Shown here: piece by piece, positions 1 through 64,000 of the stretch
Numbering within the stretch: position 1 is the first letter of the stretch
How the letters are laid out: each line of letters opens with the position of its first letter
Source of the DNA: Bacteroidota bacterium
GTDB lineage: Bacteria; Bacteroidota; Bacteroidia; Chitinophagales; Chitinophagaceae
Length of the DNA: 64,000 nucleotides
Assembly (NCBI GenBank): GCA_016866355.1
Contig: VGMN01000004.1
Coordinates: 1 to 64,000, forward strand
Direction of reading: 5' to 3'
The notes under the pieces: model-generated
What the model saw: only the letters and a program-made list of their open reading frames with translations
What the model was told of the DNA's origin: nothing
Database searches by the model: none
Position numbers and translations under genes: made by a program

Positions 1-18
1 AAAATGTGGTGAGGGTAG

Positions 19-93
19 TGGAACGTACTGGACTCGAACCAGTGACCCCTACTCTGTCAAAGTAGTGCTCTAAACCAACTGAGCTAACGTTCC
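19..93 (-). tRNA. tRNA-Val (anticodon GAC)
   Basis: The reverse complement folds as a full cloverleaf. A 7-bp acceptor (GGAACGT/ACGTTCC) and the anticodon stem CTACT/AGTAG surround the loop TTGACAG, so the anticodon is GAC (Val). The T-arm carries GGTTCGAGTCC. CCA is not encoded. A TACCTTTA promoter box lies 10 nt upstream on the minus strand. Confidence 0.95.
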
Positions 94-103
94 TATAGGG
101 GCG

Positions 104-111
104 TAAAGGTA
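104..111 (-). promoter_or_regulatory. -7 box of tRNA-Val
   Basis: Minus-strand TACCTTTA is one mismatch from the Bacteroidota TAnnTTTG box. It ends 10 nt before the mature tRNA, which helps calibrate the box-to-start distance in this genome. Confidence 0.6.
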
Positions 112-125
112 AGTGAAACGTAAAC

Positions 126-1379
126 TTAAACTTTCCAATCAATAATCTCATTTACCCACTCCTTTCTGAAAGGTGTTTTTATTCTGATGTAATTATCCGA
201 GTAGCCTTCCATCATCGAAGTCTTCTCCTCTTTTTCAAAAAGGACGGGTCGGGTAGTCCCACTAAATTGGTTGGCAAACTGAGCTTGCTTTTGGTAAGAG
301 AGTTGTCTTAATTTTTTATTTCGTGCTTGCCTGACAGGAACTGGCACAATTTCATTTAAGGTATCGGCCAATGTATTATCTCGCTCTGAGTAGGTAAACA
401 CATGCAAATAGGTAATCGGAAGTGATTCAAGGAAAGAATAGGTTTCTTGAAAATCGGTATCCGTTTCGCCTGGAAATCCAACAATTACATCTACGCCTAT
501 ACTGGCATGTGGCATCAACTCCTTGATCAAGGCCACTCTTTCTGCGTAAAGTTTTCTTTTGTAGCGTCTCCGCATTAGGCCAAGTATGCGATCACTTCCA
601 CTTTGAAGTGGAATATGAAAGTGAGGCATAAATCGCTGGCTGGAAGCCACAAGCTTTATGATATCGTCTGAAAGTAAATTAGGCTCTATGGAAGAGATTC
701 TGTACCTCGGTATGGAAGTTTCATTATCTAGGGCGCTAATTAATTGTAAAAAGGTTTCACCATTTTCTCCAAAGTCACCAAGATTTACGCCTGTCAGAAT
801 TATCTCTTTGGACCCTGCTGCTTCAATTTCTTTTACATTAGTTAATACATTGGCAATTTTGTCACTTCTGCTTTTTCCACGTGCCATTGGGATAGTGCAG
901 AATGAGCAATTGTAATCGCATCCGTCTTGTACTTTCAAAAAAGTACGCGTACGATGCTGCACCGACCAAGAGGCGTGAAAGTTTTCAACTGAATCAATAT
1001 CGCAGCTGCAAATTTTAGTTTCGTCCCCTTTTTTTAGCGCTTGTAAATGAGAGGCTAGCTCAAATTTTGCAGCTGCTCCCAAAACCAGATCCACACCTGG
1101 TATAGAAGCAATCTCATTCGGTTTCAATTGCGCATAGCAACCTGTAATTACCACCGCACTGGCAGGAGAGCGTCTTTGTATCCTTCTTACTAGTTGACGA
1201 CACTCTTTGTCCGCGTTATCTGTGACAGAGCAAGTATTGATCACATAATAGTCGGCCTCCTCTTCAAAGTTTTTCTGCACAAATCCCTCTTGCTCGAGAT
1301 GACGTGCAAGAGCGGAGGTCTCCGAGAAGTTCAACTTGCAACCCAGGGTGTGGAAGGCAACAGAGGGCAGTTTTTGCAT
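126..1379 (-). CDS. mtaB: tRNA t6A37 methylthiotransferase MtaB
   Basis: This is a radical-SAM methylthiotransferase that converts t6A37 of ANN-reading tRNAs to ms2t6A. The N-terminal MTTase domain has its three cluster cysteines in TLGCKLN, NTCSVTD and ITGCYAQ. The radical-SAM CxxxCxxC motif is CDYNCSFC, and a TRAM-like C-terminus follows. At about 417 residues it has normal family length. The ORF-track start at 1388 is a TTG that forms the end of the TAATTTTG promoter box, so the ATG at 1379 is chosen. TsaD, which makes the t6A substrate, is encoded at 11.7-12.7 kb. The gene is divergent from plsC and each has its own box. MiaB and RimO relatives are less likely, because the LGCKxN start is typical of MtaB. 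Confidence 0.93.
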   Translation of the reverse strand: MQKLPSVAFHTLGCKLNFSETSALARHLEQEGFVQKNFEEEADYYVINTCSVTDNADKECRQLVRRIQRRSPASAVVITGCYAQLKPNEIASIPGVDLVLGAAAKFELASHLQALKKGDETKICSCDIDSVENFHASWSVQHRTRTFLKVQDGCDYNCSFCTIPMARGKSRSDKIANVLTNVKEIEAAGSKEIILTGVNLGDFGENGETFLQLISALDNETSIPRYRISSIEPNLLSDDIIKLVASSQRFMPHFHIPLQSGSDRILGLMRRRYKRKLYAERVALIKELMPHASIGVDVIVGFPGETDTDFQETYSFLESLPITYLHVFTYSERDNTLADTLNEIVPVPVRQARNKKLRQLSYQKQAQFANQFSGTTRPVLFEKEEKTSMMEGYSDNYIRIKTPFRKEWVNEIIDWKV

Positions 1380-1385
1380 GGAATG

Positions 1386-1393
1386 CAAAATTA
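1386..1393 (-). promoter_or_regulatory. -7 box of mtaB
   Basis: Minus-strand TAATTTTG lies 6 nt before the ATG at 1379. The implied leader is nil or only a few bases. Confidence 0.6.
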
Positions 1394-1423
1394 CAGCTTC
1401 CTTGTGATACGGGATTGTTCAGC

Positions 1424-1431
1424 TAATTTTG
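1424..1431 (+). promoter_or_regulatory. -7 box of plsC
   Basis: TAATTTTG lies 12 nt before the plsC ATG. The divergent mtaB box carries the same eight bases, followed by CAT in both cases. Confidence 0.6.
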
Positions 1432-1443
1432 CATCGCTGATTT

Positions 1444-2205
1444 ATGAAATACCTGCTCTATCCCTTTCGCCTTTTATATGTGGCATATACATTGCTTTTG
1501 TTTGTGATAATTATGTTTGTCTTATTGCCTTTTTTTATAATGGCTGCTTGGGGTGGTCCCATTCGTGGAGCAAATTATATCATTCGACTTTGTACAGTAT
1601 GGGCGGATAGTTGGCTATTTTTTGCCGGAATGCCACACCGAAATATTTTTGAGGTGCCACATGATTTTAAAAAGCCTTACATCTATGTGGCCAATCATCT
1701 TTCATACATCGATGCCGTTTTATTAGTAAAAACTATTCGAAAGAATTTTAGGCCTTTGGGACGTGCGGAAACAGCCAGTATTCCAATTTTCGGCTTTATT
1801 TACAAACATGCAATTGTCACGGTTAATCGAAGTGATCCAAAGAATAGGGCTGCCAGCGTATCCAGGTTGAAGGCATTACTCAGAAAGGGTATTTCCGTTT
1901 TTGTGTTCCCCGAAGGGACTTTTAATATGACTTCTGCTCCACTGAAATCTTTCTATGATGGTGCTTTTCGGATTGCAATTGAAACCGGCACCCCTATAAA
2001 GCCCTTACTATTTTTAGATGGGTACCATCGTATGCATTACAGCCATCCCACTTCAATAAAGCCGGGGCGTAGCCGAGCTATATTTTTAGAAGAAGTCAAG
2101 GTGGATGGCTACACCTTGGAGCAAATTCCGTTACTAAAAGAACGTGTACAGGAGATAATGGAGCAGAAGTTAAGAGCTTATAATGCAGCTTGGATTCGTA
2201 ACTAA
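1444..2205 (+). CDS. plsC: 1-acyl-sn-glycerol-3-phosphate acyltransferase (PlsC family)
   Basis: A membrane acyltransferase that probably adds the second acyl chain to lysophosphatidic acid in phospholipid synthesis. The catalytic NHxxxxD motif is NHLSYID (residues 84-90) and the glycerophosphate-binding FPEGT is at 155-159. A strongly hydrophobic N-terminal segment (about residues 10-36) anchors it in the inner membrane. At 253 residues it has normal length. It has its own promoter box, and priA follows after 36 nt on the same strand, so the two may be cotranscribed. Related LPLAT proteins acylate other lysolipids, so the exact substrate is inferred. Confidence 0.88.
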   Translation: MKYLLYPFRLLYVAYTLLLFVIIMFVLLPFFIMAAWGGPIRGANYIIRLCTVWADSWLFFAGMPHRNIFEVPHDFKKPYIYVANHLSYIDAVLLVKTIRKNFRPLGRAETASIPIFGFIYKHAIVTVNRSDPKNRAASVSRLKALLRKGISVFVFPEGTFNMTSAPLKSFYDGAFRIAIETGTPIKPLLFLDGYHRMHYSHPTSIKPGRSRAIFLEEVKVDGYTLEQIPLLKERVQEIMEQKLRAYNAAWIRN

Positions 2206-2241
2206 TGGCCACCTGACCATTATGTGGTAAATTAGAGGCAG

Positions 2242-4698
2242 ATGTCGCCTACATTTCTTTTTGCAGATGTATTAGTTCCCGTTGCTTTGCCAGTTACATA
2301 TACTTGGATTGTGCCTGCTGATTTACAATCTACAGTTCAGGTCGGAAGTAGAGTTGAAGTTAGCTTGGGTAAGAAAAAGCGCTACACGGGCCTTGTGGTT
2401 CAATTACACAACACGGCTAACACCAGCCATCGATTAAAATCTATTTTACAGGTTCTAGATAATAAGCCATTGGTGAGTGAGCAACAAATTCAACTATGGC
2501 AATGGTTAGCAAATTACTACTTGTGTACTGAGGGAGAGGTTATGGCAGCTGCACTTCCTGCACATTTTAGATTAAGTAGTGACACCACACTTTTGTATAA
2601 TACAACAGCGGGCGATGATTTTTCTCAGCTAAATGATGATGAATATTTGGTGGCAGAGGCCTTATACTTACAAAAGAAATTGCAACTTGAACAGGTGCAG
2701 GCACTTGTTGGAAAAAGAAATGTAGAGCCAATTATTCAGCAATTGCTGCTTAAAAATATTTGTGAATTGGAAGAGTCGCTTACCCAAAAATATAAACCAC
2801 GAGTTGCAACATTTTTGAATTTATCTTCTACCTATGCAGATCCCAGTCAATGGGAGCGCTTAATAAGTTCACTTAAGCAGGCGCCTCGTCAACAAGCGTT
2901 ATTACAGCTTTTTCTGGACCAGTATACAAATCATTCGTCTGTTAAAGTACAGGAATTATTACTTGACGCAAAAGCAAGCCCAGCCGTTTTAAAAGGATTA
3001 GTAGATCGAGGTATTTTGGTCCAAGAGAAAAAGGTTATTGATCGAATTACAATTCCTGACCACCTCATAAACATAGATTTTACCCTTTCGCTTCCTCAGC
3101 AAAAAGCGCTGAGTGACGTCAAGGGTGAATTCGAATCAAAGTCTACCGTCTTGTTGCACGGTGTAACAGCTAGTGGTAAGACCAACATTTATATTGAATT
3201 GATTGCAGCTGCACTTCGTAAGAATCAACAAGTGCTATTCTTACTTCCTGAAATAGCACTCACTACTCAAATTATTCGTAGACTTCAACATCATTTTGGA
3301 GGGCATGTGGGTGTCTATCATTCCAAGTATTCACCCAATGAGCGAGTTGAAATTTGGCATCAAGTAGCAGCCAAGCGAGTTAATGTGATCTTAGGAACAC
3401 GGTCTGCCGTTTTTTTACCATTTGTGAATCTAGGATTAATAATTTGTGATGAAGAGCATGATCCCTCTTACAAACAGCAAGAGCCCGCTCCTCGGTATCA
3501 TGCAAGGGATACCGCTTTATATCTTGGAACACTTTTTAATGCTAAAACTATTTTAGGAAGTGCTACACCTTCCATAGAGTCATACCATCACGCAACTAGT
3601 AAAAAATTTGGGTTAGTTTCCTTGCTAAAGCGTTATGGAGAAGTTGCAATGCCAGTAGTGCAGCTGATCAACATGAATGTTGTTCGTTCACAAACAAAGT
3701 CATTCTCGCTGGTTAGCCCTATTTTGGAAAAACGCATACGATATGCTTTACAGCAACACCGGCAAGTAATACTTTTTCAAAATCGAAGAGGATATACGCC
3801 TTACCAGGTTTGTAAGTCATGTGGTTGGGTACCTCAATGTTTGCATTGTGCCGTTTCCTTGACTTATCATAAGTCGGAGCAGGTGCTATGTTGTCATTAT
3901 TGTGGTGGTCGATATCAAAAAGTAACTCGTTGCGAAGGGTGTGGACAAAATAAATTTCAGGCAAGAAGTTTTGGCACAGAGCAGGTTGAAGAGCAATTGG
4001 CTGTTTTATTTCCTACTGCTCGAGTGGCCCGAATGGATCTAGATGCAATAAAAGGTAAGGATGCACACGCCAAGCTGATCAATAAATTTGAACAAGGACA
4101 GGTTGATATACTGGTGGGTACGCAAATGGTAGTGAAAGGTATTGATGTTGAAAAGATAGATTTGGTGGGTATCCTGGATGCCGATGGCTTGTTACGTTAT
4201 GCTGATTTTCGAGTAAATGAACGCGCTTTTCAATTAATGGAACAGGTAAGTGGAAGGGCAGGGCGCCGAGATACTGTCGGTGAAGTGTTGATTCAAACAG
4301 CAGATCCGAGTCATCCCTTGTTGGATAAAATCTTAGCACATAACTATATTCAATTTTATAAAGAAGAGCTATTTAGGCGCGAGGAATTTTTCTATCCACC
4401 CTTTAGCAGAATGATCCTGCTAAGTGTACGGCATAAGTCTGCTACCGTTGCGGCTCAGGCTGCCGCAGCATTAGCGCAGCAATTAGCGGTGAAATATCAA
4501 CAATATTTATTAGGCCCTTCCCCTGCGCTTATCAGCCGTATTCGTAATCAATTCCGTTTTGAGTTGTTATTGAAGCTGCCAAGAAAAAAGCATTTATTGG
4601 AACAATGCAAGCTTGATATTAGAGCGTATTCAAAAGTAGTGCAGCAAAAGAAATTATTTAGCCAAGTGGCTATTATACCTGATGTAGATCCTTATTAA
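2242..4698 (+). CDS. priA: primosomal replication helicase PriA
   Basis: A 3'-5' superfamily-2 helicase that reloads the replisome at collapsed forks. The N-terminal DNA-binding part is followed by Walker A GVTASGKT (residues 307-314), DEEHD (403-407) and the SAT motif GSATPS. Eight cysteines at about 524-567 form the two zinc-binding sites that interrupt the helicase core. The C-terminal helicase motif ends in QVSGRAGRR. The length of 818 residues is typical. No box was seen between plsC and this gene, which fits readthrough from the plsC promoter. The gene after it is a remnant. Confidence 0.96.
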   Translation: MSPTFLFADVLVPVALPVTYTWIVPADLQSTVQVGSRVEVSLGKKKRYTGLVVQLHNTANTSHRLKSILQVLDNKPLVSEQQIQLWQWLANYYLCTEGEVMAAALPAHFRLSSDTTLLYNTTAGDDFSQLNDDEYLVAEALYLQKKLQLEQVQALVGKRNVEPIIQQLLLKNICELEESLTQKYKPRVATFLNLSSTYADPSQWERLISSLKQAPRQQALLQLFLDQYTNHSSVKVQELLLDAKASPAVLKGLVDRGILVQEKKVIDRITIPDHLINIDFTLSLPQQKALSDVKGEFESKSTVLLHGVTASGKTNIYIELIAAALRKNQQVLFLLPEIALTTQIIRRLQHHFGGHVGVYHSKYSPNERVEIWHQVAAKRVNVILGTRSAVFLPFVNLGLIICDEEHDPSYKQQEPAPRYHARDTALYLGTLFNAKTILGSATPSIESYHHATSKKFGLVSLLKRYGEVAMPVVQLINMNVVRSQTKSFSLVSPILEKRIRYALQQHRQVILFQNRRGYTPYQVCKSCGWVPQCLHCAVSLTYHKSEQVLCCHYCGGRYQKVTRCEGCGQNKFQARSFGTEQVEEQLAVLFPTARVARMDLDAIKGKDAHAKLINKFEQGQVDILVGTQMVVKGIDVEKIDLVGILDADGLLRYADFRVNERAFQLMEQVSGRAGRRDTVGEVLIQTADPSHPLLDKILAHNYIQFYKEELFRREEFFYPPFSRMILLSVRHKSATVAAQAAAALAQQLAVKYQQYLLGPSPALISRIRNQFRFELLLKLPRKKHLLEQCKLDIRAYSKVVQQKKLFSQVAIIPDVDPY

Positions 4699-4702
4699 TT
4701 CA

Positions 4703-4786
4703 ATGGATTCTATTACACATATTGTTTTGGGTGCTGCAGTGGGTGAGCTGGTAGCGTGGGGGGAATATGCAATGCGTATTTTATGA
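4703..4786 (+). pseudogene. N-terminal remnant of a membrane metal-dependent hydrolase
   Basis: This ORF encodes only 27 residues, opening MDSITHIVLGAAVGELVAW. I recognise that opening as the start of the YdjM/DUF457-type membrane-bound metal-dependent hydrolases of Bacteroidota, which are normally several hundred residues long. After GEL the reading frame loses resemblance and stops. It sits 4 nt after priA and overlaps the next short ORF by ATGA. I read it as the surviving 5' tip of a deleted gene. It could still be expressed as a microprotein. The family assignment is from memory of the motif. Confidence 0.55.
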
Positions 4787-4929
4787 AAACTAGTCTTTTT
4801 TTTGCTTGTGAGGCATCCAAACTGAAGCGCAACCCCAAAGTGGCGGAAGAATTAGCTTTTGGAGAGATCCCTATGCGCTTTTTTCAAAAAAGGGCAAGAA
4901 ATAACTTAGATTCTCGCATTTTGCCATAA
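4783..4929 (+). pseudogene. short orphan ORF, possible C-terminal gene remnant
   Basis: A 48-residue ORF (MKTSLFFACEASKLKRNPKV...) starts in the ATGA overlap with the preceding remnant and ends 24 nt before the subtilase gene. Its composition (AEELAFGEIPMRFF) looks like real protein rather than random sequence, but I do not recognise the family. It is probably the 3' end of a gene whose middle was deleted together with that of the upstream remnant. Too short for the ORF track. Confidence 0.35.
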
Positions 4930-4953
4930 TTTCAGTATAATAAAAAATTCTTT

Positions 4954-7900
4954 ATGCGTCGAGTTTTTTCAAAGCTTGCTTTTTTGTTAGTACTTAGTTT
5001 TTTGAGTGATTTCGCTGATGCGCAGCTCCCCAAGGACACTGCCATTCATTTTCAAAGTGGTGACTTTTTTCCAACAAAGAATTTTAAAGCACTTTCCAAT
5101 AACGATTCATCGTTACGTGCTGCTCTCCTCCAGGGTAACTATTATGTGGTGATCCAGTTTAATGAGATACCTACTGCAACCACTCGGACAATTCTTAAAA
5201 AGCAAGGGATTGAACTTATTGATTATATCCCGACTAACGCATACACGGCAATTATACCTGAGTCTATTAATTGGATACAGCTCGCATCTGCTCAAATTCG
5301 AAGTGTATTTCAGCTTGATGCCAAGCAGAAGTCAAGTCATGCTCTTTACAATTCCATTGTCCCATCCCACGCGCAATTACTCCTTGGTTTTTTTGACTTA
5401 ACTGTTATTACGTTTGACCGATTACAAGTTAATGCGATACAGCCTTATTTAGCTAATCTAGGCGCCACTCTCATAGATGAGCTTCCCGCCCATAAGACTT
5501 TTATAGTAAGAGTACCTGCCTCTCGAGTGAGGGATTTTGTGGCATTGCCGTTTATTCTTTGGGCAGATTTTATAGATGAACCTAACAAAGAGGAAAATCT
5601 TCCTGGCCGCACACAGCATCGTGTAAATGTTTTAGCTGAGGGTTCTAGAAATTTGCAAGGAGATGGGATTAACGTGGGTATTTGGGATGGGGGTGCTATT
5701 GGTTCACATCTTGATTTTTTCCCAATTGGTCGAGTAACTCAAGTTGAAAACGTAGGGTCCAGTGCCCACTCTACACATTGCGCTGGGACTATTCTTGGAA
5801 GAGGGTTGATTGACCCTTTTGCGCGCGGGATGGCGCCAAATGCGCAGCTGTTCTCTTATGATTTTAATGGAAATGTTCCAAACGAAATTGCAGCCGCCAT
5901 CCCCACTTATAATTTAGCAGTTAGTAGTCACTCTTATGGTGGGAGTGCTACTTGTGGAGTAAATGGCGCAAGTATTGCTTACTCTGGTACTAGTCGGGCA
6001 ACTGATCTTAATTTAAATAATTTTCCAACTCATCTTCATATTCACTCTGCTGGAAACTCTCAAAGTTCCTGTACGGGGGGGTGGTATACCATCACTGGTA
6101 GTGGTAAGTCTGCAAAAAATAACATACTGGTGGCTGCATTAACTTCCACTGATGCAATGACCTCATTTAGTAGTTTTGGTCCAGTACAGGACGGAAGAGT
6201 CAAGCCAGATATTTCTTCTATGGGAAACAATGTGTTCTCAACGACTACTCCAGCTAATAGCTACACTTTCATGTCTGGTACATCAATGGCAACTCCAGGT
6301 GTGGCAGGTTCAGTTTCTTTGTTGGTTCAGCGTTATCGTCAATTAAATGCAAATGCAAATCCTCCTTCTGCACTGATCAAAAATGCTGTATTAAATACTG
6401 CGCAAGATCTAGGTAATACGGGGCCGGATTATAAGTTTGGTTATGGACGAATTGATGTTTTAGAGGCTGCACGTCTGCTAGAACAAAACAGGTATACCGT
6501 AAATAATATTGGAAATGGTGCCTCACGGGATATCTCAGTGACGGTGCCTGCAGGAGTTTCTCGGTTGAATGTTATGTTAGTTTGGAATGATCCTGCAGGT
6601 ACGGCCAATGCTGCTATTCCTCTTGTTAATAATCTTGATCTAACAGTTTTAAGTGGAAGCACTTCTCATCTTCCATGGGTACTGGATAAAAATAATCCAG
6701 CAAATCCTGCTACTACTGGAGTTGATGCAGTCAGCAATGTGGAGCAAGTAACTGTGAATTCACCTACGGCTGGACTCTATACGATTCGGGTGACTGGAAG
6801 TGCCATTACAACAGCTTCAAATCAGGAATATACATTAACGTGGACTATTGATCAGCCACGTTTAGAATTGACTTACCCTAACGGTGGCGAAAACTTTGCA
6901 CCAGGGACTAGTGAATTAATAACTTGGAACAATTTGGGAATTACTGGTAATCTTGCTTTAGAGTACTCCTTAAATAATGGTGCAACTTGGAACCCAATCG
7001 TAAGCTCTTTGTCTGCTTCAACTACTCGTTATAATTGGACAGTGCCGGCTGGTGTACAAACATCACAGGCGCTCATTCGAATTACTAGCGGCTCCTTTCA
7101 GGACCCAAGTGATGCTGTTTTTCACATTATGGGACCCGTAACAGGTTTTACAGGCGATGGGAACAGCTGCACAGCAGGTGAAGTCAATCTTTCTTGGAAC
7201 CCCGTGGCGGATGCATCTAGTTATGACATCATGCGGCTTGATCCAGTAACTGGACAGTATGTATTACAAGCAACAGTTGGAAATGTTGCAGGTTTTACTG
7301 TAACGGGTCTAACGCCAGGAGCTAGTACATGGTTTACGATTAGAGCAAAGAGCAGTACGGGCTCAATAAGTCGTAGGGCTAATGCCATTAATATCACTGT
7401 ATCCAGTGGGGGAGGTAATATGGGATCGCCAGGCGCTATCAGTGGTAGCACAACCATTTGTAATACGGCCACACAATATACCTACTCAATAGCACCAGTT
7501 AACGGAGCAAGTAGTTATGTGTGGACTGTTCCTGCTGGCGCAGCAATCCTAAGCGGTCAAAGTACTAACTCAATTAGTGTACTATTTACCAGTGGAAGTC
7601 AGGTTGGTGATATTGCTGTCTATGCTACTAACGGCGCTTGTCAAACACCGGCTGTTAGAATTGTTGTTGCTGTTGGAAATGCTAATTTATTAGCGCCTAT
7701 AAGTGGTGGAAATCAAGCACAGCAAATTTGTCCCGGCGCTTCAATCCCTCGTTTAACTGCCACTGCAACAGCTGCTCCTGGAAGCACAGTGATATGGTAT
7801 AGTGCTTCTACTGCAGGGGTGGTTGTGGCTGACCCATCTTTAAACACAATTGGGTCGATTACTTATTACGCTGCCAGTAAAGAAATTGCAACAGGCTGTG

Positions 7901-8898
7901 AAAGTCCAAGCAGGACTCCAGTTCAGCTACAACTAATTTCTGTTCCAGCAGCAAGTGTTTCATCAAATGGACCGCTTACTTTCTGTCAAGGTGGAAGTGT
8001 TGTGTTAACTGCTAATCCGGGCAATAGTTACCAGTGGAGCAACGGTGCCACCACTGCATCAGTTTCTATTAACAACACAGCAAGTTTAACAGTTACGGTT
8101 ACTACTGGCACCTGTGTAAGTATATCTCCAGCTGTTCAAGTAACTGTTAACCCGTTGCCAACACCAGTAGTAACGGCCTTGACGCCTACTACAATCTGTG
8201 ATGGGGATAAGGTTTTGCTGGCAGCTTCGGCTGGCACCAGTTGGGCATGGACTAATGGCGCCACTACTCAATCAATACAAGTTGGAACAGGAGGGGCATA
8301 TCAGGTTACAATAACAAATGCCTTTGGTTGCAGTAAAATTTCACCTGCAACTACAGTAATTGTTGAGCCCAATCCAGTTGTGTCAATTACTGCGTCACCC
8401 TATTTAAAAATTTATCCAGGACTTAGAACTGCTTTAAGTGCCTCAGTAACGCCAGCGGGTAGCTATGCTTATTCATGGCAATTAAATAATCAAATTTTAT
8501 CCGGAGAGTTGACTTCGCAACTTGATTCAATCGGTTTAAAACATCCAACAGGCAGTTACACTGTTACTGCGCAAAATTTGCCTCCAAAATTACCTTGTGC
8601 AAACACCAGTGCTCCACTTGTTATTGGGGACTCTGTTACAGCTCGTTTATTTGTTTACCCCAGTCCTACGCAAGGTCAATTTAGGGTTTCATATTATAGT
8701 GGGGCTACAAATCAATTCAGCTTATCTATATTTGACGCTAAAGGAGCTGTAGTATTTAGAAAAATGTATGCCATTACAAATCGATATCAACTCTTAGATG
8801 TTGATTTGCGTACAGCCGCTAACGGAGTATATCTAATTCGTTTGACAGATAATTCAAATCGAACGTTGGCAACGGGTAAAGTTGTGGTAGCACATTAA
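4954..8898 (+). CDS. secreted S8 subtilisin-like protease with type IX secretion domain
   Basis: A large extracellular serine protease of 1314 residues. A signal peptide (about 1-23, ending ADA) leads to an N-terminal prodomain-like region. The S8 catalytic domain has Asp245 (GIWDGG), His272 (AHSTHCAGT), the oxyanion Asn367 (SAGNS) and Ser444 (GTSMATP). A beta-rich subtilase-associated domain follows at about 515-640, then a TYPNGGE domain, a fibronectin-III-like domain (about 735-825) and several Ig/PKD-like repeats. It ends with a type A T9SS sorting domain starting YPSPTQG and closing in KVVVAH. It probably degrades protein outside the cell while attached to the surface. It is flanked upstream by gene debris and downstream by a terminator. 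Confidence 0.93.
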   Translation: MRRVFSKLAFLLVLSFLSDFADAQLPKDTAIHFQSGDFFPTKNFKALSNNDSSLRAALLQGNYYVVIQFNEIPTATTRTILKKQGIELIDYIPTNAYTAIIPESINWIQLASAQIRSVFQLDAKQKSSHALYNSIVPSHAQLLLGFFDLTVITFDRLQVNAIQPYLANLGATLIDELPAHKTFIVRVPASRVRDFVALPFILWADFIDEPNKEENLPGRTQHRVNVLAEGSRNLQGDGINVGIWDGGAIGSHLDFFPIGRVTQVENVGSSAHSTHCAGTILGRGLIDPFARGMAPNAQLFSYDFNGNVPNEIAAAIPTYNLAVSSHSYGGSATCGVNGASIAYSGTSRATDLNLNNFPTHLHIHSAGNSQSSCTGGWYTITGSGKSAKNNILVAALTSTDAMTSFSSFGPVQDGRVKPDISSMGNNVFSTTTPANSYTFMSGTSMATPGVAGSVSLLVQRYRQLNANANPPSALIKNAVLNTAQDLGNTGPDYKFGYGRIDVLEAARLLEQNRYTVNNIGNGASRDISVTVPAGVSRLNVMLVWNDPAGTANAAIPLVNNLDLTVLSGSTSHLPWVLDKNNPANPATTGVDAVSNVEQVTVNSPTAGLYTIRVTGSAITTASNQEYTLTWTIDQPRLELTYPNGGENFAPGTSELITWNNLGITGNLALEYSLNNGATWNPIVSSLSASTTRYNWTVPAGVQTSQALIRITSGSFQDPSDAVFHIMGPVTGFTGDGNSCTAGEVNLSWNPVADASSYDIMRLDPVTGQYVLQATVGNVAGFTVTGLTPGASTWFTIRAKSSTGSISRRANAINITVSSGGGNMGSPGAISGSTTICNTATQYTYSIAPVNGASSYVWTVPAGAAILSGQSTNSISVLFTSGSQVGDIAVYATNGACQTPAVRIVVAVGNANLLAPISGGNQAQQICPGASIPRLTATATAAPGSTVIWYSASTAGVVVADPSLNTIGSITYYAASKEIATGCESPSRTPVQLQLISVPAASVSSNGPLTFCQGGSVVLTANPGNSYQWSNGATTASVSINNTASLTVTVTTGTCVSISPAVQVTVNPLPTPVVTALTPTTICDGDKVLLAASAGTSWAWTNGATTQSIQVGTGGAYQVTITNAFGCSKISPATTVIVEPNPVVSITASPYLKIYPGLRTALSASVTPAGSYAYSWQLNNQILSGELTSQLDSIGLKHPTGSYTVTAQNLPPKLPCANTSAPLVIGDSVTARLFVYPSPTQGQFRVSYYSGATNQFSLSIFDAKGAVVFRKMYAITNRYQLLDVDLRTAANGVYLIRLTDNSNRTLATGKVVVAH

Positions 8899-8918
8899 TT
8901 AATATCAAGATTTTTAAA

Positions 8919-8966
8919 GAAGGGGTGATCAGGATCAACAAATGCCTGATTGCCCCTTCCTCATTT
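8919..8966 (+). terminator. terminator of the subtilase gene
   Basis: A 15-bp stem with two G-U pairs (GAAGGGGTGATCAGG against CCTGATTGCCCCTTC) and an 11-nt loop is followed by CTCATTTTTG, 20 bases after the stop codon. Confidence 0.75.
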
Positions 8967-9002
8967 TTGTCGACTAAGTTGACACGGTTGACAGCTATTT
9001 AT

Positions 9003-9038
9003 AAAAAACGCCCTTCCATTATATTTAGAAAGGCGTTT
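9003..9038 (-). terminator. terminator of tRNA-Leu
   Basis: The stem AAACGCCCTTC/GAAAGGCGTTT has one wobble pair. Read on the minus strand it ends in TTTTTT, directly after the tRNA-Leu gene. Confidence 0.75.
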
Positions 9039-9039
9039 G

Positions 9040-9123
9040 TGCCCGAGATCGGAGTCGAACCGATACATTCTTGCGAACGGCAGATTTTGAGTCTGCTGCG
9101 TCTACCAATTCCGCCACCCGGGC
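9040..9123 (-). tRNA. tRNA-Leu (anticodon CAA)
   Basis: A class II tRNA with a long variable arm. The acceptor is GCCCGGG/CTCGGGC. The anticodon stem GCAGA/TCTGC encloses loop CTCAAAA, giving CAA (Leu). The T-arm has GGTTCGACTCC. CCA is not encoded. The ORF at 8925-9140 is a spurious translation across this gene. Confidence 0.95.
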
Positions 9124-9131
9124 GGGGTTTG

Positions 9132-9139
9132 CAAAATTA
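9132..9139 (-). promoter_or_regulatory. -7 box of tRNA-Leu
   Basis: Minus-strand TAATTTTG ends 8 nt before the mature tRNA-Leu. This exact box on a stable RNA gives the box-to-start spacing used for other genes. Confidence 0.65.
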
Positions 9140-9153
9140 GGGGAATTTGCTGT

Positions 9154-9660
9154 TTAACTCAAGCCTTGGCCGATTCTCTCTTGGATTCTTTGCAGATACT
9201 TGCTTTTGTAGTAATAGTCTTTGATTTTTTCAAATTCTTTGTCTGTGGTAGTGGCGGGTACTTTTCTAAGTATGTCTTTGACATCTTCATGAATTTCTAT
9301 TGTGTATTGGCTTATTTTTTCTTGCATGGAGGATAATTGGCTAGGATCTCCCTCTGTTAATAGTTCATTTAATTCCATCATCTCCATTAAAAAAGCAGGG
9401 GATAAAGTAGGATTTTCATGGCTGGTAATTTTACCTAATAGCTCTAATACGTAATGTAATGTGGATAGGGGTTCTTGAAATACCTGCCAGCCCTTATTAA
9501 CCGCGGCACTTATTTCCATCAATTTTTCCTGATCTGCTTCATTTTGATCTGTGTGAAAATCTGGATGGAATTTTCGGCTTAACGCTAAAAATTTGGGTCT
9601 GATTTTTTTTGAATCTACTTCAAATTGAAGCGGTATTTCAAACAGTTCAAAATAGTTCAT
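9154..9660 (-). CDS. hscB: Fe-S cluster assembly co-chaperone HscB
   Basis: A J-domain co-chaperone that delivers the IscU scaffold to the HscA Hsp70 during iron-sulfur cluster assembly. The protein opens MNYFELFEIPLQFEVD, typical of HscB, and has HPD in FHPDFHTD, followed by a helical C-terminal domain. The ORF track starts at 9825, but the first 55 residues overlap the divergent gene and look non-native. The ATG at 9660 gives 168 residues, the family norm, and a TACCTTTA box lies 40 nt upstream. No isc genes are adjacent. Confidence 0.88.
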   Translation of the reverse strand: MNYFELFEIPLQFEVDSKKIRPKFLALSRKFHPDFHTDQNEADQEKLMEISAAVNKGWQVFQEPLSTLHYVLELLGKITSHENPTLSPAFLMEMMELNELLTEGDPSQLSSMQEKISQYTIEIHEDVKDILRKVPATTTDKEFEKIKDYYYKSKYLQRIQERIGQGLS

Positions 9661-9700
9661 GCGTAAGCCCTGGAGTGGATTAAATTTGCTGATTCGGTTG

Positions 9701-9708
9701 TAAAGGTA
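9701..9708 (-). promoter_or_regulatory. -7 box of hscB
   Basis: Minus-strand TACCTTTA (one mismatch from TAnnTTTG) lies 40 nt before the hscB ATG at 9660 and inside the long ORF-track reading, supporting the shorter start. Confidence 0.5.
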
Positions 9709-9715
9709 CACGCCT

Positions 9716-10918
9716 ATGGCTACTATTGGTATAATAAGAGAGGGTAAAATACCCGCAGATAACCGGGTAGCTTTGACCCCAGCGCAGTGTAAGTGGCTGC
9801 TTAAAAGCTTCCCCTCGCTACGCATACTTGTTCAGCCCTCAGCTAATAGATGCTTTGCCGACAGGGAGTATGAGAGGGCGGGCGCGGAATTGTCTGAAGA
9901 TTTGTCCTTGGCTGATTACCTTTTTGGAATAAAAGAGGTTCCCATTCAAAGCCTGTTGGAAAATAAAACCTATTTATTTTTCTCTCACACCAAGAAGCTT
10001 CAGCCCTATAATCAGCTTTTATTTCGCTCACTGATAGAAAAGCGAACTACTTTGATTGATTATGAATGTTTAGAGCATGATGATGGGCAGCGTATTATTG
10101 GGTTTGGTTTTTTTGCAGGTGTGGTAGGGGCTCATAATGGGTTGTTGGCTTATGGCAAAAGAACCGGATTATTTAATTTAGAAAGAGTATATAAACAAAA
10201 GAATTTTAAGGAGTTAATTCATAATTATTTTGAAATAAAATTGCCTCCAATTAAAATTGCAGTTACGGGCTCCGGCAGAGTGGCGCATGGGATTATGGAG
10301 GTGCTGAACCTCATAGGGGTAAGAGAGGTGGAACCGGATGAGTATTGTTCAAAAGTGTTTAGTTACCCTGTTTATACTCAACTTAAGGGAGGAGATTTGT
10401 TTCGAAACCGCATTACCGGTTCTTATGCCCGTGAGGAATTTCACACCAAGCATCAAGATTATGCTTGTCTTTTTGGCGACTATTTATCTTGTACTGATAT
10501 TTTATTAAATGGTATTTATTGGGAGGAGGGGATGGATCGGCTTTTTGAAGCAGCTGACATAAGGCGTCCTGATTTTAAGATTGTAACAATTGCTGATATT
10601 ACAGATGACGCGTACGGTTCTATTCCAATTAATTTGGGAGATCAAACAATTGAGGACCCTGTGTATGGGGTTGATAAAAGTAGTTTACAAAAAACGGCAC
10701 CTTATCAATCTAATGCAGTTGATATAATTGCAGTGGGAAACCTACCCAATGAATTACCCAGAGATGCAAGCCGTTATTTTGGTGAGCAACTAATTAAATT
10801 TATTTTGGAGGATTTACTCATAAAAGGGGGTTCACCTACTTTGGAACGTGCCACCATTTTGAGGGAGGGTAAATTGACGGAGGCCTTCCAGTACATGCGT
10901 GATTATGCAACTATCTAG
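9716..10918 (+). CDS. saccharopine dehydrogenase (LYS1)-like / AlaDH-PNT family oxidoreductase
   Basis: An NAD(P)-dependent oxidoreductase of 400 residues. It resembles the lysine-forming saccharopine dehydrogenase more than true alanine dehydrogenase. The N-terminus IGIIREGKIPADNRVALTP matches the AlaDH/PNT N-domain. The presumed catalytic Lys and His sit in GIKEVP and FSHTKK, as in yeast Lys1. ECLEHDDGQRIIGFGFFAG and the Rossmann loop VTGSGRVAHG follow. The physiological substrate is not clear. The window also encodes dapF, so lysine is probably made by the diaminopimelate route and this enzyme may act in catabolism or on another amino acid. Divergent from hscB. Confidence 0.7.
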   Translation: MATIGIIREGKIPADNRVALTPAQCKWLLKSFPSLRILVQPSANRCFADREYERAGAELSEDLSLADYLFGIKEVPIQSLLENKTYLFFSHTKKLQPYNQLLFRSLIEKRTTLIDYECLEHDDGQRIIGFGFFAGVVGAHNGLLAYGKRTGLFNLERVYKQKNFKELIHNYFEIKLPPIKIAVTGSGRVAHGIMEVLNLIGVREVEPDEYCSKVFSYPVYTQLKGGDLFRNRITGSYAREEFHTKHQDYACLFGDYLSCTDILLNGIYWEEGMDRLFEAADIRRPDFKIVTIADITDDAYGSIPINLGDQTIEDPVYGVDKSSLQKTAPYQSNAVDIIAVGNLPNELPRDASRYFGEQLIKFILEDLLIKGGSPTLERATILREGKLTEAFQYMRDYATI

Positions 10919-10922
10919 GGTA

Positions 10923-11660
10923 TTATAAATGTAGATAATACTCTTTTAGTAGTAAGAATGCATTCAAGCTATAGCCAGCATAGTCTCCTTGGACTATAAG
11001 TTCGGTTTCGTTATTGCTGGATACACCTGGGGAATTATCTCTTTGGCATTTCACTACTATTCTTGAAGTTTTTTTATTGGGAGCAGGCCTAATGTAACAA
11101 CAATCAGTTATAAGAAGATGTAATGAGTCACAATACTTGACTAAATCATTTTTTCTGCTAACCGGTACTATCAAAAAAATAAACCCATTGGTATTTAATA
11201 AGTTGCAGCTTGCCTTCAGTAATTCAGAAAGTGTAAGACTCGAATCGTGAAAGGCTGTATTTTTTTCTTTGGTTGCAGCTAAAAGATCTCTTTCATAAAA
11301 TGGGGGATTACTGATTATGATATCAAATCTGTTTGGACTACTATATTGTTTAATATCAGTATGTAATACCTGGATATTTTTATGCCAAGGCGAATGTTGT
11401 AAATTCTCGTTGGCTTGTTTTGCTGCAGCAGCATCAATCTCAATAGCAGTAATGCTGCAGTTAGCCACTTGTTGTGCTACCATCAGCGATAATAGTCCTG
11501 TACCTGTTCCAATATCAAGAATCTTAGGAGACGGCAACTCAATTTCAATAATTTTTTGCGCCGCCCAAGCTCCAAAAACACAAGCATCAGTGCTCACCTT
11601 CATGGCACATTGATCTTGTGAAATAGAAAATTGTTTACATGTAAAAGTGGCTTTTCCCAT
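10923..11660 (-). CDS. trmN6: tRNA1(Val) A37 N6-methyltransferase TrmN6
   Basis: An SAM-dependent methyltransferase of the YfiC/TrmN6 family that makes m6A37 in a valine tRNA in E. coli. The SAM site DIGTGTGLLSL and the N6-adenine catalytic motif NPPFYE are both clear. The length of 245 residues is typical. Its ATG overlaps the tsaD stop codon by one base (TAATG), so translation is probably coupled to tsaD, another position-37 tRNA modification gene. It ends 4 nt from the stop of the convergent LYS1-like gene. Confidence 0.88.
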   Translation of the reverse strand: MGKATFTCKQFSISQDQCAMKVSTDACVFGAWAAQKIIEIELPSPKILDIGTGTGLLSLMVAQQVANCSITAIEIDAAAAKQANENLQHSPWHKNIQVLHTDIKQYSSPNRFDIIISNPPFYERDLLAATKEKNTAFHDSSLTLSELLKASCNLLNTNGFIFLIVPVSRKNDLVKYCDSLHLLITDCCYIRPAPNKKTSRIVVKCQRDNSPGVSSNNETELIVQGDYAGYSLNAFLLLKEYYLHL

Positions 11661-12703
11661 TACCAGTTTGCTCTTGCAGAAGAGGGGGTAGTATAATTGC
11701 TATACTGATTTTCTACATATTTATAATAGGCTGTAATAGCTATCATGCCAGCATTGTCAGTGCAGTATTCAAAAGAAGGTATATGTGCATTCCACCCTTT
11801 TTGTTCGGCCAATGTTAAAAACTCTTTACGTAACCCGCTATTGGCTGAAACACCCCCTGCTAAGCAAACAGATTGAATTCCTGTCTGGGATACAGCTTTT
11901 TCTAATTTATCCAGCAAAATTGAAATGATACGATCCTGTATGGAAGCGCATATGTCTGATAGATTTTCCGAGATAAAATTTTCTTGTTCAATTTTGTCAA
12001 CCTGCTGTCCTTGTTTGTAGTTCACTGATTTACCAGCCTGTTGCAAGAAGTATACTATCGAAGTTTTTAATCCACTAAAACTAAAGTCTAATCCTTCTAC
12101 GTGGGGCTTTGGAAAATTAAAACGCTTACCGTTGCCATTTTGTGCATGTTGGTCAATCAACGGCCCTCCGGGGTAAGGAAGACCTAATAATTTTGCAGAT
12201 TTGTCAAAAGCTTCCCCAGCAGCGTCGTCAATTGTTTCCCCAATCACTTTCATGCTAAGTGGTGAGTTGCATTGTATGATTTGAGTATGTCCGCCACTTA
12301 CAGTTAGGCATAAAAATGGAAACGCTGGTTTAGGTGTGTCAATTAAATTAGCCAGTACATGTGCTTGCATATGATGCACCGCAATCAGAGGTATATTTTG
12401 TGATAACGCTAGTGATTTGGCAAATTGCCCGCCTACCAATAATGATCCAATGAGCCCAGGACTTTGGGTGTATCCCACGGCGTTAATTTCTGCCATGCAA
12501 ATCCCTGCATTTTTTAATGCTGTATCTACTACTGGAACAATATGTTGCATATGTGCTCGGGATGCTAGCTCTGGCACTACGCCTCCATATTGTTCATGTA
12601 CTTTTTGACCAGCAACAATATTGGATATAATACAGCCATCAATACATACGGCGGCAGCGGTTTCGTCGCAAGAGGATTCTATAGCAAGAATACGAACAGG
12701 CAT
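11660..12703 (-). CDS. tsaD: tRNA threonylcarbamoyladenosine synthase subunit TsaD
   Basis: The catalytic subunit that transfers threonylcarbamoyl to A37 of ANN-decoding tRNAs, with TsaB and TsaE as partners (neither is in this window). The ASKHA-fold start IESSCDETAAAV, the metal-binding HMQAH (111-115) and SGGHTQ are intact. The length of 347 residues is normal. A TATTTTTG box 5 nt before the ATG gives it its own promoter behind the permease gene. It provides the substrate for MtaB, encoded at the window start. Confidence 0.95.
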   Translation of the reverse strand: MPVRILAIESSCDETAAAVCIDGCIISNIVAGQKVHEQYGGVVPELASRAHMQHIVPVVDTALKNAGICMAEINAVGYTQSPGLIGSLLVGGQFAKSLALSQNIPLIAVHHMQAHVLANLIDTPKPAFPFLCLTVSGGHTQIIQCNSPLSMKVIGETIDDAAGEAFDKSAKLLGLPYPGGPLIDQHAQNGNGKRFNFPKPHVEGLDFSFSGLKTSIVYFLQQAGKSVNYKQGQQVDKIEQENFISENLSDICASIQDRIISILLDKLEKAVSQTGIQSVCLAGGVSANSGLRKEFLTLAEQKGWNAHIPSFEYCTDNAGMIAITAYYKYVENQYSNYTTPSSARANW

Positions 12704-12708
12704 GAGCG

Positions 12709-12716
12709 CAAAAATA
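12709..12716 (-). promoter_or_regulatory. -7 box of tsaD
   Basis: Minus-strand TATTTTTG lies 5 nt before the tsaD ATG. A transcript starting at the usual distance would be leaderless or nearly so. Confidence 0.55.
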
Positions 12717-12739
12717 GGGAAGTCCGGTTGCTACCTGCG

Positions 12740-13999
12740 CTATTTACTTCTAATGGCAACTACGGGGTCCATTCGGGCTGCCTGTCGGGCAGGTACAAAT
12801 CCAGCAATGACGCCTACTAATATGCAGATACCAATTGCCAAAAACATATTTGCAGTAGAAATGAAAACAGGAAAATTTAATGCTTTGGTTAATACTTGGG
12901 TAAGTAAGAAAACAAGTGAAAGTCCTATAAAACCGCCAATGATGCAGAGAAAAGAGGACTCCAATAAAAACTCGGTTAATATAATGTGACTTTTTGCACC
13001 TATGGCTTTTTTAAGGCCAATTTGACTTGTTCTTTCACGAACCGTTACAAACATAATATTAGCTACACCGAACATTCCTACAATCAAGGATAAGGTGGCT
13101 ATAGCCCAACCTCCAATATTTACATTGACAAAAATATCTCCAATCACTTTACTGAAATCGTTAATGTCATTCAATGCAAAATTATCCTCCTGTGTGGGGG
13201 AAAGTTTTCGAATTGCACGCATGGTTCCCGCTAATTCGTCTTTAACAGCTTTACTGCTTAAGTTTGGTTTTCCCTGTACCATTATTAGCGGATCTGCTCT
13301 CAGCTCATTCATGATGGAACGTCCAAAGCGGTAGGGGACAAATAGACTATTATCAAATTGCCAACCCTCATCCCCTAACATACTTTTTCCTTGTTTTTTT
13401 ATAACGCCAATTACCAACACTTTTTTACCTCTTACTTCCACATATTTCTCAGCTGCTAATTCGGCTTTCCCAAAAAGTTTTTCAGCCACCTCAAAACCTA
13501 TGAGACCTACATTAGCTGCATTGTCAAATTCACGTTCTAAAAAGGAACGGCCATTAGCAATTTCAATCACTTGAATTTTCTCAAAATCCTGATTGATGCC
13601 ATGTATAGAAACTCCGCTTAATTGTTTACCTGCAAATTCTAGGGGGTCATTAATTTGTATGTGAAAGGCAACATATTGAGCCGCTGGCGTTCTTTCTCGT
13701 ATCTCCTCTGCTTCTACGTATCTGGGAGAAGGTCTTTTCACAAACTTCCACCAGGGATAATCAGGGCCCCCGCCACTATATTCCCATTTGTCAATATAAA
13801 TGGTGTTATTTCCAAGTGATTTGATTTCGTTCTGAATATTTTGTTCTAGACTATTCACCGTAGCTAGCACCCCAATAATGCAAAAAATGCCAATCGTTAT
13901 TCCAAATAGGGAGAGGAAAGTCCTTAACTTATTTTTCCAAAGTTCTTGCACAGCCATTTTAAAGCTGCTTGATATGATTTCTATTGTTCTCCGAAACAT
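12740..13999 (-). CDS. MacB/FtsX-type ABC transporter permease
   Basis: A 419-residue permease with the MacB layout. TM1 at about 26-46 (LSLFGITIGIFCIIGVLA) is followed by a large periplasmic MacB_PCD domain (about 50-270) and an FtsX domain with three TM helices, ending FVPARQAARMDPVVAIRSK. Such permeases work with an ATPase and a membrane-fusion protein in mechanotransmission across the envelope. Neither partner is adjacent, so its cargo is unknown. A TACCTTTG box ends only 4 nt before the ATG. An internal ATG at residue 15 is an alternative start, but FKMAVQELWKNKLRT reads as part of the domain. Confidence 0.85.
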   Translation of the reverse strand: MFRRTIEIISSSFKMAVQELWKNKLRTFLSLFGITIGIFCIIGVLATVNSLEQNIQNEIKSLGNNTIYIDKWEYSGGGPDYPWWKFVKRPSPRYVEAEEIRERTPAAQYVAFHIQINDPLEFAGKQLSGVSIHGINQDFEKIQVIEIANGRSFLEREFDNAANVGLIGFEVAEKLFGKAELAAEKYVEVRGKKVLVIGVIKKQGKSMLGDEGWQFDNSLFVPYRFGRSIMNELRADPLIMVQGKPNLSSKAVKDELAGTMRAIRKLSPTQEDNFALNDINDFSKVIGDIFVNVNIGGWAIATLSLIVGMFGVANIMFVTVRERTSQIGLKKAIGAKSHIILTEFLLESSFLCIIGGFIGLSLVFLLTQVLTKALNFPVFISTANMFLAIGICILVGVIAGFVPARQAARMDPVVAIRSK

Positions 14000-14003
14000 A
14001 TTG

Positions 14004-14011
14004 CAAAGGTA
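14004..14011 (-). promoter_or_regulatory. -7 box of the MacB-like permease
   Basis: Minus-strand TACCTTTG ends 4 nt before the annotated ATG, the tightest spacing in the window together with nupG. The mRNA may start on or near the ATG. Confidence 0.6.
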
Positions 14012-14069
14012 GAGTCAAAAAGGCTGGTATTGCCAATAAATTGACAGACGGCGATTAGAAAGGCTGACT

Positions 14070-14077
14070 TACCTTTG
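14070..14077 (+). promoter_or_regulatory. -7 box of prfC
   Basis: TACCTTTG lies 9 nt before the ATG at 14087. The TTG used as start by the ORF track (14075) is part of this box. Confidence 0.6.
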
Positions 14078-14086
14078 CGCCGCACT

Positions 14087-15673
14087 ATGAAGTACCAGGA
14101 ATCCATATCCCGCAGGCGAACCTTTGCTATTATTTCTCACCCCGATGCGGGAAAGACTACCCTAACAGAGAAGTTTCTACTATTTGGAGGGGCTATTCAG
14201 GTTGCGGGGGCTGTAAAAAGTAATAAGATTAAAAAGCATGCTACCAGTGACTTCATGGAAATTGAAAGACAACGCGGAATTTCGGTAGCTACCTCGGTGA
14301 TGAGTTTTGAGTACAAAGGAACCTTGATCAATCTCTTGGATACACCCGGACACAAGGATTTTGCAGAAGATACCTACCGCACACTCACCGCTGTGGATAG
14401 CGTTATTTTAGTTGTAGATAGTGTTAACGGCGTCGAGGAGCAAACACGTAGGTTAATGGAAGTATGTAGAATGCGAGACACCCCTGTAATTCTCTTTATC
14501 AATAAAATGGATCGGGATGGTAAAAATAGATTTGATTTACTTGAGGAGGTTGAGAAAGAGCTGTCCTTAGAGTTGCATCCAATGACCTGGCCCATAAACA
14601 GCGGAAAGGAGTTCAAAGGGGTGTATAATATTGCAGAAAAAAATTTATTATTATTTCAAGCTGGTACTAAGGGAAATGAGGATACGCTTACAGTAGATAA
14701 TCTTTCTTGTACAATCTTGGACGAACGGTTGGGAGAAAAAGACGCTACAACACTCCGGGAAGATGTTGAATTAATTGATGGGGTTCACGGCCCTTTGTCA
14801 GTTGAGCGTTATTTGGCGGGTAAAGTAGCGCCCGTTTTTTTCGGAAGTGCCATCAATAATTTCGGTGTGCGTGAAATGCTAGACACCTTTATTCGTATAG
14901 CACCAACTCCCCAATCAAGGGCTACCTCAACTAGGAAGGTAGATCCCAATGAGGATAAAATGACGGGGTTCGTTTTTAAAATCCATGCTAACCTAGACCC
15001 TAAACATAGAGACAGGATAGCTTTTATGCGTATTTGTTCGGGCAAGTTTGAGCGAAACAAATATTTTCATCACGTACGTCTCGATAAGGACATACGCTTC
15101 AGCAACCCTTATTCCTTTATGGCGCGTGATAAAAGTATTATTGAGGATGCTTACGCAGGCGATGTTGTGGGTTTATTTGATACTGGAAATTTCAAGATTG
15201 GGGATTCCCTTACTGAGGGGGAGGATTTTTATTTTACAGGCATTCCTTCCTTTTCGCCAGAAATATTCAAGGAAGTGGTTAACAAAGATCCGCTAAAGAC
15301 AAAACAATTAGAAAAAGGCCTCTTGCAATTGACTGAGGAGGGAGTGGCACAATTGTTTACGCAGTTCGGGGGTACAAAAAAGATTATAGGATGTGTAGGA
15401 GAATTACAGTTTGAAGTAATCCAATACAGGTTGCTGCACGAATATGGCGCCTCTGTTATATTCAACCCACTTCCTTTTTACAAGGCTTGCTGGCTTACCG
15501 GGGCTGATGAGAAGAAATTAGAAGATTTTCTTCGTTTTAAGCAAGCTAATGCAGGGGTTGATAAGGATGGAAATCCAGTTTATTTGGCACAGAGTGAATG
15601 GTACTTGAATACGGAGATTTCCAATAATCCAGACATCCAATTTCACTTTACAAGTGAAATACATCGCTCTTAG
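14087..15673 (+). CDS. prfC: peptide chain release factor 3
   Basis: A translational GTPase that recycles RF1 and RF2 from the ribosome after termination. G1 is HPDAGKTT and G3 is DTPGHKD. NKMD (G4), domain II and the RF3 C-terminal domain ([18 protein letters not shown]) follow. The length is about 528 residues. The ORF track begins at TTG 14075, but the ATG at 14087 gives the usual [23 protein letters not shown] start. The 3' end overlaps the convergent purB stop by 4 nt. Confidence 0.95.
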
Positions 15674-17019
15674 TTAGGAATGGAGGCTTGTATACCTGTA
15701 TAATTATGCGGGGTGATCTTTTTTAATTCCTTTTTAACAGCGGTTGAAACAGCAAGTTTGTCAATAAATTGATGCAGCGTTTTTTGATCAATTTTTTGTT
15801 TTCCACGTGTCAATTCTTTTAGTGCCTCATACGGATTAGGGTACTTTTCTCTTCTTAGAATGGTTTGAATTGCTTCCGCAACCACCGCCCAATTGTTATC
15901 TAAGTCGCTATAAATCTTTGCGTCATTAAGGAGCAATTTGTTTAATCCTTTTTCTATGGATCGAAAAGCAATAAGCGTGTGCGCAACAGGCACGCCTATG
16001 TTTCTTAATACAGTAGAGTCAGTAAGGTCACGTTGTAGTCTGGAGATGGGAAGTTTATCAGCTAAGTGGGAGAATAAGGCATTAGCAATACCCAGGTTAC
16101 CTTCGGCATTTTCAAAATCGATAGGGTTTACCTTATGGGGCATAGCAGAAGACCCCACTTCTCCTTTTTTAGTTTTTTGCAAAAAATATTCTAGGGAGAT
16201 ATAGGTCCACATATCTCTGGAAAAATCTATTAAGATAGTGTTGATACGTTTGAGCGTATCTAATTGAGCAGCCAGCTGATCATAATGCTCAATCTGCGTA
16301 GTGTGTTGTTGACGAATTAGCCCAAGGGTATTTAAAAAATCATTTGCAAATCGTATCCAATTGATGGAGGGGAAAGCCACATGATGTGCATTGAAGTTTC
16401 CCGTAGCACCTCCAAATTTTCCTGTAAATGGGATCCCAATTAATTGTTCTATTTGGCTTTGTAGTCGTTCAACAAAAACGGCAATTTCCTTGCCCAGTTT
16501 GGTAGGGGAAGCGGGTTGTCCGTGCGTTCGGGCCAGCATTGGAATTTCACTCCATTTTTTTGCCAAAAGGGATAGTTCTGTTTTTAAATTGAGCAAGTTT
16601 GGAAGATATTCATACTCCATGGCATGCTTCCAGGCAAGGGGGATAGCGGTGTTATTGATATCTTGAGAGGTTAACCCAAAATGAACCCACTCTATGCAAG
16701 AATCAGCGCCCCATTCTTGTAATTTATTTTTAATAAAGTATTCAACAGCTTTTACATCGTGATTGGTAGTTTTTTCGATGTTTTTGATAGCTATCGCATC
16801 CTCTAGGCTGAATTCTTCAACTAATTTTTTTAATTGTTTTCGTGCTGCAGGGGTTAGTGAAAAAAGCTTTTTTTGTTCCAGGGCTAGTAGGTATTCAATT
16901 TCAACACATACACGATATTTATGGAGTCCAAATTCTGAAAAAAATTCATCTAATTGGTGAACTTGGCTGTGGTAGCGGCCATCAATTGCAGCTATGGCGG
17001 TAAGAGTGTTTAGTTCCAT
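15670..17019 (-). CDS. purB: adenylosuccinate lyase
   Basis: Catalyses two fumarate-releasing steps in purine synthesis, on SAICAR and on adenylosuccinate. It belongs to the fumarase/aspartase superfamily. The signature loop [10 protein letters not shown] is present along with TSQDINNTA and [11 protein letters not shown]. At 449 residues it matches the E. coli-type enzyme. A TAATTTTG box lies 43 nt upstream, interleaved with the mqnA promoter region. It converges with prfC, and the stop codons overlap. Confidence 0.95.
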
Positions 17020-17048
17020 ACTGAGGTGGAAGGGCAGCCTTGAAATAC

Positions 17049-17056
17049 TACCTTTG
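17049..17056 (+). promoter_or_regulatory. -7 box of mqnA
   Basis: TACCTTTG lies 20 nt before the TTG start of mqnA. Confidence 0.6.
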
Positions 17057-17062
17057 CACTTG

Positions 17063-17070
17063 CAAAATTA
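17063..17070 (-). promoter_or_regulatory. -7 box of purB
   Basis: Minus-strand TAATTTTG lies 43 nt before the purB ATG. It is only 6 bases from the opposite-facing mqnA box, so the two divergent promoters overlap. Confidence 0.55.
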
Positions 17071-17076
17071 ATCGAA

Positions 17077-17859
17077 TTGGATAAGATAAGGGTTGGAATC
17101 GTTAACTATTTAAACACCCGCCCTCTCTTGAAGGGGTTAGCGCAATTGGCTCTTGACGGGGATATACTCTTGACGCAGCATTATCCCGCTCAAATTGCTG
17201 AGGACTTAATACTTGGAAAAATCGATGTTGGTTTAGTGCCTGTAGCGGTAATTCCGCAATTAAAGGAGGGTAGGATTATCGGTTCTCATTGTATTGCAAC
17301 TACTGGTACAGTAGCATCTGTTTGTTTATTTAGTGAGCTACCTATTGAAAAGTTGGAAACTATTTACTTAGATTATCAAAGCCGCACCTCTGTTCGACTA
17401 TTACAAATCCTTTTGCGCGATTTTTGGAAGAAGGAAGTTGCCTTCATTTCACCTACTTCCTCAGCCTATATTGATAAAATAGAAGGGACCAGTGGTGGGT
17501 TAATCATTGGCGATCGGGCACTAAATGCACACAGCAGATTCTCATTTAGGTATGATCTGGGAGAGGCTTGGCAACAACTTACCGGTTTGCCTTTTGTATT
17601 TGCAGTCTGGATTGCTGTTTCTCCGTTGGAGGATAGTTTTGTTTCCAAATTTACGCGGGCAAATGAGTTTGGGATGAACAATAGAGCGGCTATTGCTGCT
17701 GAAAATACTGGCTTGGTAACATATGATCTTTATCAATATTTTACTACTAATATTGACTACCAATTGACCGACCAAAAAAGAAAAGCGCTTGATTATTTTC
17801 TCTCGCTTTGTGCAACACTACCTCCGCTACCACTAATCCCTGAACCCAAAAATGTTTAG
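17077..17859 (+). CDS. mqnA: chorismate dehydratase MqnA
   Basis: First committed enzyme of the futalosine menaquinone pathway. It dehydrates chorismate to 3-enolpyruvylbenzoate, the substrate of MqnE, which is also encoded in this window. The protein has the periplasmic-binding-protein-like fold and opens KIRVGIVNYLNTRPLL, characteristic of MqnA. The length of 260 residues is normal. No in-frame ATG is available near the front, so TTG at 17077 is the likely start. The last 27 nt overlap the convergent FkbM gene. Confidence 0.9.
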   Translation: MDKIRVGIVNYLNTRPLLKGLAQLALDGDILLTQHYPAQIAEDLILGKIDVGLVPVAVIPQLKEGRIIGSHCIATTGTVASVCLFSELPIEKLETIYLDYQSRTSVRLLQILLRDFWKKEVAFISPTSSAYIDKIEGTSGGLIIGDRALNAHSRFSFRYDLGEAWQQLTGLPFVFAVWIAVSPLEDSFVSKFTRANEFGMNNRAAIAAENTGLVTYDLYQYFTTNIDYQLTDQKRKALDYFLSLCATLPPLPLIPEPKNV

Positions 17860-18663
17860 TTGTACTTGGTAAGAGTGCGTTAATTTTTTCTTTCTATAAA
17901 AAGGAGTAGGGTGAAGTGCTGCTGCTTCTCGTAGATAAACTTGGAAGCCAGCGTTTTTCAGGATATCCAATATTTGTATCAGTTTATCTTGATCTGTAAA
18001 TTGTCCATGGTATTCCACAAAAATCCTATTGACTACTCCCAAACTTTCTGCGCAATCAGTTATGACGTCCCATTCGGCGCCCTCAATGTCCAGCTTTAAA
18101 AAATCAACTGGTTGCGATAGGAATTTTTTTAGTTGAAGACAGTTGACTGTAATAGCATCTTTTGAATTTGTGGTAGTCAACCCACTTGCCATGCCCTCAC
18201 CTCCAGAAAATGTAAGTTGGGTGTCTTCTTTCCAAACGGCTGCTGGATGGCAAGTTATATTATCTAGGTTGTAGGAGTTTATGTTTTTTTCCAGTAGCAA
18301 GAAATTTGTAGGATCGGGTTCAAAGGCTATAATCCTTGCGGCTGGATAGCATTGCTTGAGCCAGATAACACTAAGGCCAATATTTGCACCACAATCCAAG
18401 ATCAAAGCATTGGGTGGCAGCAATTGTTTGTAGACTTGATCTACAAATATTTCTTGTAATCCATGTAGTAGTTCCTGCGGAGCATTAAAAAATAGAGGTC
18501 TACCAAATAATTTGATTGATCTGGTTTTCCCAGCAGGTAGGTGTTTGAGGTATTTTTGCTGAAACCAGCCTATAGATAGAGTCGATAAGTTAACAGCCTT
18601 TCGCTGTGATAGCCGATTTAAAATGCCCTTGTATATGTTTTTCAGGAGAGGCTGGAATAACAT
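17833..18663 (-). CDS. FkbM-family SAM methyltransferase
   Basis: A 276-residue methyltransferase with the FkbM domain: LDCGANIGLSVIW for SAM binding, AFEPDPTNF, and LKLDIEGAEWDVI further on. FkbM proteins O-methylate sugars or secondary metabolites. Next to three glycosyltransferases and YfhO, methylation of a surface glycan is the likely role, but the substrate is inferred. It is divergent from the first GT2 gene and overlaps mqnA tail to tail. Confidence 0.82.
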   Translation of the reverse strand: MLFQPLLKNIYKGILNRLSQRKAVNLSTLSIGWFQQKYLKHLPAGKTRSIKLFGRPLFFNAPQELLHGLQEIFVDQVYKQLLPPNALILDCGANIGLSVIWLKQCYPAARIIAFEPDPTNFLLLEKNINSYNLDNITCHPAAVWKEDTQLTFSGGEGMASGLTTTNSKDAITVNCLQLKKFLSQPVDFLKLDIEGAEWDVITDCAESLGVVNRIFVEYHGQFTDQDKLIQILDILKNAGFQVYLREAAALHPTPFYRKKKLTHSYQVQLNIFGFRD

Positions 18664-18702
18664 TTTATTAATCTATGCCTTAAAATTACGAATTTAGCTC
18701 TG

Positions 18703-19626
18703 ATGGCCCCATTGATATCTATATGTATTCCTGCTTACGAGCGTCCTGCATTGCTAAAACGTTTGCTAGATAGTATTGCCAAGCAGGTATTCAAGGATTT
18801 TGAAGTTATTATCACAGATGATTCAAGTTCTCGTGGTAATGAAGAGTTGCTTTTTAGTACACCTTATAAGTTTTCTATTCATTATCAAAAGAATTCCCGC
18901 TCGCTGGGTACCCCGGCTAATTGGCTGGAGGGAATTCAACACGCAACTGGCCAATGGATTAAAATCATGCATGATGATGACTGGTTTACTAATCAATATG
19001 CACTTGAAAATTTTGCAGTACAGCTTGATGAAGGGGCTGATGTTCTTTTTTCTGGCTATTATGCTCACGACGAACGGAATGGTCAAGTAAAGAATAAAAC
19101 AATAACACTTGGACGCTATCAGTCTGTCAAGAAAGACCCCTTTAGGTTGTTTGCTAATAATATCATCGGACCTCCTAGTGTTGTACTTTTTAGAAGGAGT
19201 ATGCATGAATTGTATGATACTCGTTTAAAATGGTTAGTGGATTTGGAAGCCTATATCAGAATGATGCGTCGCTATTCTTGTCGATATATACCGCTTCCGT
19301 TAATTACAATGAGTTACAATGATTCGCAGGTTACAAATTTTTGTTTCCGTAATCCAACGGTAGAAATCCCAGAGGCATTATATTTTTATAAAAAGCATGG
19401 GGCTGCTTGTGTCAGCAATATTCAAAGTTATGATGGCTGGTGGCGTTTAATTCGCAATCTGGAGATTAGAGAGGAGGCTCAGCTACGCAACTATGCCGGA
19501 GGTGGGCAAGTTCCCGCTTTTTTAATTTCAATGATACGCTTTCAAAAGAAGTTTCCACTTTCTTTACTGCAAAAGGGGATATTTTCAAAAGTGCTGATGT
19601 TCCTTTCCTATGAATTCAACCGTTAA
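18703..19626 (+). CDS. family 2 glycosyltransferase
   Basis: A GT-A fold inverting glycosyltransferase of 307 residues. The start LISICIPAYERPALLKRLLDSI and the DxD-type motif HDDDW (about residue 90) mark the GT2 family. WLEGIQHATGQWIKIMHDDDW is the classic donor-binding segment. No membrane segments are evident, so it probably acts in the cytoplasm on a lipid-linked glycan. The next GT2 gene begins immediately after its stop, so the two are probably translated together. Confidence 0.87.
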   Translation: MAPLISICIPAYERPALLKRLLDSIAKQVFKDFEVIITDDSSSRGNEELLFSTPYKFSIHYQKNSRSLGTPANWLEGIQHATGQWIKIMHDDDWFTNQYALENFAVQLDEGADVLFSGYYAHDERNGQVKNKTITLGRYQSVKKDPFRLFANNIIGPPSVVLFRRSMHELYDTRLKWLVDLEAYIRMMRRYSCRYIPLPLITMSYNDSQVTNFCFRNPTVEIPEALYFYKKHGAACVSNIQSYDGWWRLIRNLEIREEAQLRNYAGGGQVPAFLISMIRFQKKFPLSLLQKGIFSKVLMFLSYEFNR

Positions 19627-19627
19627 T

Positions 19628-20509
19628 ATGGTTTCTGTAATCATTATCAATTATAATACTTTCCAGCTGACGGTTGATTGTATTCAATCGGTACTCCTCC
19701 ACACAAAAAAAGTACCCGTTGAGATAATCTTGGTTGATAATGCCTCTGTTGAAAAGGATCCTCGTATGTTTTTGGATCTATTTCCCTCAATAAAACTGAT
19801 ATGTAGCGAAAAAAATCTTGGGTTTGCAGGTGGGAATAATGTAGGACTGCAAGCTGCTAAAGGGGACTTTGTTTTGTTATTGAATAGTGATACGTATCTT
19901 TTGGAGGATAGTATAAGTTTATCTGTAGCTGCCATGCAGCAGCAATCCCAAATTGGGGTTTTGGGATGTAGACAGGTATTTCCAGATGGGGCACTTCAGT
20001 TTTCTGCAAGACGTTTCCGCTCTATCACTTGGGAAATTTTTGATTTATTTCGGTTTTTGCTTTTTTTACTGCCTCCTGCTACCCGAGGTATAAAAATGTT
20101 AGGGCAGTATTTCAAACATGATCAATCTACAGAAGTTGATTGGGTGAATGGAGCTTTTTTTATGATCAGGCGTTCGGCATTAGCGCAGCTTCCTGGTCAT
20201 AAGTTGGACGAACGTTTTTTTATGTATGGTGAAGATGTGCTTTGGTGTGAACAATTCAAGGAGCTTAGATTTTCTATTTATTTTTTGGCATCTACTACCA
20301 TCGTACACATTGCTAGCGCTAGCACGGCTCTTCAAAAACAGCTCCAATTACGCCGTGTAATGATGCAAAATGAATTACATATTATGCGCAGAAGAAAAGG
20401 GAGTGGGCTCTATTTTTATACTTTTGCTTTCCTCTTCTTAGCTAAAGAATATTTGCGACTTTTTATAAAGTGGATAGTATTTAAAACAAGCGGAAAGTTA
20501 ATTCGGTAA
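19628..20509 (+). CDS. family 2 glycosyltransferase (rhamnosyltransferase-like)
   Basis: A second GT2 enzyme of about 293 residues. It starts VSVIIINYNTFQLTVDCIQS and contains LICSEKNLGFAGGNNVGL and LLNSDTYL, the pattern of WbbL/RfbF-type rhamnosyl or related transferases. VDWVNGAFFMIRRSAL and DERFFMYGEDVLWC are conserved acceptor-side motifs. A basic hydrophobic tail (FYTFAFLFLAKEYLRLF) may bind the membrane. The ORF-track ATG at 19610 overlaps the upstream gene; ATG 19628, one base after that gene's stop, is preferred. Confidence 0.85.
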   Translation: MVSVIIINYNTFQLTVDCIQSVLLHTKKVPVEIILVDNASVEKDPRMFLDLFPSIKLICSEKNLGFAGGNNVGLQAAKGDFVLLLNSDTYLLEDSISLSVAAMQQQSQIGVLGCRQVFPDGALQFSARRFRSITWEIFDLFRFLLFLLPPATRGIKMLGQYFKHDQSTEVDWVNGAFFMIRRSALAQLPGHKLDERFFMYGEDVLWCEQFKELRFSIYFLASTTIVHIASASTALQKQLQLRRVMMQNELHIMRRRKGSGLYFYTFAFLFLAKEYLRLFIKWIVFKTSGKLIR

Positions 20510-21619
20510 TTGTTTTAGTACCCTTGTTATAATATTTTCCCAGTTGTAATGCTCAAAAAAATCGGTCAGCAGTTCCTCTTGAAAAGACGTATTTAGCAGT
20601 ATCCTTGCTATTGTAGAAGCCCATTTATCCCAATTTTCGGTTTTTAGTACCTGCATATAATCTCCGGTAAGCTTGCTATCGATACCTATAGCACCTGTTA
20701 TAGTTGTTAGCACAGGGGTGCCAAGTGAAATGGCTTCTATGATTTTTGTTTTGACACCACCACCTTTCTGTATTGGGTTTAATAGCAAATCAGCCGCCAT
20801 GATATAGTTATTGATGTCAGCTACAAAGCCAGTCTCGATATAAGGATTATTTTGAATGGTATTTCGATGTTTCCATCTCTTTGGTGCAAGGCCACCGCAT
20901 ATGATAATTCTATATGGCTTAATCTGACCTTGAAGAAGCGGCTCTATAAATTGAATAATCAATTCAAGCGCTTCCCGGTTAGGTTTATAGTTTAACGGGC
21001 CATTGAAAAGAATTATTTTCTCCTGTTGTGTAATCCCGTGTCTCTCTCTAATAAGCTGACTAGCTTGTGCTTTGTTAGCTGGGACTTTATCGAATGGTAT
21101 GCCATAAGGTATTTCTATACAACGGCTAGGATTGATATTCCATGCTGTAGTGGCAAATGTTTTGTCATTGTTGCTAATAAAGCTGATGGAGTCTGCTTGT
21201 TGAAACCCCCATTTTTCATATTGTTCCAGAAGCGGCCACCAAATTTTATGAAGAGATTTAAATCGTTGATATTCTATATTGTGCGTTCGAAGTAAAAAAG
21301 GAGTACCTGTATCTTTTTTTACCAAACTAGCCAACCAGGCATAGTAGGGGTGTTCCCATACTAGTAAGTCATATTGGTTCCGCTTCACTAAATCACCAAT
21401 TGTTGCACGTAACGTTACATCTGTATAACGGAAAAATGAACTTGATAACAAGGGGAGTATACGATAGGTACTGTTAGAATCTGGCTTGTTATCGGCAGTG
21501 CTTATAACAGTTAATTGTGTATGTGCTGAGAGTGCTTGATACCAACCTTCTATATAGCGATGCCCACCAGAGCAGGCCGGTAGGAATGAGTAGGGAGCTA
21601 TCGCCAGCACTTTTTTCAT
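20498..21619 (-). CDS. family 4-like glycosyltransferase
   Basis: A GT-B fold glycosyltransferase of 373 residues. It opens KKVLAIAPYSFLPACSGGHRYIEGW and has NGPLNYKPNREALELI and a C-terminal LNPIQKGGGVKTKIIEAISLGTPVLTT, the donor-site E(x7)E-type region of GT4 enzymes. It lies 2 nt after the YfhO-type gene on the same strand and is probably cotranscribed with it. It converges with the GT2 pair, overlapping by 12 nt. Donor and acceptor sugars cannot be told from sequence. Confidence 0.85.
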   Translation of the reverse strand: MKKVLAIAPYSFLPACSGGHRYIEGWYQALSAHTQLTVISTADNKPDSNSTYRILPLLSSSFFRYTDVTLRATIGDLVKRNQYDLLVWEHPYYAWLASLVKKDTGTPFLLRTHNIEYQRFKSLHKIWWPLLEQYEKWGFQQADSISFISNNDKTFATTAWNINPSRCIEIPYGIPFDKVPANKAQASQLIRERHGITQQEKIILFNGPLNYKPNREALELIIQFIEPLLQGQIKPYRIIICGGLAPKRWKHRNTIQNNPYIETGFVADINNYIMAADLLLNPIQKGGGVKTKIIEAISLGTPVLTTITGAIGIDSKLTGDYMQVLKTENWDKWASTIARILLNTSFQEELLTDFFEHYNWENIITRVLKQLPN

Positions 21620-21621
21620 GG

Positions 21622-24075
21622 TTAAACCTTTTTATATTTTATACTCAACCCCATGAAAAGTCCACCAATCACAACCAATACAATTAAGTACGAACTCGCA
21701 TACATTATTGCGGTACCTTTTTTGTATGATGCAGGTTCAAATACAAACTGTATAGTGTGTTCTCCAGCAGGTACGGATATTCCTCTTAAAATGTAATTAA
21801 CTGGGTAATAGGAAATTGGTTTTTGATCTACATAAGCATTCCAGCCTTTAGGGTAATAGATTTCGCTCAGTACAGCAAATTGAGGAGAATTGCATTTTGT
21901 AACATAAGTTAGTGTGTCATTATCAAACTTTGTCAGTGTTATTGAAGCGCTACTATCTTTTTGAAAAGTAAGTGGCCCTTTGTACTGGTCTAATTCAATG
22001 ATTGCTGTTTCTTTCAGATTTGCACTACCAATTTTCTCTAGAAGTGTGGCTTTATTTGCTGCAGTATCCAACTGATTTACCAGCCAGCAATTTCCGTAGG
22101 CTTGGTCATTATTTATCAATGACTGTTGGCCTGAATTAGGATCGCTTACAATTACGTAACGGGTATTGAGCATATTTAGTACCCCTTGGTTTAACCCAGC
22201 ACTGAAATACTTTTCTATTACATCTTGATAAATTCTAAGTTTTGCAGCATGGTATCCACCAACTGATTTGTGAAAGAATGATGTTTTTGCATCATTAAAG
22301 GTGCTTGTTGCTAAATTTAGTACTCTGTAGTTGGGATCTTTATCTTTTAAAATTTCTTGATCTAACGGGCTGGGTGCAAAGTTTGAAGCACCATATTCAT
22401 CTGCGGGCAAGTACATGCTTTTGTCAAGGTAATCATGACTTACAGACAAAATTTCAATAGTGGAAACGAGTAGTATCAAAGTCAATGCAAGGTTGGCGGA
22501 GAGCCATTTTTTTGAAAAGGCCCATAGCAATCCTCCGAGTAAGGCTGTTAACAAAATAGCCCGTAATAGTGCCGCTCCAAATAGATTGCTTCTGGCTTCC
22601 TGAAGACCTGTTACGATAGTTCTCGCAAGTTGATCTGATCCATTTTTATCGGTGTAGGCTGTTATTATCTGTTGGTCAATAGGAGCAGCGTAGTCTTGAA
22701 GTAGCCAAAGTAACATAAGCCCTCCAAAAAGACCGCCCACTATAAGTAATGATTTCCTGTTGAATAGTGAGATTTTTTCCAATATAATATTCTGCATCAA
22801 CAATAGCGAGGAAACTGCTAGGCCCAGTTGTGGTATAACCTGTGCCATGGAAGGGGCCCGAAATTTATTAAAGAGTGGCAAGTATTCGAAAAGAAACAGG
22901 TTAAAGGCAGGGAAGTGCTTGCCCCATGAAATAAAGATTCCCAGCAAGGTAATTGCTAACAGGCTATTTGAAAATGCCCCCCGATTTAATATAAAACCAA
23001 GTATGCCTAAAACAAACAAGAGTACGCCAACATAAGCAGGTCCTGCAGTATAGGGTAGTTTGCCCCAATATTGCGGTAAGCTATGTGAAAGTTGTTCTGC
23101 ATTCCCTTCGTCAATCCCAGCCGCCATTAATTTTTTAGCTACAGGAGACCCCTCCTCTAGATTTCGACTGTGTCCGCCACCAAAAGCATTGGGCAGTAAT
23201 AGCGTTAGTGATTCACGATTACCTAGACTATATTCAAATGCATAGCTGGTATCAAGTCCACCGGTTTGGATATTTTTTACTGTATCAGCTGTGATGCTGA
23301 CCTCTTTGCCACCTCGCATGGTATACTTGCTGTATTCCGCGGATGTCCATAGTATGAGGGCATTGCCACCGATGGCAAGAATGGCAGCGAGAAGGGTGAG
23401 TGCAGCAGTAAGACCCAAGTGCCTCCACTCTTTGTTTTTAATCCAATAGAACGTAAATGAAAGCGTAAGCGTAACGGCTATTAATAGAAAATAATAAGTT
23501 ATTTGTAAATGGTTCGCAGCAATTAATAAGTGCGCTCCCAGTGTTGTAACTGATAATCCTATCCAATAGGATTTGCTATATAATAGCATCAATCCTGCCA
23601 GTAACAAGGGCATGCAGGCGGTAGCTATCATTTGTGTGTCATGTCCTGCTGCAATAATTACTGGATTGTATGTTGAAAAGGCATATGCCAGTGAAAGAGT
23701 GGCGCCAACTAGAGGACTTGCTCCTAAGCTAAGAGACAGGAAATAGAAAAACAGACAGGCAAGAAAAAAGAAATTCATAGGCTTAGGAAGCCCCAGTGAA
23801 AATAATTGAATTAAGTCCGGAAGGATTGACTTTCCTTCCATCGCAATTTGATAATTGGGCATGCCACCGAATAAATTGGGATTCCAGAGAGGAAAATGAC
23901 CATTTGCCGCTTTGTATTCAAAAGCATTTTGCGCCATTCCTTTCCAACTAACATTATCATGCTGATTCAATTGTTCACCTTCTAAAGCAGGGCTACAAAA
24001 GATTGCAGTAGCCAGCAGGAACATGGCTAGTACGCCCAAATGTGGGAGGAGCTGTTTAAATAATTTACGTGGCAT
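21622..24075 (-). CDS. YfhO-family integral membrane protein
   Basis: An 817-residue protein with about a dozen or more predicted membrane helices in the first two thirds, a soluble beta-rich domain (about 545-780) and a final TM helix. The early loop FNQHDN-like segment (LNQHDNVSWKGMAQN) and PLWNPNLFGGMPNY are typical of YfhO/GT-C fold proteins. In Firmicutes, YfhO is linked to glycosylation of teichoic acids; in Bacteroidota the role is unproven. The GT4 gene immediately downstream suggests transfer of a lipid-linked sugar at the periplasmic face. Confidence 0.8.
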   Translation of the reverse strand: MPRKLFKQLLPHLGVLAMFLLATAIFCSPALEGEQLNQHDNVSWKGMAQNAFEYKAANGHFPLWNPNLFGGMPNYQIAMEGKSILPDLIQLFSLGLPKPMNFFFLACLFFYFLSLSLGASPLVGATLSLAYAFSTYNPVIIAAGHDTQMIATACMPLLLAGLMLLYSKSYWIGLSVTTLGAHLLIAANHLQITYYFLLIAVTLTLSFTFYWIKNKEWRHLGLTAALTLLAAILAIGGNALILWTSAEYSKYTMRGGKEVSITADTVKNIQTGGLDTSYAFEYSLGNRESLTLLLPNAFGGGHSRNLEEGSPVAKKLMAAGIDEGNAEQLSHSLPQYWGKLPYTAGPAYVGVLLFVLGILGFILNRGAFSNSLLAITLLGIFISWGKHFPAFNLFLFEYLPLFNKFRAPSMAQVIPQLGLAVSSLLLMQNIILEKISLFNRKSLLIVGGLFGGLMLLWLLQDYAAPIDQQIITAYTDKNGSDQLARTIVTGLQEARSNLFGAALLRAILLTALLGGLLWAFSKKWLSANLALTLILLVSTIEILSVSHDYLDKSMYLPADEYGASNFAPSPLDQEILKDKDPNYRVLNLATSTFNDAKTSFFHKSVGGYHAAKLRIYQDVIEKYFSAGLNQGVLNMLNTRYVIVSDPNSGQQSLINNDQAYGNCWLVNQLDTAANKATLLEKIGSANLKETAIIELDQYKGPLTFQKDSSASITLTKFDNDTLTYVTKCNSPQFAVLSEIYYPKGWNAYVDQKPISYYPVNYILRGISVPAGEHTIQFVFEPASYKKGTAIMYASSYLIVLVVIGGLFMGLSIKYKKV

Positions 24076-24129
24076 GTACCAAAGTTTGGTCTCAAAATAA
24101 TGCTATTTTCATGGAACCTAAAAACAACT

Positions 24130-24927
24130 ATGATTCACACTATACTTAAGGATAAAAGTACCCGCTTATTTTTGGTGCTGGCTGGCTTTTTTGTTGCCAA
24201 CGCCTTGATCGCTGAGATTATTGGTGTTAAAATATTTTCCCTAGAGAAAACATTTGGATTTGAGCCGCTTCAGTTACGAGTTTTGGGTAATGATCTTTCT
24301 TTCAATCTTACTGCAGGGGTATTATTATGGCCTGTGGTCTTTATTTTAACAGATATCATTAATGAGTACTACGGGCAACAAGGAGTTCGCTTTTTATCCT
24401 GGATGACCGCTGGTCTCATTGCTTTTGCATTCTTACTTTTCACTGGTGCTATTTGGTTGTCTCCTGCGGACTTTTTTATCACCGGGAAGCAGGGAAGTGG
24501 CGTTCCTAATATGCAATTAGCCTACCAGAGTGTTTTGGGGCAAGGTAGTTTTATCATTATCGGATCGTTGACTGCCTTTTTGGTAGGACAGTTGGTGGAT
24601 GTATTAGTATTCCATCGTATCAAAAAATGGACGGGCGAGAAATATATCTGGCTTAGAGCAACCGGGTCAACGTTGGTATCACAGTTCTTGGACAGTTTTG
24701 TTGTGTTGTTTATTGCCTTTTATGTGGGTACACGCGTGAGTCAGCAAGCCAACGATTTTGTATGGCCATTCTCACTATTTGTAGCGGTTGGGTTTGTCAA
24801 TTATTTATACAAGTTTGTGGTGGCTTTACTAATGACCCCAGTGATATACTTAGTGCATGGTCTCATCGAAAGCTATCTTGGAAAGGAAAAGGCTGATTTA
24901 ATGAAAAAGGCAGCCATGCAAGATTAA
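24130..24927 (+). CDS. queuosine precursor transporter (QPTR/YhhQ family)
   Basis: A vitamin-uptake-like membrane protein of the COG1738 family with about six TM helices, which imports queuosine precursors such as preQ0 or preQ1. It contains GVLLWPVVFILTDIINEYYGQQGVRFLSW and ATGSTLVSQFLDSFVVLFIAF, strongly conserved in the family. The ORF track starts at 24100, but the ATG at 24130 yields the usual MIHTILKDKSTRLF start and about 265 residues. The upstream ATG cannot be excluded. The end overlaps the convergent Nudix gene by 4 nt. Confidence 0.85.
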   Translation: MIHTILKDKSTRLFLVLAGFFVANALIAEIIGVKIFSLEKTFGFEPLQLRVLGNDLSFNLTAGVLLWPVVFILTDIINEYYGQQGVRFLSWMTAGLIAFAFLLFTGAIWLSPADFFITGKQGSGVPNMQLAYQSVLGQGSFIIIGSLTAFLVGQLVDVLVFHRIKKWTGEKYIWLRATGSTLVSQFLDSFVVLFIAFYVGTRVSQQANDFVWPFSLFVAVGFVNYLYKFVVALLMTPVIYLVHGLIESYLGKEKADLMKKAAMQD

Positions 24928-25388
24928 TTACCATTTTTAAGCAGGGCAGCCACCACTTTGTCAATAGGCAAACTCATTGCTTCCGGGTTGAATTGATCCC
25001 AGGAGATAAGCCTAAAAGATTCCATTTGTTGTGTTTGCTCATAGGTAGCTATTGCAGCTTCACTAAATGTAAAGGGTTGTTTGGCCAAGTCTATTTGAAT
25101 GGGTTCTAAGGCAGTTATTTTATAGTAGATCGAAAGTATCTGATGTGCCTGATTGAAGGCAGAGCATTGAAAGAAATCAGTAGTGTAAATATGTTCATCC
25201 ACCCGCACATTTAGGTTTAGTTCTTCTTTAATTTCTCTTATCAAGCAATCGCGCGTTCCTTCCCCAAATTCAAGTCCTCCTCCCGGAAATTTAGTAAAAA
25301 GGTCCCCTCTGATTTTTTCGTCACTCACTAGTATGCGGCCCACTTGATCTCTTAAAACGCCATATACACGAACGGAAATTTTACGCAT
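24924..25388 (-). CDS. Nudix hydrolase
   Basis: A 154-residue single-domain Nudix protein. The Nudix box reads GGLEFGEGTRDCLIREIKEELNL, fitting Gx5Ex7REUxEExGU except that the final Gly is Asn. These enzymes cleave nucleoside diphosphate derivatives; the substrate here is unknown. Its start overlaps the dapF 3' end by 8 nt, so it is the last gene of the phosphorylase-dapF-Nudix unit. Confidence 0.85.
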   Translation of the reverse strand: MRKISVRVYGVLRDQVGRILVSDEKIRGDLFTKFPGGGLEFGEGTRDCLIREIKEELNLNVRVDEHIYTTDFFQCSAFNQAHQILSIYYKITALEPIQIDLAKQPFTFSEAAIATYEQTQQMESFRLISWDQFNPEAMSLPIDKVVAALLKNGN

Positions 25389-26184
25389 GATTTATTGTTG
25401 TGAGATCAATGGATCCTTCAAATACAAATTGAGCGGGGCCACAAAGCCAGATATTATTGCATTGATTTTCTGCTATTCGGTTGAATTCAACCTGGAGATT
25501 TCCTCCTCTTGTTTTTACTATAACATCATTGAACCCATTTTCATTATGAAAACAAACCAGTGCTGCAGCGGTAGCGCCTGTGCCGCAGGAGAGTGTTTCA
25601 TTTTCCACTCCTCTTTCATAGGTTCTTATTTGCAGGGATTCTTCATCTTTTTCTAGTTCTATAAAGTTGACATTGATTCCCTCTGCAGCAAATTCTTTAT
25701 TAAATCGTATAGCGCGACCTTCTTTTACAACATCGATTTGTTGAATGCCTCGCACAAATCGAATTAGGTGAGGAGACCCCGTATTGAGGATAAAGTCACC
25801 TTTTTGCTCCTTTACATGCGTCACATCTTTCATCCGCAAGGCAACAAAATTACTGGATCGAATATGCGCCTCATGTGGGCCATCCATTGCCAGAAAATTC
25901 AGCTGTTGTTTTACAATGCCTAGTTTATTGGCAAATAGGGTAATACAGCGTCCACCATTTCCACACATACTACCTTCTCTGCCATCTGCGTTAAAATATT
26001 TCATCTCAAAATCAAATCCCTCCTTTTCCTGGAGTAGCATTAAACCATCTGCTCCAATTCCCCGGTGTCGATCGCAAAGAAACTGAATGGAAGATGTTGT
26101 TAGTATATCCAACGATCTATCACGATTGTCGGCAATAATGAAGTCATTTCCAGTGCCCTGGAATTTATCAAAATGTAGGGTCAT
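25381..26184 (-). CDS. dapF: diaminopimelate epimerase
   Basis: Converts LL- to meso-diaminopimelate for peptidoglycan and lysine. The two catalytic cysteines are present in MCGNGGRC and LSCGTGATA, in the two mirror-related halves of the fold. The length is 267 residues and the start MTLHFDKFQGTGNDFI is canonical. It overlaps the upstream nucleoside phosphorylase gene by 4 nt (ATGA) and the downstream Nudix gene by 8 nt, so it is firmly in an operon. Its presence argues that lysine is made by the diaminopimelate pathway. Confidence 0.95.
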   Translation of the reverse strand: MTLHFDKFQGTGNDFIIADNRDRSLDILTTSSIQFLCDRHRGIGADGLMLLQEKEGFDFEMKYFNADGREGSMCGNGGRCITLFANKLGIVKQQLNFLAMDGPHEAHIRSSNFVALRMKDVTHVKEQKGDFILNTGSPHLIRFVRGIQQIDVVKEGRAIRFNKEFAAEGINVNFIELEKDEESLQIRTYERGVENETLSCGTGATAAALVCFHNENGFNDVIVKTRGGNLQVEFNRIAENQCNNIWLCGPAQFVFEGSIDLTTINHA

Positions 26185-27062
26185 GAAAATGATGCTGAGA
26201 ATGTAGTTAAAAACTGTTGAATGAGTCTGTCAATATGAAGCGGGGCGTTATCGCTAAATGTTTGTGTAACGCGATTTGCTACGATTACATTCAAGGCAAG
26301 ACATTGGTGCCCCATTAACCGACCTAATCCGTATATGGCGGCTGTTTCCATTTCAAAATTAGTAATTCGGTGTGCCCCGTATCTAAAGTCAGTTAATCGA
26401 TTTATTAGCTGAGGATTGTTCAAGCCGAGTCGTAGCACTCTGCCTTGAGGGCCATAAAATCCAGGACAGGTTACTGTAATGCCTTGGTGAAAATCTTGGA
26501 CAAAATGTTTGAGTAGCGATGGGGCTGCAGTGCTTAGGTAGGGTAATCCTGTTTGGTGTTGAAGCTGTGTTTGTGTTAAAAAAGATTGGATTAATAAGGA
26601 TTCCTCTTCATTTTGATGAAAACGGTAGAAATGTAAAAGATTATCAATACCTAATCCATGTGTAGAGGCTACAAAACTATTTACGGGCACATCTGCTTGG
26701 AGAGAACCAGAAGTGCCTAGCCGTATGATTTGAAGACTAGAAGTTTTTTCTTTGGGACAACGGGTTACTAGATCAATATTGGCTAGCGCGTCAAGCTCGT
26801 TTAAAACAATATCTATATTGTCAGGCCCAATTCCAGAGGATAAGACTGTGATTCTCTTGGAGCCAACGTAGCCGGTATGCGTTATAAACTCTCTATGCTG
26901 ACAAGTAAATTCAATACGGTCAAAATAACGGCTCACTGCTTTTACCCGATCCGGATCACCCACGGTTATCACTGTGGGGGCTAATTCCTCTGGGCGAAGG
27001 TCCAGGTGGTAAACAGCGCCTCTATTGTTTACGATTAACTCAGATGCGGCTATTGGATTCAT
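26181..27062 (-). CDS. nucleoside phosphorylase (uridine phosphorylase-like)
   Basis: A PNP/UDP-family enzyme of 293 residues. PTVITVGDPDRVKAVSRYFD is the phosphate-binding opening and SSGIGPDNIDIVLNEL and NFEMETAAIYGLG are the family signatures. It probably cleaves uridine or a related nucleoside with phosphate. Because the window has mqnA and mqnE, a role in futalosine salvage could be imagined, but MqnB proteins are shorter, so this is unlikely. It is the first gene of a three-gene unit with a TATTTTTG box 7 nt before its ATG. Confidence 0.85.
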   Translation of the reverse strand: MNPIAASELIVNNRGAVYHLDLRPEELAPTVITVGDPDRVKAVSRYFDRIEFTCQHREFITHTGYVGSKRITVLSSGIGPDNIDIVLNELDALANIDLVTRCPKEKTSSLQIIRLGTSGSLQADVPVNSFVASTHGLGIDNLLHFYRFHQNEEESLLIQSFLTQTQLQHQTGLPYLSTAAPSLLKHFVQDFHQGITVTCPGFYGPQGRVLRLGLNNPQLINRLTDFRYGAHRITNFEMETAAIYGLGRLMGHQCLALNVIVANRVTQTFSDNAPLHIDRLIQQFLTTFSASFS

Positions 27063-27069
27063 AGGGATT

Positions 27070-27077
27070 CAAAAATA
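27070..27077 (-). promoter_or_regulatory. -7 box of the phosphorylase-dapF-Nudix unit
   Basis: Minus-strand TATTTTTG lies 7 nt before the ATG of the nucleoside phosphorylase, back to back with the tRNA-Cys promoter. Confidence 0.55.
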
Positions 27078-27103
27078 CTGCTTATTTTCGCAGTCCTCCA
27101 ACG

Positions 27104-27174
27104 GGTCCTGTGGCCGAGTGGCTAGGCTGAGCTCTGCAAAAGCTCCTACAGCGGTTCGAATCCGCTCGGGACCT
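27104..27174 (+). tRNA. tRNA-Cys (anticodon GCA)
   Basis: The acceptor GGTCCTG/CGGGACC has discriminator U. The anticodon stem GAGCT/AGCTC surrounds CTGCAAA, giving GCA (Cys). The T-arm is GCGGTTCGAATCCGC. CCA is not encoded. A TATTTTCG box lies 13 nt upstream. Confidence 0.95.
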
Positions 27175-27177
27175 CTC

Positions 27178-27205
27178 AACCCCGCTCCTGCGGGGTTTTT
27201 CTTTT
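27178..27205 (+). terminator. terminator of tRNA-Cys
   Basis: The stem AACCCCGC/GCGGGGTT with a 4-nt loop is followed by TTTCTTTT, directly after the tRNA. Confidence 0.85.
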
Positions 27206-27226
27206 AGATCATCGTGAAGGTTGACC

Positions 27227-27234
27227 TAACTTTA
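27227..27234 (+). promoter_or_regulatory. -7 box of small membrane protein gene
   Basis: TAACTTTA (one mismatch) lies 6 nt before the ATG at 27241. It supports that ATG over the GTG chosen by the ORF track, since the GTG is upstream of the box. Confidence 0.45.
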
Positions 27235-27240
27235 CAGGCC

Positions 27241-27546
27241 ATGTTAACGGAACAGGATAGGGATTTTATAAGATATTGGGAAAAAAATCGAATGATAAAG
27301 AAGCGCTGGGTTCGCCAATTATCAGTGGGTTTACCCTTGGGTGTAAGTTTAGTTTTGGCAACTGTTTCTAATCTTTTGGCGGGTTGGTATAGTCGTGCTC
27401 AAATGGTTTTATTTAGGGAGCAATCCTCATTAATTCTGGTGCTTGTTATAGCAGCCGTTGCAACAGTTTTATTCATCGTAATCTTCTCAGCTCGTCATCG
27501 GTGGGAAATGAATGAGCAACGCTATCAGGAGCTTTGTAATCGATAA
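27241..27546 (+). CDS. small two-helix membrane protein, unknown function
   Basis: An about 101-residue protein. A charged N-terminus (LTEQDRDFIRYWEKNRMIKKRW) precedes two TM helices (about 27-48 and 64-83) and a short charged tail. I recognise no functional motif. The ORF track starts at GTG 27214, but a TAACTTTA box between that GTG and the ATG favours the ATG. An FKBP lipoprotein gene follows after 18 nt and serine dehydratase after that, so the three may form a transcription unit. Confidence 0.65.
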   Translation: MLTEQDRDFIRYWEKNRMIKKRWVRQLSVGLPLGVSLVLATVSNLLAGWYSRAQMVLFREQSSLILVLVIAAVATVLFIVIFSARHRWEMNEQRYQELCNR

Positions 27547-27564
27547 ACCTCTTAATTTGCATGT

Positions 27565-28035
27565 ATGCGTAAATTACTTTTTATTCTCTTTTTTGGTTTG
27601 ATATCCATCCTCTTCATTGGATGTAGTAAGGGAACAACTGACTGCACACCTAAAACAGTTGCCAGTGAGTTAGCCACTATGCAGAATTTTGCTACTACTA
27701 ATGGAATGAGTGTTCAATCACATAGTAGTGGAATGTTGTATCAAATAGTAAACCCTGGTAATGGTCTTACGCCAGCACTTACATCTCGTGTTTCTGTTCG
27801 TTATACTGGTAAATTAATGAACGGAACTATTTTTGACTCAAATACCGGAGTGCCGGTACAGTTTCTATTAGGGCAAGTAATTCCCGGCTGGCAACTAGGT
27901 CTTCCCCTAATCAAGAAGGGGGGTGTGATTCGTCTGATTATACCTTCTTCGCTTGCATACGGATGTAATGCAGCCGGATCAATTCCTGGGGACTCAGTAT
28001 TGTATTTTGAAGTAGAATTGGTTGATGTACTCTAA
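27565..28035 (+). CDS. lipoprotein FKBP-type peptidyl-prolyl isomerase
   Basis: A cis-trans prolyl isomerase of 156 residues predicted to act outside the cytoplasm as a lipoprotein. The signal peptide ends in lipobox LFIGC (Cys20). The FKBP domain covers about 50-156 with [36 protein letters not shown] and SSLAYG, the usual active-site segments. It probably helps fold exported proteins. It lies 11 nt upstream of the serine dehydratase gene. Confidence 0.9.
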
Positions 28036-28046
28036 AGCTTGCAAGT

Positions 28047-29474
28047 ATGTCAAGTGAAGTCATATCAGCTTTTGACATTTTCAAAATTGGGATTGGCCCT
28101 TCTAGTTCCCATACATTAGGTCCCTGGCGTGCAGCACTTCGTTTACTTGCACAATTACAGAATCAGCAGCAGCTTTCAGCCGTACAAACTATCCGTGTGC
28201 TTCTCTATGGTTCATTAGCTAAAACCGGAAGAGGTCATGGGACGGCTACGGCTGTACAAATGGGGTTATTAGGTGCCGATCCGGTTACATTTCCAACAGC
28301 GCAAATAACATCGCGGCTGCAAGCAATTGCCATGCAACAATCACTTTTGTTGGGTGGTATTCATGAAATTTCCTTTGACCCACAAGAGGATATTGAATAT
28401 TTAATCACAGAGTCTTTGCCCTTTCACTCCAATGCACTTTCTTTTTTGGTGACCCTGGTGGATGGTACAAGTTTTTCACAAACATTTTACTCAGTGGGCG
28501 GAGGTTTTGTTGTGCAAGAAGGAGAAGCTGATACTGTCGAAAAAAAGGTTGAGTTGCCTTTCCCATTTTCCACCGCTCAAGAGCTCCAGCACTGGTGTAT
28601 GAAGACCGGCCTTTCGATACACGAGATTATGATGGAGAATGAAATGGCTTGGCAGAATGAACAGCAAACAATTGAGCAGTCTCATCGAATTTGGTTAGTA
28701 ATGCGTGACTGCATCTATAAAGGCTGTCATGCACAAGGTATTTTACCGGGGGGATTGGAAGTTGTACGTAGAGCTGCAGAGCTGAATAAAAAATTACTAA
28801 AGGGACGTTCCTACACAACCTATGACCAATGGATAACTTGTATTGCAGAGGGAGGACATGGTTTCAATTACACGTTAGATTGGGTTAGTTGCTTTGCGCT
28901 GGCGGTTAATGAAGAGAATGCTTCATTTGGACGTGTGGTCACAGCTCCTACTAATGGAGCTGCAGGAGTGGTGCCAGCTGTCTTACAATATTATTTATCT
29001 TTTTGCAAGGGCAGTGATAATAAATCGATTACTTCATTTTTATTAACAGCAGCTGCAATTGGTATAATTTTTAAACAGGGAGCCACACTATCGGCAGCAA
29101 TGGGTGGTTGTCAGGCAGAGATAGGTGTTTCAGCAGCTATGGCCGCTGCGGGACTTACTGAGTTAATGGGCGGTACTCAACGACAGGTTTTAATGGCTGC
29201 AGAAATTGCTATGGAGCATCACTTAGGTTTGACCTGTGATCCTATAGGGGGGCTTGTGCAGGTTCCTTGTATTGAAAGAAATACTATGGGGGCTATTAAA
29301 GCTATTACTGCGTCACAATTAGCGCTTCAAAGTACTCCTGACTTAGCAAAAGTTTCCCTCGACGCAGTTATTAAAACAATGTGGGAAACAGCAAAGGATA
29401 TGAATCTAAAGTACAAGGAAACTGCAGATGGAGGATTAGCAATCAATGTGCCTCTTAGTTTGCCAGAGTGCTAA
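28047..29474 (+). CDS. sdaA: L-serine dehydratase (iron-sulfur, single chain)
   Basis: Deaminates L-serine to pyruvate using a [4Fe-4S] cluster. The beta domain (about 1-150, [22 protein letters not shown]) is fused to the alpha domain, as in E. coli Sda[40 protein letters not shown] and [16 protein letters not shown] are diagnostic, and the cysteines in the last two motifs fit cluster ligands. The length is 475 residues. The 3' end overlaps the convergent mqnE gene by 20 nt. Confidence 0.94.
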
Positions 29475-30576
29475 AATCGTTTATCACGTTATATAGGGTA
29501 TCTCTTTCAATAGGCGTTCTGCCAGCTTGTTGGATCAAACTCACCAATTCGGTTGTTGTTAAAGTAGGGCTTTGTTCCTCCGATCCCGCCATACTATAAA
29601 TTTTTGTAGAGTCATCAATTGTGCCATCTATGTCGTCTACTCCAAAACTTAATGCCAGCTGCGCGTTTTGACGACCTAACATAGGCCAATAAGCTTTTAA
29701 GTGAGGAAAATTGTCTAGGTAAATTCTGGCAATGGCATACATGCGCATATCCTCGATAAGCGTGCTCTCAGCAACATGGCTCATATCGTTGTCCTTGTTT
29801 CTGAATTTGAGCGGAATAAATGTATAAAATCCACCTGTTGCATCTTGTAGAGACCGCAGTTTGCTCATATGGTCAACTCTGTGAATATAGGATTCAATGT
29901 GTCCATATAGCATAGTTGCGTTGGAAGGTATTCCCAACCTATGTGCCGTTTCATGTATGGCAAGCCAACCGTTTCCGTCAACTTTATCCTTACATATCTT
30001 TTCACGTATTTCAGGATGAAAAATTTCTGCACCTCCTCCTGGTATTGAGTCCAAACCCGCTTCTATTAAAATTTTTAGTCCATCTTCTACAGACAGCCCT
30101 GCTTTTCTAAACATGTAATCAAATTCTACTGCGGTGAATGCTTTGATATGTAGTTCCGGTCTATGCGATTTAATAGCCGCTAATAAATCTTTGAAAAATG
30201 AAAGATTCATTTTCGGATGAACACCACCTACGATATGTACTTCGGTAACAGGAGTGCCATCATATTTTTTTACAAGATGGAGCATTTGCTCGATACTTAA
30301 CTCCCAGCCCTCCTCTCTATTTGCATATAGCCGGCTATACGCGCAAAACTGACAACTAAACACACAGACATTGGTTGGTTCAATATGAAAATTCCTATTA
30401 AAATAAACACGATTACCATGTTTGCGTTCACGAATCAGATTGGCAAGCGTACCTACAAACCCCAGACTAGCCTCCTCAAATAATAGCATGCAATCTTGGT
30501 CCGTTATACGGGTTTGGTTAGCTACTTTTTGCGCAATGGCTTGTAATTGGGGGGATGTTTGAGGCGTAGGTTTCAT
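29455..30576 (-). CDS. mqnE: aminofutalosine synthase MqnE
   Basis: A radical-SAM enzyme joining 3-enolpyruvylbenzoate (from MqnA) to SAM to give aminofutalosine in menaquinone synthesis. The cluster motif is CVFSCQFC at about residue 73. [10 protein letters not shown] and [10 protein letters not shown] separate it from the related MqnC, which is about the same size. The length is 373 residues. A TACCTTTG box lies 20 nt before the ATG, as for mqnA, although the two genes are 12 kb apart. Confidence 0.9.
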
Positions 30577-30596
30577 GCGGTACTAAAAGGATGGCG

Positions 30597-30604
30597 CAAA
30601 GGTA
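30597..30604 (-). promoter_or_regulatory. -7 box of mqnE
   Basis: Minus-strand TACCTTTG lies 20 nt before the mqnE ATG, the same box and spacing as at mqnA. Confidence 0.6.
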
Positions 30605-30613
30605 TTAATTCCT

Positions 30614-30621
30614 TATCTTTC
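30614..30621 (+). promoter_or_regulatory. -7 box of the nucleoside transporter gene
   Basis: TATCTTTC (one mismatch from TAnnTTTG) ends 4 nt before the ATG at 30626. Confidence 0.45.
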
Positions 30622-30625
30622 TGCT

Positions 30626-31879
30626 ATGACACCACGTATCAAACTTACCATTTTAAGCTTTTTAGAATTTTTTATTTGGGGGTCCTGGCTTATCACAGTT
30701 GGCGCCTACTGGTTTCAAAATAGACAGTGGAGTGGGGCGGAATTCGGTGCTATTTTTTCTACCATGGGACTCTCTGCTATTTTTATGCCTGCTCTGGCAG
30801 GTATCGTAGCGGACCGGTATCTTAACGCAGAACGTTTATTGGGTATCTGCCATTTGATAGGCGCCGTAGTACTTTTCTATTTGCCGCAGGTAAATGATCC
30901 TGGCCAGTTTTATTGGGTCCTGTTGTTTTATATGTTGTTTTACATGCCAACTATATCATTGGCTAATACTGTGTCTTATACTGTATTAGTGGGAGCCGGA
31001 AAAGATATTGTTAAAGAGTTTCCTCCTATACGTGTTTGGGGTACCGTTGGCTTTATTGTTGCCATGTGGGTGGTAAGTTTATTACGCTTGGAAACATCCG
31101 CTCTTCAATTTTATGTTGCCGGAGCTGCTTCCATCGTGCTGGGAGTTTATTCTTTTTCCTTGCCAAAGTGTCCGCCTAAATCTGCTGCAACAACTGCTAC
31201 TTCGTTGACTTCTGTATTAGGCTTACAAGCGTTTTCACTATTTCGAAATTACAAGATGGCTCTCTTCTTCATTTTTGCTATGCTATTAGGCGCTGCATTA
31301 CAATTGACCAATGCATATGGCGATACATTTCTACATGACTTTGATAAGGTAGATGCATTTAAGAACAGTATTGCTGTGCAATATCCTGCCATTATTATGT
31401 CAATATCACAGATGTCTGAAACCTTATTTATACTTGCCATCCCCTTTTTTTTACGCCGATTTGGAATTAAAACAGTAATGTTATTTAGTATGATTGCATG
31501 GGTTTTCCGTTTTGGCCTTTTTGCTTTTGGAGATCCTGGCGACGGCTTATGGATGATTATTTTGTCTTGTATTGTGTATGGCATGGCTTTTGATTTTTTT
31601 AATATTTCAGGATCGCTTTTTGTAGACACACAAGTTTCTCCATCTATACGTGCCTCTGCGCAAGGAATTTTTATGATGATGTCTAACGGTTTTGGCGCCT
31701 GGTTGGGAAGCACCATAAGCGGATTGGTTATCCAATACTATTTCACTAACCCGGATCAATCTATGAATTGGAGAGAAATTTGGTTGTCTTTTGCGGGATA
31801 TTCCTTGGTAGTTGCAGTCTTGTTTGCTTTGCTATTCAGACACCGTCATACGGCAAATGAGCCACCTTCCGGAAATTAA
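30626..31879 (+). CDS. MFS nucleoside:H+ symporter (NupG/XapB-like)
   Basis: A 417-residue major-facilitator protein with about 12 TM helices. The start LTILSFLEFFIWGSWLITVGAYW, the YMPTISLANTVSY segment and the PPIRVWGTVGFI motif identify the nucleoside H+ symporter family. It imports nucleosides. The nucleoside phosphorylase gene some 3.5 kb away could act on the imported substrate, though the two genes are separate units. Followed by a strong bidirectional terminator shared with trxA. Confidence 0.87.
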   Translation: MTPRIKLTILSFLEFFIWGSWLITVGAYWFQNRQWSGAEFGAIFSTMGLSAIFMPALAGIVADRYLNAERLLGICHLIGAVVLFYLPQVNDPGQFYWVLLFYMLFYMPTISLANTVSYTVLVGAGKDIVKEFPPIRVWGTVGFIVAMWVVSLLRLETSALQFYVAGAASIVLGVYSFSLPKCPPKSAATTATSLTSVLGLQAFSLFRNYKMALFFIFAMLLGAALQLTNAYGDTFLHDFDKVDAFKNSIAVQYPAIIMSISQMSETLFILAIPFFLRRFGIKTVMLFSMIAWVFRFGLFAFGDPGDGLWMIILSCIVYGMAFDFFNISGSLFVDTQVSPSIRASAQGIFMMMSNGFGAWLGSTISGLVIQYYFTNPDQSMNWREIWLSFAGYSLVVAVLFALLFRHRHTANEPPSGN

Positions 31880-31908
31880 AAAAGCCCGCTTTCAAGGCAG
31901 GCTTTTTT
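31878..31908. terminator. bidirectional terminator between nucleoside transporter and trxA
   Basis: The stem AAAAAAGCC/GGCTTTTTT continues inward with one mismatch and GC/GC around a 7-nt loop. It has T runs in both readings and sits between two convergent genes. Confidence 0.85.
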
Positions 31909-31924
31909 AATTAGCGGTAGCAGC

Positions 31925-32242
31925 TTATGCGTGCGTTTCTATTTTTTTTACAAAGTTAGCTTTAGGTTGTGCGCCAACTAACTTGTCAACTACCTGCCCA
32001 TTTTTAATAAATAGAATTGCAGGTATAGAAGTAATACCGTAATTCATTGAAACCGATGGATTGTGGTCCACGTTTAGTTTTCCAATGTTTACTTTCCCGT
32101 CGTACTCTTTTGCAAGCTCCTCAATTACGGGTCCAATTGCGCGGCAGGGCCCACACCATTCAGCCCAGAAATCCACCACACAAAGCTTATCGGATTCCAG
32201 CACGTCTGATTTAAAATTTTGGTCGGAAAATTCTTTAGCCAT
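31925..32242 (-). CDS. trxA: thioredoxin
   Basis: A cytoplasmic protein-disulfide reductase of 105 residues. The active site WCGPC is at residues 29-33 and the cis-proline is in SIPAILFI. No signal peptide. It is a stand-alone gene between the bidirectional terminator and dnaE, about 90 nt downstream of the dnaE stop. Confidence 0.95.
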   Translation of the reverse strand: MAKEFSDQNFKSDVLESDKLCVVDFWAEWCGPCRAIGPVIEELAKEYDGKVNIGKLNVDHNPSVSMNYGITSIPAILFIKNGQVVDKLVGAQPKANFVKKIETHA

Positions 32243-32330
32243 TTTTTAATATTTATAATATGAATTACAAATTTAGTTCCAGTGCAATTCAACTTGACCG
32301 GTTGGCATTAGTTGTGTAAAAGTTGTCAGG

Positions 32331-35300
32331 CTAGACCGTTTGTACAGAAACTTGCAATGCCGGGTAGTTATTTAAAAATTGTATGAGTTCGGAGCTCATC
32401 TCTATTCCCTGAGATGTAGATATAAGGCTGGTATTTAAGCTATTGCGCGGGTCTGTTAGAGTGAATTTAAAGGCCGTTCTTCCGGGATTTTTCTTAAAAT
32501 ACTTTTCTAGGAAGCCAATGATTTCATCATTTATATCCTGTGGTCTCGCATCAACTTGCAACATTCTTGTCAGGCTGCTAATCATAGTTTCGGCTAAAGT
32601 AACCCCCATCACTTTAAACTCAAATTCGTCACGGTTGTAACGCTGTTTTAAAAATCCATTTATTAAAACGGTACTGCCTGTTTGTAGTAAAGGGGAAATT
32701 TTCATGTAATCGTCACTGAAAAGTGGAAACTCCATTTTTCCAGTATAGTCTTCCACAATAAAGTTGCCATATTTATTCCCACTTTTAGCAATCCGATGTT
32801 GCGCATCTGCAACTAGACCAACAATTCTAAATGGTCTGCCAGGGTTTGATTGTTCCCGTATGGTATCTCTGAAATAAAGAAAATCACGAATAGCGGTTAT
32901 GCCGTAATGCTGAATTTCAAACTTGTAATTATCCAGGGGGTGACCACTTAAATAAATTCCTGTTACTTCTTTTTCATGGTCTAGTTGTACAACTAATGGC
33001 CAAGGAGCTACATCTAACATACGGGGCGGGGGTATCTCCATTGTCACAGGCAAATCTCCAAAAAGAGTATTAGCTGTGCTTGCTTGTTGTTGCCCCATTA
33101 CTTGGCCATAACGCATGATTTTTTCTAAGCCAGTGACATCTTCACCTTGTGCTACTGTAAAATATTGGGCACGATGAAGTGATGGAAAACAATCAAAGCT
33201 ACCTGCGTACGCTAAGCTCTCCAATGTTTTTTTATTTACAGCACGTTGATTGACTCTTTTGATAAAATCAAAAATGTCTTTGAAAGGCCCTTTTTTATTT
33301 CGTTCCTCAATAATATTTTCAACAGCTGCCTCACCAACCCCTTTCAGGCCGCCTAAGCCAAATCGGATTTCTCCCTTTTTATTCACGGCAAACCCCTTGA
33401 GCGATTCATTGATGTCGGGTCCAAGCACATTGATTCCCATACGCCGACATTCTTCCATAAAAAAGGTAATTTTTTCTATGCTGCCGGCATTGTTAAGTAC
33501 AGCTGACATGTACGCTGCGGGATAGTGCGCCTTCAAATAAGCTGTTTGATAGGCTACATATGCATAGCAAGTGGAGTGCGATTTGTTGAATGCATATTGT
33601 GCAAAAGCCTCCCAGTCAGTCCAAATTTTTTCTAATCGCTCCGCAGGTAATAAATTAGCAGTAGCACCTTCGATAAACTGCTTTTTCATCTTGTCCAACG
33701 TTTCTCTATTCTTCTTACCCATGGCTTTCCGAAGTACGTCAGCATCTCCTTTGCTAAAACCGGAAAGTTTTTGTGCCAATAACATCACCTGCTCCTGGTA
33801 TACGGTGATGCCATAGGTTTCCTCCAAATATTCTTGCATCTCTGGGAGATCATAACTAATGGCTTCTCTTCCATGTTTGCGGTCAATGTAATTAGGTATG
33901 TACGCCATGGGGCCAGGACGATACAAGGCGTTCATAGCAATTAAATCCTCAAATTGGTCTGGCTTTAGCTCGCGTAAATATTTTTGCATTCCCGGACTCT
34001 CAAATTGGAAGGTGCCAATGGTAGCGCCTTGTTGATAAAGCGCAAAGGTTTTGGAATCATCCAATGGTATTTTGTCAATGTCAATATCTACCTCGTAGAG
34101 TTGTTTAATCAGCGAAAGCGTATTTTTTATGATGGAAAGTGTCTTTAATCCTAAAAAGTCCATCTTAATGATACCCGCACTTTCAATATCAGTTCCCTCA
34201 ATTTGCGTAACCCAAAGTGGAGAATCCTTGGCGGTAGCGATAGGAATCAAATCTGTTAGGTCGGTCGGAGCTATGATGATGCCTGCCGCATGAATACCTG
34301 TATTACGAACAGATCCTTCAAGTCTCTCTGCCTCTCGAAGTACCCTGCCCGCTGGTATGGTAGGTTGTTTGTATAGCTGTCTTAATTTTTTTACGTTCTC
34401 AAGTTCGTCATTAGATAGGGCCTCTTTTTCCTCCAAGGACTTTTCGCCTTCTTTGGATTTTAATGGAGCGTGTAATACACGTCTGAGTTCTATGCCCGGC
34501 TTTTCTGGTACAAGTTTAGCAAGTGCGTTTGATTCTGGTAATGGCAAATCCATGACTCGCGCAACATCTTTGATACTCATTTTAGCCGCCATCGTACCAT
34601 AGGTAATTATTTGAGCTACTTGATTCTTACCATATTTTTCTATAACGTAGTCAATTACTTTCTGTCTGCCCTCATCGTCAAAGTCTGTATCAATATCTGG
34701 CATAGACTTGCGATCAGGATTTAAGAAACGCTCAAATAACAGGTTGTATTTGATTGGATCAATATTGGTAATACCTATGCAGTAGGCTACTACAGAACCA
34801 GCTGCAGAACCACGTCCAGGCCCAATGAAAACTCCTTTTTCACGACCGGCTTTGATAAAGTCACTTACAATAAGAAAGTAACCGGCAAAGCCCATTGTTT
34901 TAATGGTGAATAATTCAAATTCAATCCGCTCTTTAAGTGCAGGGGTTACAGTAGCATACCTTTTAATTGCACCCTCATATGTGATATGTTTCAGATACTC
35001 CCACTGATTATTGGCATCGGGTGAGATTTTATTTTTTCCAATAATTTCTTCCTTAGTGTGTATTTGGAATCTTTTTTCAATCGGAAAATTTGGTAGTAAT
35101 ATATCTCTTGTCAGATTGAGCGGTTCCACCTTTCCCACAATCTCATTGGTGTTATCTAATGCCTCAGGTAAATCGGCAAACGTTTTTGCCATTTCCTCCT
35201 TTGTTTTGAAAAAGAACTGGTCGTTTGGAAATGCAAATCGTTTGTCTTTGACGTTGACGTCATCGTCTGCAAAATCCCGAATGGCAGGGGTGGCTAATTT

Positions 35301-36005
35301 TTCACCCGTATTGATACATAGAAGAATGTCGTGAGCGGTAAAATCATCTTGCTCTACATAATGACTATCATTACTGGCAATTACTTTAACCTTATATTTT
35401 TTAGCAAAGCGCAACAGCACTTCATTCACGGTATCTTGTTCTGGTAACCCGTGTCGCTGAAGCTCAACATAAAAGTCCTCCTGAAAAATATTCAGCCACC
35501 ATTTAAATTCGTTTTCAGCCTCATCTTGGCCCTTTCTAAGAATAGCTTGTGGGACGGATGCCCCCAGGCAACAGGTTGTTGCAATCAGGCCTTGATGATA
35601 TTTTTGAATTAGCTCTTTGTCAATACGGGGATATTTGCCATACATCCCCTCCACAAAACCCAATGAGGTAAGTTTAATTAGATTTCGATAGCCTTCTTCA
35701 TTTTTTGCTAATAAAATCTGGTGCATCCTCCTGTCTCGTTGTTCCTTTGTGAAGGTTTTTTGATGTCTGTTTTCAGTCAGGTAGAATTCGCATCCCACAA
35801 TGGGTTTCACTTTTAACTTCCCATTAGCATCTTTGTTTTTGTATGCTTCTGCTACAAACTCAAATACCCCAAACATATTGCCATGGTCACTGATAGCCAG
35901 TGCCGGCATTTGATTGGCAATAGCTTTTTGGTATAATAACGGGATAGATGCGGCACCATCCAACAAGGAATATTGTGTATGAACGTGAAGGTGTGAAAAC
36001 TGCAT
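32331..36005 (-). CDS. dnaE: DNA polymerase III alpha subunit
   Basis: The replicative C-family polymerase of 1224 residues. The PHP domain opens FSHLHVHTQYSLLDG. The palm has GPGRGSAAGS (about 396-404) and the first two catalytic aspartates in PDIDTDFD (436-443). The remaining palm, fingers and a tandem helix-hairpin-helix follow. An OB domain is at about 1050-1130 (FRIVGLVADAQHRIAKSGNKYGNF). It is the DnaE1 type, without the inserted exonuclease of PolC. A near-box CTACTTTGC is 9-16 nt upstream of the ATG. Confidence 0.96.
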   Translation of the reverse strand: MQFSHLHVHTQYSLLDGAASIPLLYQKAIANQMPALAISDHGNMFGVFEFVAEAYKNKDANGKLKVKPIVGCEFYLTENRHQKTFTKEQRDRRMHQILLAKNEEGYRNLIKLTSLGFVEGMYGKYPRIDKELIQKYHQGLIATTCCLGASVPQAILRKGQDEAENEFKWWLNIFQEDFYVELQRHGLPEQDTVNEVLLRFAKKYKVKVIASNDSHYVEQDDFTAHDILLCINTGEKLATPAIRDFADDDVNVKDKRFAFPNDQFFFKTKEEMAKTFADLPEALDNTNEIVGKVEPLNLTRDILLPNFPIEKRFQIHTKEEIIGKNKISPDANNQWEYLKHITYEGAIKRYATVTPALKERIEFELFTIKTMGFAGYFLIVSDFIKAGREKGVFIGPGRGSAAGSVVAYCIGITNIDPIKYNLLFERFLNPDRKSMPDIDTDFDDEGRQKVIDYVIEKYGKNQVAQIITYGTMAAKMSIKDVARVMDLPLPESNALAKLVPEKPGIELRRVLHAPLKSKEGEKSLEEKEALSNDELENVKKLRQLYKQPTIPAGRVLREAERLEGSVRNTGIHAAGIIIAPTDLTDLIPIATAKDSPLWVTQIEGTDIESAGIIKMDFLGLKTLSIIKNTLSLIKQLYEVDIDIDKIPLDDSKTFALYQQGATIGTFQFESPGMQKYLRELKPDQFEDLIAMNALYRPGPMAYIPNYIDRKHGREAISYDLPEMQEYLEETYGITVYQEQVMLLAQKLSGFSKGDADVLRKAMGKKNRETLDKMKKQFIEGATANLLPAERLEKIWTDWEAFAQYAFNKSHSTCYAYVAYQTAYLKAHYPAAYMSAVLNNAGSIEKITFFMEECRRMGINVLGPDINESLKGFAVNKKGEIRFGLGGLKGVGEAAVENIIEERNKKGPFKDIFDFIKRVNQRAVNKKTLESLAYAGSFDCFPSLHRAQYFTVAQGEDVTGLEKIMRYGQVMGQQQASTANTLFGDLPVTMEIPPPRMLDVAPWPLVVQLDHEKEVTGIYLSGHPLDNYKFEIQHYGITAIRDFLYFRDTIREQSNPGRPFRIVGLVADAQHRIAKSGNKYGNFIVEDYTGKMEFPLFSDDYMKISPLLQTGSTVLINGFLKQRYNRDEFEFKVMGVTLAETMISSLTRMLQVDARPQDINDEIIGFLEKYFKKNPGRTAFKFTLTDPRNSLNTSLISTSQGIEMSSELIQFLNNYPALQVSVQTV

Positions 36006-36033
36006 AGCGGGTCAGCAAAGTAGCTAAATTAGT

Positions 36034-36041
36034 TACCTTTG
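36034..36041 (+). promoter_or_regulatory. -7 box of the NlpC/P60 gene
   Basis: TACCTTTG lies 22 nt before the TTG start. The sequence CACCTTTG, nearly a second box, overlaps the start codon itself. Confidence 0.55.
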
Positions 36042-36063
36042 CAAAATCTTCACTCAACCACCT

Positions 36064-36852
36064 TTGCGAATCTTTTCCCATACTATTTTACCTGGGTTCC
36101 TTTTGGCGGGACTATTACTATCTGGCTGTTCCACGTTTCAGCGTATTAGTACTAAACTGCCGGCTGTTACGCGTTTGTCCCTTAGTCCAAGCAAGTCTCT
36201 GACCGCTGCTACTGTCAATCCAGCGGTTGCTTTTATGGATCCATTACCTATCAAACAGGAAGAAAAAAATATTGGGCAACCGCTGCGGGTGCTTGCTGAC
36301 AGTTCTTATTCCATCACAATAGAAAAGGTTGAGAAGAGATTGGCTGAAGACCTGGAATCTCCTAGCGCTGTAAATAAAGCTGCTTTTTTGAAAGCGGATG
36401 AGGTGTCTACTTTGCAGTTAAAGTTTTCAGTTTTGTTGGAGCAGGACTTGCTACTGCTACCTGATTCGAAATTGCTGGCGGCTATTGATCCGTGGATGGG
36501 CGTTAGGTATAGGAGTGGAGGCACAACTACACAGGGGATCGATTGCTCGGCTTTTACGGCCTCCGTACTTTCCACCTATGCTGGGGTTCAACTTCCTCGT
36601 ACCTGTCGAGAACAATTTCAGCAATATCCTAAGGTGGACAAAGAGGAAATTCAAGTTGGTGATTTATTATTTTTTAGAACTAGAGGTCGTTCTGTATCGC
36701 ATGTTGGGATTTATCTTGGCAATAACAAGTTTGTTCATGCCTCGTCTAGTAATGGAGTGATAGTGAGTAGTAGAAGTGAACCTTATTTTTCAACAAGGTT
36801 TGTGGGAGCCAGGAGAGTTCCTTCTTTATCTCCGTCCGAGTCAGCTTTTTAA
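36064..36852 (+). CDS. NlpC/P60 lipoprotein endopeptidase
   Basis: A probable peptidoglycan peptidase anchored by lipid. A signal peptide with lipobox LLLSGC (Cys22) leads to a linker (about 25-135) and an NlpC/P60 domain. The catalytic Cys161 is in GIDCSAF and the histidine at about 213 is in VSHVGIYLG. FVHASSSNGV follows. The length is 262 residues. No in-frame ATG precedes the signal peptide, so TTG at 36064 is taken as start. The 3' end overlaps the convergent flippase gene by 12 nt. Confidence 0.87.
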   Translation: MRIFSHTILPGFLLAGLLLSGCSTFQRISTKLPAVTRLSLSPSKSLTAATVNPAVAFMDPLPIKQEEKNIGQPLRVLADSSYSITIEKVEKRLAEDLESPSAVNKAAFLKADEVSTLQLKFSVLLEQDLLLLPDSKLLAAIDPWMGVRYRSGGTTTQGIDCSAFTASVLSTYAGVQLPRTCREQFQQYPKVDKEEIQVGDLLFFRTRGRSVSHVGIYLGNNKFVHASSSNGVIVSSRSEPYFSTRFVGARRVPSLSPSESAF

Positions 36853-38343
36853 AAATCGTTTGGCAAGAACTCCAACAATTGGTTTGATATCAGGTGTCAA
36901 ATTGAAATAATAGACTACTGCTCCGGCACCTGTAAGATAGAAAATGCTTCTTCCAAGGAGGGATAACCAGCCAAGCTGTTCAGCAAAAAGAAAATGGGTA
37001 CAAAGAATAAGTAAACTAAATAGAACTAGTGCTTTTATTGTCTCGATCGAGAAAGGCTGAAGTTTGAAATTATACCAAAGAAATAAAACTCTCAGGGTAT
37101 TGTAAATTGAAATGGAGAGTAGTTGTGCAAAAGCCGTACCTACAATGCCATAGGACTTAGTTAAATAATAACTCAGGGGTAGGATGCAGAGTAACAATGC
37201 AATGCCACTAATAAATTCAAATCGCCAACGCGGAGAGGTGATAATAATCTGTGAATTTATTCCCGTGCCCATATCAATAATACGGGTTAATCCCAGTATG
37301 ATAAAAACAGTAAAACCGCTTAAAAATGCAGGTTTAATCCCAAGTGTTAGGATTGCATCTTGATAGTTGATTGCAAATAAGCCAAAGAAGCATACTCCAA
37401 ATAATAAAAGATTAATGGACGATCTTTTGTAGATACGCTGTAATACTTGATGGTCCTTTTGTTTCCAGGCATTAGTGAGGGGTTCCATTGTGGCTGCGAT
37501 TATACCTCGTTGTGGTGCCTGTAGCATGGAAGCCATATTCTGTGCTAACGAGTAGATAGCTAATTGTGCCAATGCATTTTCAAGCACAGCAGGAATCAAT
37601 ATTGAGTCGAATACTTGGGCGATGACAAAAACCAACGTGCCTGCGTAGGTAAAACTAGTATAATTGAAAATTGTTTTTTTGAGTCGTTTGGTAAGGGGAC
37701 TAATTTCAAACGGGGTTGATAATTTTTTCTTGCGTTGTAAGTAGATTGCCAGTGATAAGGCAATAGTTAAATAACTGAATGCGAAAAATCTTACAAACTG
37801 TGTAAAATTGGTTATCCAGCCATTGATAAAAAAAAGTATTAGAAATAATACAAGTAAACGCCAAAAACCTTCCTTCAAAAAGTTACTTGCTACCGATTCT
37901 CGCTGTTGCCAACCCCAGGCTTCTATTATGTTAAATAAAAGAAGTCCTCCTGCCAATAGGTATACCCAATTGAAGTATTCAATTAATAGGGGTGAATTGG
38001 TTGCGTATTTTCGAATGATCAAAGGTTCTATTAACTGGCCGGTAAAAAGTAATACTATAAACCCAGCTAGACCCAGGGTGATAGCAATAGTCAGTTGGTC
38101 GTTTTTGCCTGGCCTAGAATGGTCTTTGTAGTAGGGGAAGAATTTATAAATGAAGTAGGGGGCTCCTAAATTTCCAATGGCTACCAGGAGAAGCGTAATT
38201 GCAATAAAGGCATTATATAACCCGAATTCCTCTTGTGTAAAAAAATCTTTTCGTGTAAAGAGGTATGTGTTAAGCAGACCAATTCCAAAGCCTCCATAAA
38301 TCACCAGTGTTGATAATATGCTTTGCTTTCTTATACTGCTCAT
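36841..38343 (-). CDS. polysaccharide flippase-like membrane protein
   Basis: A 500-residue integral membrane protein with about 12-14 TM helices in the MVF/MATE/Wzx superfamily, recognised by its start (IRKQSILSTLVIYGGFGIGLLNTYLFTRKDFFTQEEFGLYNAF). It probably moves a lipid-linked saccharide across the inner membrane. It is the last gene of a close minus-strand run after the M1 peptidase (12-nt gap). The glycosyltransferase group is 15 kb away, so a functional link is only a guess. Confidence 0.8.
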   Translation of the reverse strand: MSSIRKQSILSTLVIYGGFGIGLLNTYLFTRKDFFTQEEFGLYNAFIAITLLLVAIGNLGAPYFIYKFFPYYKDHSRPGKNDQLTIAITLGLAGFIVLLFTGQLIEPLIIRKYATNSPLLIEYFNWVYLLAGGLLLFNIIEAWGWQQRESVASNFLKEGFWRLLVLFLILFFINGWITNFTQFVRFFAFSYLTIALSLAIYLQRKKKLSTPFEISPLTKRLKKTIFNYTSFTYAGTLVFVIAQVFDSILIPAVLENALAQLAIYSLAQNMASMLQAPQRGIIAATMEPLTNAWKQKDHQVLQRIYKRSSINLLLFGVCFFGLFAINYQDAILTLGIKPAFLSGFTVFIILGLTRIIDMGTGINSQIIITSPRWRFEFISGIALLLCILPLSYYLTKSYGIVGTAFAQLLSISIYNTLRVLFLWYNFKLQPFSIETIKALVLFSLLILCTHFLFAEQLGWLSLLGRSIFYLTGAGAVVYYFNLTPDIKPIVGVLAKRFLKS

Positions 38344-38355
38344 ACAATGTTGTGA

Positions 38356-40026
38356 TTACTCAACTCTTTTTTTTGTAAAGTAATAGTTATCGGAAATTGA
38401 GTTGATCGAAAAATCATTGTCAATCTTTTGTTGCTTCCAGTCTGCCGTAACCATTAATTTATTTATGGATTGGTTATTTAAAAGTACAGGCATTACAAAT
38501 GCTGGGTTACAGTTGCTGAATCGGTAATGAAGTACACCTTCTCTAATTGCATACTCTAATACTGGTATTTTAGCAGTACGCAGGTATTGATTAAATACGG
38601 GGGCAAGTGGTAAGCTAGTTTTTTTGATAAAATAATCCTCAATGTCTTTTGTGTCTACAGTTTTATGATAAAAATCTTTATTCATGCCCAGTAGTATGGC
38701 ACGAAATAAACTATCATTATTGATCATGGTACGAATATGGTGAATCATACCTGCACCCTTATTGTACATATCACCACTGCCCTCATGATTCACCCCGTAG
38801 CTACCCACCATTGGGCGATCATTTCTGATTTTAGTTCGTACTCCTTGACAGTAGGCATCGGCTGCTTTTTTGCCATAGTGATACTCTATGAAAAGCACTT
38901 CGCTGTACATGGTAAACCCCTCGTGAACCCACATATCTGCAATATCATTTGTGGTGATGTTGTTTGCAAACCACTCATGTCCACTTTCATGAATGATTAT
39001 ATAGTCCCAATCTTTTCCCCAACCAGTACCAGAAAGATCACGACCTCTGTATCCGTTACCAAACCCATTTCCGTAGGCAATTGCACTCTGGTGTTCCATT
39101 CCTAGATGCGGGGATTCTACCAACTTGAAACCGTCAGCTTGAAAAGGGTAAGGGCCAAACCAATATTCGAAGGCGTCCAGCATTCTTTTTGTATCTCTGT
39201 TAAATTGTGGCGTTGCCTTATCCAAATTGTAATCCAGGACCCAATAGGATAAGTCAAGGGGATTCCCGCTAATACTGGCATAATTGTCAGTCCAACTGGT
39301 ATACGCCCCTATATAGGGAACAATATTGTAATTATTGATAGGGTTTACAACGCTCCATGTAGTTGCTGTTTTGCCAGCTGGTAGTTTTTCCACTGCAAGC
39401 CTTCTGCCATTCGCTACAACGGTTAAGCTGTCAGCAGCAATTACCTGGATTGTAGCACCTTGATCTGGCTCGTCGCTTTGGTGATCCTTACAAGGATACC
39501 AAGCACTAGCACCCAAGCCTTGGCATGCAACGGTCATCCAGGGTCTGCCTTTTTTGTCATTAGTAAAAATCCAGCCGCCATCCCAGGGTGGGTTTTTTGC
39601 GATTTTAGGTTTCCCACTATAGTATATCACCAGTGAATCCGTATTGTTTTTTTTATTTTTTGCAACCTCAATAAGCCATGTGTCTTGCCCTTTTTTAGTA
39701 GCCGTAATTAATTTACCATGTTGGAGTACACTGTCAATAACAAGTGGGCTTTGTAAGTCAATTTGCATCATACGTGCATTATCCTTCCCGGTTGATGCAA
39801 AGCGAATTTTATTGGTGCCTTTGATTTCCTTGTTAAGAAAATGAGGCTCTATTGTGATTTGGTAATGGAGCACATCCCACCAACTTCTATTTTTATTTAT
39901 TGTTCCACGCAGCGTATCGTTGTAATTGAACTGTGATAGGGCTGGCTGTGCTAGTCCACTGGTAACAACTGCAATTATTAGAATTAGTGTGCAAACTAAA
40001 ATTCGAGCATTACTTTTGAATAGCAT
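38356..40026 (-). CDS. secreted M1-family metallopeptidase
   Basis: A zinc aminopeptidase-like protein of 556 residues. A signal peptide (about 1-26, ending GLAQ) is followed by the M1 beta-domain and the catalytic domain. The zinc motif HESGH is at 346-350 and the third ligand Glu369 is in WVHEG. The exopeptidase motif GAMEN appears as GMEHQ (309-313), so the free-amino-terminus preference could differ. Msr and flippase genes flank it on the same strand. Confidence 0.9.
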   Translation of the reverse strand: MLFKSNARILVCTLILIIAVVTSGLAQPALSQFNYNDTLRGTINKNRSWWDVLHYQITIEPHFLNKEIKGTNKIRFASTGKDNARMMQIDLQSPLVIDSVLQHGKLITATKKGQDTWLIEVAKNKKNNTDSLVIYYSGKPKIAKNPPWDGGWIFTNDKKGRPWMTVACQGLGASAWYPCKDHQSDEPDQGATIQVIAADSLTVVANGRRLAVEKLPAGKTATTWSVVNPINNYNIVPYIGAYTSWTDNYASISGNPLDLSYWVLDYNLDKATPQFNRDTKRMLDAFEYWFGPYPFQADGFKLVESPHLGMEHQSAIAYGNGFGNGYRGRDLSGTGWGKDWDYIIIHESGHEWFANNITTNDIADMWVHEGFTMYSEVLFIEYHYGKKAADAYCQGVRTKIRNDRPMVGSYGVNHEGSGDMYNKGAGMIHHIRTMINNDSLFRAILLGMNKDFYHKTVDTKDIEDYFIKKTSLPLAPVFNQYLRTAKIPVLEYAIREGVLHYRFSNCNPAFVMPVLLNNQSINKLMVTADWKQQKIDNDFSINSISDNYYFTKKRVE

Positions 40027-40061
40027 GGCGGTAACTTATTGGTAGGCTAATTTACCCACTC

Positions 40062-40763
40062 TTAGTTATTCTGCGCCTGAATCTTTCTCTTATCAGCAAA
40101 AACTTTTCTAAATTTTTCCAATTTTGGCTGGATTACAAACTGGCAATATGGATTGGCGTCGCCATTTACTTCAAAATATTGTTGATGATAATTTTCAGCA
40201 GGGTAAAATATAGTAAAAGGAGAGATCTCCGTCACAATTGGATTTGCCCAAGCGCCACTTTCATTTAGTTCTTTTTTATACAGAGTGGCTTTTTGTTTTT
40301 GTTCTTCCGTGTGATAAAAAATGGCACTTCTGTATTGCGTCCCTATATCGTTACCTTGTCTGTTTAGTGTAGTGGGATCATGCGTTTTCCAGAAAACTTC
40401 TAAAAGTTCGTCATAGGTAATTTCAGAAGGATTAAAAGTGATCTGAATACACTCGGCATGTCCAGTGGTTCCATTGCATACTTCTTTGTACGTTGGGTTT
40501 TCTGTTTGCCCACCTGAATATCCTGATACAGCGCTAACCACGCCTTTCAGTTCCTCAAATATTGCTTCAGTACACCAGAAGCATCCATTTGCAAAAGTTG
40601 CCGTTTCCATTTTTATATTTTTTAATACTGCCACGTGTTCGGTTTTATGGTTTGTTCTTGCAGTGCTACCATTTTTGGGCTGTCCTTGACAGCTTGAAAG
40701 TGCAAAGATTCCTACTTGTAAAGGAATGCTCAAAAGAAAAGTCCTAAGTGTATTGCCGCTCAT
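40062..40763 (-). CDS. msrA: peptide methionine-S-sulfoxide reductase MsrA (exported)
   Basis: Repairs methionine-S-sulfoxide in proteins. The active-site Cys61 is in GCFWCTEA, and GTQYRSAIF and the histidine-rich ENYHQQYF are conserved. An N-terminal extension with a lipobox-like ALSSC (Cys25) suggests a periplasmic, lipid-anchored form. The length is 233 residues including that extension. A TAACTTTG box lies 5 nt before the ATG. The M1 peptidase gene follows after 35 nt. Confidence 0.92.
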   Translation of the reverse strand: MSGNTLRTFLLSIPLQVGIFALSSCQGQPKNGSTARTNHKTEHVAVLKNIKMETATFANGCFWCTEAIFEELKGVVSAVSGYSGGQTENPTYKEVCNGTTGHAECIQITFNPSEITYDELLEVFWKTHDPTTLNRQGNDIGTQYRSAIFYHTEEQKQKATLYKKELNESGAWANPIVTEISPFTIFYPAENYHQQYFEVNGDANPYCQFVIQPKLEKFRKVFADKRKIQAQNN

Positions 40764-40768
40764 AGTTG

Positions 40769-40776
40769 CAAAGTTA
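40769..40776 (-). promoter_or_regulatory. -7 box of msrA
   Basis: Minus-strand TAACTTTG ends 5 nt before the msrA ATG. Confidence 0.55.
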
Positions 40777-40830
40777 GCTATATAACAATCAGGGTATCTG
40801 CTTGTTTAGTATCAATAGGGTTAATTGTGC

Positions 40831-40838
40831 TATTTTTG
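40831..40838 (+). promoter_or_regulatory. -7 box of the 40855 gene
   Basis: TATTTTTG lies 16 nt before the ATG at 40855. Confidence 0.5.
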
Positions 40839-40854
40839 TGACAAATAATTTTTT

Positions 40855-41361
40855 ATGGGATTAAAACATTTGGTAGTTATAATTTTATTTTCATTATTGC
40901 TTTTGCCTATAACTTCTTGGGGCCAAGCTCAAGAAACCTATGCAGATGAGCAAAGGCAACAATTATTGAGGCGTAAAGAAGCAATGCTGTTCAAGCCCGT
41001 AAGTATTACTGAAACTACGCAAGAAGTAATTGAAGTCATTGGATTGGGTTCTCCTTCATTTACTGTTTCAAATCATGCAGATGGTACTGAGGGAAGCTAT
41101 GTGCATCAATTACGTGTGAGCTATACATTACAAACAGTTGGCGGAAAAAATGGGTATAAAATTATTTTCTATGGAGTTGGTGAGAAAATCCCTTATAGTG
41201 TTTTAAAAGAAGATGGCAGCACATTTATTTATATTCCTTTTCAGATTCATGATCAATTAAAAAGTAGAATTGAGCAATCAATAAATGCTCGTAGAAAGGT
41301 GCAATTAAAGCTTTTGCTAAAGCCCTCAGGCGTTAGAGAAGCGACCTGGATTATTAATTAA
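40855..41361 (+). CDS. secreted protein of unknown function
   Basis: A 168-residue protein with a clear signal peptide (about 1-24, cleaved after SWGQA). The mature part has a charged helix (ETYADEQRQQLLRRKEAMLF) followed by a predicted beta-rich domain with VHQLRVSYTLQTVGGKNGYKIIFYG. It has no cysteines, repeats or catalytic motif that I recognise. It has its own promoter box and a strong terminator, so it is a single-gene unit between msrA and tRNA-Ser. Confidence 0.75.
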   Translation: MGLKHLVVIILFSLLLLPITSWGQAQETYADEQRQQLLRRKEAMLFKPVSITETTQEVIEVIGLGSPSFTVSNHADGTEGSYVHQLRVSYTLQTVGGKNGYKIIFYGVGEKIPYSVLKEDGSTFIYIPFQIHDQLKSRIEQSINARRKVQLKLLLKPSGVREATWIIN

Positions 41362-41422
41362 CTAAAGATAAGTTTACTTGCTGCAGGTCTGGAATGTTAC
41401 TATTCTAAGCTCATCTAATTAA

Positions 41423-41454
41423 AAATGCCCCGTCAAGGGGCATTTGTTTTTTTT
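41423..41454. terminator. bidirectional terminator between 40855 gene and tRNA-Ser
   Basis: A perfect 9-bp stem AAATGCCCC/GGGGCATTT with loop GTCAA is followed by an 8-T run. The minus-strand reading also ends in TTTTTAATT, so it can serve tRNA-Ser too. Confidence 0.9.
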
Positions 41455-41455
41455 G

Positions 41456-41540
41456 CGGAGAGAGAGGGATTCGAACCCCCGGAGGTGTTACCCTCAACGG
41501 TTTTCAAGACCGCCGCAATCGACCGCTCTGCCATCTCTCC
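41456..41540 (-). tRNA. tRNA-Ser (anticodon TGA)
   Basis: A class II tRNA with a long variable arm. The acceptor is GGAGAGA/TCTCTCC with discriminator G. The anticodon stem GCGGT/ACCGT encloses CTTGAAA, giving TGA (Ser). The T-arm has GGTTCGAATCC. A TACATTCG box ends 4 nt upstream on the minus strand. Confidence 0.95.
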
Positions 41541-41613
41541 GGCGCGAATGTAAGACATGGTCAATCTTTAACCAAATGAGTGAGTATGATTAACTTCAGC
41601 CTCCCTAAATAAG

Positions 41614-43431
41614 ATGAAAGCGCTAGCCACTTTATTGCCCTTTGCCTGGAAATATAGATTTTACTTGATGGGGGGGCTTTTTTTTGTTTTTATTTCAAAT
41701 TACTTCAATGTACTGACCCCTCAGCTTACCAGTTTTATAATCGATCACGTGCAACGAACGCTTCAGTTGCCCGGGTACGTACCCAACTCGTCTACTCCCG
41801 CCTACGATGGATTAGTACTTCAACTCTCCACAACGATTCTAAAATATGGCAATAGTTTACCAGGGGTGGTTGCGCTTTGTGGAATAACACTGTTGGTACT
41901 GGCTTTGCTTCGTGGTTTTTTTCTCTTTTTGATGCGCCAAACTATAATAGTGATGAGTAGACACATTGAGTACGAACAAAAAAATCAAATTTATTCGCAT
42001 TACCAATCATTAGATATTTCTTTTTTAAAACAGAATCGGGTAGGTGATTTGATGAATCGAATTGCTGAAGATGTGGCAAGGGTTAGACTATTCACCGGGC
42101 CAGCCATCATGTACATTGCCAATTTGATTGCAGTGATATCACTGTGTGTTTATTTTATGTTTTCCCGTGATTCCTTACTTGCCTTGTACGTATTGGCACC
42201 ACTTCCTGCCTTAGCCATACTCATTTACTTTATTAACAATATTATTAACCAGCGAAGTGAACGAATTCAGGAGGTATTATCAGACCTGACCGCCCATGCA
42301 CAAGAATCCTATGCGGGTATCCGGGTTATTAAGTCCTTCAGCCAAGAACGATCATTAATTAATTTTTACCAATCACTCGTTGGGTTGTATCGGAAAGAAG
42401 TACTAGGCCTTGTTAAAGTTGAAGCACTTTATTTTCCCTCGATTACTTTACTAATTGGAATCAGTACGCTACTAACTATCATGATCGGGGGCCTTTATTA
42501 TATTAACGGGAATAGTGATATAGGGGTGCATACTATTGTAGAATTTGTAATGTATATTAACATGCTCACCTTTCCCGTTAGCGCCATTGGGTTAACAGCA
42601 AGTATGGTTCAGCGAGCTGCAGCTTCTCAAAAAAGAATCAATGAATTTATGCAGGTAAAGCCCACAATAATTACTAAGGAGCCCGCTTCTAAAATTTTGC
42701 TCAAAGGGGATTTGATTTTTAAGAATGTCAACTTTACTTACCCTGAAACGGGTATACATGCATTGAAGCAAATCAATATACATATAAAACAAGGCGAGAG
42801 GGTGCTTGTAATGGGAAAAACAGGAAGTGGCAAGTCTACGCTACTCCAATTGATACTTCGTTACTACAACACAGAGCTAGGCGGCATCTTTATTGGGGAT
42901 ACCAACATTGCAAACACAGACCTATTAAATTATCGAAACCAAATTGGATATGTGCCGCAGGACAGTTTTCTATTTTCTGATACCATTGCAGCAAATATTT
43001 CATTTGGTCAGGAAGGTGTTATGCAGCAAGCAATAGAGTGGGCAGCCAACGCTGCTGCGATAGATACGGAAATTACGCAGTTTCCAGCGGGGTATCAAAC
43101 CTTGGTAGGGGAGCGAGGTGTAACTTTAAGCGGTGGACAGAAACAGCGTATTTCTTTAGCAAGAGCACTGGTAAAAAAACCAATGCTGTTATTGCTTGAC
43201 GACTGCTTAAGTGCTGTGGATAGCAGTACTGAGCAAAAAATTGCTACTCATTTTACAACTCACTTAAAAGGTGTGACACAGATACTCGTGTCACACCGTG
43301 TCCATGCTCACTTGGATTTTGACAGGGTTATTATATTGGAGAACGGTGAAATAATTGAGATGGGTTCGCCAACAACATTGCTCTCACTTGGAGGGGTCTA
43401 TCAGAAAATGGCTCAACTCCAGCGTCAATAA
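41614..43431 (+). CDS. ABC exporter, fused permease and ATPase
   Basis: A 605-residue half-transporter in the MsbA/BmrA style that works as a homodimer. The six-TM permease domain spans about 1-335. The ATPase domain has Walker A GKTGSGKST, Q-loop PQDSFLF, signature LSGGQKQR, Walker B LLLLDDCLSAVD and H-loop VSHR. The Walker B region reads LLLDDCLS with Asp in the position usually held by the catalytic Glu (typically DEATS/DEPTS), as in some bacterial exporters. Cargo is unknown. No obvious partner gene adjoins it. Confidence 0.9.
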   Translation: MKALATLLPFAWKYRFYLMGGLFFVFISNYFNVLTPQLTSFIIDHVQRTLQLPGYVPNSSTPAYDGLVLQLSTTILKYGNSLPGVVALCGITLLVLALLRGFFLFLMRQTIIVMSRHIEYEQKNQIYSHYQSLDISFLKQNRVGDLMNRIAEDVARVRLFTGPAIMYIANLIAVISLCVYFMFSRDSLLALYVLAPLPALAILIYFINNIINQRSERIQEVLSDLTAHAQESYAGIRVIKSFSQERSLINFYQSLVGLYRKEVLGLVKVEALYFPSITLLIGISTLLTIMIGGLYYINGNSDIGVHTIVEFVMYINMLTFPVSAIGLTASMVQRAAASQKRINEFMQVKPTIITKEPASKILLKGDLIFKNVNFTYPETGIHALKQINIHIKQGERVLVMGKTGSGKSTLLQLILRYYNTELGGIFIGDTNIANTDLLNYRNQIGYVPQDSFLFSDTIAANISFGQEGVMQQAIEWAANAAAIDTEITQFPAGYQTLVGERGVTLSGGQKQRISLARALVKKPMLLLLDDCLSAVDSSTEQKIATHFTTHLKGVTQILVSHRVHAHLDFDRVIILENGEIIEMGSPTTLLSLGGVYQKMAQLQRQ

Positions 43432-43481
43432 TAAGTAGCATAAAAATCTAAAAACTGATTTGGGCATATTTCAAAGATTTT

Positions 43482-43489
43482 TATATTTG
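43482..43489 (+). promoter_or_regulatory. -7 box of the PUR-like gene
   Basis: TATATTTG lies 43 nt before the GTG at 43533. Confidence 0.5.
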
Positions 43490-43532
43490 TAGGATACCAA
43501 AAATTAACATTTAAACTGCAAAATCTACCACT

Positions 43533-43937
43533 GTGAACTACGAGAACAACGAAAGGAAAATGGATAGCATTTACAGCAAACGCCTCAGGGCTGGTAAAAG
43601 GCGAACTTATTTTTTTGATGTACGCGCCACTAAGGGGAATGATTACTATTTGACCATTACTGAAAGCAGAAAACGTTTTGATGATAATGGCTATGATCGT
43701 CATAAAATCTTTCTTTACAAAGAAGACTTTAACAAATTTGTAAAGACATTAGGGGAAGCCGTTGATTATGTAAAAACGGAGTTGATGCCCAATTTTGATT
43801 TTGATGCTTTCAATCATGATGAAGTGGAGGAAGAAAACAACTTGCCCGCTCAGCCTCAGGAAAGCACGGAATTGCCCAAACCAAACACAGAGATAAATAC
43901 AGACCAAATTAACACGGAGGACGTTGATAAATGGTGA
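43533..43937 (+). CDS. PUR-like nucleic-acid-binding protein (DUF3276)
   Basis: A 134-residue protein of the DUF3276/PUR family common in Bacteroidota. The single PUR domain (about 10-90) has IYSKRLRAGKRRTYFFDVRATKGNDYYLTITESRKRF. The tail is acidic and low-complexity (VEEENNLPAQPQ). PUR-alpha domains bind single-stranded purine-rich DNA or RNA. The start is GTG 43533, since the residues after it resemble the family N-terminus; ATG 43560 (MDSIYSK) is an alternative. Confidence 0.82.
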   Translation: MNYENNERKMDSIYSKRLRAGKRRTYFFDVRATKGNDYYLTITESRKRFDDNGYDRHKIFLYKEDFNKFVKTLGEAVDYVKTELMPNFDFDAFNHDEVEEENNLPAQPQESTELPKPNTEINTDQINTEDVDKW

Positions 43938-44083
43938 TTATTTAAATATCAGATAATCAACGTTTTATAATTTGATGGATAGCTTTTTAATGCAATTGTT
44001 AAGAGTTTTAAAAAAATCGTTTATCTTTCACACCTAATTATAGCTTCTTGATTAAGAGAGTTCTAATAACCAAAAAAGTAACC

Positions 44084-47000
44084 ATGCAACCAAAGTCTAC
44101 AATTTTTAAAATGCAAAGTTCTATTTTTACAAGCCTTGCCTTTCTGCTCCATTTCCTGCTTATTTCTTTTGTGACATTTTCACAAACTTTTAGCAATGGG
44201 CCGCTCTCCACAGGCTCAACCTCCTCCAATAATACACCTGCACCAACTGGCTTCACTTGGAGCGAGGTTCAAGCTGGAAACACTTCCGCCGGGTTTGGAG
44301 CCAATATTGCCACTGGTTTTTCAGTAGCTGATAATTTTACTGTTGTTGGCTCCTGGGCAGTAAATAAAATTACTTTCTTCGCATATTCTACAGGATTTGC
44401 TGGTACTACATCCCCGTTTGATGCCGTTACGGTTGCCATATACAATACGGATCCTTCTGTTGGCAATCCAACCCCAGTTTTTGGTGATAGAACCACCAAT
44501 CGGTTTTTAGCGAGTTCCTCCGCTTCCATGTATCGCATTTTTAATGCAACACCAGGTACTACACGTCATATTTTTAAAATAGAGGCTTCTGTCCCCGTTA
44601 CGTTGACTACCGGAAGCTATTGGGTCGAGTGGAAAGTTGGTTCTGGCACCTTAGGGAATTTTAGTCCAAGCGTAACCATTGTAGGTTCTGTTTCTCCTCC
44701 CAATGCTAATGCAAAACAAAGGAGTGGTACCGGTGCATGGACATCTCTAGTTGATGGTGCAAATCCGCAGGAAATGCCGTTTATTGTTGATTATTTCACC
44801 AGCGCATGCACTGGTACACCTGCGCCAGGTAACACAATTTCATCTGTTACAACTGTCTGCCCAGGTATAAATTTCAATTTAACTTTACAGAATCCCACTG
44901 TCGGCTCAGGTGTGAGCTACCAGTGGCAGTCCTCCGCTGATGGCGTTTCTTGGACAAACATTACCGGAGCAACAAATCCGATATTAACCACTAACCAAGC
45001 AGCTGCAAGATTCTATCGTTGCCAAGTAACCTGTTCCGGAAACATGGGAACCTCAACCCCTGTGTTGGTAAATCTCAGTCCTAACTCCGCTTGCTATTGT
45101 GCAGCGGGAGCAACTAGTACTGCCTTTGAAAAAATCTCAAATGTCACATTTGGTACAATCAATAATACTACCACCTCCACTGCTGGTTATGAAAACTTTA
45201 CTTCGCTTTCCACAAATGTAATTGCAGGTCAAACCCTACCCATATCAGTTTCGATTTCAAATGCATTTGCATCTGATGAGGTTCGGGTTTGGATTGATTT
45301 TAACCAAGATGGGGATTTTATTGATGCTGGTGAGGCTGTTTATACCTCAGCCCGTGGGGTTGGACCTCATGTAGGTAACATCACTATTTCTGGTGCTGCT
45401 ACTTTAGGTGCCACTCGCATGCGTGTTCGTATGCATGATGCTGCGGCTGGTGGAAACACCACCCCATGTGGTAACTCCACCTATGGACAGGTTGAAGATT
45501 ACACAGTAAATATTCAGCCTTGTGTACAAAATGCATTCACAACTAACCCTGCTAATGCTGCCACTACCTGTGGTGGAAATGCAACATTCACTGTTGCAGC
45601 CTCTGGATCGGCCCCCTCATTTACATGGCAGTTCAGAACTAGCCCAACTGCTGCATGGCAGGAATTGCCAAATGGCGGTGTTGTAAGCGGTGCTACTACT
45701 TCAACATTGACATTTACAAACGTTCCAACAACTTGGAATGGTTATGAAATCAGAAGCATTCTTCGGGGACCTTGTACTGGCGTAACGCCAAGTGCTAGTG
45801 CAACATTTACTGTAAATCCCGTTCAGACAAATGTTAGCCCTGCTTCCGCTATAATTTGCCGTGGCGATCTTCAACGTTTGACTATTAGCAATTTTGCTTC
45901 CACCTCCGCACCGATGACCTCCACATTCACATCCACGGATGTGCCAAAAGCAATTCCTGATGCAAATGCTGCGGGAACTTCAAGTAATATTACTGTGGGT
46001 GGTCTTCCTGCTGGAGCTACTATTACAAATCTGGCTGTTAGATTCAGCATTCCAGCTCACACATGGCCTGGTGATTTGGCAATTGCATTGCGTGCCCCTA
46101 ATGGACAAGTATTAAACCTTGATTATTACATTAGTAATACAGGATACGGTCCTGGAAACGGAATGGTGAATACTGTTATCAGCTCATTAGGAACTGCAGC
46201 ATTATCTTCAGCTGTTTCTCCGTTTACGGGTACTTTCCGAGCTGATCGCGCCGGTGCCGCTGATGCATCCACCACTGGTATTCCTGTTACTACAACAAGT
46301 TGGGCTGCTTTATACGGTCCTGCTGCTGGAACATACACATTAGCTTTACGCGACAGTTATGGTGGCGACGTTGGTACATTGACTGCCTGGTCAGTTGCTG
46401 TCACTTATGTAATCCCAAGTTATGGAGAGGGTGTTTGGACGGCTACTCCTGCTCAGGCTGGAACCATGTTCTTGGATGCTGCCGGATTAGTGCCTTACAA
46501 TGGAACGCGTGAGGATACAATCTATGTTCGTCCTAATGTAAATACTACTTATTCAGTATTCTTTAATTCTACCATCTCACCATGTACTTCAGCTCCTGCT
46601 CAAGTGCCAATCAGTGTAGGATTACCTATCAATAATTTATCAGTACCTGCTACTGTTGCAACCTGCGTTGGAAGTGGCTTTACCATAACCGCTTCACATG
46701 GCGAAATACCTGCATCTAATGCAGCGCCAATTTATCAATGGCAGCAAAGTGCTGATGGTGGTGTAACCTGGACAAACGTTGCTAACGCAACTACTCCAGT
46801 ACTTACACTGGCTTCTACTACACAAGCTATGAATGGAACACGTTACCGTATCCTTTCTCGCTCTGGTTCTTGCGCAATTGCAGCTTCTGGTAGTACAACG
46901 CTAGTGGTTAATGCACTGCCTTCTATTACGCTTGCATCTCCAACTACTAACCTAACTCCAGGTAAAACCACAACTATCACTGGTAGCAGCTCACCAGCTG

Positions 47001-47431
47001 CCGCTACATGGAGCTGGTCATTGAATGGAGCTACAATTGGAGGCACTGTAAATACACAGGTAGTTAATATAGATGGACTCGGTAATTATCAAGCCACTGT
47101 CCGCGATGTGAATGGATGTGTTAATCGCTCCAATGTCCTTGCTATCGGTGCAGAAGCTTCTGATAAATTATGGATCTATCCAAACCCAACTACCGGCGCC
47201 TTCCAAGTTCGTTATTACCATGCTGGTGATATGAATGAAAAGCGTATTATCTCTGTATACAATGCTGCGGGTCAGTTGGTAGCTAGCAAAACATTCGATC
47301 TTACTTACACGTCATCTCCATACCTGAGAATGGATGTGGATTTGAGTGGTGCTGCTCGTGGAACTTACGTTGTAAAAGTTGCACATCAGTTCAGCGGTAA
47401 GATTGTAGCCGGTCTGGTACTGGTTCAGTAA
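44084..47431 (+). CDS. large secreted multidomain protein with type IX secretion domain
   Basis: About 1115 residues. A signal peptide ends near TFSQTF. An N-terminal beta domain of unknown type covers about 25-250. An Ig-like domain follows, then a GEVED-type domain (VWIDFNQDGDFIDAGEAVY ... GQVEDYTVNI). Further Ig-like repeats lead to a proprotein-convertase P-domain-like segment (about 610-790). The last about 85 residues are a type A T9SS sorting domain (YPNPTTG ... KIVAGLVLVQ). It is probably a surface adhesin or matrix protein; no catalytic domain is visible. The ORF-track TTG at 44048 is replaced by ATG 44084; ATG 44111 is also possible. Confidence 0.88.
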   Translation: MQPKSTIFKMQSSIFTSLAFLLHFLLISFVTFSQTFSNGPLSTGSTSSNNTPAPTGFTWSEVQAGNTSAGFGANIATGFSVADNFTVVGSWAVNKITFFAYSTGFAGTTSPFDAVTVAIYNTDPSVGNPTPVFGDRTTNRFLASSSASMYRIFNATPGTTRHIFKIEASVPVTLTTGSYWVEWKVGSGTLGNFSPSVTIVGSVSPPNANAKQRSGTGAWTSLVDGANPQEMPFIVDYFTSACTGTPAPGNTISSVTTVCPGINFNLTLQNPTVGSGVSYQWQSSADGVSWTNITGATNPILTTNQAAARFYRCQVTCSGNMGTSTPVLVNLSPNSACYCAAGATSTAFEKISNVTFGTINNTTTSTAGYENFTSLSTNVIAGQTLPISVSISNAFASDEVRVWIDFNQDGDFIDAGEAVYTSARGVGPHVGNITISGAATLGATRMRVRMHDAAAGGNTTPCGNSTYGQVEDYTVNIQPCVQNAFTTNPANAATTCGGNATFTVAASGSAPSFTWQFRTSPTAAWQELPNGGVVSGATTSTLTFTNVPTTWNGYEIRSILRGPCTGVTPSASATFTVNPVQTNVSPASAIICRGDLQRLTISNFASTSAPMTSTFTSTDVPKAIPDANAAGTSSNITVGGLPAGATITNLAVRFSIPAHTWPGDLAIALRAPNGQVLNLDYYISNTGYGPGNGMVNTVISSLGTAALSSAVSPFTGTFRADRAGAADASTTGIPVTTTSWAALYGPAAGTYTLALRDSYGGDVGTLTAWSVAVTYVIPSYGEGVWTATPAQAGTMFLDAAGLVPYNGTREDTIYVRPNVNTTYSVFFNSTISPCTSAPAQVPISVGLPINNLSVPATVATCVGSGFTITASHGEIPASNAAPIYQWQQSADGGVTWTNVANATTPVLTLASTTQAMNGTRYRILSRSGSCAIAASGSTTLVVNALPSITLASPTTNLTPGKTTTITGSSSPAAATWSWSLNGATIGGTVNTQVVNIDGLGNYQATVRDVNGCVNRSNVLAIGAEASDKLWIYPNPTTGAFQVRYYHAGDMNEKRIISVYNAAGQLVASKTFDLTYTSSPYLRMDVDLSGAARGTYVVKVAHQFSGKIVAGLVLVQ

Positions 47432-47452
47432 TCTAAGTATATAACTAAATCG

Positions 47453-47483
47453 AAAAGTCCCTGGGAAACCAGGGACTTTTTTT
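47453..47483 (+). terminator. terminator of the large T9SS cargo gene
   Basis: A perfect 12-bp stem AAAAGTCCCTGG/CCAGGGACTTTT with a GAAA tetraloop is followed by TTT, 22 bases after the stop codon. Confidence 0.9.
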
Positions 47484-47525
47484 ATGCGTTGATTAAAATT
47501 TCTATTAGAGGGAGGGCGTGGGTTT

Positions 47526-47533
47526 TACCTTTG
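47526..47533 (+). promoter_or_regulatory. orphan -7 box facing the pgi 3' end
   Basis: TACCTTTG on the plus strand with no plus-strand gene for 2.7 kb. It would drive RNA antisense to pgi. It may be chance or a relic promoter. Confidence 0.3.
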
Positions 47534-47552
47534 AAGCAGCAATACGTTTGGA

Positions 47553-49202
47553 TTAACGCATTTTTTTGTAGGCATTAATCAAGCCATTAGTAGAGGAGTC
47601 GTGACTTTTTATTGGTTTGTTGTCTGCCAACTCTGGAAGTATTTTTTTGGCTAATTGTTTTCCCAATTCCACTCCCCATTGGTCAAAGCTATAGATGTTC
47701 CAAATTACGCCCTGTGTAAAAATTTTATGTTCATACAGCGCTATTAATTGGCCCAAGGAAAAGGGGTTTAATTTTTTAACAAGTATTGAATTGGTGGGTT
47801 TATTTCCTTTAAAAACTTTAAAGGGTGTTAGCTTTTTTATTTCAGCCGGGCTAAGTCCTAGTTTTTTTAACTCTTGCTTGACCTCAGTAATTGATTTTCC
47901 TTGTAACAGAGCCCCGGTTTGAGCAAAAAAGTTACTCATCAATTTTTGATGATGGTCCCCAATAGGGTTATGCGATTGTGCGGCAGCAATAAAATCACAG
48001 GGTATTAAGGGGGTGCCTTGATGAATCAGTTGGTAAAAGGCATGCTGCCCATTGGTGCCTGGTTCTCCCCAAATAATGGGCCCGGTTGCATACGAAACAG
48101 GCTTACCATTACGGTCTGTTTGTTTTCCGTTACTTTCCATATTTCCTTGTTGGAAATAAGCGGGAAATCGATGAAGGTATTGGTCATAAGGAAGAATCGC
48201 TTCAGTTTGTGCACCAAAAAAATTAGTGTACCAAATTCCCAATAATGCCATAATTACTGGCATGTTTTCTTTTAAAGGCGCATTCTTAAAATGATTATCC
48301 ATGTGATGCGCTCCTTTAAGAAGGTCAATAAAGCAGTCAAAGCCAATGGTAAGTGAAATGGATAAGCCTATGGCACTCCAAATTGAGTAGCGTCCTCCCA
48401 CCCAATCCCAAAAAGTAAACATGTTTTTACTGTCAATTCCAAACCGTAGGACTTCTTTCTCATTAGTGCTCAACGCTACAAAATGCTTAGCTATATGAGA
48501 TTCTTTTTTTACTTTTTTCAAAAACCACTCCCTTGCTGTGAATGCATTGGTCATGGTCTCTTGGGTTGTAAATGTTTTTGATGCAATTAGAAAAAGCGTC
48601 TCCTCTGGGTCTACTTTTTTCAAGATTTCAGCAATATGGCTTCCATCTACATTAGAGACAAAAAAGGTCTCAATCCCTTTTTTCCAATAGGGTTTAAGCG
48701 CTTCTGTCACCATAAGCGGCCCAAGGTCGCTTCCACCAATCCCAATATTTACTATATACTTTATTCGTTTTCCACTAAATCCCCTGTGCTTACCCAAATG
48801 AATCCCCTCACAAAAGGCCTTCATCTGTCCTAGCACTTTTTTTATAGCGGGCATTACATTTTTCCCCTCAACAAATATGGGCTGCTTACTAAAATTCCGA
48901 AGTGCTGTATGTAGTACAGCTCTGTGTTCAGTTGCATTGATAGCAGCGCCTGAAAAGAGCATCGACCTAGACTCTTCTAGTTGGCATGCTTTTGCCAAGC
49001 CCACTAATAAGTCCATAGTTGTCTCAGTAATCCTGTTTTTAGAATAATCTAATACTAGATCTTTTGTGCAGCAGGAGAATTTATTAAAACGGGATGGATC
49101 AGTTGCGAAAAGTTGCTGCAGCGAAATGTGCTTATTTTTTTTATAGTGGGCCTGTAATTTTTCCCAAGCAATGGTTTTTGTTGGATTAATGGCCGGCAAC
49201 AT
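47553..49202 (-). CDS. pgi: glucose-6-phosphate isomerase
   Basis: Interconverts glucose-6-phosphate and fructose-6-phosphate. The phosphosugar-binding SIS region has [13 protein letters not shown], and the family signature runs through [16 protein letters not shown], which contains the catalytic His. The C-terminal signature [12 protein letters not shown] is intact. The length of 549 residues matches the E. coli enzyme. Its ATG lies 17 nt inside the threonine aldolase gene, so it is probably translated by coupling from that gene. Confidence 0.96.
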
Positions 49203-50229
49203 ATTTCAAACTTTTTAATGCTGTTACAGTTTTATCAATCATGGTGGATGTGATATCAAGGTGAGTTACCAGTCTGACTCTATTGGGAGCTATGGCGTAG
49301 GCCAAAATACCCCTTTCCTTCATAGCACCTACAAGGGTAGGGGCAGACAATCCATCTTGCAACTCAAAAATGACAATGTTTGTTTCTACTGGTAGCACTT
49401 TTTTCACAAAGGGTAAAGAGAGAAGTGTGGACGCTAGCGTGGCTGCGTGTACATGATCTATTTTGAGTCGTTCTAAGTGATTATCCAATGCATAAATTCC
49501 AGCTGCAGCCAGAAAGCCGGCCTGCCTCATTCCGCCCCCAAACACCTTGCGAACTCTTCGGGCTTTTTTTATAAAACTGCTACTCCCCACTAATAAACTT
49601 CCAACAGGGCAGCCAAGGCTTTTGCTTAGACATACTGAGATACTATCAAACACTTGCCCATATTGCAAAGCTGATTCGTTTTTTGCAATTAGTGCATTCC
49701 AAAGCCTGGCGCCATCAAGATGTAATGCCAATTGATTTTTGTTGCAAACATTTCGTATCTGTTTAATTTCTTCAAAATCATAACAACTGCCACCTCCGCG
49801 GTTACTTGTGTTTTCAAGTGATACCAGCCTGCTAATTGGTCGGTGTACATCGTCGGGTTGAACGGAGGATTCAATTTGAGAAGCGGTAATTCGTCCATAG
49901 TTCCCTGCTAACAGTTTTACTGAGCACAGTGCATTGAATGCAATTCCACCCCCCTCGTATTGATAAATATGCGAATTTTCATCACAAATAATTTCATCCC
50001 CGGGTTGGGTATGGCATTTAATGGCAATCTGGTTTGTCATGGTACCAGAAGGGCAGAAAATGGCTGCCTGCATTCCAAATAATTCAGCTGTTTTTCTTTC
50101 TAGTGCATTAATTGAGGGATCTTCTCCAAACACATCATCTCCAACAGCTGCTTGTTGCATGGCCGCGTGCATCCCTGGTGTGGGTTTAGTCACGGTATCG
50201 GACCTAAAATCAATTATCGAATCTTGCAT
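49186..50229 (-). CDS. ltaE: low-specificity L-threonine aldolase
   Basis: A PLP-dependent enzyme that cleaves L-threonine or allo-threonine to glycine and acetaldehyde. [17 protein letters not shown] is the canonical start. The PLP-binding lysine is in [14 protein letters not shown], and [11 protein letters not shown] supplies the cofactor-contacting Asp and Arg. The length is 347 residues. It is the first gene of a two-gene unit with pgi. Related beta-eliminating lyases such as tryptophanase differ in the lysine region. Confidence 0.92.
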
Positions 50230-50254
50230 ACCCGCAAGTTAGCAATCGGTCGGT

Positions 50255-50262
50255 TATCTTTG
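50255..50262 (+). promoter_or_regulatory. -7 box of yajQ
   Basis: TATCTTTG lies 15 nt before the yajQ ATG. Confidence 0.55.
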
Positions 50263-50277
50263 TTATAAATTCAGGAT

Positions 50278-50769
50278 ATGCCATCATTTGATATTGTTAG
50301 TAAAGTTGAATTACAGGCCTTGGATAATGCGGTGAATGTGACCACACGCGAAATTTCTAATCGGTTTGATTTTAAAGGAGCACACGTGCTAGTGGAGTTA
50401 GATAAAAAGACATTTGTGCTAAAATTGGAGGCCGAAGACGAAATGAAAATGCGCCAGTTAATTGATGTCTTGGTAAGTCGCGCCAATAAACAGGGTATTG
50501 CGCCTGAAGCATTTGATCTCACCAAGGAGGGAGCCCAAAGTGGAAAGATTTGGAGAAAGGAAGTAAAGGTTAGAAATGGGCTGGGACAGGAGGAAGCTAA
50601 AAAGGTGGTCAAACTTGTAAAAGATGCTGGCTTGAAAGTACAAGCTTCTATACAAGATGACTTGGTAAGGGTGACGGGTAAAAAGATTGATGATTTACAA
50701 TCTGTTATTCAGTTGTGTAGGACAGCTGACTTGGGTTTGCCCCTGCAGTTTGTGAATATGAGGGATTGA
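50278..50769 (+). CDS. yajQ: YajQ-family nucleotide-binding protein
   Basis: A 163-residue cytoplasmic protein with the duplicated YajQ fold. The start MPSFDIVSKVELQALDNAVN and the later TREISNRFDFKGAHV are diagnostic. Homologues bind cyclic di-GMP or nucleic acid and act with transcription regulators in some proteobacteria. The role in Bacteroidota is not established. It has its own box and lies about 90 nt upstream of rpmE2. Confidence 0.92.
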   Translation: MPSFDIVSKVELQALDNAVNVTTREISNRFDFKGAHVLVELDKKTFVLKLEAEDEMKMRQLIDVLVSRANKQGIAPEAFDLTKEGAQSGKIWRKEVKVRNGLGQEEAKKVVKLVKDAGLKVQASIQDDLVRVTGKKIDDLQSVIQLCRTADLGLPLQFVNMRD

Positions 50770-50793
50770 TTTGGCTGTTCTGGCTTTACCTCG

Positions 50794-50801
50794 TAAATTT
50801 G
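50794..50801 (+). promoter_or_regulatory. -7 box of rpmE2
   Basis: TAAATTTG lies 59 nt before the ATG, leaving a leader that contains the hairpin at 50821-50840. Confidence 0.55.
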
Positions 50802-50820
50802 CCTCCCACAATTAATTCAT

Positions 50821-50840
50821 CTTACGGCAAAATCCGTAAG
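50821..50840 (+). promoter_or_regulatory. rpmE2 leader hairpin / dyad
   Basis: CTTACGG-CAAAAT-CCGTAAG is a perfect 7-bp inverted repeat between the rpmE2 box and ATG (20 nt before the start). It is either an RNA hairpin that could be a ribosomal-protein leader or a protein operator. It has no T run, so it is not a terminator. Confidence 0.55.
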
Positions 50841-50860
50841 GCCTTAAAAATCATAGTTTT

Positions 50861-51112
50861 ATGAAACAAGGAATCCACCCAGAAAGCTATCGCCTGGTAG
50901 TTTTCAAAGACATGAGTAACGGACACACTTTTTTAAGTCGTTCCACTGCAGCTTCTAAAGAGATGGTAAAATGGGAAGATGGTAATGAATATCCACTCAT
51001 AAAATTGGAGATTTCCAATATGTCTCACCCATTCTTTACTGGTAAGAATATGTTGGTTGACACGGCAGGACGTATCGATAAGTTCAAAAAGAAATACGCT
51101 GCAAAAAAATAA
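50861..51112 (+). CDS. rpmE2: 50S ribosomal protein L31 type B
   Basis: A ribosomal protein of the large-subunit central protuberance, 83 residues. [25 protein letters not shown] and [23 protein letters not shown] are characteristic. It has no cysteines, so it is the zinc-independent (C-) form. It has its own promoter, a structured leader and a terminator, so it is a single-gene unit. Confidence 0.96.
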
Positions 51113-51132
51113 TCTACTAATAGTAAGTATTG

Positions 51133-51162
51133 AAAACGCCCTGCTAATGTGGGGCGTTTTTT
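51133..51162 (+). terminator. terminator of rpmE2
   Basis: The stem AAAACGCCC/GGGCGTTTT with a 10-nt loop is followed by TTATTTT. It overlaps the front of the ORF-track ORF at 51149, showing that the track start is too early. Confidence 0.85.
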
Positions 51163-51202
51163 ATTTTCTAGGCCTATCCGCATTCTCATTATTTTTACCA
51201 CT

Positions 51203-52387
51203 GTGGGAAAAAAGTATATCATTTTCACAGAAGAGTTTTGTCAGCCAGCGCTGTTATATCCATTTTCGCTAACCCGACAAATTCAGGATTTACGAATTGG
51301 AATTTTGACCATTCGTGAAAAATGGGAACGGTACTTGCCGTGGTCATCATTTGATAAAGTGTTGGATAATTACAAGGATCATTCAAGAAGTGTGCAATTA
51401 AACCAAATCAAAAAAGGGGACACCTGGTTCTTACTCCATGCTACTATTCTTCCTACTCCATCATTGGTAAACCGGATAAAAAAAATGCAGCCGGGGGATT
51501 GTTTATTGGGTGAACAAGGAGGACCTATTGTGTATTGTTTTACACAGCAGCAATTGGATGCCAATCAGCAAATTCAAATCAAACGTACAACCGCCTTTAC
51601 TAAGCCTATCAGTCAAGTCAAATATCCTTGGGATTTGACTCGTATGAATGCAATTGCTATTCAGGAAGATTTTCTATTGTTGACAAAAGGCCGAAGAACA
51701 GCACGTCTTTCAAAAACTAATCGAGTTTGGGGTGCAAAAAATATTTTTATTGAAAAAGGTGCTAAGGTTGAGGGGGCTTTTATAAATGCCACGGAGGGTC
51801 CTGTTTATATTGCAGCTGGTGCTGAAATTATGGAAGGGGCTCTAATTCGGGGACCGTTGGCCATCGGAGAAGGTGCCTGTATTAAAATGGGGGCAAAGAT
51901 TTATGGGGCCACCACCATTGGCCCTTATTGTACTGCAGGTGGTGAAATTAAGAATAGCATATTCTTCGGTAATAGTAATAAAGCACATGATGGGTACATT
52001 GGAGATGCAGTCATAGGGGAGTGGTGTAATTTGGGTGCAGGTACCACTAACTCAAATATTAAAAATAACGCAGGCTCAATTCGTTTCGCAACGCCTGATG
52101 GGGAGGTTGATGCAGGAATTAAATGCGGAGTGATGATGGGAGATTATGTGCGTACCAGCATTAACTCCTCTATTAATACGGGTACTTTAATTGGACCTTG
52201 CTCCGTACTATTGGAACCTGGATTATCTCCTAAATTAATTCCCGCATTTTCTTGGGGGCATGATGGTATTACAAAATACAAGTGGTCCAAGGTATTGGAA
52301 GATATTAAGCGTTGGAAGGCGCTTAAAAAGCGCACTGTCAGCAGCTGGGAGGAAAATATGTTGAAAGCTATTTACACCGCCAAATAA
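51203..52387 (+). CDS. GlmU-like sugar-nucleotide transferase homologue
   Basis: About 394 residues in two parts. An N-terminal domain (PALLYPFSLTRQIQDLRIGILTIREKWE) resembles the degenerate nucleotidyltransferase fold common in Bacteroidota, without the GxGTRM signature of active GlmU. A C-terminal left-handed beta-helix (about 190-370) has hexapeptide repeats as in GlmU and WGAKNIFIEKGAKVEGAF. It may be an acetyl- or sugar-transferase in envelope precursor synthesis; the activity is not proven. GTG 51203 gives the typical start (KKYIIFTEEF); the ORF-track start lies inside the rpmE2 terminator. tpiA follows after 9 nt. Confidence 0.78.
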   Translation: MGKKYIIFTEEFCQPALLYPFSLTRQIQDLRIGILTIREKWERYLPWSSFDKVLDNYKDHSRSVQLNQIKKGDTWFLLHATILPTPSLVNRIKKMQPGDCLLGEQGGPIVYCFTQQQLDANQQIQIKRTTAFTKPISQVKYPWDLTRMNAIAIQEDFLLLTKGRRTARLSKTNRVWGAKNIFIEKGAKVEGAFINATEGPVYIAAGAEIMEGALIRGPLAIGEGACIKMGAKIYGATTIGPYCTAGGEIKNSIFFGNSNKAHDGYIGDAVIGEWCNLGAGTTNSNIKNNAGSIRFATPDGEVDAGIKCGVMMGDYVRTSINSSINTGTLIGPCSVLLEPGLSPKLIPAFSWGHDGITKYKWSKVLEDIKRWKALKKRTVSSWEENMLKAIYTAK

Positions 52388-52396
52388 TAGAGCAAA

Positions 52397-53161
52397 ATGA
52401 GAAAAAAAATTGCAGCAGCTAATTGGAAAATGAATTTAAGCTGGAAAGAGGGAAAAGAGTTGATAAGTCAGCTCATCGAATTAAGCCCAACAATCCCTAC
52501 CGCACACCAAGTGATTATAGCAGTGCCGTTTCCCTACCTTGAGTTGGCCGCTCAATTAGTTGCAGCGCAACCAGGATATTTCATATCGGCACAGAATTGT
52601 TACCATAAGGCTGCTGGAGCCTACACTGGAGAGGTTGCGGCTTCTATGCTTGCTTCAGTGGGTATTAAGTATTGTATTGTTGGGCATAGCGAACGTAGAG
52701 AATACCAACAAGAAACGCCCGAACAATTAGCAGCCAAATTGCAGCTCTGTTTTACGCATGCTATTACTCCAATTTTTTGTTGTGGCGAACCATTGTCTGT
52801 TAGAGAGGGCGGTAATCCCAGTGAATATGTACGAAGTCAACTTGTTGACTCTTTATCTTGCTTAGCGTCAGAACAAATTGCCCAACTTATAATTGCATAT
52901 GAGCCAATTTGGGCCATAGGTACTGGCAAAACCGCCTCGCCCGAACAGGCGCAAGAAATGCATTTAGCCATTCGAAATTATCTCACTGAATCTTATGGCA
53001 GTGCTATTGCGCAGGGCATTCCTATCTTATATGGGGGAAGTGTAAAGGGTAGTAATGCGACAGCCATTTTTGCTAATCCTGATATTGATGGCGGTTTAGT
53101 AGGAGGTGCCTCATTGAATGCAGTAGAATTTGCTACAATTATAGGTGCTTTGCCCCAGTGA
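52397..53161 (+). CDS. tpiA: triosephosphate isomerase
   Basis: A glycolytic (beta/alpha)8 enzyme of 254 residues. The catalytic Lys11 is in AANWKMN, His in IVGHSERR, and Glu in AYEPIWAIGTGKTA. The phosphate loops YGGSVKGSN and GGLVGGASL are intact. It lies 9 nt downstream of the GlmU-like gene and is probably cotranscribed with it. It is convergent with pafA with only 2 nt between them. Confidence 0.97.
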   Translation: MRKKIAAANWKMNLSWKEGKELISQLIELSPTIPTAHQVIIAVPFPYLELAAQLVAAQPGYFISAQNCYHKAAGAYTGEVAASMLASVGIKYCIVGHSERREYQQETPEQLAAKLQLCFTHAITPIFCCGEPLSVREGGNPSEYVRSQLVDSLSCLASEQIAQLIIAYEPIWAIGTGKTASPEQAQEMHLAIRNYLTESYGSAIAQGIPILYGGSVKGSNATAIFANPDIDGGLVGGASLNAVEFATIIGALPQ

Positions 53162-53163
53162 GA

Positions 53164-54786
53164 TCATTTAATCACTTCACTTATGGCGCTACCAATATTG
53201 CCACTGGGCATTTGAATACGAAGCAAGGTGGCTAATGTGGGAGCAATATCTGACATACTGGTCTCGCGAATTGTTTTTCCTTTCTGTATCCCCCAGCCAA
53301 ACCATAAAAGTGGAATATGCGTGTCGTAAGGATTCCATAGGCCATGGGTAGTACCGCTTGTCCCACTGGCATCAATATATCCTGGTTTTAAAATTAGTTG
53401 GACTTCGCCACTCCGACGGGGGTGATAGCTAAGATTAATTGCTTTTTGTATGGTAGATGGAAGTGGGATGGTATTAGTTTCTGTAATTGGGAACAGGCGG
53501 TCAATGCCGGGTTCATTGGCGCACTCTTTTTTCAGCCAATCGGCAATTTCAGTTACAGCAATTCCCGCAGAGTCAAGTTTGTGAAGATTTAAATGATATT
53601 GGTAATTGTCATCACTCAAAATAATATTATTGATTTTGTAGGTCTTTTTTAAAGAAGCATTGAGGCGATCCATCAGTTTGCTTGTAAAAACACGCCCCCC
53701 TGGCAATCTGTTTTCTTGCATAAACTCTGGAATATGTGCGGCACCATGATCGGCTGTGAGAAAGAGGGTGTATTGATTTTTACCTATTTTCTGATCCAGC
53801 AATGATAAAAAATTACCAAGTGCTAAATCAAAACGAAGCATGGCATCTTCCGCTTCCATAGAGTTAGGTCCAAAGCTGTGTCCGATATAATCAGGTGAAG
53901 AAAAACTAACAGCTAATAGATCAGTGATAGCATCCTGTCCTAAATTTTCGTTTTCAAGCGCAGCCTTTGCAAACTCGAATGTTAATTCATTGCCGAAATA
54001 GGTAGTATTTAGTTTACCGTAATCCTTTCCTATGAATTTTTTTAGATCATAAGGAAACCCGTCTCCAAAAGGTTTGGCCTCATATGTTTTTTTATCCGAG
54101 GTGCTTTGTGCATATATTGTGCTATCAAAAAGCAAAGACCAACCTTTTTCATAATACTGGTCAGGTAGTTTTTGATCATTGAATTGGGTTACCCAGTTAG
54201 GCAGGGTGGGCATATAAAAAGTGGAAGTAATCCATTTGCCTACCGAGTTATCATACCAATAGGCGGCATTGGCGCTATGTCCTGCAGGTAAAATAGCGCC
54301 ACGATCTTTTATAGCTATTCCTATTACTTTACTTTTAAAATTTGTTGCAAGTCTTAGTTCATCTGCGATAGAGGTGACTAGCATATTTTTAGGGCTCATT
54401 TTGCCTTGAGAAGAGTTGCTTCCTACTGTTGCCACATTTTTATCTTCGGTACAATAAACAGTTCTATTTTGGTCCTTGTCCCACCACGCGTTACCCGTAA
54501 TACCTGTGATGGCTGGCGCGCTTCCCGTATAAACAACGCTATGCCCACAGGCTGTAACCGAAGGGGCACAATGGATGAGGGTATTTTCGCAGGTGTTTCC
54601 TTCTTTTAGTAATCTTTTAAAACCGCCTTTATCGCTATAAAAATCATAGTAACGGTATAAATAATCCCACCGCATTTGATCAAGCATTAATCCTACAACT
54701 AATTTTGGTCTTTCCAATTGCGTTTGGCTAAATACGGCACTAGAGAATAAAAGGAATAAAAGGATGGATGACAGAATGCGATTCAT
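53164..54786 (-). CDS. pafA: PafA-type alkaline phosphatase
   Basis: A secreted phosphomonoesterase of 540 residues with a signal peptide (about 1-21). The nucleophile Thr78 is in APSVTACGH, with Asn99 (TGNAWW) and Lys160/Arg162 (AIKDRGA). These align closely with Thr79, Asn100, Lys162 and Arg164 known for the Elizabethkingia PafA. Metal ligands are in LDQMRWDY and LTADHGA. It probably releases phosphate from organic phosphate outside the inner membrane. A TACCTTTA box lies 18 nt upstream. Confidence 0.92.
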   Translation of the reverse strand: MNRILSSILLFLLFSSAVFSQTQLERPKLVVGLMLDQMRWDYLYRYYDFYSDKGGFKRLLKEGNTCENTLIHCAPSVTACGHSVVYTGSAPAITGITGNAWWDKDQNRTVYCTEDKNVATVGSNSSQGKMSPKNMLVTSIADELRLATNFKSKVIGIAIKDRGAILPAGHSANAAYWYDNSVGKWITSTFYMPTLPNWVTQFNDQKLPDQYYEKGWSLLFDSTIYAQSTSDKKTYEAKPFGDGFPYDLKKFIGKDYGKLNTTYFGNELTFEFAKAALENENLGQDAITDLLAVSFSSPDYIGHSFGPNSMEAEDAMLRFDLALGNFLSLLDQKIGKNQYTLFLTADHGAAHIPEFMQENRLPGGRVFTSKLMDRLNASLKKTYKINNIILSDDNYQYHLNLHKLDSAGIAVTEIADWLKKECANEPGIDRLFPITETNTIPLPSTIQKAINLSYHPRRSGEVQLILKPGYIDASGTSGTTHGLWNPYDTHIPLLWFGWGIQKGKTIRETSMSDIAPTLATLLRIQMPSGNIGSAISEVIK

Positions 54787-54804
54787 GCTATAATTTTAAG
54801 TTTG

Positions 54805-54812
54805 TAAAGGTA
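54805..54812 (-). promoter_or_regulatory. -7 box of pafA
   Basis: Minus-strand TACCTTTA (one mismatch) lies 18 nt before the pafA ATG. No phosphate-response operator was recognised. Confidence 0.45.
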
Positions 54813-54844
54813 GGAAATTGAAAAATGGCTATTGAAGTCAGTCA

Positions 54845-55282
54845 TTATTTGATGGGGGTACAATGCTCAGCTAAAATCTGCACTTTTCCATTCCATTTAG
54901 TGATGGTTACGCTGCAGCGTTGTCGATCATCAAAGCTTTCCCCGTGATAAATTCCTTTGCCCTTCCAAATTGTGTTTACAACGGCCGTATTTCCTTCCAA
55001 TTGGATAGTTAGATTATCTCGCTCCATGGTTTGTAACGTATAAACTTGTGAACCGGCTGTAGCAACAAGGGCGGCACGATCAAATGTTCTGCCTGATTGG
55101 GTAAAATATAGGTAATGTGGGGAAAGGACTGAGTCTACAAGAGTGGCATTCTTAGTTTTCCAACCCCGATCAAATTTTTCCATTACAGTTTGGACCTCGT
55201 CTTCAGATAGCGGTGCTTCTTGTTGCGAAGTACAGGCTGTAAAAAAAATAAAAATCAGAATGGCTAGTAATTGTTTATTCAT
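54845..55282 (-). CDS. SnoaL/DUF4440-like lipoprotein
   Basis: A 145-residue lipoprotein with lipobox FFTAC (Cys17). The mature part is a small NTF2-like fold typical of DUF4440/SnoaL-like proteins (MEKFDRGWKTKNATLVDSVLSPHYLYFTQSGRTF). The function of this subgroup is not known, and a small-molecule-binding role would be a guess. Its start overlaps the preceding gene by 8 nt, making it the last of a polX-55275-54845 unit. Confidence 0.75.
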   Translation of the reverse strand: MNKQLLAILIFIFFTACTSQQEAPLSEDEVQTVMEKFDRGWKTKNATLVDSVLSPHYLYFTQSGRTFDRAALVATAGSQVYTLQTMERDNLTIQLEGNTAVVNTIWKGKGIYHGESFDDRQRCSVTITKWNGKVQILAEHCTPIK

Positions 55283-55670
55283 TTTTTAATAATAGTTCAT
55301 ATAACTCTTTGGTCCATGCTGTCCGGTGAACTTGTGTACGGCATCCTTTTTCCGCCTCATGGACTTCTACTAACAATTGATCTTCAAATTTACTAACCCA
55401 CTGGTTTTCGTTTATGCGGATCCAACCGTAGGTAGGGTCTTTGGTTAATTGGACTACCAGTTTTTCGCATACTGCCATCTCTTTTCCAAAATAGACTTCT
55501 CTAATACAAATTTTTTCATGGTTGTAAATAAGAGATGGTTTTACTAAGCTGCGCGAACGATTTTCTTTACACCAAGCCGCTGATTTTCCAACAAAGTTTT
55601 GACAAAAACCTGTTGCCGTAATTGCAAAAAGGCAGAGGCCTAGTGTAAACAGCTTCTTTTTTTCGAACAT
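55275..55670 (-). CDS. secreted cysteine-containing protein of unknown function
   Basis: A 131-residue protein with a signal peptide (about 1-23, cut near FCQN). The mature part has four cysteines (AWCKEN, KICIRE, AVCEKL, GCRTQ), consistent with two disulfides after export. I recognise no family. It sits between the polX-like gene (9-nt gap) and a SnoaL-like lipoprotein (8-nt overlap), so all three are probably transcribed together. Confidence 0.7.
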   Translation of the reverse strand: MFEKKKLFTLGLCLFAITATGFCQNFVGKSAAWCKENRSRSLVKPSLIYNHEKICIREVYFGKEMAVCEKLVVQLTKDPTYGWIRINENQWVSKFEDQLLVEVHEAEKGCRTQVHRTAWTKELYELLLKNE

Positions 55671-55679
55671 TGCAGAAAG

Positions 55680-57347
55680 TTAACTTCTTTTTTGTTCGAC
55701 CAGCCATTGTTCAAGCTGATTTTTGTTAAAACTGCTCAAATTCATAGCAGGAGTCAAACGCGTTTTTTGTGCAACTAACACTCCATATTTGATGTCCGAT
55801 AATCCGGACAAGGCATGCGCATCTGGGTTTATTGAAATTAATACACCACGGTCAAGGGCGTAGTCTATCCATTGCCAGTCTACATCCAATCTTCTGGGAT
55901 GCGCATTAATTTCTATTGCTACTTGGCAATGGGCGCAGGCGTCTATAATTTTTTTATGATCAATTGGGTATCCCTCTCTGGATAATAGTAATCTACCAGT
56001 TGGATGTCCCAGTATGTTGGTGAAGGGGTTTTCTATGGCTTTTAGTAGTCGTTTTGTGGCAACCTCTTCAGTCATTCTAAGGTTGCTGTGAATGGAGGCA
56101 ATAATAAGATCAAATGTCGATAGTATTGCTGGCGCATAGTCCAACGACCCATCTGTGAGAATGTCAGATTCTATTGATTTAAAAATCCGAAAGGGAGCCA
56201 GTTTTTTATTTAAAGCATCAATTTCTTGATGCTGCGTAACTACCCGATCCACTTTGAGTCCGTTAGCATAGAAAGCGCTGGCAGAATGATCTGATAAAAC
56301 CATGTATTCCCATCCCTTTTCTATGCAGGATTGGGCCATTTCTTCAATGGTGTTGGCACCATCGCTCCAATTACTGTGACAATGTATGAGCCCTTTGATC
56401 GTGTCCACCTGTAGGGGAGTGGCTTGATAGGGTTTCTCCAAGTGTTTTTTAAATTCTCTTCGAGCCGGGTGTGAAACAGGAATTTTCCTATTTATAAAAA
56501 AGAGATCATCGGGCGCCTGGTATTTGGATACAGAAATACCTGACTGCTCGGGGATCGATAACAAGTGTTCATAGAACGCAGGGGTTGATGATGTTTTTAA
56601 TAAATCCAGCGGAAGGTTAGTTGAGGCAACTAATCGAATAGCTAGTCCATTTTTTAGTTTATAACAAAGGGATTGGTCAGTTTCATCGATAAGTTCAGGG
56701 GGTTGTGCAGTTAAAAATTTTTCTTTGATGGTTTCTTTTGATGCTACTACAACAAAGGCAAGTTCTTCTAGGGTGGGTAATTGTCTTCTGAAATTTCCAG
56801 TTACGGCTATATTTTCTTTACCAAATTGAAGTTCAAGGAATGACACAATTGTTGGCAATAATGCCTCAATTTCAGCGTAGAGGAAGTGTCCTTTATGCTG
56901 CAGTAAAAACCGAATAGCATTTTCAATAGCCAATTGCGTTTTTTCTCCAAATCCTTTGAAATGGAGTAGTCTGTTTTCCTGGCAAGCGTATAAAAGCTCT
57001 CCCATAGATTCTATTCCCATTTCTTTCCAAATGGTATGAATTTTCTTGGGACCTACTCCCTTTATTTGAAGCATTTCAACAACTCCAGCAGGCGTTAGGT
57101 GGAGAAATTCCTCCAAGGCATTAAGTTTCCCATGCTCCAAAAGCTCGCTGATTGCCGCCGCTACGCTATTGCCGATTCCTCGTATACTTCTCCATTTTTC
57201 TTTTGGAGTACTTACCAGGGGGAATGTGAGTTTTTCTATGGTGAAGGCTGCCGCAGCGTAAGATTTGGATTTGAACGAATCGGCCCCATGGATATCTAAT
57301 AGCTTTGAAAACAATTCAAGCTGTTCCGCAAGCTGTGTATTCTCCAT
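55680..57347 (-). CDS. polX: PolX-family protein with degenerate polymerase and intact PHP nuclease
   Basis: A 555-residue protein with the PolX layout. An N-terminal 8-kDa-like helix-hairpin-helix region has IRGIGNSVAAAISELL (55-70) and IKGVGPKK (95-102). The palm region is degenerate. Active PolX palms have GS-RRGKETVGDIDIL and a third Asp; here TGNFRRQLPTLEELAFVV and NGLAIRLV lack those aspartates. The PHP domain (about 315-555) has HCHSNWSDG, LSDHS, SIESDILTDGSLDY, ASIHS, LGHPTGR, EINAHPRR and NPDAHA, all metal-ligand motifs. It is probably a nuclease or phosphoesterase in repair, not a polymerase. Confidence 0.85.
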   Translation of the reverse strand: MENTQLAEQLELFSKLLDIHGADSFKSKSYAAAAFTIEKLTFPLVSTPKEKWRSIRGIGNSVAAAISELLEHGKLNALEEFLHLTPAGVVEMLQIKGVGPKKIHTIWKEMGIESMGELLYACQENRLLHFKGFGEKTQLAIENAIRFLLQHKGHFLYAEIEALLPTIVSFLELQFGKENIAVTGNFRRQLPTLEELAFVVVASKETIKEKFLTAQPPELIDETDQSLCYKLKNGLAIRLVASTNLPLDLLKTSSTPAFYEHLLSIPEQSGISVSKYQAPDDLFFINRKIPVSHPARREFKKHLEKPYQATPLQVDTIKGLIHCHSNWSDGANTIEEMAQSCIEKGWEYMVLSDHSASAFYANGLKVDRVVTQHQEIDALNKKLAPFRIFKSIESDILTDGSLDYAPAILSTFDLIIASIHSNLRMTEEVATKRLLKAIENPFTNILGHPTGRLLLSREGYPIDHKKIIDACAHCQVAIEINAHPRRLDVDWQWIDYALDRGVLISINPDAHALSGLSDIKYGVLVAQKTRLTPAMNLSSFNKNQLEQWLVEQKRS

Positions 57348-57379
57348 AAGCGCAAGGTAAGAAGGGATAGGGTTAAATG

Positions 57380-57409
57380 AGAAAGTCCCCCGATTTCGGA
57401 GGACTTTCT
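57380..57409 (-). terminator. hairpin downstream of the Lys/Ala protein gene
   Basis: The stem AGAAAGTCC/GGACTTTCT continues inward past one mismatch with CCG/CGG around ATTT. It lies 20 bases after the stop of the Lys/Ala protein gene. The minus-strand T run is weak. Confidence 0.6.
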
Positions 57410-57428
57410 ATCAATTGGAAGAGAAGTG

Positions 57429-57518
57429 TTACTTCTTCTTCTTAGCAGCTTTTTTCTTAGCGGCTTTCTTCTTTTTTGGAGCGGCTTTTTTCTTAGCAGC
57501 TTTTTTCTTAGTAGCCAT
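57429..57518 (-). CDS. 29-residue histone H1-like Lys/Ala protein
   Basis: A tiny ORF below the ORF-track cutoff. It reads MATKKKAAKKKAAPKKKKAA and on to KKKK, so it is almost only Lys, Ala, one Pro and one Thr, like histone H1/Hc1 tails. Such peptides usually bind DNA or RNA by charge. Lys codons are mixed AAA and AAG, and there is no frame disruption. It lies 112 nt downstream of rpmA on the same strand with a TATTTTTA box-like site and a dyad before it. Function is inferred from composition. Confidence 0.7.
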   Translation of the reverse strand: MATKKKAAKKKAAPKKKKAAKKKAAKKKK

Positions 57519-57555
57519 TGTTTAGAATTTAATGGTGTTAGAAAAATGGGTTATC

Positions 57556-57588
57556 GGTAGTAAAAATAATCATATTTTTTTACTAACC
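57556..57588 (-). promoter_or_regulatory. AT-rich dyad upstream of the Lys/Ala protein gene
   Basis: GGTAGTAAAAATA is nearly complementary to TATTTTTTTACTAACC, giving a hairpin with a 4-nt loop. On the minus strand it contains TATTTTTA, one mismatch from the -7 box. It could be a promoter region or a second terminator for rpmA. Confidence 0.35.
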
Positions 57589-57609
57589 AAACTTTTTTAA
57601 AGAAAATTT

Positions 57610-57631
57610 AGAAGCTGTCGAAATAGCTTCT
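57610..57631 (-). terminator. hairpin at the rpmA 3' end
   Basis: AGAAGCT/AGCTTCT with an 8-nt loop forms a stem overlapping the first base of the rpmA stop codon. Its T tract is broken (AAATTTTCTTT), so termination is probably partial. Confidence 0.5.
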
Positions 57632-57891
57632 TAGGCTTCAGCTGGTGCTACAGAAACAAATGTTCTGTTGTTGCGTCCTTTTTTGAATTCAACAACACCA
57701 TCTGTTAATGCAAATAGAGAGAAGTCTCTACCTACTCCAACATTTTTTCCGGGATGATAAACAGTCCCACGTTGACGCACAATAATGTTTCCAGAGATGG
57801 CAGGTTGGCCACCAAATATTTTTACGCCTAGGCGTTTGCTTTGCGAGTCACGGTTATTCTTTACACTACCTTCACCTTTCTTATGTGCCAT
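57631..57891 (-). CDS. rpmA: 50S ribosomal protein L27
   Basis: A large-subunit protein near the peptidyl-transferase centre, 86 residues. [29 protein letters not shown] and [15 protein letters not shown] are canonical. There is no N-terminal extension of the kind processed by Prp in Firmicutes. It follows rplU after 29 nt, the common rplU-rpmA pair. Confidence 0.97.
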
Positions 57892-57920
57892 GGATGTGTT
57901 TTTTTAATGGATAATAAATT

Positions 57921-58220
57921 TTAAGCGATGCTTACTACTTTGATTTTGGTGTACGCGGTACGATGACCTTTCTTTTTGTGAAATCCTTTTCTTCTTTTCT
58001 GTTTGTAGGCAATTACCGTATCACCTTTAACTTGATCAAGAATTTCAGCCTGAACTTTTGAACCATTGTTAGCGCCAATGGACAATTTGCCATTTGCGTC
58101 AACTAATAGAACTTCCAGTGTGAGTTTATCACCTGCGTTTCCCTCAACGTGGGGAACGTAGAGCGTTTGGTCTTTTTCGACCTTGAACTGCTGACCGGCC
58201 ACTTTTATAATAGCTACCAT
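57921..58220 (-). CDS. rplU: 50S ribosomal protein L21
   Basis: A large-subunit protein, 99 residues, starting MVAIIKVAGQQFKVEKDQ and ending in the basic KQKRRKGFHKKKGHRTAYTKIKV segment typical of L21. It is the first gene of the rplU-rpmA unit, with a TACCTTTG box 19 nt before the ATG. Confidence 0.97.
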   Translation of the reverse strand: MVAIIKVAGQQFKVEKDQTLYVPHVEGNAGDKLTLEVLLVDANGKLSIGANNGSKVQAEILDQVKGDTVIAYKQKRRKGFHKKKGHRTAYTKIKVVSIA

Positions 58221-58239
58221 ACACTAAAATTTAGGACGG

Positions 58240-58247
58240 CAAAGGTA
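58240..58247 (-). promoter_or_regulatory. -7 box of rplU-rpmA
   Basis: Minus-strand TACCTTTG lies 19 nt before the rplU ATG. Confidence 0.6.
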
Positions 58248-58341
58248 GGGGGAAAAGGTGAATCTGCCAACGGAAAATACAACTCATTCAAAGCCAATAG
58301 GACGGGGTAATTGACCATGGGTTCACTATATTTACCCTTCT

Positions 58342-58349
58342 TAAATTTG
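58342..58349 (+). promoter_or_regulatory. -7 box of the GH3-dxr-rseP unit
   Basis: TAAATTTG lies 27 nt before the GH3-family ATG at 58377. Confidence 0.5.
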
Positions 58350-58376
58350 AGCCTGTTTCCCCAGCGGGACTGATCC

Positions 58377-59876
58377 ATGAAAATAAAGTCATTTTTCGCC
58401 AAGCCATTTGCAGCCTATGTCCACCGGACAATTCGTAGGGAGATGCATACTGCTTTGAACGATCAGCAACGAATTTTACTACAACTCATTGAAGTAGGGA
58501 GAAAAACTCAATTTGGAAAAACAACCAAATTAACCGATGTAAATGATTATCAATCATTTAAGGAGTCGGTTTGTATTCAGGACTATGAGGGACTCAGGCC
58601 TTGGATTGATAAGATAAAGGCGGGGGGCCAAAATGTATTATGGAAAGGAAAGCCCCTCTATTTTGCAAAGACTTCTGGCACCACAAGCGGTATAAAATAT
58701 ATCCCGATCACCAAGGAGTCCATCCCCAACCATATTAATACAGCCCGTAATGCTTTATTATGTTATATCGCTGAAAGCGGCAATACCCGGTTTGCTGACG
58801 GAAAACTGATTTTTCTCTCTGGGTCCCCTGAACTGGAGCGAGTCGGGGATATTCCTACCGGTAGACTCAGTGGTATTGTGAATCACCACGTGCCAAGTTA
58901 TTTAAGGGCCAACCAACTACCGTCATTTGAAACTAACTGTATAGAAGAGTGGGAAGTGAAGCTTTCAAAAATTGTAGAAGAGACGCACCAGGAGAATATG
59001 ACACTAATAAGTGGTATTCCGCCATGGATGCAAATGTATTTTGATGCGTTAATTGCAAAAAGTGGTAAAACGGTAGGAGAGCTCTTTCCAAATTTTAGTG
59101 TAATGGTGCAAGGCGGAGTCAATTTTGAACCCTATCGAGCAAAGTTGATGGAGAGCGTTGGACGCAAGGTGGATACGATAGAACTATTTCCCGCAAGTGA
59201 GGGATTTTTTGCTTTTCAAGATACGCTCGACCAGCAGGGGTTATTGCTGAACACCAATAGTGGGATATATTTTGAATTTATTCCTACAGCTGAAGTCGGA
59301 AAGGCTAATCCTAAAAGACTTTCATTGGCTGAGATCCAAATCGGTGAAAATTATTCACTCATCATCAATAGTAATGCGGGTCTATGGGGCTATGAAATAG
59401 GGGATGTGGTTCGTTTTGTTTCTGTGGATCCTTATCGATTAATAGTGGTAGGGCGAACAAAGCATTTCATTTCTGCATTTGGAGAACATGTTATTGGAGA
59501 AGAGGTAGAGTATAGTATTCAAAAAGCTTGTAAAGAATTTTCAGTTTCTGTAACAGAATTTACGGTGGCCCCTCGCGTGAGTAAGGATCGTGAAAAATCT
59601 TGTCATGAGTGGTTTATTGAATTTGATCAACCGCCCGCAGATATAAAAGCGTTTGCAGATTGTCTGGACAGCCATTTGCAACAGAAAAATGTATATTATA
59701 AGGATTTAATTACCGGTTCTATTTTGAGTCCCCTTCAAATACAGGTGGTACCCAAGGGCGGTTTTATTAACTATATGCGTTCTATTGGTAAGTTGGGTGG
59801 GCAAAATAAAGTTCCCCGGCTGAGTAATGATCGTGTTATTGCTGATGTTTTAATTTCGTTTACTATTATCAATTAA
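58377..59876 (+). CDS. GH3-family acyl-adenylating protein
   Basis: A 499-residue relative of plant GH3 acyl-acid-amido synthetases. The ATP/AMP loop is in AKTSGTTSGIKYIPITKES, and ELFPASEGFFAFQD and YEIGDVVRFVS complete the adenylate-forming core. Plant members conjugate amino acids to auxin or jasmonate; the bacterial substrate is unknown. It is the first gene of a run with dxr (8-nt gap) and rseP (32-nt gap). Confidence 0.83.
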   Translation: MKIKSFFAKPFAAYVHRTIRREMHTALNDQQRILLQLIEVGRKTQFGKTTKLTDVNDYQSFKESVCIQDYEGLRPWIDKIKAGGQNVLWKGKPLYFAKTSGTTSGIKYIPITKESIPNHINTARNALLCYIAESGNTRFADGKLIFLSGSPELERVGDIPTGRLSGIVNHHVPSYLRANQLPSFETNCIEEWEVKLSKIVEETHQENMTLISGIPPWMQMYFDALIAKSGKTVGELFPNFSVMVQGGVNFEPYRAKLMESVGRKVDTIELFPASEGFFAFQDTLDQQGLLLNTNSGIYFEFIPTAEVGKANPKRLSLAEIQIGENYSLIINSNAGLWGYEIGDVVRFVSVDPYRLIVVGRTKHFISAFGEHVIGEEVEYSIQKACKEFSVSVTEFTVAPRVSKDREKSCHEWFIEFDQPPADIKAFADCLDSHLQQKNVYYKDLITGSILSPLQIQVVPKGGFINYMRSIGKLGGQNKVPRLSNDRVIADVLISFTIIN

Positions 59877-59884
59877 ATTGATTC

Positions 59885-61054
59885 ATGCATCAACCTACTT
59901 CGCAAAAGCGTATTGCAATTTTTGGTTCAACTGGTTCTATTGGCACACAAGCATTGGATGTAATAGCTGCTAACCCCACTTTGTTTTCGGCCGAAATTCT
60001 AACGGCACAGCAAAACGAGCAGTTACTTATCGAGCAGGCAAAGCAATTCAGACCAAATATTGTTGTGATTGGTGACCCCAAGAAATATGTAGTGGTGAAA
60101 GAGGCATTAGCAAGTTTAGCAATTAAAGTATTTGCGGGTGAGAAAGCGTTGGAGGAAGTAGCAGCGCTAGATTGCTATGACCAGATGTTGGCAGCGATCG
60201 TAGGGTATGCGGGTCTCAGGCCAACGCTTGCGGCAATTCGAAATGGAAAAAGTATAGCACTTGCCAATAAAGAAACGTTGGTAGTGGCAGGTGATATTGT
60301 AATGCAAACTGCTTTTGAAAATAAAGTTCCCATCATCCCAGTAGACTCTGAGCATTCTGCGATTTTTCAATGTCTAGTTGGGGAGGTGCACAACAAGATC
60401 GAAAAAGTTATTTTGACTGCATCCGGGGGACCTTTTTTGGGTAAGAAAACAAATTACTTGGTTAATGTAAAAAGAGAACATGCGTTGCAACACCCCAATT
60501 GGTCAATGGGGGCAAAGATTACAATAGATTCGGCCACTTTAATGAACAAAGGATTAGAGGTGATTGAGGCCCGTTGGCTTTTCAATTTAAAGCCAAGCGA
60601 AATTCAAGTGGTGGTTCATCCTCAAAGTATTATTCATAGCATGGTGCAATTTCAGGATGGAAGCATAAAAGCGCAGATGGGCTTACCGGATATGAAATTG
60701 CCCATACAGTATGCGTTGGCATTTCCCCAGCGAATCGGCAATCAGTTTCCTCGTTATGATTTCAAGACCGTGCGCAACCTTAGTTTTGAAGATCCAGATG
60801 TTAAAACATTCAGAAACTTAGCTTTAGCAATGGAGGCACTGGAAAAGGGAGGGAATCTTGCTTGTGTAATGAACGCCGCCAATGAAATTGTTGTGTTTGC
60901 TTTTTTAAAAAATCGGATTAATTTTTTAGATATGACCAATATTATTGAGAAAACAATGCAACAGGTTCCCTTTATTCAACATCCCACGCTTGAGGATTAT
61001 TTTGAAAGCGATGCGGCTGCTCGTAACTTTGCAGCTGATCAAATAAATCTATAA
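59885..61054 (+). CDS. dxr: 1-deoxy-D-xylulose 5-phosphate reductoisomerase
   Basis: The NADPH-dependent second enzyme of the MEP isoprenoid pathway. RIAIFGSTGSIGTQALDVI binds NADPH, NKETLVVAG and PVDSEHSAIFQ carry metal and substrate ligands, and SGGPFLGK is the substrate loop. The length is 389 residues. It lies between the GH3-family gene and rseP, the latter being a neighbour of dxr in many bacteria. Confidence 0.97.
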   Translation: MHQPTSQKRIAIFGSTGSIGTQALDVIAANPTLFSAEILTAQQNEQLLIEQAKQFRPNIVVIGDPKKYVVVKEALASLAIKVFAGEKALEEVAALDCYDQMLAAIVGYAGLRPTLAAIRNGKSIALANKETLVVAGDIVMQTAFENKVPIIPVDSEHSAIFQCLVGEVHNKIEKVILTASGGPFLGKKTNYLVNVKREHALQHPNWSMGAKITIDSATLMNKGLEVIEARWLFNLKPSEIQVVVHPQSIIHSMVQFQDGSIKAQMGLPDMKLPIQYALAFPQRIGNQFPRYDFKTVRNLSFEDPDVKTFRNLALAMEALEKGGNLACVMNAANEIVVFAFLKNRINFLDMTNIIEKTMQQVPFIQHPTLEDYFESDAAARNFAADQINL

Positions 61055-61086
61055 CTGCCTTTTCCATAAAGTCAGTTTTTAAAACT

Positions 61087-62463
61087 ATGGTACTTCTTGC
61101 AATTGATTGGTCCGCTGTTGGACTCCAGGCTGCTCAGCTTTTACTTTCTCTCTCCATGCTGGTTATACTACATGAGTTTGGCCATTTCATAACGGCTCGT
61201 TGGTTTGGCTGTCGGGTAGAAAAGTTTTATTTATTTTTTGATCCTTGGTTTTCGCTTTTTAAAAAGAAAAAAGGTGAAACAGAATATGGAGTAGGTTGGC
61301 TTCCGTTGGGTGGTTATGTAAAAATTGCCGGAATGATTGATGAGAGTATGGATAAGGAAGCATTAAGTAAGCCGGCTCAACCCTGGGAGTTTAGAAGTAA
61401 GCCCGCCTGGCAACGTCTAATTGTCATGATAGGCGGGGTAGTAATGAATGTGCTGGTGGCTTTTGTTATTTATTCTTTTATTTTAATGGTTTGGGGGGAT
61501 AAAAAGATTCCGACTTCTTCTATGAAATATGGCGTACATGTGGTGGATAGTACCTTGTACAAAATGGGAATTAGAAATGGGGATCGTATCATTTCAATTG
61601 ACAACCAGCCCGTGACTGATTTTGAGAAATTGCGTCGTAAGTTAATTCTTGGCGAACAAGTTCAATTACAGCGCGGTCAGGAGCTGGTTACAATTAACCT
61701 AGATAAGGATCTAATTGGGCAATTGGTTGAGAACCGAAACAAGGATCGTAGAGGATTTTTGGAAGCACGTAGACCTGCCATAGCTTATTTTGTTCCAGAT
61801 ACTGGCGCTGCATTTAAAGCAGGGCTTAGAAAGGGTGACAAAATGCTTGCAATTAATACTAATCATTTTGAGTTTTATGATCAACTTCAGGAGCAATTGC
61901 CCCTTTATAAAAGTGATACCGTTGGAATATTAGTTGAGAGAAATGGTCAAGAATTGATTTTGAATTTACCAATAAGTGAGGAAGGAAAAATTGGGTTTCT
62001 TGCCTATGGATACAATTACCAACAAATGGATAGCCTAGGTTGGATCAAGTTAGAGGTAAATCGTCTGTCCTTTTTTGCTGCCATACCTGGTGGTATAAAA
62101 AAAGCGGGTACTGAGTTACAGGATTATATTGATCAGTTCAAAAAGATTCTTGATCCTGATACGGGTGCATATAAAGGAGTGGGTGGTTTTAAATCAATGG
62201 GGTCCATTTTCCCAGGTTCAGTTTGGGATTGGGAGGCTTTTTGGAGAATTACCGCCTTTATTTCTATTGTACTGGCCTTTATGAATCTCTTACCCATTCC
62301 TGCGCTTGATGGTGGGCATGTGCTTTTTACAGTTTATGAAATGATTAGTGGACGTAAGCCCAGTGATAAATTTTTAGAATATGCACAGCTCGTGGGAATG
62401 GCATTGTTACTTTCTTTGATGATTTACGCGAATGCCAATGATTGGCTCGGATGGGGAAAATAG
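61087..62463 (+). CDS. rseP: site-2 protease RseP
   Basis: An intramembrane zinc metalloprotease that cleaves anti-sigma factors or remnant signal peptides. HEFGH in the first TM helix (about 29-33) and the LDGG motif in PALDGGHVLF provide metal ligands. Two PDZ-like regions lie between (about 150-225 and 225-300). The length is 458 residues. It is the last gene of the GH3-dxr-rseP run, 20 nt before the tmRNA. Confidence 0.94.
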   Translation: MVLLAIDWSAVGLQAAQLLLSLSMLVILHEFGHFITARWFGCRVEKFYLFFDPWFSLFKKKKGETEYGVGWLPLGGYVKIAGMIDESMDKEALSKPAQPWEFRSKPAWQRLIVMIGGVVMNVLVAFVIYSFILMVWGDKKIPTSSMKYGVHVVDSTLYKMGIRNGDRIISIDNQPVTDFEKLRRKLILGEQVQLQRGQELVTINLDKDLIGQLVENRNKDRRGFLEARRPAIAYFVPDTGAAFKAGLRKGDKMLAINTNHFEFYDQLQEQLPLYKSDTVGILVERNGQELILNLPISEEGKIGFLAYGYNYQQMDSLGWIKLEVNRLSFFAAIPGGIKKAGTELQDYIDQFKKILDPDTGAYKGVGGFKSMGSIFPGSVWDWEAFWRITAFISIVLAFMNLLPIPALDGGHVLFTVYEMISGRKPSDKFLEYAQLVGMALLLSLMIYANANDWLGWGK

Positions 62464-62465
62464 GC

Positions 62466-62473
62466 GAACTTTG
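62466..62473 (+). promoter_or_regulatory. -7 box of the tmRNA gene
   Basis: GAACTTTG (T to G at the first base) ends 10 nt before the first base of the mature tmRNA. Confidence 0.4.
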
Positions 62474-62483
62474 CAATTCAATT

Positions 62484-62873
62484 GGGGGCGTTTGGTTTTG
62501 ACAGCATAGCTCTTTGAAAGTATAAGCATGTACTGCGTTGCGTAATTAGCAGTTTAATCTGAATACGAGACTACAAATGGCAATACTCAGTATGCCATGG
62601 CTGCTTAATCAGTGATTAGGTAGTCATTTGGGCCGCCGGGCCGGTTTATCTGTTACCACGCCCCGCCGCCGACTCAACAAACAATACAGGTTGCAAAAAG
62701 CTGATCTCTTGCAAAAGGGATAGTCGTGCTGCTTTTTTAAGATAATTACGACTACGGTGTAGATTGGTTCGTCCAGTTCCTGTCTATCCCCGACAATTAA
62801 TGCTGGAATAAACATGTAGAAGGCTTTCGACGAATATGTTTGGACACCGGTTCGAATCCGGTCGCCTCCACCA
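62484..62873 (+). ncRNA. ssrA: transfer-messenger RNA
   Basis: The 390-nt tmRNA that rescues stalled ribosomes. The 5' end GGGGGCGTTTGG pairs with the 3' end CGCCTCC, followed by an encoded ACCA. The T-arm is CCGGTTCGAATCCGG. The tag reading frame ends TATGCCATGGCTGCTTAA (YAMAA stop). The frame reads ETTNGNTQYAMAA if it starts at GAG 62567, though the exact resume codon is uncertain. The G+C-rich pseudoknot region (GGGCCGCCGGGCC) follows. A promoter box lies just upstream and rseP precedes it. Confidence 0.96.
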
Positions 62874-62929
62874 TTAATTATTCTTAACGCTTAACTAGTT
62901 GCTATGTTAACCCAATTCAAAAAAACAGT

Positions 62930-63397
62930 TTGTCTGTAAGACACTTTTTTTTATTGATGATGGCGGGGGTGGCTCTCATCACCGTCAGTTCTTCATTTAG
63001 AACAGCGCAGGAAAATCCAGACGCAATTGTGGGCGTATGGAAAACCGGGGAAGGGAATGCTATGGTTCGTATTTATAAAAATGGGGAGAAGTACCAAGGC
63101 AAAATTATTTGGTTAAAAGAGCCTAATGATCCCGAATCAGGTAAACCTAAGATTGATAAAAATCATCCGGAGGAAAGCAGCCGTACACGCCCCATTCTTG
63201 GGCTTGTAAATGTGTGGGGTTTTAAGTTTGATGAAAAAAATAGTTGGAACGGCGGTTCAATATACGATCCAAAAAATGGGAGGACCTATTCTTGTAAAAT
63301 CAAGATGGTAAACGAATCTAAAATAGAGGTAAGAGGATATATTGGTATTTCAATGATTGGAAGAACAGATTCCTGGACACGTCAGGAAGTTAAGTAA
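62930..63397 (+). CDS. secreted DUF2147-family protein
   Basis: A 155-residue protein with a signal peptide (FFLLMMAGVALITVSSS) and the DUF2147 core (VGVWKTGEGNAMVRIYKNGEKYQGKIIWLKEPNDPESGKPKID and WNGGSIYDPKNGRTYSCKIKM). The function of the family is not known. The start is TTG 62930. ATG 62957 gives a signal peptide with no positive residue. An upstream ATG (62903) is in another frame and would need a frameshift to join. Confidence 0.8.
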   Translation: MSVRHFFLLMMAGVALITVSSSFRTAQENPDAIVGVWKTGEGNAMVRIYKNGEKYQGKIIWLKEPNDPESGKPKIDKNHPEESSRTRPILGLVNVWGFKFDEKNSWNGGSIYDPKNGRTYSCKIKMVNESKIEVRGYIGISMIGRTDSWTRQEVK

Positions 63398-63485
63398 GGG
63401 GAATCTGTTACGCTGTATTTTAATTGGAGTTTCATAGGCGAATCTGTATATTGCATATACCTTAATCCTGTGAAAATCTTATCCT

Positions 63486-64000
63486 ATGGGCAAGATCTCT
63501 CTGCTATTGATCGATGACCATAAACTTATTCGTGATTCCTGGTCCATCATTTTAAGTGCTGATCCACGTTTTGAAGTAGTGGGAGAGACTAGTGATGTTG
63601 ATCAAGCGTTGACGTTAGTTAAAAAGTTGAGTCCAGCCATTATTTTGATGGATATCAATATGGTTCCCATCAATGGTTTCGATGCTACTAAAATTATTCT
63701 TCGGGATGTGCCAGAGGCTCGTATAATTGCCATCTCCATGCATGCTCTTCCTGCGTATGCCAGACGTATGTTCCAAATGGGGGCAAAAGGGTATGTAACA
63801 AAAAACTCGTCCAAAGATGAATTTATCACTGCAATTTTAGAAGTAATGGGTGGCAACAAATTTATCTGTGAAGAAATAAAAAATATTGTTGCGCAACAAG
63901 AGCTGGATGATGATGGCGGTCATCCAGACATGAATATGCTATCTAAACGTGAGATTGAAGTAGTTCAATTAATAAAGGAAGGCCTTTCTTCAAAGGAAAT
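63486..64000 (+). CDS. NarL/FixJ-type response regulator (cut by window end)
   Basis: Not in the ORF track because the stop lies outside the window. The receiver domain starts ISLLLIDDHKLIRDSW with the acidic pair Asp-Asp, and the phosphoacceptor Asp is in IILMDINM. The conserved Thr/Ser is in IAISMHA and Lys in YVTKNSS. A linker leads to the start of a LuxR-type HTH, MLSKREIEVVQLIKEGLSSKE. It is probably the output half of a two-component system; the kinase is not visible. At least 171 residues are present. Confidence 0.9.
   Translation, partial: MGKISLLLIDDHKLIRDSWSIILSADPRFEVVGETSDVDQALTLVKKLSPAIILMDINMVPINGFDATKIILRDVPEARIIAISMHALPAYARRMFQMGAKGYVTKNSSKDEFITAILEVMGGNKFICEEIKNIVAQQELDDDGGHPDMNMLSKREIEVVQLIKEGLSSKE

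Follow-up and report, generated by a model that had tools for sequence, protein, structure and literature searches.

A noncanonical PolX with a degenerate polymerase site and an intact PHP nuclease site in a small-genome Chitinophagaceae bacterium

The window analysed here is a 64,000-nucleotide stretch of contig VGMN01000004.1 (assembly GCA_016866355.1) from a Bacteroidota bacterium of the family Chitinophagaceae, the host genome being 1.76 Mb in size and 96% complete. A polX homologue occupies 55680..57347 on the minus strand, an interval which contains the whole coding sequence with its stop codon; the coordinates in the original prediction are exact and every motif quoted there was found. 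The open reading frame starts with ATG, comprises 555 codons plus stop and is undamaged. Its assignment is based on the reading frame, on the NCBIfam PolX model NF006375 and on full-length matches to the PDB relatives 2w9m and 3au2, with Deinococcus radiodurans PolX (2w9m) being the nearest solved structure by sequence, followed by Thermus thermophilus PolX. The encoded protein, window PolX, has the PolX1 architecture in the order 8-kDa/HhH, thumb, palm, fingers and PHP, all on the minus strand. The 8-kDa HhH domain (aa 1-76, 57120..57347; PF14716, E=3.4e-15) is followed by the thumb (aa 77-152, 56892..57119; PF14520 at aa 91-137), a degenerate palm delimited by alignment and predicted strands (aa 153-241, 56625..56891), apparently shortened fingers delimited by alignment (aa 242-294, 56466..56624) and the PHP nuclease domain (aa 317-552, 55692..56399; PF02811, E=5.3e-7). 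Window PolX matched the Pfam models HHH_8, HHH_5 and PHP above their cut-offs, while the Pfam search returned no palm or fingers model. NF006375 scored 361.9 bits, below its equivalog cut-off of 426, matching the N-terminal and C-terminal parts of the protein, and in the genome scan its match was split in two, at model positions 3-214 and 293-570.

At 62 of the related loci examined, rplU, rpmA and polX follow one another in this order on a single strand, and in all but one of them rpmA ends 0.25-0.75 kb upstream of polX. This order is a taxonomic marker and carries little information on function. A terminator-like hairpin at 57403-57387 suggests that polX forms a separate transcript, the number of such matches being not much above that in shuffled sequence. 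Between rpmA and polX, a 29-aa Lys/Ala/Pro-rich ORF (MATKKKAAKKKAAPKKKKAAKKKAAKKKK; 57518-57429, minus strand) resembles a histone H1 tail. Similar ORFs of 17 to ~125 aa with KAAKKAAPKK-type repeats are found in 60/62 Chitinophagaceae loci with the rplU-rpmA-polX order, the shortest occurring in the small-genome clade of the window, and may encode a putative nucleoid- or RNA-binding protein, short and variable in length, that belongs with the L21-L27 operon. An operon partnership of this ORF with polX was considered and rejected, as the ORF accompanies rpmA and not polX in a genome that has these genes at separate places (L114), and no such ORF was found in the ~1.5 kb upstream of polX at any locus without an adjacent rpmA. 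In a second genome (L113), the ORF was not found near rpmA. Just downstream of polX, a 131-aa protein without a Pfam match is encoded at 55275-55670 on the minus strand by a gene that overlaps the gene for a DUF4440 protein (54845-55282); together with a type I phosphodiesterase these two form a trio whose conservation does not extend beyond the nearest relatives (L002-L008).

Polymerase active site residues were assigned in a MAFFT alignment of 109 sequences, consisting of window PolX, the Thermus and Deinococcus enzymes reconstructed from PDB search alignments, four canonical and one Mesorhizobium PolX taken from plasmid records, and 101 other Bacteroidota homologues. Thermus numbering follows the reconstructed sequence, in which the positions of GSARR187 and YLTGSKAHS258 match the numbering in PMC9226535. 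Thermus PolX residues D198/D200/D243 align with E195/A197/R238 of window PolX. The original prediction that all three metal-binding aspartates are absent is thus borne out by the change from D-D-D to E-A-R, with the refinement that a glutamate stands at the first position and one acidic residue is left. Instead of the three acidic residues of canonical PolX, two of the three positions are non-acidic, and no acid is aligned opposite the third. The canonical dNTP-binding motif (YF/HF steric gate, GS, N) is also missing, the fingers reading KTSSTPAFY where Thermus PolX reads YLTGSKAHS, while the palm carries GNFRR at 184-188. Over matched intervals, whose boundaries differ from those of PMC9226535, the palm measures 78 residues in window PolX vs 81 in Thermus and the fingers 54 vs 65. 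Replacement of the aspartates by shifted residues was not detected by alignment, by secondary structure of the model or by Foldseek, the only acid on the triad strands besides E195 being E194. By analogy with the Deinococcus relatives that have been studied, we infer that window PolX is unable to add nucleotides.

An AlphaFold2 model built from a 41-sequence alignment has a pLDDT of 92.2 and a pTM of 0.83, and the palm strands at 195-200 and 236-241 carry all three triad positions. A Foldseek search of the PDB with this model returned first Thermus PolX (3au2, E=2.6e-43; 3au6, TM 0.80) and Deinococcus PolX 2w9m, with YcdX PHP proteins and human Pol lambda/beta among the later matches. The model predicts with confidence that the palm fold is kept despite loss of the triad. 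The original prediction described the PHP metal motifs as intact and the HhH motifs as kept, and this description holds. HhH motifs are retained at GIG57-59 in the 8-kDa domain and at GVG97-99 and GFG132-134 in the thumb, in agreement with the PF14716 and PF14520 matches, and all nine PHP metal ligands are present by alignment column (H322, H324, H354, E393, H420, H448, E479, D509 and H511).

Alteration of the triad is not confined to window PolX. None of the 102 Bacteroidota homologues, window PolX included, has three acidic triad residues; two are kept in 50 sequences, one in 45 and none in seven, with E-E-R (30), E-E-K (10) and E-A-R (8) being the commonest combinations. The full HHHEHHEDH ligand set of the PHP domain is present in 99/102, and at least two of the three exceptions have gaps or unknown residues in ligand columns. 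Mean pairwise identity in the Bacteroidota set is 0.45 for the 8-kDa domain, 0.60 for the thumb, 0.29 for the palm, 0.25 for the fingers and 0.63 for PHP, in contrast to five canonical PolX in which the fingers are the most conserved (0.57) and palm and PHP are both at 0.41. Thus, constraint in Bacteroidota has been relaxed on the dNTP side of the protein. Rough dN/dS estimates between close relatives, with dS near saturation in several pairs, are 0.04-0.07 for the palm, 0.10-0.22 for the fingers and, where computable, 0.04-0.05 for PHP. The same overall pattern across the 102 homologues, together with purifying selection on the gene, rules out a sequencing accident, and selection on the dead palm suggests that it is retained as a structure or as a DNA platform or positioning element. 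In an unrooted tree containing two long-branched rows, the five canonical PolX lie on one side of a branch with support of 100/99, and all 33 Bacteroidota sequences, as well as D. radiodurans and Mesorhizobium PolX, lie outside it. Two related genomes carry, besides the main match, a second and more distant PolX-like match (G131 C66:3025-4581 and G136 C30:25404-25967), possibly a different, separately acquired type of PolX.

These properties correspond to those of noncanonical PolX as described by Prostova et al. (2022, NAR 50:6398; PMC9226535), a group that makes up 27.5% of prokaryotic PolX and is characterized by altered triads and dNTP motifs, deletions in palm and fingers and a PHP HHHEHHEDH set that is intact in 98% of members; the shortening of palm and fingers marks many of these proteins, not all. 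Most fall into a single cluster of Bacteroidetes and Deinococcus-Thermus. Bacteroidetes PolX are mostly noncanonical, Taibaiella and Flavisolibacter being among the examples shown, and a canonical PolX was present in no Bacteroidetes genome of the non-redundant sample (PMC9226535). Better conservation of the PHP site than of the polymerase site was also reported in a 2026 survey (PMC12926913). Window PolX agrees with the group in every sequence feature that could be compared and is, by sequence, a noncanonical PolX. A polymerase-dead PolX is the normal form in Bacteroidota, making the finding correct and largely ordinary; loss of polymerase function in PolX has been in print since 2022, and window PolX does not represent a newly found kind of protein.

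The lost triad and dNTP site, taken with an intact PHP site, a retained fold and purifying selection, are best explained if window PolX is a Chitinophagaceae-type noncanonical PolX that acts as a DNA-binding 3'-end nuclease devoid of polymerase activity, with the dead palm and fingers as a scaffold, a reading that is very probably correct. The 8-kDa, thumb and HhH modules would bind DNA ends, gaps or nicks, and the PHP metal site would degrade or clean 3' ends as a Mn2+-dependent 3'-5' exonuclease, as judged from the Deinococcus relatives. AP-endonuclease, 3'-phosphatase or 3'-phosphodiesterase activity may possibly reside at the same site. Palm and fingers would have shrunk to a scaffold keeping the DNA-binding and nuclease domains in position, and the role in the cell would be 3'-end processing. 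The original proposal of a DNA-guided nuclease derived from a polymerase is accepted in its second half, which is consistent with the alignment, the model, the domain conservation and the Deinococcus biochemistry (PMC9226535). Its first half was rejected, as the protein showed no guide-binding domain or other sign of dependence on a guide; the HhH, 8-kDa and thumb modules bind DNA substrate as they do in every PolX.

Other explanations differ in which activity, if any, the protein retains. A weak or altered nucleotidyl transfer, such as terminal transfer or one-nucleotide fill-in, could proceed through E195, E194 or other carboxylates, and the presence of E195, the E-E-R or E-E-K triads of most Chitinophagaceae relatives and an earlier report of short-patch activity in D. 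radiodurans PolX (cited in PMC9226535) are in its favour. The second and third triad positions are, however, Ala and Arg, the dNTP site has gone, purer protein failed to show the activity reported earlier for Deinococcus (PMC9226535), and the 47 triad variants in 102 homologues are unlike what is seen in a working active site, making residual transfer very unlikely. That the gene is simply decaying on its way to loss and encodes no functioning enzyme might be argued from the degenerate active site and the small genome. Such decay is close to excluded by the intact frame, the near-universal conservation of the PHP ligands, dN/dS values far below 1 in both palm and PHP, and the presence of polX in 17/17 sampled genomes of the family.

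The two remaining alternatives concern the pathway in which the protein would function. The column of Pol beta Lys72, the dRP-lyase nucleophile, was placed from its position in Pol beta and from the aligned HhH motif. It contains Lys in 77/102 homologues and Ala in 10. Window PolX (Ala65) and the clade nearest to it have Ala, and D. radiodurans PolX has Glu at this column. In the clade of window PolX, dRP-lyase activity has thus probably been lost as well, qualifying the suggestion in PMC9226535 that most noncanonical PolX may keep it. In the host genome, exonuclease III/xth is represented by a homologue that scores well above cut-off and endonuclease IV (nfo, TIGR00587) has no match, a combination in which PHP-based AP-site or 3'-end processing could be useful. 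A standalone backup AP endonuclease, with PHP mainly incising abasic sites in a genome without endonuclease IV, would also fit the AP-endonuclease activity reported for PHP domains of bacterial PolX (PMC9226535); against this stand the exonuclease III homologue and the missing lyase lysine, which leave this specialization improbable, if less so than residual polymerization. A role in NHEJ, trimming ends for Ku and LigD, has been proposed for noncanonical PolX in general and is favoured by the co-occurrence of PolX with NHEJ genes in bacteria, Bacteroidetes included (PMC9226535). The host genome gave no match to Ku or to the polymerase domain of LigD, an absence that is not absolute at 96% completeness. 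Ku was found in only 6 of the 17 family genomes, and among 150 genomes of the order, with two partial PolX matches excluded, PolX was present in 16/26 Ku-positive vs 60/124 Ku-negative genomes, a difference that is not significant (Fisher p=0.28). The role of window PolX in this organism probably lies outside classical NHEJ, and an NHEJ component is given little credence for this genome.

The 3'-end nuclease reading can be extended to the family, in a form that is plausible if somewhat doubtful: in Chitinophagaceae, the dead PolX would be a near-universal, NHEJ-independent housekeeping 3'-end nuclease in which the palm serves as a DNA-positioning scaffold, the lyase of the clade is lost and PHP provides the sole activity. 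Window PolX confirms, in a small-genome, freshwater-type lineage of Bacteroidota, that evolution kept the nuclease of PolX and discarded the polymerase, and it offers a test case for the persistence of noncanonical PolX in the absence of Ku and LigD, which bears on the question of cellular role.

Compared with known systems, window PolX shares with the noncanonical PolX of PMC9226535 the altered triad and dNTP motif, the intact PHP site and Bacteroidetes origin, its fingers also appearing shortened, and differs in its E-A-R triad, in loss of the dRP-lyase lysine within a small clade and in a host genome in which no Ku/LigD was found. D. radiodurans PolX (2w9m), which among solved structures matches it best in sequence (over the full length, E=4.2e-75), likewise combines an altered triad with an intact PHP site, but the triad is A-E-E and the palm comprises 69 residues vs 78 in the same alignment interval. 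This enzyme (AEE) and that of D. gobiensis (ARE) have no polymerase activity and are PHP-dependent, Mn2+-requiring 3'-5' exonucleases (PMC9226535). T. thermophilus PolX (3au2, 3au6) has the same domain order and fold, the AlphaFold model superposing on 3au6 with the TM of 0.80 given above, but possesses the canonical D-D-D triad, the YLTGSKAHS dNTP motif and an active polymerase.
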